Of a DNA stretch of 64,000 nucleotides, positions 1 through 64,000 are shown piece after piece. Where the stretch lies: positions 3,783,501 through 3,847,500 of the forward strand of contig RHDP01000001.1 of the NCBI GenBank assembly GCA_003725745.1, in the 5' to 3' direction. Positions within the stretch are counted from its first letter, which is position 1, and every line of letters starts with the position of its first letter. Made by a program: the position numbers and the translations under genes. Source of the DNA: Streptomyces sp. I6. GTDB lineage: Bacteria; Actinomycetota; Actinomycetes; Streptomycetales; Streptomycetaceae. Below the pieces are notes generated by a model. The model was not told where the DNA came from. It made no database searches and saw nothing but the letters and a program-made list of their open reading frames with translations.

Positions 1-1
1 C

Positions 2-1052
2 ATGGGTCCGCATCCCGCGGTCGCGGCGATACGCCTGGCGGTCCGCCGCGTACTGCACGACGTACTGAACGAACTGCACACGAACCCGAGCGCCGCACCC
101 CGCTCCGGGGGGCGCTCCACCGACGCGCCGAGCCCGGACGACCGCCCCGTCGTGCTCGTCGCCTGCTCCGGCGGCGCCGACTCCATGGCGCTCGCCTCCG
201 CGCTCGCCTTCGAGGCCCCCAAGCTGGCCGTCCGCGCCGGCGCCGTCACCGTCGACCACGGCCTGCAGCCCGGATCCGACCTCCGCGCCGCCGAGGTCGC
301 CGCCCGACTCACCGCCATGGGGCTGGACCCCGTCGAGTCCGTCGCCGTGACCGTCGGCCGCACCGGCGGCCCCGAGGCCGCCGCCCGGGACGCCCGCTAC
401 GCCGCCCTCGACGAGGCCGCCGAGCGGCACGGCGCAGCCGCCGTACTCCTCGGCCACACCCGCGACGACCAGGCGGAGACCGTACTCCTCGGCCTCGCCA
501 GGGGCTCGGGCATCCGCTCGCTGTCCGGCATGGCGGAGGTCTCCGGCGCCGGCCGCCGCTACCGGCGCCCCTTCCTCCGTCTCGACCGCCAGACGGCCCG
601 CAAGGCGTGCCTGGTCCAGCACCTGCCCGTCTGGGACGACCCGATGAACGCCGATCCCGCCTACACCCGCTCCCGGCTGCGCCACGAGGGCCTGCCCGCG
701 CTGGAGAAGGCGCTCGGCAAGGGCGTGGTCGAGGCGCTGGCGCGCACCGCCCGGCTCTCCCGCGACGACGCCGACGCGCTGGACGCCTGGGCCGCCCAGG
801 CCGATGAGACCGTCCGCGACGACGCCGGCCTGCTCGAATGCGCGAAGCTGTACGCACTGCCCCCGCCGTCCGCCGCCGGGTGCTCCGCCGGGCCCTGGTG
901 GCGGCCGGTTCACCTGCGGGTTCGCTGTTCGCCCGGCACGTCGAGGAGGTCGAGCGGCTCATCGTGGGATGGCGGGGCAGAAGCCCCTGAACCTGCCCGG
1001 CCGGGTCGAGGTGCGCCGCCAGGGTGGCAGACTGGTCATTCGGCAAAGCTGA
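2..1052 (+). CDS. tilS: tRNA(Ile)-lysidine synthetase, split by two 1-base losses
   Basis: TilS converts the wobble cytidine of tRNA-Ile(CAU) to lysidine using ATP and lysine in the cytoplasm. The PP-loop motif SGGADS sits at residues 56-61, followed by the family's VDHGLQ and [11 protein letters not shown] blocks. The reading frame starts at the ATG at position 2, right at the window edge, and fits the usual Streptomyces start. It is intact to about position 859. One C appears lost in the run at 860-864, which moves the C-terminal domain to another frame. A second base appears lost near 974-977, after which the normal end (KPLNLPG...LVIRQS) is read to the stop at 1050-1052. Restoring both bases gives about 350 aa, normal for the family. 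An assembly error is more likely than decay, because lysidine formation is essential. It is followed 48 bp later by hpt, the usual order. Confidence 0.9.
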
Positions 1053-1100
1053 GCCGGAAGCGGGCCGGGTGCCGGGACGCCGAGACAGAAAGCGACGCGG

Positions 1101-1655
1101 GTGAACGAGAAGGACATGGGAGCCGATCTCAAATCGGTGCTCATCACCAAGGAAGAGATCGACGCGAAGCTGGCCGAGCTGGCCGCGAAGATCGATGCGG
1201 AGTACGCGGGCAAGGACCTGCTCATCATCGGGGTCCTCAAGGGCGCCGTGATGGTGATGGCGGACCTGGCGCGTGCCCTGTCCACGCCCGTCACCATGGA
1301 CTGGATGGCGGTGTCCTCGTACGGCGCGGGCACCCAGTCCTCCGGAGTGGTCCGCATCCTCAAGGACCTGGACACCGACATCAAGGGCCGGCACGTCCTG
1401 ATCGTCGAGGACATCATCGACTCCGGTCTGACCCTGTCGTGGCTGCTGTCGAACCTCGGCTCCCGCGAGCCGGCCTCGCTCGAGGTCTGCACGCTGCTCC
1501 GCAAGCCGGACGCCGCCAAGGTGGCGATCGACGTGAGGTGGATCGGGTTCGACATCCCGAACGAGTTCGTCGTGGGCTACGGCCTCGACTACGCGGAGAA
1601 GTACCGCAACCTCCCGTTCGTGGGTACCCTCGCGCCCCACGTGTACGGGGGCTGA
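1101..1655 (+). CDS. hpt: Hypoxanthine phosphoribosyltransferase
   Basis: This purine-salvage enzyme joins hypoxanthine or guanine to PRPP to make IMP or GMP in the cytosol. The 184-residue product carries the PRPP-binding signature [11 protein letters not shown] at residues 99-109, with the paired acidic residues, and the [11 protein letters not shown] strand-loop at 40-50 that binds pyrophosphate. The GTG at 1101 is used here. The ATG at 1116 is an alternative, preceded by GAGAAGGA but only a couple of bases away. It lies between tilS and ftsH, the conserved actinobacterial order, and is probably co-transcribed with tilS. The frame is complete and the length is typical. Confidence 0.95.
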
Positions 1656-1837
1656 GGCGCGGACGTGCTCCGGGGAACCCGGGCCGCCCTCCCGCCGTTG
1701 GAGCATGGGAAGGCGGTCCCGAGTGACAATGCTGGGGTACCGTCCGAAGAGCAGTCTTTCAGTCAGTCTCACAGCAGCAGTCTCAGAGCAGCATTTACCT
1801 ACGGGCAGGAGGGACGGGGCGGCACCGCTCCGTATGG

Positions 1838-3862
<2,025 letters not shown>

Positions 3863-3904
3863 CCAGGCATGATGCGGCGGTGAGAGCCGCCGTACCGGAA
3901 TGAA

Positions 3905-3947
3905 CGCCGCACCTCCCAGGTTCTAGCCTGGGAGGTGCGGCGTTTTT
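3905..3947 (+). terminator. Rho-independent terminator after ftsH
   Basis: A perfect 16-bp stem (3905-3920 pairing with 3927-3942) with a 6-nt loop TTCTAG is followed directly by TTTTT at 3943-3947. It sits 42 bp after the ftsH stop and 34 bp before folE, so folE needs its own promoter or read-through. This is one of only two terminators in the window with a true T-tract. Confidence 0.92.
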
Positions 3948-3980
3948 CGCGCCGCGGCAGAGCACAGGAACGAGGCACAG

Positions 3981-4586
3981 ATGACCGACCCGGTGACGCT
4001 GGACGGCGAGGGTTCGATCGGCGAGTTCGACGAGAAGCGCGCCGAGAACGCCGTACGCGAGCTCCTCATCGCCGTCGGAGAGGACCCGGACCGCGAGGGC
4101 CTGAGGGAGACCCCGGCGCGGGTGGCACGGGCGTACAGGGAGATATTCGCGGGACTCTGGCAGCAGCCGGAGGACGTGCTCACCACGACGTTCGACCTCG
4201 GCCACGACGAGATGGTCCTGGTGAAGGACATCGAGCTGGTGAGCTGCTGCGAGCATCACCTCGTCCCCTTCCGGGGCGTCGCCCATGTCGGCTACATCCC
4301 GTCGACCACGGGCAAGATCACCGGACTGTCCAAGCTCGCCCGCCTCGTCGACGTGTTCGCCCGCCGTCCCCAGGTGCAGGAGCGGCTGACCACGCAGATC
4401 GCGGACTCCCTGATGGAGATCCTGGAGCCGCGCGGGGTGATCGTGGTCATCGAGTGCGAGCACATGTGCATGTCGATGCGCGGCATCCGCAAGCCGGGCG
4501 CCAAGACGATCACCTCGGCCGTACGCGGCCAGCTCCGCGACGTCGCCACGCGCAACGAGGCGATGAGCCTCATCATGGCGCGCTGA
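3981..4586 (+). CDS. folE: GTP cyclohydrolase I
   Basis: FolE opens GTP to 7,8-dihydroneopterin triphosphate, the first step of folate synthesis. The 201-aa product is the usual length. The zinc ligands are visible: Cys90 and His93 in the CCEHH block and Cys163 in the HMCMSMRG block. The catalytic-site segment [14 protein letters not shown] is also present. The ATG at 3981 has a purine-rich GGAACGAGG upstream. It is transcribed toward the minus-strand folate operon (folP, folB, folK), so all folate-head genes except the DHFS step lie within 4 kb but on two strands. Confidence 0.96.
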
Positions 4587-4851
4587 CCCACCCTCGTACT
4601 CCGTGCCGCACCGGTGACCCGGCGGACGCCGGGGTGACCCGCACCCGAGGGCGGGCGGGAGGACCACGGGCGGTGGGCCACCGTCACGCGGAGTGCCGCC
4701 CGGCGCCCGCGTCGCCGGGCGGGGGTGTCTGCGCCCCTGCTCACGGCAGGCGCGTACGGCCCGCCTCCGGCCCGTGCACACCGCGCCGCGCCGCGAAGCG
4801 CCCCCGCCGGGCAGGCCGGGGCGCTTCGCCGCCATCCGGCCGGGACAGCCC

Positions 4852-5340
4852 TCAGCGCGCCGGGACCTGGCCCGTGCCGTCGTCCTCGTCGTCCGGGAGC
4901 TTGCAGACCCGCTCCACGAACAGGCCCGCGGCGATCACCGCGATGCCGGCCAGGACCGAGAAGCCGGCGTAGATCGCCTGGTCACGGCGTGCCGGGACGT
5001 CGAGCGAGCCGAGCAGGAAGACGCCCACACCGCCGTACACACCACTGACGAGCGCCGCCACCAGGGCGCTCGCCTGGCCGAAGACGACGGCGCGGGCGGC
5101 CATCAGCGGCTCGACCCCCTTGGCCCCCGGGCGGCGCTCCCGCTGGGCCCGCAGCCGGGCGCGCAGTGACAGCGCGGTGGCCAGGAGGATCGCGGCGATC
5201 GCCGCGAGGACGATGGGCGCGGCCAGCGGCACGCTCGGCAGCGTGCCCACCGAGTCCCACAGCCGGGCGCCGCCCCAGGACAGCACCCCGGCCGCCACGA
5301 ACAGCCCGGCCAGTACCCCAAGCCGTAGTTGCTTCACCAC
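4852..5340 (-). CDS. DUF3180 membrane protein
   Basis: A 162-aa protein with four hydrophobic helices (about residues 5-24, 38-58, 82-107 and 122-144) separated by short Arg-rich loops, ending in an acidic tail. This is the DUF3180 pattern, which in actinobacteria almost always follows folK. No catalytic motif is visible, and its function is unknown. It lies 51 bp after the folK stop and is very likely the last gene of the folate operon. The clustering suggests, without proving, a role tied to that operon's expression. Confidence 0.85.
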   Translation of the reverse strand: MVKQLRLGVLAGLFVAAGVLSWGGARLWDSVGTLPSVPLAAPIVLAAIAAILLATALSLRARLRAQRERRPGAKGVEPLMAARAVVFGQASALVAALVSGVYGGVGVFLLGSLDVPARRDQAIYAGFSVLAGIAVIAAGLFVERVCKLPDDEDDGTGQVPAR

Positions 5341-5391
5341 GCGCCCCTGTGTCCTTCGTCTTGGTGCCGGAGACCCTGAAGAGGGTAACGA

Positions 5392-5979
5392 CTACTCGGG
5401 GAGGCGGAGTTCCAGGTCCTCGCGCGGAGCGACACCCGTCCGCCCCATACCGTCCAGCAGCTCCGCGATGCCGCCCCGGCCGGGCAGCTGGGCCTCGGGC
5501 TCCACGTCGTGCCAGGGTGCGAGGACGAAGGCACGCTCGTGGGCCCGGGGATGCGGAAGGGTGAGGAGCGGATCGTCCGAGACCACGTCCGCGTAAGCCA
5601 CGATGTCGACGTCGATCGTGCGCGGACCCCAGCGCTCCTCGCGCACCCGGTCGAACGCCTCCTCGATCGCCTGGCCGCGCTCCAGCAGGGAGGCGGGCGG
5701 CAGGGTCGTCCTCACGAGCACCACGGCGTTGAAGTACGACGGCTGGGTGCCCGGGTCGACGCCCCACGGCTCCGTCTCGTACACCGGGGAGACCGCCTTG
5801 ACCCGCACGCCGGGCGTGTCCTCCAGCAGGTCGATGGCGCCCTGGATCGTCTCCAGCCGGTTGCCGAGGTTGGATCCGAGCGCGATCACGGCGCGTTTGG
5901 GGTTGGACAGGGTGATGTCGGCCGCGTCGACCTGCTCGACGACGGCGGTGGGCACGGGCTGCACGGTGGGGTCGCTCAT
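5392..5979 (-). CDS. folK: 6-hydroxymethyl-dihydropterin pyrophosphokinase
   Basis: FolK transfers pyrophosphate from ATP to 6-hydroxymethyl-7,8-dihydropterin, giving the substrate of FolP. The 195-aa product shows the N-terminal ALGSNLGNR motif, the pterin loop YETEPWG and the signature block RWGPRTIDVDIVAY, which carries the two magnesium-binding aspartates. The ATG at 5979 overlaps the folB stop as ATGA, which indicates translational coupling. The N-terminus has about 28 extra residues before the core fold, common in Streptomyces. Confidence 0.94.
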   Translation of the reverse strand: MSDPTVQPVPTAVVEQVDAADITLSNPKRAVIALGSNLGNRLETIQGAIDLLEDTPGVRVKAVSPVYETEPWGVDPGTQPSYFNAVVLVRTTLPPASLLERGQAIEEAFDRVREERWGPRTIDVDIVAYADVVSDDPLLTLPHPRAHERAFVLAPWHDVEPEAQLPGRGGIAELLDGMGRTGVAPREDLELRLPE

Positions 5980-6335
5980 GCACGGCTCCGGGTGATGGTG
6001 ATGGTGACGTCGTCGAACGGGACGGTGATCGGGGCATCCGGCTTGTGCACGACGACCTCGACCTCCTGGACGCCGGCGTGCTCGAGGCACTGCCGGGCGA
6101 TGCGCTCGGCCAGCGTCTCGATCAGGTCCACCGGCTCCCCCTGGACGACGTCGACGACCTCCTCCGCCACCACTCCGTAGTGGACGGTCTTCGCCAGGTC
6201 GTCGTCGGCCGCCGCGGGACGGGTGTCGAGGCCGAGCACCAGGTCCACGACGAAGGTCTGGCCCTCCTCGCGCTCCCGGGGGAAGACGCCGTGGTGCCCG
6301 CGGGCCCTCAGGCCGCGCAGCGCGACACGATCCAC
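5976..6335 (-). CDS. folB: Dihydroneopterin aldolase
   Basis: FolB cleaves dihydroneopterin to 6-hydroxymethyl-dihydropterin and glycolaldehyde. The 119-aa product starts VDRVALRGLRARGHHGVFPRE, the family's N-terminus, and contains DLIETLAERIA and the conserved VHKPDAPI strand. The GTG at 6335 is chosen because AGGAG lies 8 nt upstream and the homology begins exactly there. The longer upstream open frame is GC-biased noise. It overlaps folK by 4 bp. Confidence 0.93.
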   Translation of the reverse strand: MDRVALRGLRARGHHGVFPREREEGQTFVVDLVLGLDTRPAAADDDLAKTVHYGVVAEEVVDVVQGEPVDLIETLAERIARQCLEHAGVQEVEVVVHKPDAPITVPFDDVTITITRSRA

Positions 6336-6536
6336 GCGAATCACTCCTGCTGTCGTAGTCCGGCGAGCACGCGGCCGCGTGCGGGCGGCAGCAGTGCACG
6401 GATTCGAATCTACCTGCGGGCTCGGACACGGCCTGCCCGCGGGGCCGCGGACGGAAGCGCCACCGGTCGCCGGCCGCCCCGGCCCGCAGCCGCGGAAACG
6501 AACCTCCCACAACCTCCCACAAGCCGGTTTACCCAC

Positions 6537-6998
6537 TCACGAGGTGGAATCGCCGTCCTCGTCGTCGTCCGTTTCCGCCAGAACGGGCGAACCGTGGTGT
6601 GACCAGATTCTCCACCCGCCGGGTGTGCGGCGGAACACATTGGTGGCCACGACCAGCTGCCCGACGAGGGGACCGAGCTCGCCGGCCTCCTCCGCGGGGC
6701 CGCCGCTGAGGATGTTCTCGGTGCAGGTGACGACGGCCGTGTCACCGGAGACGCTGACGCGCACATCGGTGAGGAAGAACTGGATGTACTCGGTGTTCGC
6801 CATGATCAGGGCGTATGAGCGGAGCACCTCGCCGCGCCCCGAGAGCACCGGCCAGCCCGGGTGCACGCAGGAGATGTCGTCGGCGTCCCCGCCGTCCAGC
6901 CAGAGCCCGGAGACCTCCTCGAAGTCGCCCCGCTCCATGGCCTCGTAGAAAGCGGTGTTGGCCGCTTCGACGTTCTCGACGTCGGTACGCGAGGTCAC
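6537..6998 (-). CDS. NTF2-like (SnoaL/DUF4440-type) nuclear transport factor fold protein
   Basis: A 153-aa protein with the cone-shaped NTF2 fold pattern: an N-terminal helix (ANTAFYEAMERGDFEEVSGLW), a middle cluster with CVHPGW, and C-terminal strands ending in WRIWSHHGSPV. Such proteins bind small hydrophobic ligands or act as simple isomerases or hydrolases; none of that can be assigned here. The GTG at 6998 overlaps the folP stop (GTGA). It lies between folP and folB in a conserved actinobacterial arrangement, which suggests a link to pterin or folate handling. The C-terminus is acidic (ETDDDEDGD). Confidence 0.85.
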   Translation of the reverse strand: MTSRTDVENVEAANTAFYEAMERGDFEEVSGLWLDGGDADDISCVHPGWPVLSGRGEVLRSYALIMANTEYIQFFLTDVRVSVSGDTAVVTCTENILSGGPAEEAGELGPLVGQLVVATNVFRRTPGGWRIWSHHGSPVLAETDDDEDGDSTS

Positions 6999-7855
6999 CG
7001 GGCTCCCTCGACAGCCCGCGCGACCCGGACGGCGTCCGCGGTGGCCCGCACCTCGTGGACCCGGACCGCCCAGGCACCCTCGTGGGCGGCGATCGCGGAC
7101 ACCGCGGCGGTGGCCGCGTCCCGCTCGCGGGCGGGTGGCGGGGTCGCGGCGCCACCGGCCAGGACGTGGCCGAGGAACCGCTTGCGGGAAGCGGCGACGA
7201 GGAGCGGACGGCCCAGCGCACGCAGCTCGGAGAGGTGGGCGACCAGCGAGAGGTCGTGCCCGGCCTGCTTGGCGAAGCCGAGGCCCGGGTCGACGATGAT
7301 CCGGTCGGCGTCGATGCCGCCCGTGACGACGGCGTCCATCCGCTCGCGCAGTTCCGCGGCGACCTCGGCGACGACGTCCCCGTACACCGCCCTGCCGTTC
7401 ATGTCCTCGCTGAAGCCGCGCCAGTGCATGACGACGAACGGGACCTCCGCGGCGGCGACGGCCGGGACCATCCGCGGGTCGGCGAGCCCGCCGGAGACGT
7501 CGTTGACGAGCGCGGCGCCCGCGGCGACCGCCTGCGCGGCGACGGAGGCGCGCATGGTGTCGACGGACACCGTGACGCCCTCGCCCGCCAGGCCCCGCAC
7601 AACGGGGAGGACGCGGCGCAGCTCTTCCTCCTCGTCGACGCGTGAGGCGCCGGGCCGGGTGGACTCGCCGCCGACGTCCACCAGGTCCGCGCCCTCGGCG
7701 ACGAGGTCGAGGCCGTGCTTGACGGCGGCCGTGGAGTCGAACCAGCGGCCTCCGTCGGAGAAGGAGTCGGGCGTCACGTTGACGACTCCCATGACCGCAC
7801 AGCGGTCCCACTCCGGCAGGCCCGTGGGCGTGCCCCGTGCGCGCAAGGTACTCAT
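6995..7855 (-). CDS. folP: Dihydropteroate synthase
   Basis: FolP condenses hydroxymethyl-dihydropterin pyrophosphate with p-aminobenzoate; it is the sulfonamide target. The 286-aa TIM-barrel protein has the signatures VNVTPDSFSDGG (25-36) and GGESTRPGA (62-70), plus DVSGG, the DPGLGFAK loop and SRKRFLG for substrate phosphate binding. The ATG at 7855 has no Shine-Dalgarno, but TAGGCT lies 6 nt upstream, so the mRNA is probably leaderless. It is the first gene of the operon folP, NTF2-like, folB, folK, DUF3180. Actinobacteria often have a second FolP-like protein elsewhere; this one, in the folate cluster, is the likely functional enzyme. Confidence 0.95.
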   Translation of the reverse strand: MSTLRARGTPTGLPEWDRCAVMGVVNVTPDSFSDGGRWFDSTAAVKHGLDLVAEGADLVDVGGESTRPGASRVDEEEELRRVLPVVRGLAGEGVTVSVDTMRASVAAQAVAAGAALVNDVSGGLADPRMVPAVAAAEVPFVVMHWRGFSEDMNGRAVYGDVVAEVAAELRERMDAVVTGGIDADRIIVDPGLGFAKQAGHDLSLVAHLSELRALGRPLLVAASRKRFLGHVLAGGAATPPPARERDAATAAVSAIAAHEGAWAVRVHEVRATADAVRVARAVEGAR

Positions 7856-7861
7856 ACGACC

Positions 7862-7867
7862 AGCCTA
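7862..7867 (-). promoter_or_regulatory. Putative -10 of a leaderless promoter for folP
   Basis: Read on the minus strand, TAGGCT (TANNNT) ends 6 nt before the folP ATG at 7855. There is no purine-rich ribosome site in between, so the transcript would begin at or next to the start codon. Confidence 0.5.
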
Positions 7868-8044
7868 GGCCCGGTAGCGCCCCGTCCCTGCCGCTGCCCG
7901 GCCCCACCGGTCAGCGGCTGCCCGCTCTGCTGCCCGGGGTGCCCGGTCCGCGGGTGCCGGCTCTGCTGCCCGGGGTGCGCGGCCGGCTGCCCGGGGTGCC
8001 CGGTCCGCGGCTGTCCGGCCGCTCCACCCGCCGCGTGGGCCCCG

Positions 8045-9882
8045 CTATGCGGCCCGCGCCTCGTGCTCGCCGGCCGCGACCGGGCGGATGTGGGCGCAGG
8101 GCCGGGGTGCCCGGGCCGTCCGGCGGCGGAACGGCCGCGGCACGGCCAGGGTGACGAAGCCCTCCGCCTGCATGGCGGCGAATCCGATCCGGGGCAGGTC
8201 GCGGGTCTTGCGGAAGACCACGAACCGCGGCTCCCAGCGCGGCCGGAACTTGGCGTTGAACTTGTACAGCGACTCGATCTGGAACCAGCGGGAGAGGAAG
8301 ACCAGCAGCCCCCGCCAGACCCGCAGGACCGGTCCCGCGCCCAGTTGCTCGCCGCGGGCGAGCGCCGACCGGAACATCGCGAAGTTCAGCGAGACCCGGG
8401 CGACGCCGAGCTTCGGGGAGGCCTGCAGGGCGGCGACGATCAGCAGCTCGTTCATGCCGGGGTCGGCGGAGCGGTCGCGCCGCATCAGGTCCAGGGACAT
8501 ACCGTCGGTGCCCCAGGGCACGAAGTGGAGCACCGCCCTCAGGTCACCGTACGGGCCCGGCTCGCCGTCCTCGGCCTTGTGCGCGGTGGCGATCACACTG
8601 TCGCCGTCCGAGGGGTCGCCGATCCGGCCGAGGGCCATGGAGAAGCCGCGCTCGGTGTCGGTGCCCCGCCAGGCGTCGGCGGCGCGGCGTATCCGCTCCA
8701 GCTCGGCGTCGGAGAGATCACGGGCGCGGCGGACGCGGGTCTCGTAACCGTTCCGCTCGATGCGCTTCACCATCTGGCGCACGTTGCGCATGGCGCGCCC
8801 GCTGAGCGAGAAATCCGCCACGTCCACCACCGCCTCGTCCCCCAGCTCCAGGGCGTCGAGGCCGGTCTCGCGGGTCCACACCTGGCCGCCCGTCTCCGAG
8901 CACCCCATGACGGCGGGGGTCCAGGAGTGCGCCTTGGCCTCGTCCATGAAGCGCTCGATGGCACCCGGCCACGCCTCGACGTCGCCGATCGGGTCGCCGC
9001 TGGCGAGCATGACGCCTGAGACGACGCGGTAGGTGACGGCGGCCTTGCCGCTGGGGAGAAGACCACGCCCTTGTCGCGGCGGAGCGCGAAGTGGCCGAGG
9101 GAGTCGCGGCCGCCGTGCCTCTCGAGCAGCTCGCGGAGCCCGGCCTCGTCGTCCGGTGTGAGTCTCGCTGCCGGGTGTTCGGGCCGGAAGGCGAAATAGA
9201 TCGTGGTGACGGCGGTCAGCAGGCCGAGCGCGCCGAGCGAGTAGGCGACGGTCCAGTCGACACCGCCCTCGTACCCGACCGGCCCCTCGGAGCCGAGCAG
9301 ACCGAACAGGACGTGCTCCAGACGGTCGGTCAGGCTGGGGCTCCCGATCACCTTCCCCGGGTGGGCGCTGACGACGACCAGGCCGAGTCCGATCGAACCG
9401 GCACCCATCAGCACGAAGTTGGCGAGCGCCTTCCAGCGGCTGCGCGGGTCGGGCAGGGCGGCGAACTGGCCCCGGTGGCGCAGCAGCAGCGCCAGCAGCG
9501 CCAGCGACAGCAGGACGCCGACGACCGAGTGCCGGTAGACGAACTGGGCGGCGGCACCGGCGGGGAGCAGGATCACCGCGGCCCGCCAGGCGCGCCGCTT
9601 GTGCCGCTTGAGTCCGTGTGCGAGGAGCAGCAGCAGGACGCCTGCGCTGAGGGACAGCGCGGCGGCGAACGATCCCAGGGCGCCCGGGAGTACCTCGGCG
9701 AGGGCGTGCATCCGGCTGTGCCGGAAGCGGGGGAAGACCCCCGCGGCGATGTCGACCAGGCCGATGAAGGTGCAGGCCGTACCGACCAGCGCAGGAACGG
9801 ATTCGGCGCGCGGGCCGCGCAGGATCCGGCGTGCGCATTCCGGAACCAAAGCCGACTTATCCCCATCTATGGTGGCAGACAT
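8045..9882 (-). CDS. MprF/LysX-like membrane protein with C-terminal DUF2156 domain, one 1-base loss
   Basis: The N-terminal half (about 300 residues) holds six or seven hydrophobic helices. The C-terminal half is the DUF2156 (GNAT-like) domain of phosphatidylglycerol lysyltransferases, with MGCSETGGQVW and LDLMRRD blocks. These enzymes move lysine or alanine from aminoacyl-tRNA to membrane lipid, changing surface charge. No lysyl-tRNA synthetase domain is present, so this is not full-length LysX, and the amino acid used is unknown. The two halves are in different frames: one base is missing in the G run at 9053-9056 (plus strand), where GVVFSPSGKAAV should be continuous. The corrected product is about 612 aa. 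The start is the ATG at 9882, divergent from the esterase gene. Confidence 0.85.
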
Positions 9883-10029
9883 CGCTTCCTGAGGCTCTCG
9901 AGAGAGATGGCGGAGTCCATCGCCGCAGAACGTTCGGCTTCGGACGATTTGCGCTTTCTAGGACGGCAGTTGTGGGGTGCGGGTTCATCGGCTCTCAGGA
10001 AATTCTCACGGAAGAAGCTCGATCGCCTC

Positions 10030-11142
10030 ATGGGTCTCACCAGTAACACGGTCCTGGCGCTGGCCGTTTTCGCCGCCGCGGCTCTCTTCGCCGCGACGAT
10101 CTGGCTGTGGCCGCGCCTCTCCCGCCGCTGCCCGCGTGCGGTCGCCGGCCGGGTGGGGCTGCTGCTCGCCACGCAGTTCGCCCTCTTCGCCGCGCTGGGC
10201 CTGGCCGCGAACAAATCCTTCCTCTTCTACGGCTCCTGGGCCGACCTCCTGGGGCGGGAACAGGAGATGGGCGTGGTCGTGGACCATGCGGCGAGCAGCA
10301 GGACCGTCAAGGTGGTCGGCAAGCAGAAGCCGGACGTCCCCGGAGGCTCGCGGCCGGAGACGGGCGGCCAGATCCAGCAGGTGGTGATCGTGGGCGAGAG
10401 GTCCGGGATCGAGAGCCCCGCTTACGTGTATCTGCCGCCCGAGTACTTCCAGCCCGCGCACGCGGGCGAGGTCTTTCCGGTGACCGTCGTGTTGACCGGC
10501 TACCCGGGCACCGCGGAGAACCTGCTCACGGGTCTCGCGTACCCGAGAACCGCCTTCATGCAGGCCCGGGAGGGGCGCATGCGGCCGATGATCCTGGTGA
10601 TGCTCCGGCCGACGGTGGCTCCGCCCAGGGACACCGAGTGCGTGGACGTTCCGGACGGACCGCAGACGGAGACGTTCTTCGCCGAGGACCTGCCGGCCGC
10701 GGTGTCGGCGACCTACCGGGTGGGCAGCGGACCGCGCCACTGGGGCATCATGGGCAACTCGACGGGGGGATACTGCGCGCTGAAGATAGCCCTGCACCAC
10801 CCTGAGCGGTTCGCGGCCGGGGCGGGCCTGTCCGCGCACTACAGGGCGGCGGAGGACCCGACCACCGGTGACCTCTTCCACGGGGACCAGGCCGAGCGCA
10901 ACCGCGCGAACCTGCTGTGGAGCCTGGACCATCTGCCGCAGGGTGCCTCCTCGTTCCTGGTGACCACGTCCAGGCAGGGCGAGGGGAACCTCGAGCGGAC
11001 GCGCGAGTTCATCAGGAAGGTGAAGGCCCCCGCCCGGGTGTCGTCGATCACGCTGGAGAGCGGTGGGCACAACTTCAACACCTGGCGCCGTGAGATCCCG
11101 CCTGCGCTGGCGTGGATGAGCGGCCGGCTCGGCTCGGCCTGA
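10030..11142 (+). CDS. Membrane-anchored alpha/beta-hydrolase esterase
   Basis: A 370-aa protein with two N-terminal transmembrane helices (about 7-27 and 39-60) and an external alpha/beta-hydrolase domain of the antigen-85/esterase-D type. The nucleophile elbow GNSTGG places the serine near residue 244, and a conserved GGHNFNTW block places the histidine near 347. The substrate is unknown; extracellular esters or cell-surface lipids are possible. The ATG at 10030 begins right before the first helix. An in-frame ATG at 9907 with a purine-rich GAGAGAG is an alternative that would add 41 residues. It is divergent from the MprF-like gene, and both are membrane-lipid related. Confidence 0.78.
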   Translation: MGLTSNTVLALAVFAAAALFAATIWLWPRLSRRCPRAVAGRVGLLLATQFALFAALGLAANKSFLFYGSWADLLGREQEMGVVVDHAASSRTVKVVGKQKPDVPGGSRPETGGQIQQVVIVGERSGIESPAYVYLPPEYFQPAHAGEVFPVTVVLTGYPGTAENLLTGLAYPRTAFMQAREGRMRPMILVMLRPTVAPPRDTECVDVPDGPQTETFFAEDLPAAVSATYRVGSGPRHWGIMGNSTGGYCALKIALHHPERFAAGAGLSAHYRAAEDPTTGDLFHGDQAERNRANLLWSLDHLPQGASSFLVTTSRQGEGNLERTREFIRKVKAPARVSSITLESGGHNFNTWRREIPPALAWMSGRLGSA

Positions 11143-11209
11143 CCTCGGGCAGCCCCGTCCCGGGCCCGCTGCCGCTCCCCGGGGCCGCCGCCTTCGCTGC
11201 GCCAGGGCC

Positions 11210-11333
11210 CTTGTGCCGCCTTGTCGCGGCCTCGTGCTGCCCTGTTCCGGCCTCGTGCCGCCTTGTCGCGGTCTGTGCCGCCTTGTTCCGGCCCCGTGCC
11301 GCCTTGTCCCCGCCTGCGCCGCCCTGTTCCGGC
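11210..11333. repeat. Six imperfect tandem copies of a 20-21 bp unit
   Basis: Units begin at 11210, 11231, 11252, 11273, 11293 and 11314, each close to CTCGTGCCGCCTTGTCGCGG. They fill the 322-bp space between the convergent esterase and ABC ATPase genes. Because 21 is a multiple of three, every frame reads a repeating heptapeptide, but codon use and context argue against a gene. Confidence 0.85.
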
Positions 11334-11464
11334 CGGTCAGCGGTCCGGGACGGGTCCCGCACGGTCCCTTCCGGTTTCACCGTGGTCTCGCCCGGTCCAC
11401 GGAACGGGACGCCTCGGCTCGGGTCGCTCGTCCCGCCGGACCGCGCCGGGTGCGTCGGCGGCCT

Positions 11465-12610
11465 TCAGCGCGAGGGGACCCGGTCGATGTCCACCGCGGT
11501 GCGGGGGACGTCCCGGGTGTCCGCGTCGACGGAGCGGCGCAGGGCCTCGTGCAGGCGATCCGGGGTCAGCACCCCGAGGAAACGCCCCTTCTCCTCCCGG
11601 TCGACGACCGCGATCCACCCCGCGTCGTGCTGCAGCATCGTCGAGAACGCCTGCTTCAGCGAGGCGCCGACCGGCATCCAGGCGTCCATGCGCCGGGCGT
11701 GCTCGCGCACGGTGCCGGTGCGGCCCGCGTACTCGGCGGAGATCCAGCCGTGCAGCTCGCCACCGGAGTCCAGGACGACGGCCCAGGGCGCATCCAGAAC
11801 ACGGGGCAGCGGGTCGTCGAGGCGGACCACGGGAGGCTGTTCGAGATCCCCCTCCTCGACCGGGGTGACCGACAGCCGCTTGAGACCCCGGTCCGCGCCG
11901 ACGAAGTCCGCCACATACGGACCGGCCGGTGCCCCCAGCACGGCCGCGGGTGCGCCGAACTGCTCGATCCTGCCCTGCCCGTAGACGGCGATGCGGTCGC
12001 CGAGCCGGACGGCCTCCTCGATGTCGTGGGTGACGAAGAGCACCGTCTTGCGGACCGCGGCCTGCAGCCTGAGGAACTCGCTCTGCAGCCGCTCCCGGAC
12101 GACGGGGTCGACGGCGCCGAACGGCTCGTCCATCAGCAGGACGGGAGGATCGGCCGCCAGGGCCCGGGCCACGCCCACCCGCTGGCGCTGGCCGCCGGAG
12201 AGCTGCTCGGGGTAGCGGTCGCCGTACACACGGGGGTCGAGGCCGACGAGATCGAGGAGCTCGGCGGCCCGCTCACGGCCCCGGGAGCGCTTCCAGCCGA
12301 GGAGGCGGGGCACGGTCGACGTGTTCTCCAGGACCGTCTTGTGCGGGAAGAGCCCCACCTGCTGGATGACATAGCCGATCCGGCGCCGCAGTTGTACGGG
12401 ATCTATGGTGGATATGTCGTCCCCGTCCAGGAATATCCGCCCCTCCGTCGGTTCGATGAGGCGGTTGACCATCTTCATGGTGGTCGTCTTGCCGCAGCCG
12501 GACGGTCCCACGAGTGTGACCAGTTCACCCGCGGCGACCTCGAAGGAGAGGTCGTCCACAGCGGTCGTGCCGTCCGGGTACCGCTTGGTCACGTGCTCGA
12601 ATCGGATCAT
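11465..12610 (-). CDS. Quaternary-amine ABC transporter ATP-binding protein with CBS domains
   Basis: A 381-aa ATPase of the OpuCA/ProV class that powers uptake of betaine, choline, carnitine or related compounds. Walker A GPSGCGKTTT is at about 36-45, the signature LSGGQRQR near 140, and Walker B VLLMDEPFGAVD near 160. From about residue 250 onward two CBS-like modules follow, which in this class sense ionic strength or nucleotide. The ATG at 12610 has GGGGA upstream. It is unusual that it is transcribed away from its two permease genes and binding protein, starting 205 bp from the first permease, so the shared intergenic region probably controls both arms. Confidence 0.9.
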   Translation of the reverse strand: MIRFEHVTKRYPDGTTAVDDLSFEVAAGELVTLVGPSGCGKTTTMKMVNRLIEPTEGRIFLDGDDISTIDPVQLRRRIGYVIQQVGLFPHKTVLENTSTVPRLLGWKRSRGRERAAELLDLVGLDPRVYGDRYPEQLSGGQRQRVGVARALAADPPVLLMDEPFGAVDPVVRERLQSEFLRLQAAVRKTVLFVTHDIEEAVRLGDRIAVYGQGRIEQFGAPAAVLGAPAGPYVADFVGADRGLKRLSVTPVEEGDLEQPPVVRLDDPLPRVLDAPWAVVLDSGGELHGWISAEYAGRTGTVREHARRMDAWMPVGASLKQAFSTMLQHDAGWIAVVDREEKGRFLGVLTPDRLHEALRRSVDADTRDVPRTAVDIDRVPSR

Positions 12611-12815
12611 GGTTCCCCATTGTGACGGGTGGCGGCGGGCCCTGCGCCGGACGGTGCCGCCGGAGCGCGAGGCTCCTGGGGGCGGTCGGCTTCCTGGCGG
12701 CCGCCGATCCCCCGGCGGCCGCGGGCTCCTCGGCGACTGTCGGTGGCGGGGGTTAGGGTCGTTCTTCGTTCGGCAAGCCGTCGAACAGGCCGGACACGAG
12801 GACGGGGGTGGGGAG

Positions 12816-13508
12816 ATGGCGGGCCGGGACTGCCTGGTCACCAACGACTGGATCTGCGGCGAGTACCTCCGCTCCCGCAGCCAGGAACTGGTCGACGCCA
12901 CGGCGCAGCACGTCCAGATCACGGTCGCCTCGGTCGCGATCGGACTCGTCGTGGCCATTCCGCTGGCGCTTGTCGCGCGCGGCCGTCCCCGGCTCGCCGG
13001 CCCGGTCCTGGGGCTGACGACGGTGCTCTACACGATCCCGTCGCTCGCCATGTTCTCGCTGCTGTTGCCCTTCTTCGGCCTTTCCGCCGCCCTGGTGGTC
13101 ACGGGCCTGGTGCTCTACTCGCTGACCATCCTGGTGCGGAACACCGTGGCCGGGCTGGAGGCGGTCCCCGCGGAGACCCGTGAGGCCGCCCGCGGCATGG
13201 GGTACGGACCGGTCCGGATGCTGTGGGAGGTCGAGCTTCCGCTCGCGCTGCCCGCCGTGATGGCCGGGCTGCGGATCGCGACCGTCTCCACGGTCGCGCT
13301 CACCACCGTCGGATCGATCGTCGGCCGCGGCGGTCTCGGCAATCTCATCGAGGACGCGCTGCCCAGCTTCTTCAAGGCACAGGTGCTGACCGCCTCGGTG
13401 CTCTGCGTGCTCCTCGCGGTCGCCGCGGACCTGCTGCTGCTCGGGGTGCAGCGGCTGCTCACGCCCTGGACCCGCATACGTGCGGCCGGAAGCCTGGAGG
13501 CCCACTGA
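12816..13508 (+). CDS. Quaternary-amine ABC transporter permease (first)
   Basis: A 230-aa OpuCB-like permease with five to six helices and the BPD-type EAA loop (AARGMGYGPVRMLWEVELPLALP) that docks on the ATPase. Its N-terminus DWICGEYL and the IPSLAMF segment are typical of betaine/choline permeases. The ATG at 12816 follows GGGGAG. Its TGA shares one base with the ATG of the next permease, so the two are translated together. Confidence 0.9.
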   Translation: MAGRDCLVTNDWICGEYLRSRSQELVDATAQHVQITVASVAIGLVVAIPLALVARGRPRLAGPVLGLTTVLYTIPSLAMFSLLLPFFGLSAALVVTGLVLYSLTILVRNTVAGLEAVPAETREAARGMGYGPVRMLWEVELPLALPAVMAGLRIATVSTVALTTVGSIVGRGGLGNLIEDALPSFFKAQVLTASVLCVLLAVAADLLLLGVQRLLTPWTRIRAAGSLEAH

Positions 13509-14176
13509 TGGACGTGCCGGCCAGGACCTGGGCATGGCTCACCAACGGCGCCAACTGGTCCGGGGAGGGCGGAGTCTGGCACCGGCTGGGCGAGCATCTG
13601 TATGTCAGCGGGGTCGCCCTGGCCCTGGCCTGTGCGGTCGCCCTGCCCGTCGCGCTCTGGCTGGGGCACACCGGACGCGGCGGCGCCCTGGCCGTGAACA
13701 TCTCGAACGTGGGGCGGGCCGTTCCCGTGTTCGCGGTGCTCGCGCTGTTCATGGTCACGCCGCTGCGCGGTGCGGGATACGTCCCGACGATCATCGCCCT
13801 GGTCCTGTTCGCCGTGCCGCCACTGCTCACCAACGCCTATGTGGGCATGCGCGAGGTGGACCGGTCGGTGGTCGAGGCGGCGCGGGGCATGGGGATGTCG
13901 GGCGGGCAGCTGTTCGTCCGGGTGGAACTGCCCCTCGCCTATCCGATGGCCATGACCGGGCTGCGGTCCGCCGCGGTCCAGGTGGTCGCCACGGCGACGA
14001 TCGCGGCGATGGTCGGGCAGGGCGGCCTCGGCCGCATCATCACGGCCGGGTTCAACACGTACGACACACCGCAAGTGGTCGCGGGCGCCCTGCTCGTGGC
14101 CGGGCTCGCCCTCCTGGTGGAGTCCGTGCTCGTTGCGGTGGACCGCATGGTCGGTCCCCTTCGGAGGACCGTGTGA
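13508..14176 (+). CDS. Quaternary-amine ABC transporter permease (second)
   Basis: A 222-aa OpuCD-like permease with a matching EAA loop (AARGMGMSGGQLFVRVELPLAYP) and PVFAVLALF segment. Two distinct permeases suggest a heterodimeric membrane pore. It begins on the last base of the preceding stop codon and is followed 28 bp later by the binding-protein gene. Confidence 0.9.
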   Translation: MDVPARTWAWLTNGANWSGEGGVWHRLGEHLYVSGVALALACAVALPVALWLGHTGRGGALAVNISNVGRAVPVFAVLALFMVTPLRGAGYVPTIIALVLFAVPPLLTNAYVGMREVDRSVVEAARGMGMSGGQLFVRVELPLAYPMAMTGLRSAAVQVVATATIAAMVGQGGLGRIITAGFNTYDTPQVVAGALLVAGLALLVESVLVAVDRMVGPLRRTV

Positions 14177-14204
14177 CGACTCACTCCTTGGATGGTGAAC
14201 CTTG

Positions 14205-15191
14205 ATGGCCAAGACCTCGCGCCTCGCGGGAGCGGTACTGGGCGCCATGGCTCTGGCGGGCTCGCTCGCCGGCTGCGGTGGTGACAGCCTGGAGCAGGAC
14301 AAGAGCGGTACCGGCGCCTCGGGCGGCGCGAGCGCCGGGGGCAAGGGCTCCCTGGTGGTCGGGGCGGCGGCCTTCACCGAGTCCAAGGTGCTCGCCGAAC
14401 TCTACGCCCAGGTGCTGCGCGACGCCGGATACGACGCCTCCGTCACCACGGTGAAGAACCGCGAGTTGTACGAACCGTCCCTGGAGAAGGGCGAGATCGA
14501 CGTCGTACCGGAATACGCGGCCACGATCGCCGAATTCCTCAACGCCAAGGCGAACGGCCCGAAGGCCCCCGAGGAGAAGCCCGTCGCGTCCAGCGATGTC
14601 GGTGCCACGGTGGCCGCCCTGGAGAAGCTCGCGACCCCCCGTGGTCTGAAGGTGCTGCCCCCCGGGGAGGCGGTCGACCAGAACGCGTTCGCGGTGAGCA
14701 GGGAATTCGCCGAGAAGAACAACCTCACGTCCCTTTCCGATCTCGGGCGGTCGAAGATCAGGGTCAGGATCGCGGCCGGGGACGAGTGCGAGGTGCGCCC
14801 GTTCTGCGCGCCGGGGCTGAAGAAGACGTACGGCATCGACGTCGCGGGGGTCGACCCGAAGGGCGTCGGAACCCCGCAGGCCAAACAGGCGGTCAAGGAC
14901 GGCGAGGACCAACTGGTCCTGACCACCACGACCGACGCCACGCTGGAGAGTTTCGGTCTGGTGCTGCTGGAGGACGACAGGAAGCTCCAGAACGCCGACA
15001 ACGTGCTGCCCGTGGTCAACGCCGAGGACGCCGGATCACCGGAGATAGCCGACGCGCTCGGCAAAATCACCCGGGCGCTGACGACCGAGGACCTGGTCGA
15101 GCTGAACCGGAAGGTCGACGCCGAGCGGGCGAAGCCCCAGGAGGTGGCGAAGGAGTACCTGGTGTCCAAAGGGCTGCTGGTGAAGCGGTGA
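14205..15191 (+). CDS. Quaternary-amine ABC transporter substrate-binding lipoprotein
   Basis: A 328-aa OpuCC/OsmoX-type binding protein. The signal peptide ends in the lipobox LAGC with the lipidated Cys at residue 24, followed by a Gly/Ser linker. The mature domain has VVGAAAFTESKVLAELYAQVL and VVPEYAATIAEFL, family blocks that line the ligand cleft. The ATG at 14205 is used; the TTG just before it would add one residue. The ligand cannot be fixed from sequence: betaine, choline, carnitine or ergothioneine are the known options. Confidence 0.9.
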   Translation: MAKTSRLAGAVLGAMALAGSLAGCGGDSLEQDKSGTGASGGASAGGKGSLVVGAAAFTESKVLAELYAQVLRDAGYDASVTTVKNRELYEPSLEKGEIDVVPEYAATIAEFLNAKANGPKAPEEKPVASSDVGATVAALEKLATPRGLKVLPPGEAVDQNAFAVSREFAEKNNLTSLSDLGRSKIRVRIAAGDECEVRPFCAPGLKKTYGIDVAGVDPKGVGTPQAKQAVKDGEDQLVLTTTTDATLESFGLVLLEDDRKLQNADNVLPVVNAEDAGSPEIADALGKITRALTTEDLVELNRKVDAERAKPQEVAKEYLVSKGLLVKR

Positions 15192-15302
15192 CCCTTCCGG
15201 CAGGCTCTGCCTCCCGGGGGACGGCAGCGGTCGCGGCACCGGCCGGACCGTCAGTCCCGGGCGGGCCGGCCCGCGGCGCCTGAACCGTGGGCCGGAAGGG
15301 AC

Positions 15303-15370
15303 TTCCGCACCCCTCGCCGGTTCGCGCCGGGCCCGGGCCCCTGAGGCGCGAACCGGCGAGGGGTGCGGAA
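15303..15370. terminator. Long GC-rich hairpin after the binding-protein gene
   Basis: A perfect 26-bp stem (15303-15328 with 15345-15370) and a 16-nt loop, without a T-tract. It lies 111 bp after the transporter stop and 99 bp before the next gene on the same strand. Large GC-rich hairpins without T-runs are common Streptomyces terminators. Confidence 0.8.
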
Positions 15371-15456
15371 TGAGGGGCCCCCGGTACCTCGAAAGCGAGG
15401 TGTCTCCGATGCGAAGAGATTGCCGGTCCGACCCCCCAATCGTCACCTACGCACGG

Positions 15457-15462
15457 TAAATT
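15457..15462 (+). promoter_or_regulatory. Putative -10 of a leaderless promoter (gene at 15470)
   Basis: TAAATT ends exactly 7 nt before the ATG at 15470, and no Shine-Dalgarno is present. The hexamer is a marked AT island in GC-rich DNA. Confidence 0.55.
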
Positions 15463-15469
15463 TCAGGCC

Positions 15470-16545
15470 ATGCCACGTGGACGCCACCGCCATTCCCCAC
15501 CTCTGCACAGGCTCCTCCCGCCCTCGGCGGTCGCCGGAGCTTCGGTCCTTTGTGCTTTCGGCGCCTGGCTGCTCTCCGATCCGGTCCTGCTCCGCACCCT
15601 GGTCGCGGCCGCAGCCGTCGCTGCGGTCACCGGCGCGGTCCTGATGCGCAGTTGGGACCGGTACGCGGGCCGCCGCGTCGCCGAGCTCACCCGTCTCCGT
15701 GCCAGTGACGCGTGGAAGACGGAAGAGCGCATAGCGGAACTGGAAGCCGATCTGGACGAGTCCCGCGAACTGCGGACCAAGCTCGACGCCAAGCTGCGCG
15801 CCAAGCGGGTCGAGCTGGCCGGGCTGCGCAATGAGCACGCCGCCCTGCTCCGCCGGTACGCGAACGCGGAGACCGAGCGAGCCAGCGCGCTCGAGGGCCG
15901 CAGGCAGCTCGCGATCGAGACCGGCTCGCCCAGGGAGCTTCCCCCGGCGGGTTCCACGCCGACGCCGTCCGCCTATCTGCGCGCCGCCAAGGCGCTGGAC
16001 GAGCTGCCGCGCCGGGCCGCCGAGCAGCAGGCGAGGCGCACCGTCGAGGAGGCCCGTGAGCGCGACCTCGCCGAGCGGGCCCGAGAGGCGGACGAGTCGA
16101 AGGGGAAGCACGCGGCGGTCGCCGGGGAGCACAGCACGCCCACCCGTCGTCCGCCGCCCCCGCCACGCGTGTGCCGGTCGCCGCGGCGATCGTCCCCCAC
16201 TCCGGGCAGCGCCGGCCCGTGCGCCGGCAGGGCGGTTTCGACTTCTTCGGCACGCAGGGTGCGAAGGCTGCGGAGGGCGCCGAACCGGCCGCGGGAGCAG
16301 CCGGGTCCACCGGACCGGCCGCGGCCGCCGGGGGCGGCACCCACAAGAAGGAGCCGCTCGCGGCCCTCGAGCCGGCACGGCTCGCCTCGGTCCAGGACGA
16401 GGACCTCGCCGACGTGGTCGGCGAGGAGGCGCTCGCTCAGCGCGGGCGTACGGAGGAGCGCGCCGTGGGCGAGGTCATCGATCTGACCGCGCACGACGAG
16501 ACGGAGCAGCTGGACGTCGTGCAGCTGCGCAGCGCGATCTCCTGA
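15470..16545 (+). CDS. Membrane-anchored coiled-coil protein, one 1-base loss
   Basis: Unknown function. The N-terminus has two hydrophobic segments (about 18-36 and 43-58), then a long charged helix with heptad character from about 65 to 145, and an Ala/Pro-rich C-terminal region ending in VIDLTAHDETEQLDVVQLRSAIS. The last 125 residues are in a different frame. One base is probably missing near 16139-16141, after EHSTP, which rejoins the frames to give about 358 aa. The acidic terminal segment is well formed, which supports a real coding sequence. It converges on nuoD with a double hairpin in between. Confidence 0.7.
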
Positions 16546-16554
16546 CCGGACGGG

Positions 16555-16611
16555 GGCTCGGGGCGGGGCCCCGAGCCGTGGAACGCCGGGTGGCGGGAGC
16601 CGCCCGGCGTT
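16555..16611. terminator. Two hairpins between convergent genes
   Basis: Hairpin one pairs 16555-16564 with 16568-16577 (10 bp). Hairpin two pairs 16582-16590 with 16603-16611 (9 bp, extended by a G-T and three more pairs toward a GGGA loop). They lie just after the coiled-coil gene, which converges with nuoD, and could stop transcription from both sides. Confidence 0.7.
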
Positions 16612-16737
16612 CTCGTCGTCTCCGGGGCCGGCCGGGAAGCGAAGCCAGACCGGGTGCCCCGACGGCCCGGCCCACCCGGGCACGGGCGGATGCCCGCCGC
16701 CGCCCCGGCGATCCGTGTGCCGGTCCGCCCCGGCGGC

Positions 16738-17879
16738 CTACTTGTCGATGTCCCCGACCACGAAGAACATCGATCCCAGAATGGCCACCATGTCGGAGAC
16801 CAGGGTGCCGGGCAGTAGTTCGGTGAGCGCCTGGATGTTGTTGTACGACGCCGAGCGCAGCTTGAGCCGGTACGGGGTCTTCTCCCCCTTGGAGACCAGG
16901 TAGTAGCCGTTGATGCCGAGCGGGTTCTCGGTCCAGGCGTATGTGTGGCCCTCGGGTGCCTTGAGGACCTTGGGCAGCCGCTGGTTGACCGGCCCGGGCG
17001 GCAGCTCGGCCAGCCGGTCCAGGCAGGCGTCCGCCAGTTCCAGCGAGTTGTGCGTCTGCCACAGCAGGCACTCGAACCGGGCGAGGCAGTCCCCCTCGGT
17101 GCGGGTCACCACCTTGAGGGTCTCCCGCAGGTCGCCGTAGGCCAGGTAGGGCTCGTCGCGCCGCAGGTCGAAGTCGACGCCGGAGGCCCGGGCGAGGGGC
17201 CCGAGACGCCGTACGCGTGCGCGGTCCGCTCGGTGAGCACGCCCACCCCGCGGGTGCGGCCCCGGAAGATCTCGTTGCCGAGGACGAGCCGGTCGTAGAC
17301 GTCCATCCGCGAACGGACCTCGGCGATCGCGCTCCTCGCCCGCCCGGTCCAGCCGGCGGGCAGGTCCTCCTTGAGGCCGCCGACGCGGTTGAACATGTAG
17401 TGCATCCGGCCGCCTGAAATCTCCTCCATGACGTGCTGGAGGTCCTCCCGCTCGCGGAAGGCGTGGAAGATCGGGGTGATTCCGCCGAGTTCGAGGGGAT
17501 ACGACCCCAGGAACATGAGGTGGTTGAGCACCCGGTTCAGCTCCGCGAGGAGGGTGCGCAGCCACACGGCGCGTTCCGGGACCTCCATGCCGAGCATCCG
17601 CTCGACGGCCATCACGACGCCCAGCTCGTTCGAGAAGGCGGACAGCCAGTCGTGGCGGTTGGCCAGCATCACGATCTGACGGTAGTCGCGTGCCTCGAAG
17701 AGCTTCTCCGCGCCGCGGTGCATATAGCCGATCACCGGCTCGGCCTGCTCGATCCGCTCGCCGTCCAGGACGAGACGGAGGCGCAGCACGCCGTGCGTGG
17801 AGGGATGCTGCGGTCCGATGTTCAGCACCATGTCGGTGCTCTCCGCCGCGCCGCCGATGCCGATCGTCGTCTCCGTCAT
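16738..17879 (-). CDS. nuoD: Orphan NADH-quinone oxidoreductase subunit D homologue, one 1-base loss
   Basis: NuoD is the 49-kDa-type subunit of complex I that forms the quinone site near cluster N2. The protein has the N-terminal [13 protein letters not shown] block with the quinone-site His, MHRGAEKL, and the C-terminal [19 protein letters not shown] ending. One base is missing in the G run at 17196-17199 (plus strand), where [17 protein letters not shown] should be continuous. The corrected length is about 380 aa, shorter than canonical NuoD (about 440 from memory). No other nuo gene is nearby, so this is the second, stand-alone copy (nuoD2) known in Streptomyces. The Arg in the NRHDWL block (residue 75) is kept, but the neighbouring quinone-site Tyr is Trp. 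TACTGT lies 5 nt before the ATG. Confidence 0.85.
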
Positions 17880-18670
17880 GGGCGACAGTATCCCTCGCGT
17901 GGGCCGGCGGCCGGAGCCCTGTCCCGGAGACCGGTACGCGCGCGGCCGGGACCCCCGCCCCCGAACAGAGCGACGAATCCGTTCTGAGACCGGTACGCGC
18001 GCGACCGGGGCCCCCGATCGGGCTGCGGGCCGGCCCGCAGCAGATCCCCGCCTTCCGGGGAAGGGGACCGCGGCTGGGGCAGGGGGCGCGTGGGGGGCTT
18101 TCGCGGCGCACCACCCACGGTGCTGCACGCATCCTTCGAGGGTGGCCCCTGCCCTCGCTCCGCAGCAGGGTCCGTCCGAGCCCGGGTCCGTCCGCAGCAG
18201 GGCCTGTCCGTGCCCGGGTCCGTACCCTCCGCGGCGGGGCCTGTCCTCTCTATCCTCCGCGGTCACGGCCCGTACCCTCCGGGGCCGGGGCGTGCCGGTC
18301 CGCGTGAGGTTCCTTCGGGGCGATGGGTGTCCTGCCGCCCGCCGAGTTCCGTTCCATGCCGGGCCACCCCGGCGTACTCCCTGTCGTGTGGCGGAAGCCT
18401 CCGGTCTCGGTCTCGGTCTCGGTCCCGGTCCGTCGGCGGTGAGCCGGCGGTCTGGTGGGTTCCGGCCCGGTTCCGGCCGGTGGCGCCGAGCTGGCCGCCT
18501 GGGCCACCCGGGCCACCCGGGCCACCCGGGCCACCCGGGCCACCCGGGCCACCCGGGCCACCCGGGCCGCCCGGGCCGCCCAGGCGGCCCGGCGGGAGCC
18601 TGGGCCGGCGACGGCCCTGGTCCGCGCATCGGGGCCGCGCGGAACGCACATCCCCGGCGCTGCCGGTCCC
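17880..18670. other. 790-bp non-coding, repeat-rich intergenic region
   Basis: Separates the MidA methyltransferase gene from nuoD. It contains two imperfect copies of a segment with AGACCGGTACGCGCGC (near 17927 and 17987), several CCGTACCCTCCG-like and GCAGCAGGG-like repeats at 18160-18300, and the 9-bp minisatellite at 18501. Open frames here have extreme Gly/Pro/Arg composition and no recognizable domain. Promoter sequences for nuoD must lie at the 17.9-kb end. Confidence 0.6.
18501..18581. repeat. Nine tandem copies of a 9-bp unit
   Basis: Seven perfect GGGCCACCC units (18501-18563) are followed by two GGGCCGCCC variants (18564-18581). The period of nine gives Gly-X-Pro-like tripeptides in several frames. 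The array lies in non-coding DNA about 90 bp beyond the MidA gene end. Confidence 0.92.
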
Positions 18671-19666
18671 TCAGCGCGCCGGGACCGGCTGCAGGAGCCA
18701 GGTGAAGTCGCCGAGGCCGCCGGGCGCGGTGAGTTCGGCGGCCTCGCCCGCGGAGGCAAGCGCGCGTACGTAGGCCGTGGGGTCGGCCGAGGCCAGGGCG
18801 AGCGGCGGGCGGGCGCCGGAGACACCGAGACGGCGCAGGGCCTCGCGCTGACTCACCAGCTCGGCCCCCGGCCCGGCGCAGGCGTCGAGGGCCACATGCG
18901 CCGTGATGTCGCAGCCGCCGTCCGGGACGGGGCGGACTTCGCGCCCACGGCTGAACCCGGTCAGCGTGCCGAAGGGCGGACGGTCGCCGGCGCGGTGGGC
19001 GTAGTCCACGGCGACCGCGAGCCCCGCGTCCAGGCATGCCACGGCAGCCGCCCAGGCCGTGTCGCGAGGCCGCCCGATCTCGGCGCGCGTGCCGGGCCCG
19101 GCCTGCGGCCACCAGCGGTCCAGCCATGCGGCGTCGGCTCCGGCCACCGGTTCCCCGAGGCGCTCCTCGCCGTCGGCCCTGACCAGGACGTAGCGGGGGA
19201 CACCCGAACCGTCGACCTCGGCGACGTCCACCGGGACGTTGTCCAGCCACTCGTTCGCGAACAGCAGCCCCGAGACCCCGTGCGGCGGCCGCTCGCCCCA
19301 CTCGATCCGCGGGTCGAGCCCGGAGGGCCGGCCGGCCCGCTCGACGGCGTACGGGCGCACCGGGAAGCCGTCCGGCAGCGCGGCCAGCACTCCGGTCAGC
19401 AGTTCCCCGCGTCCCGCGCCGATGTCGACCAGCGCGACCTCCGCGACCGGGGCCGGCAGGTCCTCGGCGGTCTCCCGCAGCAGCCGTGCCACCGCGGCGG
19501 CGTACAGCGGGGAGGCGTGCACGGAGGTACGGAAGTGCCCCGCCGGCCCCTCGGGCCTGCGGTAGAAGCCCTCCGGTCCGTACAGGGCGCGTTCCGCGGC
19601 CTCCCGCCAGGGGACCCATTCCGCGCCGCCGGTGTGCTCCGACTCGTTCGCCGCCTGGTACGTCAC
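18671..19666 (-). CDS. MidA-family SAM-dependent methyltransferase
   Basis: A 331-aa class I methyltransferase. The SAM-binding motif [11 protein letters not shown] is at 80-90, preceded by the MidA/NDUFAF7 pattern [14 protein letters not shown] (43-56) and followed by [10 protein letters not shown] and VDYAHR. The mitochondrial member NDUFAF7 dimethylates an arginine of the NuoD homologue NDUFS2 and is needed for complex I assembly. Here the gene is upstream of, and on the same strand as, an orphan nuoD, so that protein is an obvious candidate substrate (inference). The GTG at 19666 has GGTGGAG about 10 nt upstream. It is divergent from the histidine kinase gene. Confidence 0.87.
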
Positions 19667-19749
19667 GCGTCCAAGTCTCCACCTTGGGGAGTAGCCGCCC
19701 CCGGACCGGATCGCCCCTCCGGTTGACCCGGGCGGCTCGGCGGACTGCC

Positions 19750-19755
19750 TACGCT
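19750..19755 (+). promoter_or_regulatory. Putative -10 of a leaderless promoter for the histidine kinase gene
   Basis: TACGCT ends 7 nt before the GTG at 19763. TTGACC occurs at 19723-19728, a longer than ideal 21 bp upstream of the hexamer. Confidence 0.5.
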
Positions 19756-19762
19756 GGGTTAC

Positions 19763-20962
19763 GTGCAGCGCCTCTATGATTTTCTCCGCAGGCACCCGAC
19801 GGGCGTCGACAGCTTCTGGGCTGTGGTGCTCTTCGGGTTCTCCATGCTGTGGGTCGTCCAGGAGCACGTCGGGGTCGAGCCGCGCGTGGCGCCCGCCGTC
19901 ATGGTGCTCCTCCTCTGCCTCGCCGTCGCGCTGCGCCGCCGGGTGCCGGAGCGGATGCTGCTGCTGGTCGGCGGGGTCGGCATCGCCCAGCTGGCGCTGG
20001 ACGTGGCGCCCAACCCGGCCGACTTCGCGATGCTCGTGCTCATCTACACCGTCGCCGCGCACGACGGGCAGCGCTGGGCCTCCCAGCTCGCGCTCGCCGG
20101 CGGGCTGTGCGCAGCGACGCTCGCCCAGATCCGCTGGCCCGAGCCGGGCATGAGCGCCGGGACGAAGATCTTCTTCACGGTCGTCATGACCGTTCCGTTC
20201 GCCCTCGCCTGGGTGCTCGGCGACTCCCTGCGCACCCGGCGCGCCTATTTCGCCCAGCTCGAGGAGCGGGCGTCCCGGCTGGAGAAGGAGCGCGAGGCGC
20301 AGTCCAAGGTCGCCGTGGCAGCGGAGCGCGCCCGGATCGCGCGCGAACTCCACGACGTCGTCGCGCACAACGTCTCGGTGATGGTCGTGCAGGCCGACGG
20401 CGCCGCCTATGTGCTGGACGCCGCGCCCGACCAGGCCCGGCAGGCCCTGGAGACGATCTCCTCCACGGGCCGTCAGGCGCTTGCCGAGATGCGCCGGCTG
20501 CTGGGTGTCCTACGTACCGGCGACGCACCGGAGACCGGCGAGTACGTGCCGCAGCCGGACGTCGAGCAGATCAAGGAACTGGTGGAGCAGGTGCGCGCTG
20601 CGGGCCTGACCGTCGACTTCCGGATCGAGGGCACCCCGCGGCCGCTGCCGAGCGGTGTGGAACTCACCGCCTACCGGATCGTCCAGGAGGCCCTCACCAA
20701 CACCCGCAAGCACGGTGGCCCGGACGCCGGGGCGAGCGTCCGGCTGGTCTACTTCGACGACGGCCTCGGGCTCCTCGTCGAGGACGACGGGCGCGGTGCG
20801 ACTCACGAGCTGTACGAGGACGGCGGCGCTGACGGCAAGGGCCACGGCCTGATCGGCATGCGGGAGCGTGTCGGCATGGTCGGCGGCACGCTCGACGCCG
20901 GTCCGCGGCCGGGCGGCGGATTCCGGATCAGTGCGCTGCTTCCCCTCAGACCCGCCCACTAG
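19763..20962 (+). CDS. NarL/DesK-type sensor histidine kinase
   Basis: A 399-aa kinase. Four to five hydrophobic helices fill residues 15-155, then a short coiled coil ([21 protein letters not shown]) leads to the HisKA_3 dimerization helix with the phospho-acceptor His197 in [11 protein letters not shown]. The HATPase domain has the N box ([14 protein letters not shown]), the DDGRG G1 box and [11 protein letters not shown]. There is no periplasmic domain of note, so the signal is probably sensed in or near the membrane. Its partner response regulator follows 253 bp downstream. The signal and the regulon are unknown. The start GTG lacks a Shine-Dalgarno and is probably leaderless. Confidence 0.9.
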
Positions 20963-21215
20963 CTTGCCGTCACCGGCCCGCCGACCGTGCCCCGTCCCTC
21001 ATCCTCCATCCGCTTCCGCCCCTTTCGGATCGCCTTCCAGCCTGTCCCGACCCGTCTCCCCCTCTGCCGTCCCCTGCCGTCACCTGCCACTCCGTCCCGT
21101 TCCGTCGAGCCCCGTTCCCGATCCGGCCCAGCCGCCCCGCTCCGCCCCGCCCCGCCCGCTCCCGCCCACCCGCCCGGCGACAAGACCCGCCCGGCCACAA
21201 GAGAAGGACCCGCCC

Positions 21216-21893
21216 ATGACCATCCGCGTGATGCTCGTCGACGACCAGGTGCTGCTGCGCACCGGCTTCCGGATGGTGCTCGCCGCCCAGCCCGACATGG
21301 AGGTCGTCGCCGAGGCCGGCGACGGGGCCGAGGCCATCGAGACCCTGCGCGCCGCTACGGTCGACGTGGTGCTGATGGACGTCCGCATGCCCAGGCTGGA
21401 CGGGGTGGAGGCGACCAGCCGGATCTGCGCCCAGCCCGATCCGCCGAAGGTGCTGATCCTCACCACGTTCGACCTCGATGAGTACGCCTTCTCGGGACTC
21501 AAGGCGGGTGCCAGCGGCTTCCTGCTGAAGGACGTGCCCCCGGCCGAACTGCTCGGCGCCATCCGGTCCGTGCACAGCGGGGACGCGGTCGTCGCCCCGT
21601 CCACGACACGGCGGCTGCTCGACCGGTTCTCGCCGATGCTGCCCTCCCACGGGAAGGAGCCCCGGCAGAAGGAGCTGGAGCGGCTCACCGACCGCGAGCG
21701 CGAGGTCATGCTGCTCGTCGCGCAGGGCCTGTCGAACGGCGAGATCGCCGCCCGGCTGGTGCTCTCCGAGGCGACGGTGAAGACCCATGTGGGCCGCATC
21801 CTCACCAAGCTCGGGCTGCGCGACCGGGTGCAGGTCGTGGTGCTGGCCTACGAGAGCGGACTGGTCCGCGCGGGCGGCGGGGCCGCGTCCTGA
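21216..21893 (+). CDS. NarL/FixJ-family response regulator
   Basis: A 225-aa regulator paired with the upstream kinase. The receiver domain has the acidic pocket VDD (8-10), the phospho-acceptor Asp55 in LMDVRMP and Lys in FLLKDV. The C-terminal LuxR-type helix-turn-helix (LTDREREVMLLVAQGLSNGEIAARL) covers about 155-215. GAGAAGGA precedes the ATG at 21216. The preceding 253 bp is pyrimidine-biased with no feature I can name. Confidence 0.92.
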   Translation: MTIRVMLVDDQVLLRTGFRMVLAAQPDMEVVAEAGDGAEAIETLRAATVDVVLMDVRMPRLDGVEATSRICAQPDPPKVLILTTFDLDEYAFSGLKAGASGFLLKDVPPAELLGAIRSVHSGDAVVAPSTTRRLLDRFSPMLPSHGKEPRQKELERLTDREREVMLLVAQGLSNGEIAARLVLSEATVKTHVGRILTKLGLRDRVQVVVLAYESGLVRAGGGAAS

Positions 21894-22242
21894 CCGGGGC
21901 GCCGCGGTGACCAACGGCTGGTTCGGCGGCAGGGCACCGCGGGTGTACGAGCCGTGGCGGCGCCGTCCGGCGCGATCCGGGCCGTCATGCCGGGGATCGC
22001 GGGGCCGGATGACGCGTCCGCCGGCCGGGTCGGGCCGGTGCCGCCATCCGGCGATCGCGGCCGCCTGGCGCGGGGCTCCTCTCCCGTGGAGCATGCCGCG
22101 CCAGTGGCCGTGCCCGGCCGTGCCATCGCCGCCGCCACTGCTGCCACTGCCTGCCACCGCTGCCTGCCATCACTGCCGTCACCGCTACCGCCAGCGCGTC
22201 CGCCGAGGCGGTTGCGGCGGGTGAGGGCCGGGTGCCCCGGTC
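21894..22242. other. Non-coding space between convergent genes
   Basis: 349 bp with CCGCCACTGCTGCCACTGCCTGCCACC-like short imperfect CTGCC repeats near 22120-22180. No credible gene, tRNA or strong hairpin was seen. Confidence 0.5.
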
Positions 22243-23538
22243 TCAGCGGCGGCCCGGCCCGTCCCCGGCCGGCACCCGCGCCATGAAGTCCGCGAGTGCC
22301 GTCCTGACGTCGTCCGCGGACCATGACAGCCCCGGTGAGGACACGGTCACCTCCGTGGTGCTGACTCCCGGGGGCCCGGACCGGGCGGGGAACCAGTGGC
22401 GGAAGAGGGTCACGCCCGTCTCCTCCGCCTGCCGCACACCGGCCTCGTCCAGCGGGCCGGCGTCGAAGGGCAGCCACACCTGGAACTGGTGGGTGTGCGG
22501 CGGGTCCGGATGCACCCGGAACCAGGGCACTCCGGGCTCCTCCGCCAGCCCGGCCGACAGCGCCGCCGCGACGGTCCTCGCATGGGCCACGTACGACGGC
22601 AGCCTCGGCAGCTCCCGCTCCAGGCCGAGCAGTGCCGAGAGCGCCGCGGGGTACTGCTGGAAGACCTGCCCGCCGTAGCGGTGGCGCCAGGCGCGCGCCT
22701 CCGCCACCAGGGACTCGGGCCCGGCCAGCACCGCGCCGGAAAGGCCCGCGAGGGACTTGTAGAACGACACGTACACGCTGTCCGCGAGTCCGGCGATCTC
22801 GTCCAGTGCACGGCCGAAATGGGGGGCGCATTCCCAGAGTCGCGCGCCGTCGAAATGCACCACCGCCTCCATCTCTCGCGCCGCCTCGACGGCCTCCACG
22901 AGTTCGTCCCATTCCGGCAGCACGAATCCGGCGTCCCGTAGCGGCAGCTCCAGCATCAGCGTGCCGAACGGCTCGTCCAGGCCCTGTATCTCGTCGGCCG
23001 TCGGCAGGCGCGGCTCCCGGGTCGGGTGGACCGTGCGCAGTCCGCCGACCGCCGCCAGCGCGCCCCGCTCGTGCACCTCGGGGTGGGCGAGTGGATGCAG
23101 TGCGACCGTTCGGTTTCCGGTGCGTCCGGCCCAGCAGCGCAGCGCCACCTGCTGCGCCATCGTGCCGGTGGGGAAGAAGGCCGCTGCCGGGAAGCCGAGC
23201 AGCGCCGCCACGCGCCCCTCCAGCTCCGCGACCACCCCGCCGCCGTAGAGGTCCACCTGCTCGTCCAGGTCGTGGACGGCTCCCGCGTCGGCGGCCAGGG
23301 CCGCGAGCCGCTCACCGAGCCTGGCGTCCGCCGAGCCGTGCCACAGCAGCCGGTCCGAGGCCCGCCAGGCAGCCAGCCTGCGGTGCCGCTCGGCCTCCTC
23401 GCCGGTGTCCGCGCGCCGTTCCCGGCCGGTGGCCGGGCCGGCGACGGCCGCTGTCTCCGCGCCGCCTACCGCCTCCTCCGGGCCGACGACCGCCTCCGGG
23501 GTGTCGATGGGCAGCGTCCCCTCCGCGTTCTGAGTCAT
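22243..23538 (-). CDS. PLP-dependent threonine aldolase-like / beta-eliminating lyase
   Basis: A 431-aa fold-type I PLP enzyme. After about 75 residues of low-complexity N-terminus it shows YGGGVVAELEGRVAALLG, FPTGTMAQQVALRCW (cofactor phosphate loop), HFDGARLWE with the Asp that contacts the pyridine nitrogen, and the probable Schiff-base lysine in SFYKSLAG. This matches low-specificity L-threonine aldolases, which split threonine to glycine and acetaldehyde, but tryptophanase-type lyases look similar and the substrate is not proven. The ATG at 23538 is supported by in-frame homology only; no clear ribosome site was seen. It is divergent from the DUF2520-panC operon. Confidence 0.8.
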   Translation of the reverse strand: MTQNAEGTLPIDTPEAVVGPEEAVGGAETAAVAGPATGRERRADTGEEAERHRRLAAWRASDRLLWHGSADARLGERLAALAADAGAVHDLDEQVDLYGGGVVAELEGRVAALLGFPAAAFFPTGTMAQQVALRCWAGRTGNRTVALHPLAHPEVHERGALAAVGGLRTVHPTREPRLPTADEIQGLDEPFGTLMLELPLRDAGFVLPEWDELVEAVEAAREMEAVVHFDGARLWECAPHFGRALDEIAGLADSVYVSFYKSLAGLSGAVLAGPESLVAEARAWRHRYGGQVFQQYPAALSALLGLERELPRLPSYVAHARTVAAALSAGLAEEPGVPWFRVHPDPPHTHQFQVWLPFDAGPLDEAGVRQAEETGVTLFRHWFPARSGPPGVSTTEVTVSSPGLSWSADDVRTALADFMARVPAGDGPGRR

Positions 23539-23712
23539 GCTGCGATCATCGCCCACGTCCGGCCGCGCCATGCCGTTGTCCACAGGCCTCGCGAGGCGGT
23601 GGCCGGTGCCGTCTCCACAGCCTGTGGACAAGTGGAAGTCCCTTCGAAACGCTGGCGTAGCATGGCGAGGAATCGTCCGGTACCCCCTGCGGACTGGAAC
23701 GGAAGGCCGCGC

Positions 23713-24705
23713 GTGAACGCACCATCGCCAGCAACACCACCGGCACGGGAGCCGGTCGACCCCAGGGACCGTCCGGCCCGCCTCACCGTGGGAGTCGTCG
23801 GCGCCGGCCGCGTCGGCCCGGCCCTCGCCGCATCCCTCCAGCTCGCCGGCCACCGCCCCGTGGCCGTCTCCGGGGTCTCCGACGCCTCCGTGCGCCGGGC
23901 CGCCTCGATGCTGCCGGACGTGCCGCTGGTCACCCCCGCCGAGGTGCTCGCGCGCGCCGAGCTGGTGCTGCTGACCGTCCCCGACGACGTGCTGCCCCAA
24001 CTGGCCGAGGGCCTCGCCGAGACCGGCGCCGTGCGCCCCGGCCAGTTGCTCGTGCACACCTCGGGCCGGTACGGCGCGGCGGTCCTCGACCCCGCCCGCC
24101 GGGCCGGGGCGCTCCCGCTCGCCCTGCACCCCGCCATGACCTTCACGGGCACATCCGTGGACGTCCAGCGGCTGGCCGGCTGCTCCTTCGGCGTCACCGC
24201 CCCCGACGAACTGAGGCTCGCCGCGGAGGCCCTCGTCATCGAGATGGGCGGCGAGCCCGAGTGGATCGCGGAGGCCGACCGCCCGCTGTACCACGCGGGC
24301 CTCGCCCTCGGCGCGAACCACCTGGTCACTCTGGTCGCCCAGGCCATGGAGCTGCTGCGCACCGCCGGGGTCTCGGCCCCCGACCGGATGCTCGGCCCGC
24401 TGCTCGGCGCCGCGCTCGACAACGCCCTGCGCTCCGGCGACGCCGCGCTGACCGGGCCGGTCTCCCGCGGCGACGCCGGGACCGTGGCGGCCCACGTGGC
24501 CGAGCTGCGCAGGCACGCCCCGGGCATGGTCGCCGGCTACCTGGCCATGGCCCGTACGACCGCGGACCGCGCCCTCGCCCACGGACTGCTCAAGCCCGAA
24601 CTCGCCGAGGACCTGCTGGTGGTACTCGCGGAGGGCCGTGACACCCCCGACGGCCGGGGCCGCCCGGGCGGCCCGGACGCCGCGGACGGGGAGAGCGACC
24701 GATGA
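23713..24705 (+). CDS. Rossmann-fold DUF2520 protein
   Basis: A 330-aa protein with an NAD(P)-binding N-terminus ([21 protein letters not shown]), the LHPAMTF segment and a helical C-terminal domain, as in F420/NADP-oxidoreductase-like DUF2520 proteins. Its enzymatic activity is undetermined. In Actinobacteria it habitually precedes panC; some relatives are proposed to act like ketopantoate reductase, which would complete the pathway here, but that is inference. The GTG at 23713 has GGAAGG 6 nt upstream. It overlaps panC by 4 bp (ATGA). Confidence 0.82.
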
Positions 24706-25699
24706 TCCACCACCTGCGCACCGCCGCGGAACTCGGCGCCCTCGCCCCGGCGGCCACGGCGCGCCGCGCCGTCGTCATGACCATGGGCGCCCTCCACGAC
24801 GGCCACGCCACCCTGATCCGCACGGCCCGCTCACTGGTCGGGCCGGAGGGCCAGGTCGTGGTCACGGTGTTCGTGAACCCCCTGCAGTTCGGCGCCGGTG
24901 AGGACCTCGACCGCTATCCGCGCACCCTCGAGGCGGACCTGAAGACCGCCGCGGAGGCAGGCGCAGACGCCGTCTTCGCCCCGTCCGCGGACGAGGTGTA
25001 CCCGGACGGCGGGCCCCAGGTCCGGATCACCGCCGGCCCCATGGGGGAGCTCCTCGAGGGCGCCTCCCGGCCCGGGCACTTCGACGGGATGCTGACCGTC
25101 GTGGCCAAGCTGCTGCACCTCACCCGCCCGACGTCGCGCTCTACGGGCAGAAGGACGCCCAGCAGCTGGCCCTGATCCGCCGGATGGTCCGGGACCTGGA
25201 CTTCCCGGTGCGGATCGTCGGGGTGCCGACCGTGCGGGAGCCGGACGGCCTCGCCCTCTCCAGCCGCAACCGCTACCTCTCGCCGGAGGAGCGCGACACC
25301 GCCCTCGCGCTGTCCCGGGCCCTGTTCGCCGCCCGCGACCGGCTCGCCGCCCAGGCCGCCCTGCGTGCCCGGGCCGAGTCCGCGCCCGCCTCCAGCGCCC
25401 GGGCCGCCGCGCTGTCCGCGCTCGGCGAGGCCCGGGCGGCCGCCGACGCCCACGCGGTCGCGGCGGCCCAGCCCGGCGGCGGTGCCGACGCCGTGCGGGC
25501 CGCGGCGTGCGCCGTCCTCGACGAGGCCGCCGCGTCCGCGCCGCCCCTCGAACTCGACTACCTCGCCCTGGTCGACCCGGCCGACTTCTCCGAGGTGGCG
25601 GACGGCCACACCGGCGAGGCGATCATGGCGGTGGCCGCGCGGGTCGGCGCGACCCGGCTGATCGACAACATCACCCTGACCTTCGGAGCCGCCCCGTGA
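24702..25699 (+). CDS. panC: Pantothenate synthetase, one 1-base loss
   Basis: PanC joins pantoate and beta-alanine with ATP to make pantothenate. The HIGH-type motif is MGALHDGH, followed by FVNPLQFG, and the KMSKS-like LSSRNRYLS lies in the second part. The frame breaks in the C run at 25127-25129: restoring one C gives [19 protein letters not shown] and a 332-aa product, close to the usual length with an Ala-rich insertion near residues 220-265. It is translationally coupled to the gene before it (ATGA) and to nadB after it (GTGA). Confidence 0.92.
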
Positions 25700-27503
25700 C
25701 GAGCACCGGTATACGGCTCAACGCCCCGGCGCCGGGCTGGGCCATCGACGCCGACGTCGTCGTGGTCGGCTCCGGCGTCGCGGGCCTCACGACGGCACTC
25801 CGCTGCTCGGCCGGGGGCCTGCGCACCGTGGTGGTCACCAAGGCGCTCCTGGACGACGGGTCCACCCGCTGGGCCCAGGGCGGTATCGCCGCGGCCCTCG
25901 GCGAGGGCGACACCCCGAGCAGCATCTCGAGGACACGCTCGTCGCGGGCGCCGGGCTGTGCGACGAGGAAGCCGTGCGCGCGCTCGTCACGGAGGGCCCG
26001 GACGCGGTACGGCGGCTGATCGCGACCGGAGCGCGGTTCGACACCGACGGCACGGGCGGCATCGCGCTGACCCGCGAGGGCGGCCACCACCGCCGCCGTA
26101 TCGCCCACGCGGGAGGCGACGCCACGGGCGCCGAGATCTCCCGCGCGCTCGCCACGGCGATACGCGAGGGCGCGGTCCGCGTCATCGAGCACGCGCTCGT
26201 GCTCGACCTCCTGACGGACGCGGAGGGCCGTACGGCCGGCATCACCCTGCACGTCATGGGCGAGGGCCAGCACGACGGCGTCGGAGCGGTGCACGCCCCC
26301 GCGGTGGTCCTGGCGACCGGCGGCATGGGCCAGGTCTTCTCGGCCACCACCAATCCGCCCGTGTCCACCGGGGACGGCGTGGCGCTCGCGCTGCGCGCCG
26401 GGGCCGAGGTGAGCGACCTCGAGTTCGTCCAGTTCCACCCGACGGTTCTGTGGCTCGGCCCGGACTCCGAGGGCCAGCAGCCGCTGGTGTCCGAGGCGGT
26501 GCGCGGCGAGGGCGCCCACCTCGTCGACGCGGCCGGCACCCGCTTCATGGTGGGGCAGCACGAGCTGGCCGAACTCGCCCCCCGGGACATCGTCGCCAAG
26601 GGCATCATGCGCCGCATGCGGGAGCAGGGCGCCGACCACATGTTCCTGGACGCCCGGCACTTCGGCGCCCGGATGTGGGAGAACCGCTTCCCGACCATCC
26701 TCGCCGCCTGCCGGGCCCACGGCATCGACCCGGTCACCGAGCCGGTCCCGGTGGCCCCGGCCGCCCACTACGCCTCGGGCGGCGTCCGCACCGACCTGCA
26801 CGGCCGTACCACCGTCCCCGGCCTGTACGCCTGCGGCGAGGTGGCCTGCACCGGCGTCCACGGCGCCAACCGGCTGGCCTCCAACTCCCTCCTGGAAGGC
26901 CTCGTCTTCGCGGAGCGCATCGCCGGGACGATCGCCGAGGCCCACACGGCCGGTGCCGCCCGTCCCGTTCCCCCGGGCGGTCCGCACGGTCTCCCGTCCG
27001 TCGCGGGCGCGGGGCCGGCGACCGCCGCAGGAGCCCCGGCGGAGGGCGGCTCCCGGGGCCCCGTGCCGCTCCTCGTGCCCGAGGCCCGGCGCGAGATCCA
27101 GCGGATCATGACGAACGGAGCCGGAGTGCTGCGCTCCGCCGCGAGCCTGGAGCAGGCGGCGGACGCCCTGGAGGACCTGCACCTGTCCGCGCTGCACGAG
27201 GCCGGCGGCACGGACGCCGTCGCCAAGGCCGCCGAGCCCGGCGTCGAGTCCTGGGAGGCCACCAACCTGCTGCTCGTCGCCCGTGTGCTGGTGGCCGCCG
27301 CCCGCGAGCGGACCGAGACGCGCGGCTGCCACTGGCGCGAGGACCACCCAGGGCGGGACGACGCCGGGTGGCGCCGCCATATCGTCGTGCGCCTCACCCC
27401 CGACCGCCGCCTCGACGTACGCCGCACGGCGACCGAGGCGTTCCCGCCCGCCCGCCCCGCACCCACCCCAGCCCCCACCGCCGACAGGGAGCCCCAACAG
27501 TGA
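25696..27503 (+). CDS. nadB: L-aspartate oxidase, one 1-base loss
   Basis: NadB oxidizes L-aspartate to iminoaspartate with FAD, the first step of de novo NAD synthesis. The FAD motif [14 protein letters not shown] is at the N-terminus, then [34 protein letters not shown] and the [19 protein letters not shown] block. One C is missing in the run at 25913-25916, where [28 protein letters not shown] should read through. The corrected product is about 602 aa. The GTG start overlaps the panC stop, and its own TGA overlaps the nadC GTG. Confidence 0.93.
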
Positions 27504-28525
27504 GCACGCCCGAAGAACGTCCCGAACCCGTGGACGTCCCGCTGATCCAGATCGGTGCCCGCGCCGCCGAAGAGCAGGGCTGCGGCGACGACTGCGGCTG
27601 CGGCGACGAGGTGTACGAGTGCGGCCTTGACCCCGCCCTCGCCGGGCTCCTCGCCGAGTCCGGTCTCGATCCCGTGCAGGTCGAGGACATCGCGCACCTC
27701 GCCGTCGAGGAGGACCTGGACGGCGGCGTCGACGTGACGACCGTCGCCACCGTCCCCGAGGACGCGGTGGCCACCGGCGACTTCACCGCCCGCGAGGCCG
27801 GCGTCGTCGCGGGCCTGCGCGTTGCCGAGGCGGTCCTCTCGATCGTCTGCACCGACGAGTTCGAGGTCGAGCGCCATGTCGAGGACGGCGACCGCGTCGA
27901 GCCGGGCCGGCGGCTCCTCTCCGTCACCGCCCGCACCCGGGACCTGCTCACGGGCGAGCGCAGCGCCCTGAACCTCCTGTGCCGCCTCTCGGGCATCGCC
28001 ACCGCCACCCGGGCCTGGGCCGACGTGCTCGAGGGCACCGGTGCCCGGGTGCGCGACACCCGCAAGACGACGCCGGGCCTGCGCGCCCTGGAGAAGTACG
28101 CGGTGCGCTGCGGCGGCGGGGTCAACCACCGGATGTCGCTGTCCGACGCCGCCCTCGTCAAGGACAACCATGTGATCGCCGCGGGCGGGGTGGCCCAGGC
28201 GTTCAAGGCCGTCCGGGAGACGCTGGCCGCCCTGGGCACCCCGGACCTGCCCGTCGAGGTCGAGGTGGACACCCTCCACCAGGTCCGCGAGGCCCTCGAC
28301 GCCGGCGCGGACCTGATCCTGCTGGACAACTTCACGCCCGTCGAGACCGCCGAGGCCGTCGCGATCGTCGGCAAGCGGGCAGTGCTGGAGTCCTCCGGCC
28401 GGCTCACCCTGGCGAACGCGCGGGCCTACGCCGAGACGGGTGTGGACTACCTCGCGGTCGGGGCGCTCACCCACTCCTCCGCGATCCTCGACATCGGTCT
28501 CGACCTGCGAGAGGCCGAGGTCTGA
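27500..28525 (+). CDS. nadC: Nicotinate-nucleotide pyrophosphorylase with Cys-rich N-terminus
   Basis: NadC turns quinolinate and PRPP into nicotinate mononucleotide. The 341-aa product has the family blocks SALNLLCRLSGIAT, RDTRKTTPGLR, KYAVRCGGG, KDNH and LLDNF. Before the catalytic domain, residues about 30-45 contain CGDDCGCGD plus one more Cys, an acidic cysteine cluster absent from enterobacterial NadC. It could bind a metal, but nothing in the sequence proves it. It starts inside the nadB stop (GTGA) and is followed 4 nt later by coaX. Confidence 0.94.
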   Translation: MSTPEERPEPVDVPLIQIGARAAEEQGCGDDCGCGDEVYECGLDPALAGLLAESGLDPVQVEDIAHLAVEEDLDGGVDVTTVATVPEDAVATGDFTAREAGVVAGLRVAEAVLSIVCTDEFEVERHVEDGDRVEPGRRLLSVTARTRDLLTGERSALNLLCRLSGIATATRAWADVLEGTGARVRDTRKTTPGLRALEKYAVRCGGGVNHRMSLSDAALVKDNHVIAAGGVAQAFKAVRETLAALGTPDLPVEVEVDTLHQVREALDAGADLILLDNFTPVETAEAVAIVGKRAVLESSGRLTLANARAYAETGVDYLAVGALTHSSAILDIGLDLREAEV

Positions 28526-28529
28526 TCCG

Positions 28530-29326
28530 ATGCTGCTCACCATCGACGTCGGCAACACCCACACCGTCCTCGGCCTGTTCGACGGCGAGGACATCGTCGA
28601 GCACTGGCGCGTCTCCACCGATCCCCGCCGCACGGCCGACGAACTGGCCGTGCTCCTCAACGGCCTGATGGGCATGCACCCGCTGCTCGGCGAGGAACTG
28701 GGCGAAGGGATCGAGGGCATCGCGATCTGCGCCACCGTGCCGTCCGTGCTCCACGAACTCCGCGAGGTCACCCGCCGCTACTACGGCGACGTGCCCGCCG
28801 TGCTGGTCGAGCCGGGCATCAAGACCGGTGTGCCGATCCTGGTGGACAACCCGAAGGAGGTCGGCGCGGACCGCATCATCAACGCGGTCGCCGCCGTCGA
28901 GCTCTACGGGGGCCCGGCGATCGTCGTCGACTTCGGTACGGCGACGACCTTCGACGCGGTCAGCGCCCGCGGCGAGTACGCGGGCGGCGTCATCGCTCCC
29001 GGGATCGAGATCTCGGTCGAGGCCCTGGGCGTGAAGGGCGCCCAGCTGCGCAAGATCGAGCTGGCCCGCCCGCGCAGCGTGATCGGCAGGAACACGGTCG
29101 AGGCCATGCAGGCCGGCATCGTCTACGGCTTCGCGGGCCAGGTCGACGGCGTCGTGCAGCGCATGAAGCGCGAGCTGGCCGACGACCCGGAGGACGTGAC
29201 GGTGATCGCCACGGGGGCCTGGCCCCGATGGTCCTCGGCGAGTCCTCCGCTATCGACGAGCACGAGCCGTGGCTGACGCTGATCGGCCTGCGCCTGGTCT
29301 ACGAACGGAACGTCTCGCGCATGTGA
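28530..29326 (+). CDS. coaX: Type III pantothenate kinase, one 1-base loss
   Basis: CoaX phosphorylates pantothenate, the first committed step to coenzyme A, and sits fittingly downstream of panC. It is an ASKHA-fold kinase: DVGNTHTVLG phosphate loop at 6-15, GADR, and DFGTATTFD. The last 40 residues are out of frame. One G is missing in the run at 29213-29217; repairing it gives VIATGGLAPMVLGES and the stop at 29324-29326, about 265 aa, the normal length. It is probably the last gene of the DUF2520-panC-nadB-nadC-coaX operon. Confidence 0.93.
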
Positions 29327-29410
29327 TCCACCGGGTGATCCGGTGCCGGCGCCCGGGCGGGACGCCCGAGGCGCGGCCGTATGCCACGGCGCGCCTCCGC
29401 GCGCCCGCGG

Positions 29411-29518
29411 GCCGCCCCGTGCCCGGCCACTCGTGACGCCGGGCGCCGCGCCGCCGTCATACCGCCCACTCGCGACGGCCGCCCCGTGCCCGGCCACTCG
29501 CGACGCCGGGCGCCGCGC
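29411..29518. repeat. Two 41-bp direct repeats, one mismatch
   Basis: Copy one is 29411-29451 and copy two 29478-29518, period 67. They differ only at one position (TCGTGAC versus TCGCGAC). Confidence 0.88.
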
Positions 29519-29696
29519 TCCTCCGCTACCGCGGCGCCGGGACCGGGTCGCCGGTCGGCAGACCGCCGGGCATCCGGGCGCCGCCGGTATCCGGCGAAGC
29601 GCTGCCGCGGGCCGGCCCGTGCCGGCCGACGTGCGACGCCGCCGCACACGCCGCGCCCGAAATGAGAAGTTAAACGAAGTTTGTCCGATTAGCGCG

Positions 29697-29702
29697 TATC
29701 GT
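29697..29702 (+). promoter_or_regulatory. Putative -10 of a leaderless promoter (gene at 29709)
   Basis: TATCGT ends 6 nt before the ATG at 29709 in a locally AT-rich stretch; no Shine-Dalgarno lies between them. Confidence 0.45.
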
Positions 29703-29708
29703 CGGTCC

Positions 29709-30355
29709 ATGCCCACGCCACACGGATCCCGCGGCGGCATGGCGTTCAGTGCGGACGAACTGCGTGTGCTCCGCCGCGCTCTCGCCATCGCCCTCAATCC
29801 CGACCAGTCCCGTCGCTCCGGCCGGACCGACGCCCCCGGCGCCCATGCCGCCCGGGAGTACCTGCGGCTCGCACAGTCCGTGGACGAGGCCGTCCGCGAG
29901 GCGGGCCGGCTGCGGGTGTTCCTGCTCGCCGACCTGGCGCGGTACCGCGACGCCCTCCCCGGCTCTGCGAGCGGCTATCTGGAACTCCTCCAGGAGGCCC
30001 TGGCCGCCGGCCACACCCTCACCCCGAGGACGTCGCGGCCCTTCGCTCCCTGCGCCCTGCGCCGCTCCCCGAGGCCCTCCCGGAGCGCTGCCGGGGTGCG
30101 GCCGAGGAGCCCGTGCCCGCCCGGGCGGCGGCCCGGGTCCCCGCCGCGGACCGGGTGGCGGCCCCGTCGCGCGTGCGGCTGCAGGCGCTGCCCGGTGGCC
30201 GCGCCTCCGGCGGGGACAAGCAGGAGCCCCGTCCGGCCGCCCCGAAGCCCGCCCGTCCGGCTCCCCGCCCGGACCGCCCCATCCCCACTCCGGGCGAGGT
30301 CTTCCCGCCGCGCCGCCGCCCGGCGCCCCCGCCGGAGAAGCGGGCCGCCGGATAG
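29709..30355 (+). CDS. Conserved Streptomyces hypothetical protein, one 1-base loss
   Basis: Function unknown. The N-terminal half is helical (MAFSADELRVLRRALAIAL, then SVDEAVREAGRLRVFLLADLARYRDALPGSASGYLELLQEAL). The C-terminal half is Ala/Pro/Arg-rich, ending VPTPGEVFPP-like. One C is missing in the run at 30022-30025; restoring it joins TLTPEDVAALRSL to the C-terminal frame for about 215 aa. The helical domain has no catalytic signature. It is followed 12 bp later by a one-helix membrane protein, and both are probably co-transcribed. Confidence 0.68.
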
Positions 30356-30367
30356 CTACCCTGGGGC

Positions 30368-30559
30368 ATGGACTACGTCGCCGCGCTCCTGCCCCCGGTC
30401 GTGATGGCCGCGTTCTTCACCGCCCTGGTCGTCACGATCGTGAAGAGCCAGGGCGGCCCCAACAAGGCCAAGGAGGACGCCGCCGTGGATGCGGCGATCG
30501 CCCGCGCGGAGGCCGCCACCGGCCGGCCCGTCCCGCCGGACCGCCCGACCGAGGCCTGA
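30368..30559 (+). CDS. Small single-helix membrane protein
   Basis: 63 aa: a transmembrane helix at about 4-26 (YVAALLPPVVMAAFFTALVV), then a charged Ala-rich cytoplasmic helix (AKEDAAVDAAIARAEAATG). It is conserved in this neighbourhood in Streptomyces as far as I recall, function unknown. It starts 12 bp after the previous stop. Its final codons and TGA form the first unit of an 11-bp minisatellite. Confidence 0.7.
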   Translation: MDYVAALLPPVVMAAFFTALVVTIVKSQGGPNKAKEDAAVDAAIARAEAATGRPVPPDRPTEA

Positions 30560-30593
30560 CGGAGGCCTGGCGGAGGCCTGGCGGAGGCCTGGC
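30550..30593. repeat. 11-bp tandem repeat beginning on a stop codon
   Basis: Four units, the first (30550-30560) containing the TGA of the preceding gene, followed by three perfect GGAGGCCTGGC copies to 30593. Confidence 0.85.
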
Positions 30594-30617
30594 GGCGGTC
30601 CGTACCGGCCGCTCACA

Positions 30618-30652
30618 GGACGTACGGCTCATCGCGGCCGTACGTCCTTTTT
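30618..30652 (+). terminator. Rho-independent terminator before the BlaI-type gene
   Basis: An 11-bp perfect stem (30618-30628 with 30637-30647), an 8-nt loop and TTTTT at 30648-30652. It separates the small membrane protein from the repressor gene, whose promoter must lie between 30653 and 30708. Confidence 0.9.
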
Positions 30653-30696
30653 CGCACCCTAAGTACGTCAATGCCAGCCATTGCGACATCTCCGAC

Positions 30697-30702
30697 TATG
30701 GT
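30697..30702 (+). promoter_or_regulatory. Putative -10 of a leaderless promoter for the BlaI-type gene
   Basis: TATGGT ends 6 nt before the GTG at 30709, just downstream of the terminator. Confidence 0.5.
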
Positions 30703-30708
30703 GGCGAT

Positions 30709-31182
30709 GTGCCCCGCCAATTGGGAGAGCTCGAAGACGCCGTCATGACGCGCATCTGGCAATGGAACCGCCCGGTGACGGTGCGCGAAGTGCTGGAGGA
30801 TCTCCAGCGGGAACGGTCCATCGCGTACACCACGGTCATGACCGTAATGGACAATCTCCATCAGAAGGGCTGGGTGCGCAGGGAAGTCGAAGGCCGCGCC
30901 TATCGATATACCGCGGTCTCCACCCGGGCCGCCTACTCCGCCGCACTGATGAACGAAGCCTGGTCGAAGAGCGACAACCCCGCCGCGGCCCTTGTCGCCT
31001 TCTTCGGCATGATGTCGCCGGAGCAGCGCCAGGCGCTGCGGGACGCGATCCGCGTCGTTCAGCGCGACCCCGCGGCACAGATCCCCGAACCGGAGCGGGG
31101 CGGGCCTTCGCAAGGGGCGGCGGAAGGTTCTCCCGAACGGGGCGCCGAGGGCGCCGACGGCGCGGACGGGGCGGGGCGATAG
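30709..31182 (+). CDS. BlaI/MecI-family transcriptional repressor
   Basis: A 157-aa winged-helix repressor. The N-terminus (LGELEDAVMTRIWQWNRPVTVREVLEDL...AYTTVMTVMDNLHQKGWVRRE) is the BlaI DNA-binding domain, and the following helices form the dimer region. The C-terminal 40 residues are a Gly/Ala/Glu-rich tail. No BlaR-type sensor protease is adjacent, so the signal is unknown; Streptomyces BlaI-like proteins often control respiration or redox genes rather than beta-lactamase. The GTG at 30709 matches the start of homology. The next gene begins 9 bp after its stop. Confidence 0.88.
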   Translation: MPRQLGELEDAVMTRIWQWNRPVTVREVLEDLQRERSIAYTTVMTVMDNLHQKGWVRREVEGRAYRYTAVSTRAAYSAALMNEAWSKSDNPAAALVAFFGMMSPEQRQALRDAIRVVQRDPAAQIPEPERGGPSQGAAEGSPERGAEGADGADGAGR

Positions 31183-31185
31183 CGT
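31180..31185 (+). promoter_or_regulatory. Possible -10 of an internal promoter before the GNAT gene
   Basis: TAGCGT, including the TAG stop of the BlaI-type gene, ends 6 nt before the ATG at 31192. It could give a separate leaderless mRNA in addition to read-through from the repressor gene. Confidence 0.35.
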
Positions 31186-31191
31186 CCGCCC

Positions 31192-31731
31192 ATGTCGTCA
31201 GCGCAGTCGCTCCCCAATGCCGCAGCAAATGCCGTCACCGTCCGCCGGGCCAGGACCAGCGATGTACCGGCCGTACGCCGACTCGTGGACCCGTACGTGA
31301 GCGAAGGCATCCTGCTCGACAAAGCGACCGTGACGCTTTACGAGGACATCCAGGAGTTCTGGGTCGCGGAACGCGACGCGGACGCCCGGGTGGTCGGCTG
31401 CGGGGCCCTCCACGTGATGTGGGAAGACCTCGCGGAAGTCCGGACTCTCGCGGTGGACCCCCAGTTCAGGGGAGGGGGTGTGGGCCGTCATGTGCTGGGC
31501 AAGCTACTCCACACCGCCCGCTGGCTGGGTGTGCGGCGGGTATTCTGCCTGACCTTCGAAGTGGACTTCTTCGCGAAGCACGGGTTCGTGGAGATCGGTG
31601 AGACTCCGGTCGACGGAGATGTCTACAGCGAGCTGCTGCGTTCCTATGACGAGGGCGTCGCCGAGTTCCTGGGTCTCGAACGGGTGAAGCCGAACACCTT
31701 GGGTAACAGCCGGATGCTTCTGCACCTGTGA
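31192..31731 (+). CDS. GNAT-family amino-acid N-acetyltransferase
   Basis: A 179-aa GCN5-type acetyltransferase resembling the short ArgA-like N-acetylglutamate synthases of actinobacteria. The acetyl-CoA loop is V-D-P-Q-F-R-G-G-G-V-G-R (about 91-102), and VFCLTFEVDFFAKHGFVEIGE is the family's C-terminal block. If it is the N-acetylglutamate synthase it starts arginine synthesis, but this cannot be separated from other amino-acid acetyltransferases by eye. It follows the BlaI-type gene by 9 bp. Confidence 0.8.
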   Translation: MSSAQSLPNAAANAVTVRRARTSDVPAVRRLVDPYVSEGILLDKATVTLYEDIQEFWVAERDADARVVGCGALHVMWEDLAEVRTLAVDPQFRGGGVGRHVLGKLLHTARWLGVRRVFCLTFEVDFFAKHGFVEIGETPVDGDVYSELLRSYDEGVAEFLGLERVKPNTLGNSRMLLHL

Positions 31732-31902
31732 TCCAGCTGTGGCCGGAGGGGAAGCGGGACTCGGCCGCGGCGCCGAACCCTATGTCCGAATCGCGCACGT
31801 TTCCCGCGTTCCCCGGGTTCTGAACCTCTGCCGAGGGTTTGTGTTTTCCAGAGAAAAGCGGTTTCCTTTCCGCGTACTGCATTTTCGATGAAAGGAAATC
31901 CG

Positions 31903-32241
31903 GTGGCACAGAAGGTTCAGGTCCTTCTTGTCGATGACCTCGACGGCGGCGAGGCGGACGAGACCGTGACGTTCGCTCTGGACGGCAAGACCTACGAGAT
32001 CGACCTCACCACCGCCAATGCGGACAAGCTCCGCGGCCTGCTGGAGCCGTACACCAAGGGCGGTCGTCGTACCGGCGGCCGCGCCTCGACCGGCCGCGGA
32101 AAGGGCCGTGCCGCGTCCTCGACGGGCGGCAAGGACACCGCCGAGATCCGGAAGTGGGCCAAGGAGAACGGCTACAGCGTCAACGACCGGGGCCGCGTTC
32201 CCGCCGAGATCCGCGAGGCCTACGAGAAGGCCAACGGCTGA
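31903..32241 (+). CDS. lsr2: Lsr2 nucleoid-associated protein
   Basis: Lsr2 is the actinobacterial H-NS-like xenogeneic silencer that bridges AT-rich DNA. The 112-aa product has the N-terminal oligomerization domain (VLLVDDLDGGEADETVTFALDGKTYEIDL), a basic Gly/Arg/Ser linker and the C-terminal DNA-binding domain with the minor-groove RGR hook in NDRGRVPAEI. The GTG at 31903 follows AAAGGAAA; the in-frame ATG at 31888 would add five residues. Its upstream 170 bp is clearly AT-richer than the surroundings, which fits autoregulation. The stop lies inside the converging SCO3374-family gene (22-bp overlap). Confidence 0.94.
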   Translation: MAQKVQVLLVDDLDGGEADETVTFALDGKTYEIDLTTANADKLRGLLEPYTKGGRRTGGRASTGRGKGRAASSTGGKDTAEIRKWAKENGYSVNDRGRVPAEIREAYEKANG

Positions 32242-32822
32242 GCACGCGTATGCGGCCCTGCCGCACACGCGCGCATGAGGCGGGCCCGGTGGCAGGCGTT
32301 CGCCGCCGCGTCCACGAGCCGCACGAGATCGGGGGCGCCCCCGTCGTCCCCGGTTCCGGCCCCGGCACGCCCCGCGGCGCCGAAGGCCGGCAGTGACGGT
32401 TCCACCGCGCGCCCCGGTTCCGGGGGCCGCAGCCACACGGCGGCCCCCGGCGGCGCCCCGGCCGGGACGGCGCGCCCCGGGGGCGACGGGGCGGGCACGG
32501 ACCCGCCCCGCCCCAGAGCGCTCAGCTCCAGGCCGATCCCGCCCCACTCCAGCCAGTCGAGCAGCGCCGGCAGGTCCTCGGCGGTGCCTGCCGCGACCAG
32601 CAGCAGCACACCGTCCCCCGCTCGCGCGACCGGCCCGGTGCGCACGCCATGCCGCAGCAGGGCCGTTCCGGCGTCCGCCGGCAGCCCCAGCACGTCGAAG
32701 CGCAGCCCGGTGATCAGCCGTACCGGTGGCCCTTCGGCCGCAGCCCAGCCAAGCTCGTTCTTGTACCACCTCGCGCTGCCGTCATCGAACGGCACACGAG
32801 GCGCCGGGAGAGTGAGGGCCAT
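32220..32822 (-). CDS. SCO3374-family hypothetical protein
   Basis: A 200-aa protein of a family I recognise from the lsr2-clpC neighbourhood of Streptomyces. It has LITGLRFDVLGLPADAG, WLEWGGIGLEL, AVWLRPPEPG and the terminal TQPLAFS-like ending (here RAQPLAFS). The layout resembles the N-terminal domain of bifunctional DNA primase/polymerases, but the catalytic residues cannot be confirmed. The ATG at 32822 lacks a good ribosome site. Its 3' end overlaps lsr2 head-on by about 22 bp, so the two transcripts would be antisense there. Confidence 0.72.
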   Translation of the reverse strand: MALTLPAPRVPFDDGSARWYKNELGWAAAEGPPVRLITGLRFDVLGLPADAGTALLRHGVRTGPVARAGDGVLLLVAAGTAEDLPALLDWLEWGGIGLELSALGRGGSVPAPSPPGRAVPAGAPPGAAVWLRPPEPGRAVEPSLPAFGAAGRAGAGTGDDGGAPDLVRLVDAAANACHRARLMRACAAGPHTRAQPLAFS

Positions 32823-33251
32823 GCCCCGGGAACTGCCGGGAGGACCCGGTGGTTACGCACGGTCCGGCACGCGTCACTGGTAGTTCTGGTGAGGAGGTGA
32901 CAAGGGCGTGTTCGGGGGCGCAAGGGTGTTCGCCCGTAGCTGAGGGAACCGGCGCGCGCCGCATGGAGTGTCGGTCCATACGGGTAAGACATCCCTAGTG
33001 GGGACGGGTGACACGCGGGCTCTGGGGTCTCACGTTCGCCATCGGCGTACTGATGGCACGGGTAACTGCCTGGCCTGCGGGAACATCGTCTCGCACCATC
33101 GGGTTGGAGCATTTGTCGGCGTTCGGGGCAGGAGGCCAGAGACGGGTGTCGGCAGTTGGAATGAGCGGTCCCCGCTTGCGGGACTAAGCTGCGGAAGGAC
33201 AGGGAGGGGATCGACCCCTAACTGACTGACCGCTCTGAGGAGCGATTAACG
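32823..33251. other. clpC upstream regulatory region
   Basis: 429 bp, AT-richer than average, without a gene. It holds a GTTCGC-N5-GCG element at 33034-33047 and a GAGGAG ribosome site at 33237-33242. Several short GGGTNAC-like elements occur at 32980-33070. It probably carries the clpC promoter or promoters and the divergent promoter of the SCO3374-family gene. Confidence 0.6.
33034..33047 (+). promoter_or_regulatory. Candidate ClgR operator upstream of clpC
   Basis: GTTCGCCATCGGCG matches the GTTCGC-N5-GCG pattern reported for the Clp gene regulator ClgR in Streptomyces (recalled). It lies about 205 bp before the clpC start, a known ClgR target gene. Confidence 0.55.
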
Positions 33252-35777
<2,526 letters not shown>

Positions 35778-35797
35778 GCGCCCTGAGCGCGAGTCGA

Positions 35798-35835
35798 CGG
35801 GGCTGCCCCGGACCCTCGGGTCCGGGGCAGCCCCG
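35798..35835. terminator. GC-rich hairpin after clpC
   Basis: An 18-bp inverted repeat (35798-35815 with 35818-35835) separated by two bases, 20 bp after the clpC stop, with no T-tract. It sits between clpC and the converging dacB, so it may act on both strands. Confidence 0.85.
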
Positions 35836-36031
35836 TATGGCGGTGTCGTGCGGTCGGGAGCCGGGACCCGCGAGTGCCGTCCGCGCGAGGCGGACGGCAC
35901 TGCTCCTCACGGCCCGCACGGGCCGTTGACGGCGCTGCTTCCCGTGGCCGCACCGGCGTTCAGGACGCGTTCCGGGCCTCAATCCGGGCCATGGGACGCC
36001 AGGTGCAGCCGTCGCAGTTGTGCCGGGCGGA

Positions 36032-37675
36032 TCAGCAGACGTCCGGCTTCCGCCAGGTGCATTCGAGATCCGCGGGTGCCGGCCGGTGTCCGTTGCGCAG
36101 GGCGGGCGCGACGGCCGCGGCGATCGGGCCGCCGGCCGTGTCGGACCTGGCCAGGGTCACCACGATCGCGTCCTCGATGCTCTTCACGGAGGACGCGAGG
36201 TGGTTGTTGAGCACGATGCTGAAGACGAGTTCGCGGCCGGCGGCGTCCTCCACGTACCCGGAGAGCGCCGAGGCGCCGGTCAGCGTACCGGTCTTGGCGC
36301 GGGCGTTGAGAGCCGCCGGGGTGCCGCACATCCGGGTGCGGAGCGTGCCGCCGACGGCGCGGTCGGGGTCGCAGGCGACGGGCAGGGAGGCGTGCCAGTC
36401 TGCGTACCAGGGCGCGTCGCGGACCGCGAGCAGCAGGCGGGCGAGCTGGCCGGCGGGGAAGACGTTCATCCGGGACAGGCCGGAGCCGTCGGCCTGGCGC
36501 AGCTTCGCCGTATCGACGCCCTCCTTCCTCAGGTAGTCGTCGATGGCGGTGAGCCCCGCGCTCCAGGTGCCGCTTCCGGACGTCTCGTAGCCGATCGCCT
36601 TGGTCAGCGCCTCGGCGTGCATGTTGTTGGACAGCTTCATGAACGGGAGCATCAGTTCCCGCAGCGGCATGGAGCTGTGGGTCGCGAGGACCTTCGCGCC
36701 GGGCGGGGCCGGCCTGCCCAGGCGGGGGGTTCCGGAGACGCGTACTCCCTGTTCGGCCAGGGCGCCGGCGAAGACGGCCGCCGCGTAGCCGGTGGGTTCC
36801 CAGACGCTGACCCACTCCTTGGTGGTGGAGCCGCCGACCGGGACGTCCCCGGTGACCACGATGGTGTTGGTGCCGTGTTCGCGCTCGACGGCCAGGGTGT
36901 CGGTCCCTCCGGCGAGCACGGTGCCGCCCCGTACGTCGATCCGTACGTAGTCGTTCGGCGGAGTCAGTTTCACCTTCGGCCTGTCGCCGGGGGCGGCCCC
37001 GGGGGACGCCTCCACGACGACGGTGCCGGAGTCGTAGTCGGTGTCGGGAGCCACGGTCAGCGGTGAGATCTGGGCGGAGTAGTAGGAGGACTCGTCGTCG
37101 GCGGCCCAGGACCGGCCCAGGCGCCTGGTGTCGAAGCGGGTGTCGTCGGCGACGAGGCGGCCGGTGACCCTGCGGATGCCCGACTCCCGCAGCTGGGTGG
37201 CGAGGCGCCGGTAGTCGGAGGCCAGCGTGGTGGGGTCGCCTCCGCCGCGGAGGTACAGGTCCCCGTGCAGGACCGGACCGTGGCGGCGGCCCGTGGACAG
37301 CACTTCGGTACGGAACCGGTAGCCGGGGCCGAGCAGTGCCATCGCGGCGGCGGACGTGGCGAGTTTAGTGTTGGACGCGGGCATCAGCCGGTCGCCGGCG
37401 TCGCGTTCGTAGAGCCGCTCCCCGGTCGCGGCGTCTGCGACGACGACGCTCGCGGCACCGCCGTCCATCCGGGAGTCGGCGAGGATCGTGTCGATCGCCC
37501 CCTTGAGTCCGGTGTCGGCGGGCCCGGCCCCGGCGGGCGCGCTGCCGCCGCTCCAGGTGAGCGCGGCGACGAGGCCGAGGGTGAGCGGCCAGGTCCGGGC
37601 GGCCAGGACACTGCGGCGGAAGCGGTCGCGGCAAAGGTGCCCGCGTCGGTTGAGGCTCATCACGGGTCTGCTCAT
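36032..37675 (-). CDS. dacB: D-alanyl-D-alanine carboxypeptidase/endopeptidase (PBP4 class)
   Basis: A 547-aa secreted class C penicillin-binding protein (peptidase S13) that trims peptidoglycan stem peptides. The N-terminal signal segment is at about 29-50 after an unusually long basic stretch. The active-site motifs are SNTK (S101, K104), SNN (349-351) and KTG (461-463), with the PBP4 insertion domains between the first two. The extreme C-terminus has CTWRKPDVC, which may form a disulfide. The start at 37675 is uncertain: no ribosome site is visible, and the in-frame Met five codons downstream is possible. It lies near the M23 peptidase and the sigE operon, all envelope functions. Confidence 0.88.
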   Translation of the reverse strand: MSRPVMSLNRRGHLCRDRFRRSVLAARTWPLTLGLVAALTWSGGSAPAGAGPADTGLKGAIDTILADSRMDGGAASVVVADAATGERLYERDAGDRLMPASNTKLATSAAAMALLGPGYRFRTEVLSTGRRHGPVLHGDLYLRGGGDPTTLASDYRRLATQLRESGIRRVTGRLVADDTRFDTRRLGRSWAADDESSYYSAQISPLTVAPDTDYDSGTVVVEASPGAAPGDRPKVKLTPPNDYVRIDVRGGTVLAGGTDTLAVEREHGTNTIVVTGDVPVGGSTTKEWVSVWEPTGYAAAVFAGALAEQGVRVSGTPRLGRPAPPGAKVLATHSSMPLRELMLPFMKLSNNMHAEALTKAIGYETSGSGTWSAGLTAIDDYLRKEGVDTAKLRQADGSGLSRMNVFPAGQLARLLLAVRDAPWYADWHASLPVACDPDRAVGGTLRTRMCGTPAALNARAKTGTLTGASALSGYVEDAAGRELVFSIVLNNHLASSVKSIEDAIVVTLARSDTAGGPIAAAVAPALRNGHRPAPADLECTWRKPDVC

Positions 37676-38553
37676 GCCACAGGAGGATGGCGGAACGGCC
37701 CGGGGGCGGGAAGGAGGCGTGCGCGACACCCGCGCCATCGAGGTGTTGCGACGTCCGGTGGGACATGGCGGGGAGGGCCGTGTGTCCCCTGGAACAGGGT
37801 GGGAGCGCCGACGACGAGGATCTGGCCGCGGCGGCGACGGGCGTGAGCGGCGGCAGGTTCGCGGGGTCGCCCTGCCGCAGGTCCGCGGTCTCGTCATGCC
37901 GGCGCGGCTCCCCGAAGCGGCCGGCCGGCGGATCCGCCCGGCGGGGGACGGTGGGCGGCCGGCACGGACTCGGGCGGCGTCGAGGCGGCCTGGGCGGCGG
38001 CACCGAGCAGCGGCGCGGCACTCCGGGCGCGGCGCCCCCGCCCGGCGTTCGCCGGCCGGGCCATCGCCGTTCGCCCGCCGGGCCATCGCCGTTCGTCCGC
38101 CCGAGTGCGCCGGAGTGCGCCGGAGTGCGGCGGTTGGCGGGACTTTGGTCCTGAATCGGAAGGCCCTTGGTCCCACCGGCCGTGACAAGGCGCACAGGCG
38201 ATTGCGGGTCCACTAGGCGGCCTAGTGGAGATACCGGCCCGGCTGCGCCGCGTCCGGGCCGTTCGAGGGCACGTTTCCCGTAGGTGAAAGCCCGTTGCGG
38301 CATCGGTCCGGCCTGGACAACACATCCGTGCAGCCCCCACGTGCTGATAAACCAACCTTCGTCAGAGGATTTCGGACAATGCCGAGGCGAAGGGTCCGGC
38401 GGTGTCAAGGGCCCCGCTCACAGGGGCCGCTCTACGACGGGATGTCGTAGATGAGGTGTTTGAGCTGGCTTGGGGGTGCGGGTTACCAAGGTGCTGCCCC
38501 GGTGCTCAGGCGTCGGGTCGCTTCATGTCCCACAGCCCGGAGGTTCTCCCCGC
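37676..38553. other. Long divergent intergenic region between dacB and the M23 peptidase gene
   Basis: 878 bp. The dacB-proximal part is GC-rich with short tandem repeats: two copies of GCCGGGCCATCGCCGTTCG (38055 and 38077) and three 10-bp GAGTGCGCCG units (38103-38132). From 38200 on it is less biased and holds a palindrome (38209-38229), hairpins at 38410-38428 and 38432-38450, and the ribosome site of the M23 gene. I see no credible gene. Confidence 0.6.
38209..38229. promoter_or_regulatory. Palindrome, possible operator or hairpin
   Basis: TCCACTAGG-CGG-CCTAGTGGA, two perfect 9-bp arms with a 3-bp spacer, 325 bp before the M23 gene and 530 bp before dacB. It stands out because CTAG is rare in this genome. 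Confidence 0.6.
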
Positions 38554-39156
38554 ATGTCGAAGCGCACCGCCCTCACCCGTTTCCGTCCGTCCGTGCTCCG
38601 TACCCGCGGTGCCGTCATGGCCGCCGGACTCGGCGCCGCGATGGTCGTCGGAGCCGGTGCCGGTGTCGCGTCCGCCGACACGGTGCAGAGCGCCCCGGCG
38701 GCCGCCGAGGCGAAGCCCGCCGCGAATGCCAAGGCCGTCACCTGGGTCAAGCCGGTCTCCGGCTACACCCTGACCGCCAGCTTCAACCAGGGCGGCGCCA
38801 TGTGGTCCCACAAGCACTCCGGCCAGGACTTCGCCGTCCCGGTCGGCACGCCGGTCAAGGCCGTCAGCAGCGGTGTGGTCGTCAAGGCCGGCCCGAACGG
38901 CGGCGGCGACGGCTCCGCCTACGGCAACGCCGTCGTGATCAAGCACGCCAACGGGAAGTACTCGCAGTACGCGCACCTCTCGAAGATCAACGTGAACGTC
39001 GGCCAGACCGTGAACACCGGCAAGCTCATCGCCCTGTCCGGCAACACCGGAAACTCGTCCGGCCCGCACCTGCACTTCGAGATCCGTACGACCCCGAACT
39101 ACGGCTCGGCGCTGAACCCCGCGAACTTCCTGCGCGCACAGGGCGTCACCATCTGA
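38554..39156 (+). CDS. Secreted M23-family peptidoglycan endopeptidase
   Basis: A 200-aa LytM/M23 zinc peptidase that cuts peptidoglycan cross-bridges. It has a twin-basic signal peptide with AXA-like cleavage (VASA at about 38-41) and then an Ala-rich linker. The catalytic domain carries zinc ligands His88 and Asp92 in HKHSGQD, the YAHLSKI block and HLH at 172-174. ATG at 38554 has GGAGG 10 nt upstream. The roughly 300-nt leader contains several hairpins, which suggests post-transcriptional or riboswitch-type control, but I could not match a known class. Confidence 0.9.
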   Translation: MSKRTALTRFRPSVLRTRGAVMAAGLGAAMVVGAGAGVASADTVQSAPAAAEAKPAANAKAVTWVKPVSGYTLTASFNQGGAMWSHKHSGQDFAVPVGTPVKAVSSGVVVKAGPNGGGDGSAYGNAVVIKHANGKYSQYAHLSKINVNVGQTVNTGKLIALSGNTGNSSGPHLHFEIRTTPNYGSALNPANFLRAQGVTI

Positions 39157-39162
39157 CGCTCC

Positions 39163-39180
39163 CCGTACCGGGCGGTACGG
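39163..39180 (+). terminator. Short hairpin after the M23 peptidase gene
   Basis: A 7-bp perfect stem (CCGTACC with GGTACGG) and a 4-nt loop, 6 bp after the stop codon; no T-tract. It faces the end of cseC. Confidence 0.55.
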
Positions 39181-39321
39181 CTCACTCCCGCGGGCCGTGA
39201 CGGAGCCCGGGCTCCGGACCGACGGCGACCTCCGGGACGGCTTCGTGCCCCTCCCCGAGGTCGCCTCCGGCGTTTCCCGGCGTTCCGCGTCCTGCCTCGT
39301 CCCGCCGCCCGGTGGGAACGA

Positions 39322-40641
39322 TCAGTCCGGGAACACCGGTCTCGGGAAGCTGCCCGTGTCCGTCGGCGCGTGCTCCGGCAGCCAGAGGACCGCGATCGCG
39401 CCCCCGGAGGCGACCGGTGAGGCGTCCCCCTCGGCAGCCACGTTGCGGAAGGTCAGCCGCGCTCCGAGGACACGGGCCTGCCCGGCGGCGATGGTGAGGC
39501 CCAGCCCGTGGCCCGTGCCGGCCCGGTCGCGCGCGCCGGTGCGGAACCGGCTCGGGCCCTCGCGCAGCAGCGCCTCCGGGAAGCCGGGACCGTAGTCGCG
39601 GACCCGTACCACCCGGCCCTCCACCGTTACCTCCACCGGCGGTCTGCCGTGCCTCGCGGCGTTGGTCAGCAGATTCAGCAGTATCCGTTCCAGCCGCCTC
39701 GGGTCCGTACTGACCCATGACTCGTGTACGACGCTGATCCTGACCGCGGGGTCCAGCACGGCGACCCGGCGGCTGACGAACTCGCCCAGCGAGATCTCCT
39801 GGAGTTCGGCCCGCTCGGACGCGCCGTCCAGCCGCGCCACCTCCAGGACGTCCTCGACCAGGGTGCGCATCGCCTGTGCCCGGTCCCGCACCAGTTCGGT
39901 GGGGCGGCCGGGCGGCAGCAGTTCCGCGGCGGTCAGGAGTCCGGTCACCGGTGTGCGCAGCTCGTGCGCGATGTCCGCGGTGACCCGGCGTTCGGCCTCG
40001 ATCCGCTCGTTGAGGGCGTCGGTCAGCGCGTCGACCGCCCTCGCCAGCTCGTCGGTCTCGTCCCGTACGACGCCGCCGACGGCCTCCCGGACCCGTACGT
40101 CGGTGTTGCCCTGGGCGACCCTGCCCGCCGCCGCGGCGGCCTTGCGGAGCCGGCGCGAGAGCTGGCCGCCGATGAGCACGCCCAGTGCGCATCCGCCGAA
40201 GACGACCGACACCGAGCCGATCACCAGGGCACGGTCGAGGTCCTTCATGATGCCGGCGCTGCGGTCGGGTACGCGGCTGTGCAGCGACAGCACATCGCCG
40301 TTGCCGAGTGGTACGGCCGCCCAGACGTCGGGCGCCGGGCCCTCCCCCTGCACATAGGTGGCCTGCCGCCCGTCGGCGAGCAGGCTCCGCAGCGGTCGCG
40401 GCAGTTCCGGGTCGTTGAGCTTGGAACCGAGCTTCGGCTCGGTCCTCGGCTTGGTGGTCTCGTAGATGCGCTGGGCCAGGAGCAGCCGGCTCATCTGCAG
40501 ATCGCGCGAGTTCTCGAGCATCGACACCCGGGCGGCGTTGTGCACGACCAGGCTCAGCGTCAACGCGATCAGGGCACCCACCGCGGCGATCGCGATGCTG
40601 ATCTTCCAGCGGACGCCGGTGCGCAGCGCAGGCCGCCTCAT
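39322..40641 (-). CDS. cseC: Sensor histidine kinase CseC
   Basis: CseC senses envelope damage by cell-wall antibiotics and phosphorylates CseB, which turns on sigE. The 439-aa product has helices at about 13-34 and 139-160 flanking an extracytoplasmic domain of about 100 residues, a HAMP segment, the phospho-acceptor His226 in ADIAHELRTPV, and an HATPase domain with LLNLLTNAARHG and GTGHGLGLTIA. Its ATG overlaps the cseB stop by 4 bp. Identity rests on the four-gene order sigE-cseA-cseB-cseC as much as on the sequence. Confidence 0.92.
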   Translation of the reverse strand: MRRPALRTGVRWKISIAIAAVGALIALTLSLVVHNAARVSMLENSRDLQMSRLLLAQRIYETTKPRTEPKLGSKLNDPELPRPLRSLLADGRQATYVQGEGPAPDVWAAVPLGNGDVLSLHSRVPDRSAGIMKDLDRALVIGSVSVVFGGCALGVLIGGQLSRRLRKAAAAAGRVAQGNTDVRVREAVGGVVRDETDELARAVDALTDALNERIEAERRVTADIAHELRTPVTGLLTAAELLPPGRPTELVRDRAQAMRTLVEDVLEVARLDGASERAELQEISLGEFVSRRVAVLDPAVRISVVHESWVSTDPRRLERILLNLLTNAARHGRPPVEVTVEGRVVRVRDYGPGFPEALLREGPSRFRTGARDRAGTGHGLGLTIAAGQARVLGARLTFRNVAAEGDASPVASGGAIAVLWLPEHAPTDTGSFPRPVFPD

Positions 40642-41342
40642 GCCTTGAGCTTGTAACCGAAGCCGCGGACCGTCTCGATCCGGTCCTGCCCGATCTTCGT
40701 ACGGAGCCGCTGCACATGGACGTCGACGACACGGGTGTCACCGCCCCAGCCGTAGTCCCAGACGCGCTCCAGCAGCTTGTCGCGCGAGAGCACTGTGCCG
40801 GGAGCGGACGAGAACTCCAGCAGCAGCCGCATCTCCGTGGGCGTGAGTCCCACCGGCCGGCCGTCCCGGCGCACCTCCATGCCCTCCGTGTCGACCTCCA
40901 GGTCGCCGAAGGCCAGCACTCCGCGCTCGCCCGGTCGCCCCGGTTCGCCGAAGTCGCCCGCGACCCCGCCCGCGTGGCCGAAGCGGCGCAGCACGGCACG
41001 GATCCGGGCCACCAGTACGGCCCCGTCGAACGGCTTGGTGACGTAGTCGTCGGCTCCGGCCTCCAGCCCGAGCACCACGTCGATCGAGTCCGCCCGGGCC
41101 GAGAGCATGATCACGGGAACGGTCGACTCGTCCCGGATCCTGCGGCACAGGCTGACCCCGTCGAGACCGGGCAGCATCACGTCGAGCAGCGCGATGTCGG
41201 GCCGGTCCACGCGGAACGCCTCGAGGCCGGCCAGCCCGTCCGGCATGGCCGTCACCGTGAATCCGGCACGCTCCAGCGCCAGCTGGGTGGCCTCGCGGAT
41301 GACGTCGTCGTCCTCGACGAACAGCACATGTGTCTCGGCCAT
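40638..41342 (-). CDS. cseB: OmpR-family response regulator CseB
   Basis: CseB activates the sigE promoter when phosphorylated by CseC. The 234-aa product has the acidic pocket EDD (10-12), phospho-acceptor Asp54 in LLDVMLPG, the KPFD lysine segment and a C-terminal winged helix ending RTKIGQDRIETVRGFGYKL. An extra Gly-rich linker of about 15 residues joins the domains. It follows cseA by 169 bp, a gap that contains a GGGTGCC-type inverted repeat. Confidence 0.93.
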   Translation of the reverse strand: MAETHVLFVEDDDVIREATQLALERAGFTVTAMPDGLAGLEAFRVDRPDIALLDVMLPGLDGVSLCRRIRDESTVPVIMLSARADSIDVVLGLEAGADDYVTKPFDGAVLVARIRAVLRRFGHAGGVAGDFGEPGRPGERGVLAFGDLEVDTEGMEVRRDGRPVGLTPTEMRLLLEFSSAPGTVLSRDKLLERVWDYGWGGDTRVVDVHVQRLRTKIGQDRIETVRGFGYKLKA

Positions 41343-41511
41343 CCCTCAGCTCTCCCGGCTCTTGTCGTTCGGTCGCCGTCCGCGGCGCGCGGCCGGAGTC
41401 AGGCGGGTGCCCGGTCCGGAAGGGGCCCCGGCCGGTGCGCGGGTGCCCGGCCCGGTGCCCGGCCGCCGCCGGTGGGCACCCGCCGGTACGCCGCGTACGC
41501 CCCGTACACCG

Positions 41512-42225
41512 TCAGTCCTCGCTCGGCGCCGACGTCGCAGGCGGTCCGTCCTCACCGCCGACCACCCGGCTGTACTCGTTCTGCACCCGGTCGTGCTCGG
41601 TGAACGTGCTCCCCGACCAGCGGTACGTGGTCACGATCTCGCCCGACGGGTACGTGACCGGGTCGTCCTTGGCGTACACCTGCTGGGTGACGACGAGGTC
41701 CCCGCGGTCGATCGTCGCGTAGACGGCGGGCTCCTCCTTCGCGAAGACATTCTCGTACGTCCCGTTCGTCGCCCGGTACACATACGTACCGATCCCCACG
41801 GCATCCCCGCACGTCATCAGGTTCACCACCACGTCCGGCGCCGTCGCGTTGCCCGTGATGGTCCCGTACGAGGTGTCGATCGCGTACGCGTCGGCCGCAC
41901 AGGGCCGCAGGTCCGCCTTGGCCCGCTTGCTGACCTTGGGGTCGCTCTTCAGCAGCGCGACCGCGTCCACCCTCCTCACCGCCGAGGCCGCGGTGGACGG
42001 TGCCGTCGTCGACGGCGACTGCGCCACCGGGTCCGAGGGTGCGGGACCTTCGTCGCGAGGGCCCAGGCCACCGGTGGAGCAGCCCACCGCGAGCAGCCCG
42101 AGGGCGGCGAGGCCGGCCATCGCCGTGCTGCTCGCCGCCCAGGGCCGCAGGAGACCTCCGAAGGGAGGACCGCCCTGTGGACCGGTCCCGTCCCCGGGGC
42201 CGCCGCCACTGGTCAGGCCGCGCAA
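41512..42225 (-). CDS. cseA: Envelope-stress lipoprotein CseA
   Basis: CseA is an extracytoplasmic lipoprotein that dampens the SigE response. The 237-aa product has a long, proline- and glycine-rich N-region, a hydrophobic stretch and the lipobox LAVGC with Cys49, then a Ser/Thr/Pro linker and a globular domain with three further cysteines or fewer. The TTG start at 42225 lies inside the sigE coding end (13-bp overlap), implying translational coupling; a later in-frame ATG would give a very short signal peptide. Assignment is mainly by position between sigE and cseB plus the lipobox. Confidence 0.85.
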   Translation of the reverse strand: MRGLTSGGGPGDGTGPQGGPPFGGLLRPWAASSTAMAGLAALGLLAVGCSTGGLGPRDEGPAPSDPVAQSPSTTAPSTAASAVRRVDAVALLKSDPKVSKRAKADLRPCAADAYAIDTSYGTITGNATAPDVVVNLMTCGDAVGIGTYVYRATNGTYENVFAKEEPAVYATIDRGDLVVTQQVYAKDDPVTYPSGEIVTTYRWSGSTFTEHDRVQNEYSRVVGGEDGPPATSAPSED

Positions 42226-42791
42226 CGCTCCTGCCCCCGTTCCTCACGCCGTGCGTGCGAGTGGTTCCTGTGATCCGGACGCTCCGGCGCCCGGGCGTGC
42301 AGCTCACGGCTCTCCAGCTCCTGGCGGAGCCGGGCGAGCGCCCGGTGCAGCGTGCTCTTCACGGTACCCGTCGACATCCCCAGCGCGGCGGCGGTCTCCT
42401 CGGTGCTCATCTGCTCCCAGTGCCGCAGTACGACCACACTGCGCTGCTTGGGCGCGAGCACCTTCAGGGCGTCCATGAGCAGGGCCCGGTCCGCGTGCTG
42501 CTCGGTGACGTCCTCGATACTCGCGTCCGGCAGCTGCTCGGTGGGGACCTCCTCCAGCTTGCGGGCCCGCCACCACTCCGTACGTGTGTTGATCATGACG
42601 CGGCGCAGATACGCGTCGGCGAGGGACTTGTCGGCTATGCCGTCCCAGCGGCCGTAGGTCCGCACCAGCGCGGTCTGCAGCAGGTCCTGGGCGTCGACCG
42701 GGTCGGGGACGAGCCGCCGTGCGCTGCGCAGCAGCGCTTCCTGCCGCGTACGGACGTACTCCTCGAACCCGAGCACCTCTGCGTGCGCCAT
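42213..42791 (-). CDS. sigE: ECF sigma factor SigE
   Basis: SigE is the ECF sigma factor that directs the Streptomyces cell-envelope stress response. The 192-aa product has region 2 (FEEYVRTRQEALLRSARRL..DAQDLLQTALVRTY), which recognises the -10, and region 4 (LAPKQRSVVVLRHWEQMSTEETAAALGMSTGTVKSTLHRALARL), which recognises the -35. There is no anti-sigma gene; control is at its promoter by CseB/CseC. The ATG at 42791 has GGAGG upstream. The last 30 residues are a basic tail. Confidence 0.95.
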   Translation of the reverse strand: MAHAEVLGFEEYVRTRQEALLRSARRLVPDPVDAQDLLQTALVRTYGRWDGIADKSLADAYLRRVMINTRTEWWRARKLEEVPTEQLPDASIEDVTEQHADRALLMDALKVLAPKQRSVVVLRHWEQMSTEETAAALGMSTGTVKSTLHRALARLRQELESRELHARAPERPDHRNHSHARREERGQERCAA

Positions 42792-43028
42792 GCCGACCGC
42801 CTCCGTTCCCCGTTCCAGCCCCGTGACAAGCCGTGTGTCTCCGTGGTCCCGCTTTCCAGGGAGAAGCTACGGAGCGGTTGTCACGAGGCTGTGCGGGGAA
42901 GCCGTCGGAGGCCGCACGGCCATCCATCGGTTGTGTAACAGGTGTGGTCGGCCGCCCGTCCTCAGGCCGGGCGCGGCTCCACAGGTCAGGGGTGAATCGT
43001 CAGGTCGGAGGTGAATCGTGGTCGGGGG

Positions 43029-43102
43029 CGGCTCCTCAGGCCGGGCCGGATCCTCAGGCCGGGCCGGATCCTCAGGTCAGGGGCGGATCCTCAGGTCAGG
43101 GG
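43029..43102. repeat. 18-19 bp tandem repeat beginning on the mutY stop codon
   Basis: Four units: 43029-43046, 43047-43064, 43065-43083 and 43084-43102. On the minus strand the unit CCCCTGACCTGAGGATCCG contains the last codons and TGA of mutY, so the end of the gene has been duplicated downstream. Confidence 0.88.
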
Positions 43103-44040
43103 CAACCGGAACAGGTCGTTCTCGAGGGGTTCGACCAGACCGTCCGAGACCAGCCCGTCCAGGGCGCGGGCCCGCTGGACGGGCTCGTCCCAGACCCGGT
43201 CGAGCACGGCGCGCGGTACGGGCCGTACGGCCTCCCGGAGTACCGCGAGGAGCTTGCCGCGGACCTGCCGGTCCGTACCGGCGTAGGTCTGGCCCCGCCG
43301 GGGAGGCCCCTCGTGCGCCGGCTTGCCGGCGAGCCGCCAGGCGCACAGCCCGGCGAGGGGACAGCGCCCGCAGTCCTCGTTGCGCGCGGTGCAGACGAGG
43401 GCGCCCAGTTCCATCGAGGCGGCGGCCCAGCGGGCCGCCCTCGGTTCGTCGTCCGGCAGCAGCGCGCGGGCCAGCCGGCGCTCGGCCGCGGTCGTCGCGT
43501 TCGGGGGTACTGGACGCCGGTGACGGCGCGGGCGAACACCCGGCGGACGTTGGTGTCCAGGACCGGGTGCCGCTGCCCGTACGCGAACGACGCCACGGCG
43601 GCGGCCGTGTACTCGCCGATGCCGGGCAGGGCGAGCAGCTGGGCGTGCTCGCGGGGAACGTCACCGCCGTGCCGCTCCGTTATCGCGACCGCGGCTCCGT
43701 GCAGCCGCAGCGCCCGGCGCGGGTAGCCCAGGCGGCCCCAGGCGCGCACCGCCTCGCCGGGAGCCTCGGCGGCCAGGTCCGCAGGGCGCGGCCAGCGGGC
43801 CAGCCACTGCTCGTATACCGGGAGGACCCGGTTGACGGGAGTCTGCTGCAGCATGAACTCACTGACCATCACGCCCCACGCGCCGGCCTCGGGGCGGCGC
43901 CAGGGCAGGTCACGGGCATGCTGGTCGAACCAGTCGAGTACGGGGGCGTGGAGCCCGGCGGCGGCCTCGGCGGCGCCGGGCACACCGTCCGGGTCGGAGG
44001 GGGCGTCGGTCAGGGAGGAGGGCATCTCGGTCGCAGTCAT
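43091..44040 (-). CDS. mutY: A/G-specific adenine DNA glycosylase, one 1-base loss
   Basis: MutY removes adenine mispaired with 8-oxoguanine. The catalytic Glu is in VSEFMLQQTPV, the helix-hairpin-helix LALPGIGEYTAAAV is followed by the catalytic Asp in LDTNVRR, and the [4Fe-4S] cysteines are spaced C-x6-C-x2-C-x5-C in CTARNEDCGRCPLAGLC. One base is missing in the G run at 43503-43507 (plus strand), where GVQYPPNATTAAE should be continuous. The corrected product is about 316 aa and has no MutT-like C-terminal domain, usual in actinobacteria. GGAGG precedes the ATG at 44040. Its last codons are part of a tandem repeat. Confidence 0.92.
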
Positions 44041-44361
44041 GGCACCTCCGATCCTGGCATGTTCAGCGCCGGTAGCGGCGTATGCGCTCCGGGCCGCCCC
44101 TGACAGGGTCCGGGTCGGAGTAACCGCCCGCGTCCGGATCGGTGTATTCCGCGCCGGGGACGTCCTGGCGGGGGCCGTCTCCCCGGCGCCCTCGTCCAGA
44201 GGGTGTCCGGGCCCGGGGCATGACCGCTCCCGGCCGCCGGGGCCCGTGAGCCCCTCCCCGCCGTGCCGCGAGGCCGGCGTGGGTGGCGTGGGCGGCCGTG
44301 GCTCGCGGGAGCGAGCGGAATGCCACGGTCCGGCCCGGACCTCCCGTTCGGACAGCACGGT

Positions 44362-44389
44362 GCCGGTCGCCCCGGCCGGGGCGACCGGC
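44362..44389. repeat. 28-bp perfect palindrome
   Basis: GCCGGTCGCCCCGG (44362-44375) is followed directly by its complement (44376-44389). It is long enough to be a terminator hairpin or a binding site in the non-coding region. Confidence 0.8.
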
Positions 44390-44422
44390 GGTGGGCCGGC
44401 GGTGGGCCGGCCGTGGGCCGGC
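44390..44422. repeat. Three 11-bp tandem units
   Basis: GGTGGGCCGGC at 44390 and 44401, CGTGGGCCGGC at 44412, directly after the 28-bp palindrome. Confidence 0.75.
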
Positions 44423-44867
44423 GGTGACGCCGTGCGGGCGGTGGGCCCGGCGAAGACGCGGGAGCAGGCCGGACGCCGGCCGTGGGAGCGCCCCCCCCGC
44501 CCGGGCGAACCCCGGCGGGACGGGGGAAGGTCTGCCCGCCGTCCCGCACAGCCTCCGTTGTCGGCCCGCCGCCCCGGTCGGCGGTCGTCGAGTGGCCGTT
44601 CGGGGACCGCGGGTCGTCCCGTCGGGGCATGGCGCGGTGACGTTGGCGCTCCCGCGACGGCGAGAGCCGGGGTCCGCCGTCCCCCGGTGGTCCCGGCGCC
44701 TGGCCGCGGCAAGGGCGGGTGCCGGGTGCTCGCCCACCCGCCTTCTCCGCCCGGGTGGGTGCCGGCCGCGCCCCCAAGGCGGGCGGAATCAGGGGCGCAT
44801 GATGATGATCGGTACATTGGGGAGCCATGAGCGGCGGGTGGGGCCTGAGTTGCCCACCGATCTCTCG

Positions 44868-44873
44868 TACAGT
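44868..44873 (+). promoter_or_regulatory. Putative -10 of a leaderless promoter (gene at 44881)
   Basis: TACAGT ends exactly 7 nt before the GTG at 44881; no Shine-Dalgarno is visible. Confidence 0.5.
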
Positions 44874-44880
44874 TCGGTAT

Positions 44881-45704
44881 GTGGGATCTCTGCGCAATCC
44901 GGTCGGGCCCCTTCCCTCCTCCATCTACTGGCGGCGGAGGGCGGTCGCGCTGCTGCTGCTCGCGCTGCTCGCACTGCTGATCGCCTGGGCCGTCAGCTCC
45001 GGCGACCCCGGTGCCGGGGCGAGCGGCGACGGCAAGCCGGGCGGTGCCGGGCCCGCGCCCTCGATCACCCCGGGCCCCAGCGGCTCGGGTACCGCGATCA
45101 GTGAACAGCCGGGCGGCCGCGACGAGTCGGGCGACAGCGGCGACAGCGCCGGTACCGGTGCCGGTGGCAGCGCCGGGGCAGGCGGCGACGCGGGCGCGGG
45201 AGGCGGCGACGGCAAGAACGGCGACCCGGCGGCCGGCGGTGCGGCGAACGGCGGTGGCACCGGCCCGGCCGAGCGGGTCCCGGCGGGCTCCTCCCTCCCC
45301 GACTGCGCTCCGGGAGCGGTCGAGTTGACGGTGCGCAGCGTCAGGCCGGCCTACACCCCGAAGAGCGGCCGCGGTTCGAACTGGCCGTGTACAACCCCTC
45401 GGCAGTCACCTGCAAGGCCGATCTCGGGCCCGCGAAAGCGGTGTTGACCGTGTCGGCCATCAACGACGGCGAGAACGACATGGTGTGGTCGTCGAAGGAC
45501 TGCCCGGCCGGCGGCGGCTCGCTGCTGCTGAAGGTCCCGGCGGGCCGGACCGTCACCCACACCGTTGACTGGGACCGGCGCGGGAGCGCACCGCGGTGCG
45601 CGACCCCGTCGGCCACCGCCGCCGCCCCGGGCTCGTACCTGCTGGAAGTCGCTTTCCCGGGGGCCTCGGTGGCCCCGGCGTCGTTCCGGCTGGAGACGGA
45701 CTAG
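44881..45704 (+). CDS. Membrane-anchored extracytoplasmic protein, one 1-base loss
   Basis: Unknown function, conserved near disA in Streptomyces as far as I recall. A short cytoplasmic start leads to one transmembrane helix (about residues 21-40), then a 100-residue Gly/Ser/Ala/Asp linker and a C-terminal beta-rich domain with three or four Cys (DCAPGAVEL, VTCKADLG, KDCPAGG, PRCATP), probably forming disulfides outside the cell. One C is missing at about 45369-45370, where SGPRFELAVYNPSAVTC should be continuous. The corrected length is about 274 aa from GTG 44881; an ATG at 44827 is a possible longer start. Confidence 0.7.
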
Positions 45705-45814
45705 CGCCGACCGGCACCGACCGGCACGGACGAGCACCACCGGTACCACCGGCACGGAGGGCAGCGGCCGCGGAGCCGGCCGCTGCCCCTGGGCGCCGCA
45801 CATCTGCCCGGCCG

Positions 45815-46948
45815 TCAGACGTAGCGCTCCAGGATGGACGACTCGGCGAGGCGCGAAAGCCCCTCGCGGACGCTGCGGGCGCGTGCCTCGCCGACGCCGT
45901 CGACCGTCTGGAGGTCGTCGACGCTGGCGGCCAGCAGCTTCTGCAGGCCGCCGAAGTGCTCGACGAGCCGTTCGATGATCGCGCCTGGCAGCCGCGGCAC
46001 CTTCGCGAGGAGCCGGTAGCCGCGCGGGGACACCGCGGAGTCCAGCGTCTCGGGCGATCCGCTGTATCCCAGAGCACGTGCCACGATGGGCAGCTCCAGG
46101 AGTTCCGCGTGCGTCAGGTCGTTGAGTTCGGCGAGTGCCTCGTCGACCGTGCGGGAGCGCTTGGCGGTCGGCTCCGGGACGTAGTCGCGGACGACGAGTC
46201 CGCGCTCCGGCTCCACGCCGGCGATCAACTCGTCGAGCTGGAGTGCGAGGAGTCGTCCGTCGGTGCCGAGTTCCACCACGTACTGCTCGATCTCCGTGGC
46301 GATCCGGCGCACCATCTCCAGCCGCTGCGCGACCGCGGTGACATCGCGGACCGTCACCAGGTCCTCGATCTCCAGTGCCGACAGCGTGCCGGCGACCTCG
46401 TCCAGCCGGAGCTTGTAGCGCTCCAGCGTGGCCAGCGCCTGGTTCGCCCGGGACAGGATCGCCGCGGACTCCTCCAGGACCCGCCGCTCACCGTCCACAT
46501 AGAGCGCGATGAGGCGCATCGACTGGGACACGGAGACGACGGGGAAGCCGCACTGCTTGGACACGCGGTCCGCGGTGCGGTGCCTGGTACCGGTCTCCTC
46601 GGTCGGGATCGAGGCGTCGGGAACGAGCTGCACACCGGCTCGGTGGATCTTGGTGATGTCCTTGTCGAGGATCAGCGCCCCGTCGAGCTTGCACAGCTCG
46701 CGCAGCCGGGTCGCGGTGAACTCCACGTCCAGCACAAAGCCGCCCGTGCACATGGATTCGACCGATTTGTCCATTCCCAGGACGATGAGGCCACCCGTGT
46801 TGCCCCGAAGAATGCGCTCGAGGCCGTCACGCAGGGCGGTGCCCGGGGCGACCGCACTGAGCGAGGCGCGCATCAGCGCGTCCGTGCCGGATCCCCCGGG
46901 GCCTCCGCCGGACTTTCCGGGTGCTGAGCCCCGGTCGTTGGCTGCCAC
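45815..46948 (-). CDS. disA: Diadenylate cyclase / DNA integrity scanning protein DisA
   Basis: DisA makes the second messenger c-di-AMP from two ATP and slides along DNA. The 377-aa product has the N-terminal DAC domain with DGA at 89-91 and RHRTA at 122-126, a helical linker, and a C-terminal helix-hairpin-helix domain ([22 protein letters not shown]). In Streptomyces c-di-AMP acts through riboswitches and potassium and osmotic control. The GTG at 46948 has GGAGGAG a few nt upstream. It follows radA by 44 bp and is almost certainly in its operon. Confidence 0.96.
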
Positions 46949-46992
46949 TGCACTCCTCCGGCTCGTACGGGCGGGCGAGACCAGGGCAAAGT

Positions 46993-48402
46993 CTACCGGC
47001 GCGGGGCGTCCGCCGGTGGGGCCTCCGCTCTGCGCCCGCGCGGGAGCACTCTCAGCGCGTCCCCCATGTCGGCGACTTCCGTGACCTTCATACCAGGCGG
47101 GACCCTGCCCGGATCGGACGGGACCAGCGCGTGGGTGAAGCCCAGGCGGTGCGCCTCGGCCAGCCGCCGCTGGACCCCCGTGACGCGTCTCACCTCGCCC
47201 GCGAGGCCCACTTCGCCGATCGCCACCAGGTTCTTGGGCAGCGGGGTGTCGCTCGCCGCGGAGGCCAGCGCCAGGGCGACCGCGAGATCCGCCGCCGGCT
47301 CGGAGAGCTTCACACCGCCGACCGTCGCGCTGTAGATGTCCCTTTTGCCCAGGGCGGTGATGCGCCCCCGCTGTTCCAGCACGGCCAGCATCATCGACAC
47401 CCGCGAGGTCTCCAGCCCGGAGGTGGTGCGCCGGGGCGAGGGGATCTGCGAGTCGACGGTCAGCGCCTGCACCTCGGCGACCAGCGGGCGGCGGCCCTCG
47501 AGGGTCACCGTGAGGCAGGTGCCCGGTACCGGCTCGTCCCGCCGGGTGAGGAACAGCCCGCTGGGATCGGCGAGTCCGGTGATGCCCTCGTCGTGCAGCT
47601 CGAAGCAGCCCACCTCGTCCGTGGCCCCGTAGCGGTTCTTGACGCCGCGTACGAGACGCAGCCGGGCGTGCCGGTCGCCCTCGAAGTGCAGCACCACGTC
47701 CACGAGATGCTCCAGCAGCCGGGGGCCCGCGATCGCGCCGTCCTTGGTGACGTGCCCCACCAGCAGCGTGGACATGCCGCGCTCCTTCGAGGCGCGGATC
47801 AGCGCACCCGCGACCTCCCGGACCTGGGCCATCCCGCCCGGGGCCCCGTCGATCTCGGGGGAGGCCACCGTCTGGACGGAGTCGAGCACCAGCAAGGAGG
47901 GCTTGACCGCGTCGAGATGGCCGAGGACCGCGGACAGGTCGGTCTCGGCGGCGAGGTACAGATGGTCGTCGAGCGCGCCGATCCGGTCGGCACGCAGCCG
48001 GACCTGACTCGCGGACTCCTCACCCGTCACATAGAGCGTGCGGTGGTCGTCGCTCGCCGCCTTCGCCGCGACGTCCAGCAGCAGCGTGGACTTGCCGACG
48101 CCCGGCTCGCCCGCGAGGAGCACCACGGCGCCGGGCACCAGCCCGCCGCCGAGCACCCTGTCCAGCTCGTCGACGCCGGTCGTGCGGGCGGTCGCCTGCC
48201 GGCCGTCCACCTGCCCGATGGGCAGGGCTGCGTTGGTGACCCGGCCGACGGCGGTCGTGCGGACCGCGGGCGCCCCGTACTCCTCCACCGTGCCCCAGGC
48301 CTGGCACTCGGGGCAGCGGCCGAGCCATTTGGCGGTCGTCCATCCGCATTCGGTGCAGCGGTAGGACGGCCGGTCCTTGGAGGTCTTCGTACGGGCAGCC
48401 AT
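46993..48402 (-). CDS. radA: DNA repair protein RadA (Sms)
   Basis: RadA is a RecA-like branch-migration helicase that processes recombination intermediates. The 469-aa product has an N-terminal zinc finger (C16, C19, C30, C33), Walker [10 protein letters not shown] at 98-106, the RadA-specific KNRYG motif, and a C-terminal Lon-like domain. The ATG at 48402 is chosen over in-frame starts farther upstream because homology begins there and TACGGT lies exactly 7 nt before it. The radA-disA pairing is conserved in many Gram-positives, where RadA is reported to inhibit DisA. Confidence 0.95.
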
Positions 48403-48409
48403 GCGGGAA

Positions 48410-48415
48410 ACCGTA
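48410..48415 (-). promoter_or_regulatory. Putative -10 of a leaderless promoter for radA
   Basis: On the minus strand TACGGT ends 7 nt before the radA ATG; no ribosome site is present. The opposite-strand gene at 48652 has the same hexamer. Confidence 0.5.
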
Positions 48416-48639
48416 GCGCCGGGCACCGACAACGCGCCCGGGGGTCCCGGGCCGGGGGCTCAGGGCGGGACGGACGGCGCGCCTGCCCGCTGACGGACGC
48501 ACATGCGGTGCGCATAGGCCACGTTGGTAAGCACAATCACCCGCACCGTGGCAAATGCTGCTGTTCTCTTTCGAGGGATCGCTTCACCCGTATGGATTAA
48601 ATGTGCTCAAGTCGCGCGAAGGGTGTGCCAGACGCTGCC

Positions 48640-48645
48640 TACGGT
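48640..48645 (+). promoter_or_regulatory. Putative -10 of a leaderless promoter (gene at 48652)
   Basis: TACGGT ends 6 nt before the GTG at 48652. Confidence 0.45.
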
Positions 48646-48651
48646 CGCCGG

Positions 48652-50438
48652 GTGACGAGCAGCATGCTGGAGCCCCCCGCGCAAACCACCGGTGCACACC
48701 GCGCACCCTGCCGTGCGCCCCGGCCGACGCTCGGGCAGACCCCGCCCGCGCGGTACGAGCCCTATCTGGACGGGCTGTTCACCTACTGCCTGTCCGTGCT
48801 CTGCGACCACGGCGCAGCGACGGCCGTGCTCGGGGAGGTCCTCGCCGCCGCCGAACGGCACCACGGACGCGGCCCCGCCGACGAGGAGCACCGAAAGGCC
48901 TGGCTGTACGCCCTCGCCCGGTGGGCCTGCCTGCGCAGGCTGAGAGAGCAGCGGCGCCGGCGCCAGGGCCCCGGGGCGCACGCGGCTCGAACGGGCGCGC
49001 ACGCGGCGGGGGCCGGGGCGCGCTCCGGAGGGGGCGGTGCACCGGAGGGGCGGGACGAGTCCCCGTCGCCGCCGGAGACCGAGGAGCGGCACCGGGCGGA
49101 ACTCGCCCGGCTCGCCTGGCCGGAGGCCGCGGGCACCACCCCCGAGCAGCGCGAGGCACTGGAACTGGCCGTGCGCCACCGGATCGGTCCCCGCGGCGTC
49201 GCCGCCGTGCTGGGGATGGAGCCGGCCGCCGCGCGCGAACTCCTCTCGTCCGCCGCTTGCGAGGTGGAGCGCACCCGCGCGGCCCTCGCCGTCGTCGAGA
49301 CCGGGAACTGCCCCTCGGTCGCCCGGCTCACCGAGGACCGCCGGGTACTGCTCTCCGCCGCCCTGCGGCGCGAACTCGTCCGCCATGTCGACGACTGTCC
49401 GCGCTGCCGCCGGGCTGCCGAGCGGGCGGGTGCCGGGGGACCGTGGCCGGGCTCGACCGCCACACCCGCGGCCACGCCCGCCGCGCTCCCCTGGCCGTCG
49501 CGCCCCGCGAAGAGGCGCACGCGGCGATGCTGCACGTACCGCGAGCCCGCGCCGCCGCGCCCCGCTTCGGACGCGACGGCTTCCCGCTGGACCCCAAGGA
49601 CCACGCCGCCCGGCGGAGCCGGCTCCGGGCCCGCGCCGTCACCACCACCGTGGTCGCGGCCGTGGTCGCCGCGCCCGTGCTCGCCCTCTGGGCGTCCTAC
49701 CGGGGTGACTCCCTGACCGGCGAGGCGCACGACGGCCCCGCGGTTTCCGCGAGCGAGGCCGACGACACCCAGTCGACGGGGGGTGTGCCGTACGACCGCT
49801 ACGAGAACGCCGGCAACGCGCACCGGGACGGTCCGGACCCCCGGTTCGCCGTCGGCCCGCCGGGCCCGGGGGCCGGGGACGTCACCGTCGAGGTGATCAG
49901 CCCCGGTTCCTCACCCGGCGCCACCGGTGCGGCGGGCCGTGACGCCGGCCGGATCTCCGTCGGCGCACGGCCGTACGGAGAGTCCGTGCTGCTCACGCTC
50001 ACCTCCTCCGGCGACGCCCCGGTCTCCTGGTCACTGTGGACGGACGCGCCGTGGCTCTATGCCGACCGCACCTCCGGCACGCTGTCGCCGGGGGAGTCGG
50101 TCATCGTCCGTGTCCTTGTGGACCGTGCGGCGGAACCGGCAGGTCAGTGGAGCGCCCGTATCGGCATCGACCCCGCCGGAACGGTCCTGCAGATGCGCGG
50201 CGGGGGATCGTCGCAGACCCTGCCTCCGCCGTCCACGGAGCCGTCGCCGCCGTCGTCCGAGCCTCCCGCCGAGCCGCCGCCGTCCGCCGAGCCGCCGCCT
50301 CCGCCGTCGTCGGAGCCGCCCCCGTCCACGGAGCCGCCGCCGTCCGCCGAGCCCCCACCGGCGTCGGAGCCCACGCCGCCATCCGAGCCTCCGCCCTCGG
50401 CTGAGCCCCTGAGCGAGGCCCCGGCCATGCCCGGATGA
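48652..50438 (+). CDS. Sigma-like / HxxxCxxC / transmembrane / BACON-domain fusion protein, one 1-base loss
   Basis: About 595 aa after restoring one C in the run at 49488-49491. Residues about 30-100 (YEPYLDGLFTYCLSVLCDHG...WLYALARWACLRRL) resemble ECF sigma region 2, and about 160-215 (TPEQREALELAVRHRIGPRGVAAVLGM) resemble region 4. HVDDCPRC at 245-252 is the H-x3-C-x2-C pattern of zinc anti-sigma domains. A transmembrane helix follows at about 329-349, then an external Ig-like BACON domain (about 400-515) and a tail of Pro/Ser/Glu repeats. Function unknown. The frame break lies between the zinc motif and the helix, so the fusion depends on the correction. The divergent neighbour is radA. 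A 22-bp repeat starts at its stop codon. Confidence 0.75.
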
Positions 50439-50522
50439 CGAAGCGTTTCCCTAGGTACGACGAAGTGTCTCCTTCGGTACGACGAAGTGTCTCCCTCGGT
50501 ACGACGAAGCGTCTCCCTCGGT
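50435..50522. repeat. Four 22-bp tandem repeats beginning on a stop codon
   Basis: Units at 50435, 50457, 50479 and 50501, consensus ACGACGAAGTGTCTCCCTCG followed by GT. The first unit contains the TGA (50436-50438) of the BACON gene and is the most diverged. Confidence 0.92.
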
Positions 50523-50762
50523 ACCGGGACCGCGAAGCGCCGTGCCTCCGGCGGACCGCCCGGTAGCGGCCGCCCTCGCGGCGAGGACACGGCCGCGACC
50601 GGTCGGCCGCGGGCGGACGGCCCCCGCCCCGGTGCCGCTCCATCCGCTCCTCGGATCAGCGGTGCCCCACGCGGCGGCCGCGGCCCCTCCGCCAGGGGCG
50701 GGCCGCCCGGATCCGGCCGGGCGGGATCCGGATGCACGGGACCCGGGACCGTGTGGCTCGGG
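50439..50762. other. Non-coding space between convergent genes
   Basis: 324 bp: the 22-bp repeat array at the left, then GC-rich sequence with CCCGGG-rich fragments and no gene or clear terminator. Confidence 0.5.
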
Positions 50763-51623
50763 TCACGCGGGCCCCGCGGCCGCGCGACCCGGCTCCGCGG
50801 GATCCGCCGGGTGCGGTGCCACCAGCGGCAGCTGCGAGGCCAGCCGCGCCTCGCACAGCTCCGCGAGCGCGTCGTAGGCGGCCTTGCCCATCAGCTCGGT
50901 CAGTTCGGGCCGGTAGGTCACGTACACCGGGTCGCCCGCCCCGTGCGCCGAGGTCGCCGACGTGCACCACCAGTGCAGGTCATGGCCCCCCGGACCCCAG
51001 CCCCGGCGGTCGTATTCGCCGATCGACACCTGGAGGACCCGTGTGTCGTCCGGCCGGTCGATCCACTCGTACGTCCGGCGGATCGGCAGCTGCCAGCACA
51101 CGTCGGGCTTGGTCTCCAGCGGCTCCCGGCCCTCCTTCAGCGCCAGGATGTGCAGGGAGCAGCCCACGCCGCCCGCGAACCCCGGCCGGTTCTGGAAGAT
51201 GCAGGAGCCCTTCCACCGCCGGGTCTGCCGGTCCCCGTCCTCGTTGACCTCGGCCCAGCCCGACGCGCGGCCGACGTCGTGGAACTCCCAGACCTCGGGC
51301 GTGAGACGCGCCACATGACCGGCGACCCGCTCCTCGTCCTCCTCGTCGGAGAAGTGCGCACCGAGCGTGCAGCAGCCGTCGTCCGCCCGGCCCGCCTGGA
51401 TGCCCTGGCAGCCGCTGCCGAAGATGCAGTTCCAGCGGGAGGTCAGCCACGTCAGGTCGCAGCGGAAGACCTGTTCTCCGTCCGCGGGGTCCGGGAACTC
51501 GACCCAGGCCCGCGGAAAGTCCAGGCCCTTCTCGTCCGGTTCGGCGTGCGGCGGGTGGTGAGAGCTGACCGTGGGCTTCTTCGGCTGGGCTTTGTCCTGC
51601 TTCGCCTTTTTCGTCTTTGGCAC
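50763..51623 (-). CDS. Cysteine-rich conserved hypothetical protein
   Basis: A 286-aa protein after a Lys-rich start ([15 protein letters not shown]). It has at least nine Cys in recurring short motifs: [56 protein letters not shown]. The pattern suggests a metal or Fe-S protein, loosely like YkgJ-type (DUF3109/UPF0153) families with their CC pair, but I cannot assign it. The GTG at 51623 has GGAG very close and TACGCT 6 nt upstream. It is divergent from the Ppx/GppA gene with only 40 bp between starts. Confidence 0.72.
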
Positions 51624-51629
51624 GACTCC

Positions 51630-51635
51630 AGCGTA
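51630..51635 (-). promoter_or_regulatory. Putative -10 for the Cys-rich gene
   Basis: TACGCT on the minus strand ends 6 nt before the GTG at 51623. It lies back-to-back with the -10 of the opposite gene, 15 bp away. Confidence 0.45.
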
Positions 51636-51650
51636 TGCGGGTCGCCGCAG

Positions 51651-51656
51651 TAGCGT
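51651..51656 (+). promoter_or_regulatory. Putative -10 of a leaderless promoter for the Ppx/GppA gene
   Basis: TAGCGT ends exactly 7 nt before the ATG at 51664; there is no ribosome site. Confidence 0.5.
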
Positions 51657-51663
51657 TCCGTAC

Positions 51664-52596
51664 ATGAGACTCGGAGTCCTCGACGTCGGTTCGAACACAG
51701 TGCACCTTCTGGTGGTGGACGCCCACCCCGGCGCCCGGCCGCTGCCCGCCCACTCCCACAAGGCGGAACTGCGCCTGGCGGAGCTGCTCGACGGCGACGG
51801 AGCCATCCACGCCGACGGTGTCGACCGGTTGATCTCCACGCTCGAGGACGCCCTGCAGGCCGCCGAGGACAAGGGCTGCGAGGACGTGCTGCCGTTCGCG
51901 ACCTCGGCCGTGCGGGAGGCGGCCAACGCCGACGAGGTCCTGTCGCGGGTGAAGGCGGTGACCGGCATCGACCTCCAGGTCCTCACCGGTGACGAGGAGG
52001 CCCGGCTCACCTTCCTGGCCGCCCGCCGCTGGTTCGGCTGGTCGGCGGGGAAGCTGCTGGTCCTCGACATCGGAGGCGGCTCGCTGGAGATCGCCTACGG
52101 GATCGACGAGGACCCCGACATCGCCGTCAGCCTGCCGCTCGGCGCCGGACGGCTGACCGCGGGGATGCTGCCCGGCGATCCGCCCGACCCGGAGGACGTG
52201 CGCGCGCTGCGCCGCCATGTGCGGGCGCAGATCGCCCGCACGGTCGGCGAGTTCACCCGGTTCGGACGGCCGGACCACGTCGTCGCCACCTCCAAGACGT
52301 TCAAGCAGCTCGCCCGGATCGCGGGCGCCGCTCGCTCCACCGAGGGCCTCTACACCTCGCGGGAACTGGGCCGGACGTCACTGGAGGGGTGGGTGCCGAA
52401 GCTCGCCGCGATGACGGCGGCGCAGCGTGCCACCCTGCCCGGTGTCTCCGAGGGCCGGGCCGGTCAGCTGCTGGCGGGAGCGCTGGTCGCGGAGGGTGCG
52501 ATGGACCTCTTCGGCGTCGACGAGCTCGAGATCTGCCCCTGGGCGCTCCGCGAGGGGGTGATCCTGCGGAGGCTGGATCACCTCCCCGCCTTCTGA
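51664..52596 (+). CDS. Ppx/GppA-family phosphatase
   Basis: A 310-aa ASKHA-fold phosphatase of the exopolyphosphatase / guanosine-pentaphosphatase family, in the short actinobacterial form. It has [16 protein letters not shown] at the N-terminus, [11 protein letters not shown], and [13 protein letters not shown] (phosphate-2 loop) near 120. It could hydrolyse polyphosphate or pppGpp; short actinobacterial forms differ in substrate and the sequence does not decide. Its stop shares a base with a possible ATG of the next gene, so the two may be co-expressed. Confidence 0.87.
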
Positions 52597-52606
52597 TGCG
52601 GGCCCG

Positions 52607-52612
52607 TAATCT
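52607..52612 (+). promoter_or_regulatory. Putative -10 of a leaderless promoter (gene at 52620)
   Basis: TAATCT ends exactly 7 nt before the GTG at 52620; no Shine-Dalgarno is visible. This favours 52620 over the in-frame ATG at 52596. Confidence 0.55.
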
Positions 52613-52619
52613 GTCCCAC

Positions 52620-53477
52620 GTGGCAGAACCAGTGGTGCGCATCCCGGATGCGAAGGTCGCCCTGTCGACGGCCTCCGTCTATCCGGAGTCGACGGCTACG
52701 GCCTTCGAGATCGCCGCGCGCCTCGGCTACGACGGTGTGGAGGTCATGGTCTGGACCGACCCCGTCAGCCAGGACATCGAGGCGCTGCGCCGGCTCTCCG
52801 ACTACCACGGGATACCGGTGCTGGCCGTCCATGCGCCGTGTCTGCTCATCACCCAGCGCGTGTGGTCGACCGATCCCTGGGTGAAGCTCCAGCGCGCCCA
52901 GGCAGCCGCCGAGAAGCTGGGCGCCTCGACCGTCGTCGTCCACCCGCCGTTCCGCTGGCAGCGGCAGTACGCCCGGGACTTCGTCTCCGGAATCTGGCGG
53001 ATGGCGCACGAGACGGACGTGCGCTTCGCCGTCGAGAACATGTACCCCTGGCGGTACCGGGACCGCGAGATGCTCGCGTACGCCCCCGACTGGGACGTCA
53101 CCAAAGAGGACTACCGGCACTTCACGATCGACCTGTCGCACACGGCCACGTCCCGCACGGACACGCTCGCCATGGTCGACCGCATGGGCGACCGGCTCGG
53201 CCATGTGCACCTCGCGGACGGGAAGGGCTCGGCGAAGGACGAGCACCTGGTGCCGGGGCGCGGCGACCAGCCGTGCGCCGAGCTGCTGGAGCACCTGGCC
53301 CGCAGCGGCTTCGACGGCCATGTGGTGATCGAGGTCAACACCCGGCGGGCGATGTCGGCCGCGGAGCGCGAGGCCGACCTCGCGGAGGCGCTGGCCTTCA
53401 CCCGGCTGCACCTGGCCTCGGCGAGCGCGCCGTCCCGGGGCGGCCCCCCGGGCGCGGCGGGCCCGGGCGGATCATGA
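52620..53477 (+). CDS. Sugar-phosphate isomerase/epimerase (TIM barrel, AP-endonuclease-2 fold)
   Basis: A 285-aa xylose-isomerase-like TIM barrel. Metal-binding-type blocks are visible: [39 protein letters not shown] and [10 protein letters not shown], then VIEVNTR. The specific substrate is unknown. The start is the GTG at 52620 ([10 protein letters not shown]) on homology and promoter grounds; ATG 52596 would add eight residues. It overlaps the TetR gene start by 4 bp (ATGA), so repressor and enzyme are made together. Confidence 0.82.
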
Positions 53478-54085
53478 CGGACGGAGCGCCCAGGCGGCGC
53501 GGCAGGCCGGCCCGCACCGCGGCCGAGACCGGGCCCGCCGCGCGGGAGCGGATCCTGGAGGCGGCCCGCGCGGAGTTCGCCCAGCGCGGGTACGACAAGA
53601 CCTCCGTCCGGGGCATCGCCAAGGCCGCCGGGGTCGATCCCGCTCTCGTCCACCACTACTTCGGCACCAAGGACGAGGTCTTCGCGGCCGCCATCGAGGT
53701 CTCCTTCGAGCCGGCGCTGGTGGTGCCCGCCATCCTCGGCGAGGGCAAGGAGGGGGTGGGCGAGCGGCTGGCCCGCTACTTCATCGGGGTGTGGGAGAAC
53801 CCGGCGACGCGCGCCCCGCTGCTCGCGATCCTCCGGTCCGCCCTGACGCACGAGGCGGCGGCGAAGGTGCTGCGCGGCTTCGTCCTGCGGCGGATGCTGG
53901 AGCGGATCGCCGCCGACCTGGACGTCCCGGACCCGAAGCTCCGGGCCGAGCTGGCCGCCTCGCACATGATCGGCATTGCCGTGCTGCGGTATGTGATCCA
54001 GGTGGAGCCGCTGGCCACGGTGGATTCGGAGGAGATCGTCGAGATGGTCGCGCCCACGCTTCAGAGATATCTGACCACGGCCTGA
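53474..54085 (+). CDS. TetR-family transcriptional regulator
   Basis: A 203-aa TetR regulator. The N-terminal helix-turn-helix ([48 protein letters not shown]) is canonical, and the helical C-terminal ligand domain ([21 protein letters not shown]) resembles TetR_C_17-like members. Its ligand and targets are unknown. It overlaps the preceding isomerase gene by 4 bp. It is the only TetR in the window, so it is one candidate for binding the palindrome at 59145, 5 kb away. Confidence 0.88.
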
Positions 54086-54580
54086 GCGGGCCGGGCCGCG
54101 CGTGGGCTCACCGGCCGCGGCTCGCCGAGCCCGGCCGCGGCGGTCGAGGTCCGTGGCCGGTTCCCGGGCGGCGGCCGATGCGGTTCCCGGACCCCGGCCC
54201 GGTGCATCCGGCGTCCGCCCGGTGGCTTCGGCAAGCCCGGTCGACGGCCGCGTCGGGGCCGCCGCAGCGGCCTGCCGGGTCCGCCGGGTGCGACCTGCCG
54301 CGGACGATCGGGGCGTCCGACCGGGGTGGACGAAGGACCGCACGGCCCCGCCGGAGCGGCCTGCCGGGTCCGCCGGGTACGACCTGCCGCGGACGATCGG
54401 GGCGTCCGACCGGTGTGGACGACCGGGGCGTCCGACCGGTGTGGACGACCGACCTCACGGCCCCGCCGTGGAGCTGACCGAAAGGCGGACCGTCATCCCG
54501 TATTCCGGACATGTGGTCCAGATCTTGGAGCATCGGCGTAGGCTCGACTGAGCCAGAACTGTCTGAAGGAGCGAGCGACG
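54086..54580. other. Repeat-bearing region upstream of ilvD
   Basis: 495 bp without a gene. Most of 54266-54450 is direct repeat. The last 110 bp is less biased and includes the ilvD ribosome site GAAGGAG (54568-54574), and presumably its promoter. Confidence 0.55.
54266..54450. repeat. Nested direct repeats (59-bp pair plus 26-bp pair)
   Basis: A segment starting AGCGGCCTGCCGGGTCCGCC at 54266 recurs at 54355 (period 89), with one mismatch over about 59 bp. After the second copy, the part GGGGCGTCCGACCGGTGTGG is itself repeated once more with a 26-bp period. Confidence 0.82.
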
Positions 54581-56431
54581 ATGCCCGAGCTGAGGTCCCG
54601 CACAGTCACCCACGGCCGCAACATGGCGGGCGCCCGCGCCCTGATGAGGGCCTCGGGCGTAGCGAGCGCGGACATCGGCAAGCCGGTCATCGCGGTCGCC
54701 AACTCCTTCACGGAGTTCGTCCCCGGGCACACCCACCTCGCCCCCGTCGGCCGGATCGTCTCGGACGCCGTCCTGGCGGCGGGCGCGGTGCCGCGCGAGT
54801 TCAACACCATCGCCGTCGACGACGGCATCGCCATGGGCCACGGCGGCATGCTCTACTCGCTGCCGTCGCGCGACCTGATCGCGGACTCCGTGGAGTACAT
54901 GGTCGAGGCCCACTGCGCCGACGCCCTGATCTGCATCTCCAACTGCGACAAGATCACCCCCGGCATGCTGATGGCCGCCATGCGCCTCAACATCCCGGCG
55001 GTCTTCGTCTCGGGCGGCCCGATGGAGGCCGGCCAGGCCACCCTGGTCGACGGCACGGTCCGCAAGCTCGATCTGATCAACGCCATCGTGGACTCGGTCA
55101 ACGAGAACGTCTCGGACGAGGACGTGCTGCGCATCGAGGAGAACGCCTGCCCGACCTGCGGCTCCTGTTCCGGCATGTTCACCGCCAACTCGATGAACTG
55201 CCTGACCGAGGCGATCGGCCTGTCCCTTCCGGGCAACGGATCGGTCCTGGCCACCCACACCGCCCGCCGCGCGCTGTACGAGAACGCGGGCCGCACGGTC
55301 GTCGAGATCACCAAGCGCTACTACGAGCAGGGCGACGAGTCCGTCCTCCCGCGCAACATCGCCACCCGTGAGTCCTTCGAGAACGCCATGGCCCTCGACA
55401 TCGCCATGGGCGGCTCCACCAACACGATCCTCCATCTGCTCGCCGCCGCCCAGGAGGCCGAGCTCGACTACGACCTGACCGACATCGACGCCGTCTCGCG
55501 CCGGGTGCCGTGCCTGGCCAAGGTCGCGCCGAACGTCGCCCCCGGCGGCACGTACTACATGGAGGACGTCCACCGGGCCGGCGGCATCCCCGCCATCCTG
55601 GGCGAGCTGTACCGGGGCGGGCTGCTGAACGAGGACGTCCACACCGTCCATTCGGCGTCGCTGGCCGAGTGGCTCAAGACCTGGGACGTGCGCGGGGGCT
55701 CCCCCTCCGCCGAGGCCGTCGAGCTGTGGCACGCGGCCCCCGGCTGCGTCCGCTCCGCCACCGCCTTCTCGCAGTCCGAGCGCTGGGAGTCGCTGGACGT
55801 CGATGCCGAGGGCGGTTGCATCCGCTCCGTCGAGAACGCCTATTCCAAGGACGGCGGCCTCGCCGTTCTCAAGGGCAACATCGCCGAGGACGGCTGCGTC
55901 GTGAAGACGGCGGGCGTCGACGAGTCGATCTGGACCTTCGAGGGCCCGGCCGTCGTCTGCGAGTCGCAGGAGGAGGCGGTCGACAAGATCCTCTCCAAGG
56001 TGGTCAAGGAGGGCGACGTGGTCGTCATCCGCTACGAGGGCCCGCGCGGCGGCCCCGGCATGCAGGAGATGCTCTACCCGACCTCCTTCCTCAAGGGCCG
56101 CGGCCTGGGGAAGGCCTGCGCGCTCATCACCGACGGCCGCTTCTCCGGAGGCACCTCGGGCCTGTCCATCGGCCACGCGTCCCCGGAGGCCGCGTCCGGC
56201 GGCGCCATCGCCCTCGTCGAGGACGGCGACCGCATCCGCATCGACATCCCCAACCGCTCCGTCGAACTCCTCGTCGACGACGCCACCCTCGCCGCCCGCC
56301 GCGAGGCCCTGGGCGGCGTCTACGCGCCGAGGAACCGCGAACGGAAGGTCTCCGCGGCGCTGCGTGCGTACGCGGCGATGGCGACGAGTGCGGACAAGGG
56401 CGCGGTGCGGGACGTGGACAGGCTCGGCTGA
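54581..56431 (+). CDS. ilvD: Dihydroxy-acid dehydratase
   Basis: IlvD dehydrates dihydroxy-isovalerate and dihydroxy-methylvalerate to the keto acids of valine and isoleucine, and feeds leucine and pantothenate synthesis. The 616-aa product has the Fe-S cysteines Cys122 (NCDKITPGM) and Cys196 ([10 protein letters not shown]), plus a Cys near the N-terminal DDGIAMGH block position, and the C-terminal GRFSGGTSG and GHASPEA motifs. The ATG at 54581 has GAAGGAG 6 nt upstream. It is full length and unbroken; a perfect palindromic terminator follows. It stands alone, away from ilvBNC. Confidence 0.97.
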
Positions 56432-56442
56432 CACCGGTCACC

Positions 56443-56478
56443 CGGCTGAGCCCCGCCGACGTCGGCGGGGCTCAGCCG
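56443..56478. terminator. Perfect 36-bp palindrome after ilvD
   Basis: 18-bp arms (56443-56460 and 56461-56478) with no spacer, 11 bp after the ilvD stop and without a T-tract. It is a strong GC-rich terminator hairpin usable in both directions. Confidence 0.88.
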
Positions 56479-56863
56479 CACCCGTCCACCCCTCGGCCCC
56501 GCCGGCCCGGTGGGGGCTCCCGCCGCACCCCCGGCCTCGGGCGGGTTCGGAAGTCCGCCCGGCCGCCGCGAACGTCCGGCACGCATTTCCCGGCAGCCCT
56601 TCGGACGCGGGAGAGCGCCCCCCTGCTGCGCCATCGGCCGTCGCAGCGGCCCGCCGCGCTCTCCTCCCCGCGCCGCGGGACGGCCCGCACGGGAACACGG
56701 GGCGCACTGCGAGCGGGCCCCCGCGTTCCGGCCGGTCTCACCACCGCGCCTCACCACCGCGCCGGTGTGCACACGGGCGGCGACGGACACGTCGCCGTGC
56801 GCTGAGCCTGACCCCGCGGACGGCCCGCGCGCCACGGCCCCGGCCGAGCGGCGGGCGGCCGGG
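56479..56863. other. Non-coding space between ilvD and the small membrane protein
   Basis: About 385 bp of GC-rich sequence. I see no gene, repeat or further terminator, only the promoter hexamer of the next gene at its right edge. Confidence 0.5.
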
Positions 56864-56869
56864 GATAAT
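56864..56869 (+). promoter_or_regulatory. Putative -10 of a leaderless promoter (gene at 56877)
   Basis: GATAAT ends exactly 7 nt before the GTG at 56877, in an otherwise extremely GC-rich stretch. Confidence 0.5.
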
Positions 56870-56876
56870 CGGGTGC

Positions 56877-57443
56877 GTGAGCGAGAACGGCGAAGACAGC
56901 CCCCACCGCAGCCGTACACCCGGCTCCGCGGCCGGTCCCGACGGCCGGCCGGGCGCCGGGAGCGGCGGCCGTGCCGGGCCGAGGCCCGAGGAGATCCGGT
57001 TCTTCGGCACCACCTGGGTCCACCACGACGGCCGCTACGGCCTGCGGCGCGTCGCCGTCGCGGCCGGGTCGCTCGCCGCGGCGGTCGCGGGGTGCCTCGT
57101 CCTGCGGTTCGCCTACCAGGGCCTGGAGACCGCCCGGGTCGGCGGATTCGTGGACCTGCTGGTGGTCGTGACGTTCTCGGTGTGCAGCGCCGTCGCCTTC
57201 CGCAAGACCTGGGAGGGCTTCTCCCGCCGCCCGGCCGACCCGGCGCGCGAGGAGTCCCTGCGCAGTCTGCGCATGATCGGCTTCATCGGGGCGCTGCTCG
57301 CCTACTTCCTCCGCTCCCTCACCGAGGCGCCGGGGGAGAAGTTGCGGCGCGCGGAGTACGAGACGGCGCTCGCCCGGTACCAGAAGCGCCAGGGCGCCCG
57401 CACCGGGAACCCGGCGGTCCGGCGGAAACCCCGGCGCAGGTGA
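56877..57443 (+). CDS. Two-helix membrane protein, conserved hypothetical
   Basis: 188 aa. A disordered Pro/Gly/Arg N-terminus (1-37) leads to FFGTTWVHHDGRYGLRRV, two helices at about 60-79 and 88-104, a loop with RKTWEGFSRRPADPAREESLRSL, a further hydrophobic segment (about 127-142) and a basic tail ending in RRKPRRR. I recall similar proteins after ilvD in Streptomyces. Function unknown; no enzyme motif. Confidence 0.65.
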   Translation: MSENGEDSPHRSRTPGSAAGPDGRPGAGSGGRAGPRPEEIRFFGTTWVHHDGRYGLRRVAVAAGSLAAAVAGCLVLRFAYQGLETARVGGFVDLLVVVTFSVCSAVAFRKTWEGFSRRPADPAREESLRSLRMIGFIGALLAYFLRSLTEAPGEKLRRAEYETALARYQKRQGARTGNPAVRRKPRRR

Positions 57444-58003
57444 GACGGGCCGTGCCGTGGTGATCGGCACGGCGGACGCGGTGCGGCACGACGCCGTGCA
57501 GCAGGACGCCGTGCAGCAGGACGCCGTGTGGTGGGACGCCGCACGGCCCGGTCACGTCGCCGAGCGGACCGCCCTGACCAGGGCCTGCGCCCGGGGGTCG
57601 GCCGTGGCGCCCTTGCGCATGCCGGGGCGCGGCAGGATGCAGTAGGGCATGCCGGGGCGCGGCAGGACGCGGTACGGCGGCCGGGCCTGGCGCCGGCGGA
57701 ATCCGCCTCCCGTCCGCCGCGCCGGGCCCGGCCCGCGAACACACACGGCGGACGGGGCTTCCGGGCGAGCGGCCAGGGGCCGTTCGCCGCCGGCCCGAGG
57801 ACCCCCGAGGACCGCGATCAGTGCCTCCAGGACCGCGCTCGCGACCATCCGGGAGCGGCGTCTTCGTCCCATCCGGCGGAGCCGCGCCGCCCGGGGGCCG
57901 GCGTATCGGCTGATCCTGCGAGCTGCGCTTCGCCCGGCCCACCGGCGGGTCCGCCACCGGACTCTCCCCTCCCGTGTCACATCCGGCGGCGCTGCGCCGT
58001 CCC
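57444..58003. other. 560-bp GC-rich intergenic region
   Basis: Contains the 15-bp array at 57490-57534, a direct repeat GCATGCCGGGGCGCGGCAGG at 57617 and 57647 (period 30), and no credible gene. The promoter of the FAD oxidoreductase should lie at its right end. Confidence 0.55.
57490..57534. repeat. Three 15-bp tandem units
   Basis: GACGCCGTGCAGCAG at 57490 and 57505, then the variant GACGCCGTGTGGTGG at 57520, in non-coding DNA. Confidence 0.82.
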
Positions 58004-59113
58004 ATGGGTATGACGACACACAGCAGCGGCGACCGCCCCCGGGTCCTTGTCCTCGGCGCCGGCTACGCCGGGCTCACAGCCGCCCTCCGGCTGGCTCCAC
58101 ACGCCCGGGTGGGCCTGATCGACCCCAGCCACCGGTTCACCGAACGCGTACGGCTCCACGAACTGGCCGCGGGAGTCCGCCACGATGTGAGCCACCCGCT
58201 CTCCGGCTTCCTCCGCCCCGCGGGGATCGAGCACGTCGCGGCGCGGGCCACGGCGATCGATCCGGCCGTCCGCACGGTCGCGACGGACGACGGCCGGAGG
58301 CTTCCGTACGACCGGCTCGTCTACGCCCTGGGCAGCCGCACCGCGCCCGCGGGCGAACGCGCCCACACCGCCGAGACCGCCGCCGACCTGTCCAAGCGCC
58401 TCCAGGACGGCCCGGGCTCGGTGGCGGTCGTCGGCGGCGGGCTGACCGGGATCGAACTCGCCGCCGAACTCGCCGAGGCCCGGCCCGAGTGGCGGGTGAG
58501 CCTGCACTCGGAGGGGAGGGTCGGCTCGGGCTTCGCCCCGCGCGCCCGCGACCACGCGCTGTGCGTGCTGAGGGCGCGGGGCGTGCGGATCGAGGAGGGC
58601 CGCCGGATCGCGGAGCCCGAGGCGGTCGACGCGGACGAGGTCGTCTGGGCGGCCTCGATGGTCCCGAACACCGAGCTTGCCGCGGCGGCCGGTCTCCCGC
58701 GGGACTCCTCGGGCCGCGTCCGGGTCGACGGCACCCTGCGCTCGCCGGCGTACCCCGAGGTGTACGTCGCGGGGGACGCCGCCGCGGCGAGTTCGGCCAG
58801 GGCGGGCGTGCTGCGCATGGCCTGCGCGACGGCGCTGCCCATGGGCTCGCACGCCGCCGCGTCGATCATCTCCGAGTTCCGCGGGCGGGGACCGCGCACC
58901 TTCGACTACGGCTTCCTGACCCAGTGCGTCAGCCTCGGCCGCCACGACGGGCTCATCCAGTTCGTCCGGGCGGACGACAGTCCGCGCGACCGCTTTCTGA
59001 CGGGGCGTCCGGCCGCCTGGGTCAAAGAGCAGGTCGTCCGCTCCACCGTCGGTGTGCTGCGGACCGCCGCCCGCCGCCCCTGGGCCATCCCGCTGGTGCC
59101 GGGCATGTCCTGA
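58004..59113 (+). CDS. NAD(P)/FAD-dependent oxidoreductase (NDH-2-like)
   Basis: A 369-aa pyridine nucleotide-disulfide-type flavoprotein without redox cysteines, like type II NADH dehydrogenases. The FAD motif VLVLGAGYAGLTAAL is at about 13-29, the NAD motif VAVVGGGLTGIELAAEL near 143, and VYVAGDAAA near 260 binds FAD. No C-terminal membrane helix is obvious. The two adjacent ATGs at 58004 and 58010 are both plausible and neither has a ribosome site. It precedes the ABC-2 exporter but is separated from it by a palindromic operator, so co-regulation is possible, not shown. Confidence 0.83.
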   Translation: MGMTTHSSGDRPRVLVLGAGYAGLTAALRLAPHARVGLIDPSHRFTERVRLHELAAGVRHDVSHPLSGFLRPAGIEHVAARATAIDPAVRTVATDDGRRLPYDRLVYALGSRTAPAGERAHTAETAADLSKRLQDGPGSVAVVGGGLTGIELAAELAEARPEWRVSLHSEGRVGSGFAPRARDHALCVLRARGVRIEEGRRIAEPEAVDADEVVWAASMVPNTELAAAAGLPRDSSGRVRVDGTLRSPAYPEVYVAGDAAAASSARAGVLRMACATALPMGSHAAASIISEFRGRGPRTFDYGFLTQCVSLGRHDGLIQFVRADDSPRDRFLTGRPAAWVKEQVVRSTVGVLRTAARRPWAIPLVPGMS

Positions 59114-59129
59114 CTCCCCACCACGCGTC

Positions 59130-59158
59130 TTGACGGCCACCTCTCCCGGATGGATTAT
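59130..59158 (+). promoter_or_regulatory. Promoter of the ABC-2 exporter genes
   Basis: TTGACG at 59130-59135 and GATTAT at 59153-59158 with 17-bp spacing, a good housekeeping-type promoter. The -10 lies inside the 42-bp palindrome, and the ATG at 59169 is only 10 nt beyond it, so the mRNA is probably leaderless or nearly so. Confidence 0.65.
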
Positions 59159-59186
59159 TCATCACGTGATGAATAATCCATCCGGG
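59145..59186. promoter_or_regulatory. 42-bp perfect palindrome, probable operator
   Basis: Two 21-bp arms (59145-59165 and 59166-59186) with no spacer and no mismatch; the core reads ATTCATCA-CG-TGATGAAT. It covers the -10 and the start codon of the ABC ATPase, so a bound dimer would block transcription. The AT-rich core is unlike the surrounding sequence and its shape suits a TetR-, MarR- or GntR-type repressor. Confidence 0.88.
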
Positions 59187-59947
59187 GCACTCCGGCACCG
59201 GCCGTCCACGCGCGCGCCCTCACCGTGGTCCGCGGCCCCCGAACCGTCCTGCGCAACCTCGACTTCGACCTGCCACCGGGCCGGATCACCGGACTCCTCG
59301 GCCCCTCCGGCTGCGGCAAGTCCACCCTGATGCGTGCTGTCGCCGGCACCCAGGCCAGGGTCACCGGAACCCTCGACGTCCTCGGCCGGCCCGCCGGCCA
59401 CGCCGCGCTGCGCTCCCGCATCGGCTACGTCACCCAGGCCCCCTCCGTCTACGACGACCTGACCGTCCGCCAGAACCTCGCCTACTTCGCCGCGGTCCTC
59501 GACCCGGGCCGCGCCGCCGCCGAACGCCGCCGGCGCCATGTCTCCCAGGCCCTCGCGGACGTGGACCTCACCGCGCACGCCGGCGCGCTCGCGGGCAGGC
59601 TCTCCGGAGGGCAGCGCAGCCGCGTCTCCCTCGCCGTCGCCCTTCTCGGCACGCCCGAACTGCTCGTCCTCGACGAACCCACCGTCGGCCTCGACCCGGT
59701 CCTGCGCCGCGACCTGTGGGACCTCTTCCACCGCATCGCCGCCGAACGCGGCACCACGATCCTCGTCTCCTCCCACGTCATGGACGAGGCCGAGCGCTGC
59801 CACGGCCTGCTCCTGCTGCGAGACGGCGAACTCCTCGCCGACGGGTCCCCCGAGACCCTCCGCCGCCGCCACGGCACCGCCACCGTCGAAGAGGCATTCC
59901 TGCACCTCGTCGACACCGCCGACGCCCTCCAGGAGGAGGCCCGATGA
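59169..59947 (+). CDS. ABC-2 exporter ATP-binding protein, probable 1-base loss near the start
   Basis: An ABC ATPase of the drug or lipid export (ABC-2) type. Walker A GPSGCGKST, the signature LSGGQRSR, Walker B LLVLDEPTVGLDP and the switch His in LVSSHVMDEAERC are all present. The ATG at 59169 lies in the palindrome, but the frame changes between about 59185 and 59195; one lost base there would make MNNPSGA.. PAVHARALTVVRG continuous and give about 259 aa. Without that, the first start in the main frame is the GTG at 59225, which would cut off the first strand. It overlaps the permease by 4 bp (ATGA). Confidence 0.85.
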
Positions 59948-60770
59948 ACGCCGACCCGTCCCCCACGACCAGGGCCGCGGCCGACCCGTCCCCCACGACC
60001 GGGGCCGCCGCGGTCCCGGAGCCTCATCCCGCGCTCTCCCCGTCGCGTACCCTCGCCACCGCCGCCCGCGTACTGCGGCAGCTGCGGCACGATCCCCGCT
60101 CGATCGCCCTGATGCTCCTGGTGCCGTGCCTGATGCTCTTCCTGCTGCGCTACGTCTTCGACGGCAGCCCGCAGACCTTCGACGCCATCGGTGCCTCGCT
60201 GCTCGGCATCTTCCCGCTGATCACGATGTTCCTGATCACCTCGATCGCCACCCTGCGCGAGCGCACCTCCGGCACCCTCGAACGCCTGCTCGCCATGCCC
60301 CTCGGGAAAGCCGACCTGATAGCGGGCTACGCACTGGCCTTCGGCCTGCTCGCCGTCGTCCAGTCCGCCCTGGCGACCGGGCTCTCTGTCTGGTTCCTCG
60401 GCCTCGACGTCGCCGGTTCGGCCTGGCTGCTGCTGCTGGTGGCGCTGCTGGACGCACTGCTCGGCACGGCTCTCGGCCTCTTCGTCTCCGCCTTCGCCGC
60501 GTCGGAGTTCCAGGCGGTCCAGTTCATGCCGGCCGTGATCTTCCCCCAGCTCCTCCTCTGCGGCCTCTTCGCCCCCGCGACACCATGCAGCCCGTCCTCG
60601 AGGGCCTCTCGGACGTGCTGCCCATGTCGTACGCCGTGGACGGCATGAACGAGGTCCTCCGCCACGCCGACCTCACCGCCGACTTCGTCCGCGACGTCCT
60701 CGTCGTCTCCGTCTGCGCGCTCCTCGTCCTCTCCCTCGGCGCGGCCACGCTCCGCCGCCGCACCGCGTGA
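59944..60770 (+). CDS. ABC-2 exporter permease, one 1-base loss
   Basis: An ABC-2-type permease with six helices after a Pro-rich N-terminus; TSGTLERLLAMPLGKADLI and the PAVIFPQLLLCGLF segment are typical of DrrB-like exporters. One C is missing in the run at 60572-60576, where FAPRDTMQPVLEGLSDVLPMSYAVDGM should be continuous; the corrected length is about 275 aa. The N-terminal ADPSPTTRAA is followed by ADPSPTTGAA, an in-frame duplication of 30 bp. The substrate is unknown; hydrophobic antibiotics or lipids are typical. Confidence 0.86.
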
Positions 60771-60905
60771 CCGCCCCTCGGACAGCGCCGACACCGCGGC
60801 GGGCCCGGTGCGAGGATGTCCCTGTCCGTGAAAACCGGCGAGCGACCGGTCACGGACACGGACGACCCCCCTCTGCACACGCACCACCCCGGTGAGGTGA
60901 CCCGC

Positions 60906-61715
60906 ATGACCCAGACAGTCGCAGTCCTCGGCACCGGCAAGATCGGCGAGGCCCTGCTCAGCGGCATGATCCGGGCCGGCTGGCCCGCCTCGGCCCTGCT
61001 GGTGACCACCCGCCGGGCCGACCGCGCGGAGGAGCTCCGCACCCGCTACGGCGTCGAGGCCGTCACCAACGCGGACGCCGCCAAGCGCGCCGACACACTG
61101 ATCCTGGCCGTCAAGCCCCAGGACATGGGCAGGCTCCTCGACGAGCTCGCCCCCCATGTCGCCGCGGACCGCCTCGTGATCAGCGCCGCCGCCGGTATCA
61201 CCACCGCCACCATCGAGAGCCGGCTCGCCCCCGACACCCCCGTCGTCCGTGTCATGCCCAACACCCCCGTCCTCGTCGACGAGGGCATGTCCGTGATCTC
61301 GGGCGGCAGCCACGCCACCGCCGAGCACCTGACCCACACCGAGGAGATCTTCGGTGGAGTGGGCAAGACCCTCCGGGTCCCCGAGTCCCAGCAGGACGCC
61401 GCCACCGCCCTCTCCGGCTCCGGCCCCGCCTACTTCTACTTCCTGGTCGAGGCCATGACCGACGCGGGCATCCTCCTCGGCCTGCCGCGGGCCCAGGCCC
61501 ACGACCTGATCGTCCAGGCCGCCATCGGTGCCGCGGTGATGCTGCGCGACTCCGGTGAGCACCCGGTGAAGCTCCGCGAGGCCGTCACCTCCCCGGCGGG
61601 GACCACCATCAACGCCATCCGGGAGCTCGAGAACCACGGCGTTCGCGCCGCACTCATCGCCGCACTCGAAGCGGCCCGCGACCGCAGCCGCGAACTCGCC
61701 TCCGGCAACGGATGA
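60906..61715 (+). CDS. proC: Pyrroline-5-carboxylate reductase
   Basis: ProC reduces pyrroline-5-carboxylate to proline with NAD(P)H. The 269-aa product has the Rossmann motif AVLGTGKIGEALLSG (6-20), VKPQD, RVMPNTPVLVDEG, and the C-terminal SGSGPAYFYFLVEAM and TSPAGTTINAIRELE blocks of the proline-binding dimer interface. The ATG at 60906 follows GAGGTG. It is intact and typical in length. Confidence 0.95.
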   Translation: MTQTVAVLGTGKIGEALLSGMIRAGWPASALLVTTRRADRAEELRTRYGVEAVTNADAAKRADTLILAVKPQDMGRLLDELAPHVAADRLVISAAAGITTATIESRLAPDTPVVRVMPNTPVLVDEGMSVISGGSHATAEHLTHTEEIFGGVGKTLRVPESQQDAATALSGSGPAYFYFLVEAMTDAGILLGLPRAQAHDLIVQAAIGAAVMLRDSGEHPVKLREAVTSPAGTTINAIRELENHGVRAALIAALEAARDRSRELASGNG

Positions 61716-61963
61716 CGGCGGGCGCCCGCGCAGCCGATTCCGGCGATGCCGGCGGCGTGCGGCCGCCACGGCTTCGCCACCGCGGCCGCGGACCCGCCTG
61801 CGGCAACGGGCCCGGGCTCCGCCGGCGGCCGGCAACTCCGGCGGACGGTGGGCCGGGCCGCCGAGCCGCGCCCCCCCGCGCCCCCCCGTGCCCCGGCGAT
61901 CACCGGCACGATCGAGGCGACGCACAGCCCCACCTCCGGTCGGGGCAAGCCCGGGGCAGGGGC

Positions 61964-62560
61964 TCACCTCCCTGCGGCGGCCACCAGCTGGTCCGTCGAC
62001 ACCACCGTCGCGAATCCGCCGCCGTGCAGCGACACGGCGGTGGCCCGCGCCAGCTCATCGGCCTCCAGACGCCAGCCGAAGGGCCCCTCGAGGTCGAAGG
62101 TGTACGTCGCGTCCAGCGCGAACAGCACCTCGTACCCCAGGTTCCCGCCCATCCGCGCCGTGGTCTCCACGCACATGTTGGTCTGGATCCCGGCCACCAC
62201 GAACTGCCGTACCCCCTGGGACCCGAACCACTCCGCCAGATCCGGGGTCCCGTAGAACGCGGAGTTCACGGTCTTCGTCACCAGCAGCTCCGGTCCTTCG
62301 CCGCTCCCCCTCCTGCGCTCCACGTAGTCCTTGAACCCGTTCCCCGGATGGCCGGGCCGCAGGGGCGACTCCGCACTCGACGAGTCGTGCCGCACGTAGA
62401 CGACCGGACGGCCGCTTCCCCGCCACGCGTCGATCAGCGAGGCGATGTTCCCGTCCGCCCCCGGGTTGTTCCGCCGCCCCCAGAAAACCTCCTCCTCGAA
62501 CCCCTTCTGCACATCCACGACGACCAGCGCTGCGTTCTCCGCGATTTCCATGACCGCCAT
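61964..62560 (-). CDS. Isochorismatase-family cysteine hydrolase
   Basis: A 198-aa isochorismatase-like hydrolase. The catalytic Asp is in VVVDVQKGF, a Lys-type position lies in LLVTKTVNSAFYGT, and the nucleophile Cys is in GIQTNMCVETTARMG. Members hydrolyse amides such as nicotinamide, ureidoacrylate or N-carbamoyl compounds, and no specific one can be chosen. The start ATG at 62560 has a weak GGGA; 62551 is also possible. It is divergent from a GlxA-type regulator 66 bp away, which is its likely regulator. Confidence 0.82.
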   Translation of the reverse strand: MAVMEIAENAALVVVDVQKGFEEEVFWGRRNNPGADGNIASLIDAWRGSGRPVVYVRHDSSSAESPLRPGHPGNGFKDYVERRRGSGEGPELLVTKTVNSAFYGTPDLAEWFGSQGVRQFVVAGIQTNMCVETTARMGGNLGYEVLFALDATYTFDLEGPFGWRLEADELARATAVSLHGGGFATVVSTDQLVAAAGR

Positions 62561-62626
62561 GCTGTCCCGGCGCCGAACGGTGCCACAGGGGCGCAAAAGC
62601 CAGCGATCGATGATTTACTGCCAGCC

Positions 62627-63628
62627 ATGGCGCCTTCGACGGCAGCAGCACCCCAGCGCATCGCCCTCCTCGCCTTCCCGGGAGTCCGGGCCTTCGACGT
62701 CTCCGTCGTCAACGAGGTCTGGGGCGTCGACCGCTCCGACCGCGGGGTACCCGCCTTCGAGCTCCGACGCGCCGCCGCCAACCGGGCACCCGTGTCCATG
62801 CGCGGTGGTCTCAGCCTCACCCCCGACCGCACCCTCGCCTGGCTCCGCCGCGCCGACCTCGTCGTCGTGCCCGGCCTCGACGACCACCTCACCCCCGCGC
62901 CCCCACCCGTCCTCGACGCCCTCCGCCACGCACACGGCCGGGGCACACCGATCGCCGCCCTCTGCGGAGGCGCATTCACCCTCGCCCAGGCGGGCCTGCT
63001 CGACGGCCGCCGTGCGATCACCCACTGGAACCTCACCCACCTCCTGCGCAGGCACCATCCCCGGGTCGCCGTCGTTCCCGACGCGCTCTTCCTCCACGAC
63101 GACAACATCTGGACCTCCGCCGGCACCGCTGCCGGCATCGATCTGTGCCTCCATCTGGTTCGCACCACCCACGGCGCCGAAGCAGCCGCCACCATCGCCC
63201 GCTCGATGGTCACAGCCCCCTTCCGTGCGGGCACCCAGGCCCAGTTCATCGAGCACCCCACCCCCCGGGCGGACCGGGACGCCGACGCGCTCGCCGCCGT
63301 CCGCGACTACGCCCTCGCCCACCTCGCCGAGCCGCACACCGTCGCCTCACTCGCCGCCCGCGCGGGTATGTCGCCGCGCTCCTTCGCCCGTCACTTCCAG
63401 GCCACCACCGGCACCACACCCCTCCACTGGATCATCACCCAGCGCGTCGCCGCCGCCCGGAAACTGCTCGAACTCACCGATCACCCCATCCCCGAGGTCG
63501 CCCGCCGCACGGGCTTCGGCAGCGAGGTGACCATGCGCCAGCACTTCGCCGGCCACCTCGCCACCAGCCCGCGCGACTACCGGGCCGCCTTCCGTCAGCC
63601 GGCCGGAAGCAGCCCGATCGCCCGGTAG
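62627..63628 (+). CDS. GlxA-family AraC-type regulator with DJ-1/PfpI domain
   Basis: A 333-aa regulator. The N-terminal DJ-1/PfpI-like domain (about 10-190) has the cysteine elbow AALCGGAFTLAQAGLL, and the C-terminal AraC domain (about 230-330) has two helix-turn-helices, ending FGSEVTMRQHFAGHLATSPRDYR. Such proteins usually sense nitrogen- or amide-containing metabolites. It starts 66 bp from the isochorismatase-like gene and probably controls it. Its last 34 bp overlap the 3' end of the converging trpS. Confidence 0.87.
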   Translation: MAPSTAAAPQRIALLAFPGVRAFDVSVVNEVWGVDRSDRGVPAFELRRAAANRAPVSMRGGLSLTPDRTLAWLRRADLVVVPGLDDHLTPAPPPVLDALRHAHGRGTPIAALCGGAFTLAQAGLLDGRRAITHWNLTHLLRRHHPRVAVVPDALFLHDDNIWTSAGTAAGIDLCLHLVRTTHGAEAAATIARSMVTAPFRAGTQAQFIEHPTPRADRDADALAAVRDYALAHLAEPHTVASLAARAGMSPRSFARHFQATTGTTPLHWIITQRVAAARKLLELTDHPIPEVARRTGFGSEVTMRQHFAGHLATSPRDYRAAFRQPAGSSPIAR

Positions 63629-64000
63629 GCGCGGTCCACGAGGGGACGGGCCAGGCCCCTGGCCCGCGCGGCTCCCGCCGTCAGCACCTCGTCCACATAG
63701 GCAGGGTCGGCCGCCAGCTCCGCGTGCCGCACCCGCAGCGGCCTCAGCAGCTCCACCACCGCCTCGGCCGTGTCCTTCTTGAGTGCGCCGTAGGAGCCGT
63801 ACGCACCGGCCAGGCCCTCCGGCTCCCCGTTCTCACAGGCCGCGAGGATCTCCAGCAGATTCGCCACCCCGGGCCGGGCCTCCCGGTCGTAGACGACCTC
63901 CTGTCCGCTGTCGGTCACCGCTCGCATGATCTTGCGCCGGACCACGTCCGGGTCGTCCAGCAGATAGACGGTGCCCGCCCCGCCGTCCGAGGACTTGCCC
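63595..64000 (-). CDS. trpS: Tryptophanyl-tRNA synthetase, C-terminal part only
   Basis: Class Ic aminoacyl-tRNA synthetase that charges tRNA-Trp. The window contains only the last 135 codons; the frame runs off the end at 64000. The visible part starts in GKSSDGGAGTVYLLDDP, which follows the KMSKS loop, and contains ARPGVANLLEIL and AYGSYGALKKDTAEAVVELL, the anticodon-binding region. Position next to proC suggests the auxiliary TrpS1 known in S. coelicolor, but the diagnostic N-terminal part is outside the window. It overlaps the GlxA-type gene by 34 bp at the 3' end. Confidence 0.87.
   Translation of the reverse strand, partial: GKSSDGGAGTVYLLDDPDVVRRKIMRAVTDSGQEVVYDREARPGVANLLEILAACENGEPEGLAGAYGSYGALKKDTAEAVVELLRPLRVRHAELAADPAYVDEVLTAGAARARGLARPLVDRAYRAIGLLPAG

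Follow-up and report, generated by a model that had tools for sequence, protein, structure and literature searches.

The gene studied here lies at positions 48652 to 50438 on the plus strand of the window, by which we mean the whole 64,000-nucleotide stretch of Streptomyces sp. I6 DNA that was analyzed. Its divergent neighbor is radA (46993 to 48402, minus strand), and disA lies beyond radA (45815 to 46948, minus strand). The gene is spread over two overlapping reading frames, with the switch in a Pro/Ala linker at about 49.47 to 49.50 kb. Its features, all on the plus strand, begin with a sigma region 2-like domain of three helices (48757 to 48963) and a sigma region 4-like helix-turn-helix domain (49072 to 49302), the recognition helix of which is acidic in relatives. 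Next comes a zinc anti-sigma-type module (49309 to 49428) with a Cys at 49309 to 49311, a His at 49384 to 49386, and two further Cys at 49396 to 49398 and 49405 to 49407. A single transmembrane helix (49635 to 49700) with its Arg-rich flank on the N-terminal side, a BACON or Ig-like domain predicted to be outside the cell (49878 to 50204; the Pfam match itself covers 49974 to 50144), and a Pro/Ser/Glu-rich tail (50217 to 50435) complete the chain. Right behind the stop codon, at 50454 to 50525, a unit with the sequence GGTACGACGAAG in it occurs three times, head to tail, at intervals of 22 bases.

In the original prediction, one chain combined segments resembling sigma regions 2 and 4 with a motif typical of zinc anti-sigma factors, a single membrane helix, a BACON domain, and a Pro/Ser/Glu tail. 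Profiles, predicted structures, and an alignment of 70 relatives agree with this layout. When the window sequence was scanned alone, only the BACON domain passed a curated cut-off (BACON_2, E 3.1e-6, 27.4 bits, cut-off 25). Matches to Sigma70_r2 (E 0.0024, 18.1 bits, cut-off 24) and zf-HC2 (E 0.032, 14.8 bits, cut-off 22.2) stayed below theirs.

The two frames correspond to the two halves of one protein. No base was restored in the window sequence, and the two pieces were used as separate queries. In the relatives found by a genome search with the C-terminal half, a single ORF spans both halves in 27 of 29 loci; the other two (L016 and L037) contain the gene only in part. A single stop-ended ORF was also present in 72 of 80 database loci, which are the best 80 of at least 544 confirmed matches, and the remaining eight were either cut by contig ends (five) or unparsed (three). 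The alternative that two separate genes were joined artificially by the one-base repair of the original prediction draws on the different frames of the halves in the window. Since both halves lie in one ORF in relatives, this alternative is very improbable. The frame break, which falls after the zinc module and before the membrane helix, is probably a sequencing error, because a second gene of this assembly, the ECF52-like one (L053:1515-3541), likewise seems, when read by eye, to change frame in a Pro-rich stretch before its C-terminal domain, and the assembly, in 2 contigs, has a completeness score of 87%.

The 80 database loci were selected via two peptides, LDGLFTYC and LAWPEAAG, so the conservation of these two stretches is biased. 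For all counts based on 70 rows, ten loci were dropped (three unparsed, five cut by contig ends, and two encoding more than 700 amino acids). Alignment A3 contained 46 of the 70 rows, and alignment A5 contained 50 of them and the window protein. Among these best 80 of at least 544 loci, 78 are from Streptomyces; the other two are from Microtetraspora glauca and Actinobacteria bacterium OV320. As predicted for the window, radA and disA are divergent and upstream in 79 of the best 80 of at least 544 loci. A downstream minus-strand gene and what we take to be a Ppx/GppA-like gene follow in 74 of the same 80, and the six loci without these two neighbors are all 7.9 kb or less in length.

Each of 41 genomes sampled from the order had a match, with one match in each of the 25 same-genus relatives of this sample. 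The search with the C-terminal half gave matches in 50 of 61 genomes: the genome of origin, 33 of 36 of the same genus, 15 of 15 of the same order, and 1 of 9 of the same class. The same-genus genomes without a match in this search (G001, G008, and G017) are each assembled in 630 or more contigs. The match in G058 was rejected as an ortholog, since it falls in a subtilase-like frame (L143). In a sample of the class, 13 of 40 genomes had some match; three of these genomes belong to the same genus, and many of the matches are weak ones to ordinary sigma factors. A search of the own genome with the full family profile, to E 10, returned the gene itself as the sole match.

Upstream of the gene, an alignment of 78 upstream regions (from the best 80 of at least 544 loci) revealed a very conserved 29-base element, TTCACCCGTATGGATTAAATGTGCTCAAG, at 48583 to 48611 on the plus strand of the window. 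Its core has one mismatch-free occurrence in the genome and a total of three when up to two mismatches are allowed, and a reversed-pattern control gave none. A -10-like hexamer of the TANNNT type, TACGGT, is located at 48640 to 48645 on the plus strand, 6 bases before the GTG start codon. Its nearness to the start codon suggests a leaderless transcript from a tightly regulated promoter. We compared the upstream regions with the consensus sequences of BldM Group I and Group II given in the available part of PMC4125116. At least 11 of 14 fixed positions of Group I were matched in 73 of 78 upstream regions vs 25 of 780 first-order Markov controls, and at least 10 of 12 fixed positions of Group II in 67 of 78 vs 51 of 780. 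The 78 upstream regions are related by descent, and they therefore count as one site with a chance of roughly 3 to 7%. The resemblance to a BldM site is thus a lead to developmental control, and no more.

Single-sequence scans were too weak to judge the N-terminal half, and profile comparison was used instead. The profile of conventional ECF sigma factors (alignment A4) was built from 10 of 12 ECF stretches found in the own genome, leaving out L044 and L054; the whole genome has 37 Sigma70_r2 matches. L054:1171-3597 is a long open frame, possibly with frame errors, in which lytic-enzyme-like and sigma-like parts are joined to a Pro-rich tail. A family profile of 25 rows aligned with the profile of the ten ECFs over regions 2 to 4 (score 78.8, E 7.4e-12), vs 26.1 for the best of 100 column-shuffled controls and 16.9 for the reversed control. 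The alignment stops where the recognition helix begins. The predicted structure of the N-terminal piece of the window protein has a sigma2 fold and a helix-turn-helix sigma4. Both the profile comparison and the structure prediction, which the original prediction had named as checks, thus came out in its favor, and the presence of ECF sigma regions 2 and 4 is supported. The ortholog f2, which comes from a different family in the order, barely passes the sigma70-ECF model TIGR02937 (43.0, cut-off 42.9) and is also above the Sigma70_r2 and BACON_2 cut-offs. Sigma cut-offs of Pfam and NCBIfam were not reached by the window sequence, nor that of NCBIfam by the relative L058. A sequence search of the PDB with the family profile gave three PhyR-type matches (E 0.008 to 0.22) and three S30 ribosomal matches from an Arg-rich segment; we judged them to be due to chance.

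The H-x3-C-x2-C motif had been predicted at residues 245 to 252, and H245, C249, and C252 were found at 49384 to 49407. With an additional upstream Cys as the fourth ligand, the motif forms a putative zinc-binding site of the ZAS kind. In the numbering of L058, these residues are Cys221, His246, Cys250, and Cys253, and they are kept in 70 of 70 relatives (from the best 80 of at least 544 loci). The f2 ortholog matches an NCBIfam antisigma model with E 2.4e-8, well below the cut-off of the model. A hydropathy scan detected one membrane segment in 64 of 70 relatives and two in 6. The mean charge of the flanks in the 70 relatives is +2.6 before and -0.3 after the segment. According to the positive-inside rule, the positively charged flank of a membrane helix is inside, which would place the N-terminus inside and the BACON domain outside. 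BACON_2 was found in all 18 relatives scanned, and one of them also had an NPCBM-associated (NEW3) match. The 12 families listed for these 18 relatives, to E 0.1, include no carbohydrate-binding module family such as smart00776 of SCO4117. No receiver domain family was found in the window, to E 1, or in the 18 relatives, to E 0.1.

Selection was estimated by pooled Nei-Gojobori dN/dS on 1713 of 2415 pairs, picked by synonymous divergence. The values were 0.27 for sigma2 and 0.24 for sigma4 (about 0.25 for the sigma half), 0.36 for the zinc module, 0.39 for the juxtamembrane part, and 0.08 for the membrane helix. They rose to 0.58 in the BACON domain, 0.64 in the tail, 0.75 in the inner linker, and 0.94 in the outer linker. 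Thus, constraint is strong on the inner domains, strongest on the membrane helix, and weaker in the outer part. In Streptomyces pacificus (L068), RadA and DisA are 99% identical to those of the window, and the sigma-zinc-BACON protein is only about 70 to 75% identical, which indicates that its gene evolves much faster than radA and disA. One explanation would make the sigma half a mere scaffold in a wall-linked membrane protein, the cytoplasmic part of which has no role in transcription. The Pro-rich tail, the BACON domain, and the very conserved membrane helix are compatible with this, as is the loss of sigma hallmarks described below. A passive scaffold, however, need not keep the four zinc-ligand columns and the sigma cores that are kept in the 70 rows, and we consider this explanation unlikely.

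The glutamine motif of region 2.2 serves in binding of core RNA polymerase. All 10 own-genome ECFs in the comparison have this Gln, and so do both fusions with an outer CAP (SCP)-type domain (L166 and L167). The same position is occupied by Gly in all 7 Streptomyces BACON rows, by Tyr in all 4 order-mate orthologs, by Arg in all 4 BACON-less paralogs, by Arg or His in three class relatives (L163 to L165), and by Ala in the ECF52-like protein (L053). In all 70 Streptomyces rows (from the best 80 of at least 544 loci), the 15-residue recognition helix of region 4 is acidic, with a net charge of -1 to -3, as against +2 to +6 for the ten conventional ECFs. The corresponding charge is +1 to +2 in L163 to L165, L166, and L167, and +2 in L053. 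Three of the four BACON-less paralogs have an acidic helix (-2 to -5), and the fourth has +5 in an uncertain alignment. Two order-mate orthologs (rows bacon_f3b and f3c) carry extra residues directly before the helix. As we read these differences, the ability to read promoters was lost step by step in a sigma factor that appears to be still folded, probably still clamped, and still under selection.

The BACON-less proteins are second sigma-zinc proteins that adjoin the BACON protein in seven order-mate loci (L136 to L142). For four of these (L139 to L142), the fetched stretch includes radA, which is divergent. In the same-genus relatives searched, the BACON protein has no such companion. The best relative outside the order is L163 of G058, with 46% identity over 285 residues. 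This gene and radA share a strand and are about 1 kb apart, separated by one other gene, so the arrangement is not the divergent one of Streptomyces. The two CAP-type fusions (L166:911-2461 and L167:898-2688) are from one same-genus genome and have sigma domains, a zinc module, a membrane helix, and an outer domain that, from its motif, is presumably CAP/SCP-like. By their predicted layout, they are another type of sigma-anti-sigma fusion. In a phylogenetic tree, which took 7 of the 25 rows of family alignment A2, 20 fusion rows (the BACON, BACON-less, and CAP types and L163 to L165) stand apart from the conventional ECFs and a long-branched ECF52-like row with a support of 98/96. The Streptomyces BACON proteins sit on a long stem.

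The original prediction suggested that the protein would be a one-component transmembrane transcription switch. Its layout stands, but a working transcription switch is doubtful, since the region-2.2 Gln and the basic recognition helix have been lost in the family. We propose, with a confidence somewhat below even, a tethered, self-clamped sigma-derived regulator that would act by protein contact (sigma mimicry) rather than by ordinary -35 recognition. According to this proposal, fusion of an ECF sigma factor to its own zinc anti-sigma module would yield a one-chain, membrane-anchored regulator. Inside the cell, the zinc module would hold the sigma half like a clamp, and outside, the BACON domain would feel a wall or surface signal. 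The signal may cross the membrane by way of the highly conserved helix, perhaps through cleavage, and open the clamp. The freed sigma half could then hold or release another anti-sigma factor, or touch the RNA polymerase core. Such an output by protein contact is favored because the Gln and the basic -35-reading helix are lost. In a more specific form, which we regard as rather doubtful, a wall signal would free a decoy sigma or the zinc module from a membrane-anchored sigma mimic and so redirect other sigma/anti-sigma pairs in Streptomyces growth or development.

Alternatively, the protein may be a true one-component sigma factor like ECF52/SCO4117, in which the signal frees the sigma part to join RNA polymerase at its own divergent promoters. 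The shared ECF52 layout, the purifying selection on sigma2 and sigma4, the cut-offs passed by the f2 ortholog, and the mildly basic helix of L163 to L165 and the CAP-type fusions argue for it; the acidic helix in 70 of 70 rows, the missing Gln of the Streptomyces rows, and the sigma cut-offs missed by the window sequence (Pfam and NCBIfam) and by L058 (NCBIfam) argue against it. We consider it a real possibility, although not the probable one. The preferred reading, that of a sigma-derived regulator acting by protein contact, concerns a protein that is near-universal in the order sampled (41 of 41 genomes, and 33 of 36 same-genus genomes in the C-terminal-half search) and has a constant place beside radA-disA. 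If the sigma half reads no promoters, it would exemplify a sigma factor turned into a membrane-bound decoy. The CAP-type fusions (with Gln and a mildly basic helix), the class relatives, the order-mates, and Streptomyces would then form a graded series, each step of which is testable.

Fusions of a sigma factor with a zinc anti-sigma module and a membrane helix have been described as ECF48, ECF52, and ECF53 (available part of PMC8999054), and SCO4117 of Streptomyces coelicolor is a one-chain sigma factor of the ECF52 type (PMC5826349, likewise in part). Clamp opening or cleavage of the membrane helix has been proposed for ECF52/53 in both sources, and the accessible text of a review (PMC10766802) repeats the ECF52/53 prediction. 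Consequently, the one-chain sigma/anti-sigma switch is not a new concept. PMC3897704 names disA and radA in S. coelicolor. A literature search for a sigma-zinc-BACON protein, over titles and starts of abstracts and with most subscription journals outside its reach, found no study; a search of the same kind for the BACON domain with Streptomyces found two papers, both on other subjects.

Like ECF52/SCO4117, the protein is a single chain of sigma2-sigma4, a zinc finger, a membrane helix, and an outer portion that has a Pro-rich stretch and a binding-type domain. This last domain, however, is BACON here, and in SCO4117 it is a carbohydrate-binding module (smart00776) that follows the Pro-rich stretch. 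The same genome also has a separate ECF52-like gene (L053), so named by its layout and not by comparison with SCO4117. In the tree, L053 lies among the conventional ECFs on a long, unsure branch, and the position of the BACON family outside the ECF52-like row (98/96) refers to this sole such row, which is a very long branch assigned by layout. With ECF53 and ECF48, the protein shares a zinc module and one or two membrane helices behind the sigma domains (PMC8999054, as far as available); they were compared by published description only, so that neither separation from them nor identity with them is implied. The class relatives may belong with ECF53/ECF48.

The CAP-type fusions share the layout and the tree clade (98/96) with the BACON proteins but have a CAP-like outer domain and keep the region-2.2 Gln. 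As in zinc anti-sigma factors of the RsiW and RsrA type, there is an H-x3-C-x2-C motif with an upstream ligand. Unlike in RsiW and RsrA, the zinc module is fused behind its own sigma domain, and the upstream ligand is a Cys. PhyR is an anti-anti-sigma factor, a response regulator that mimics a sigma factor. The protein resembles a PhyR-type mimic in having a sigma-like domain without promoter-reading residues, as judged by fold and charge only, but it has a zinc module, a membrane helix, and BACON in place of the receiver of PhyR. If the mimic reading is true, the protein would be an equivalent of PhyR in a single membrane-spanning chain. What is new, as far as the sequences tell, is a radA-linked lineage in which the sigma half is conserved and yet the region-2.2 Gln is lost and the recognition helix is acidic.
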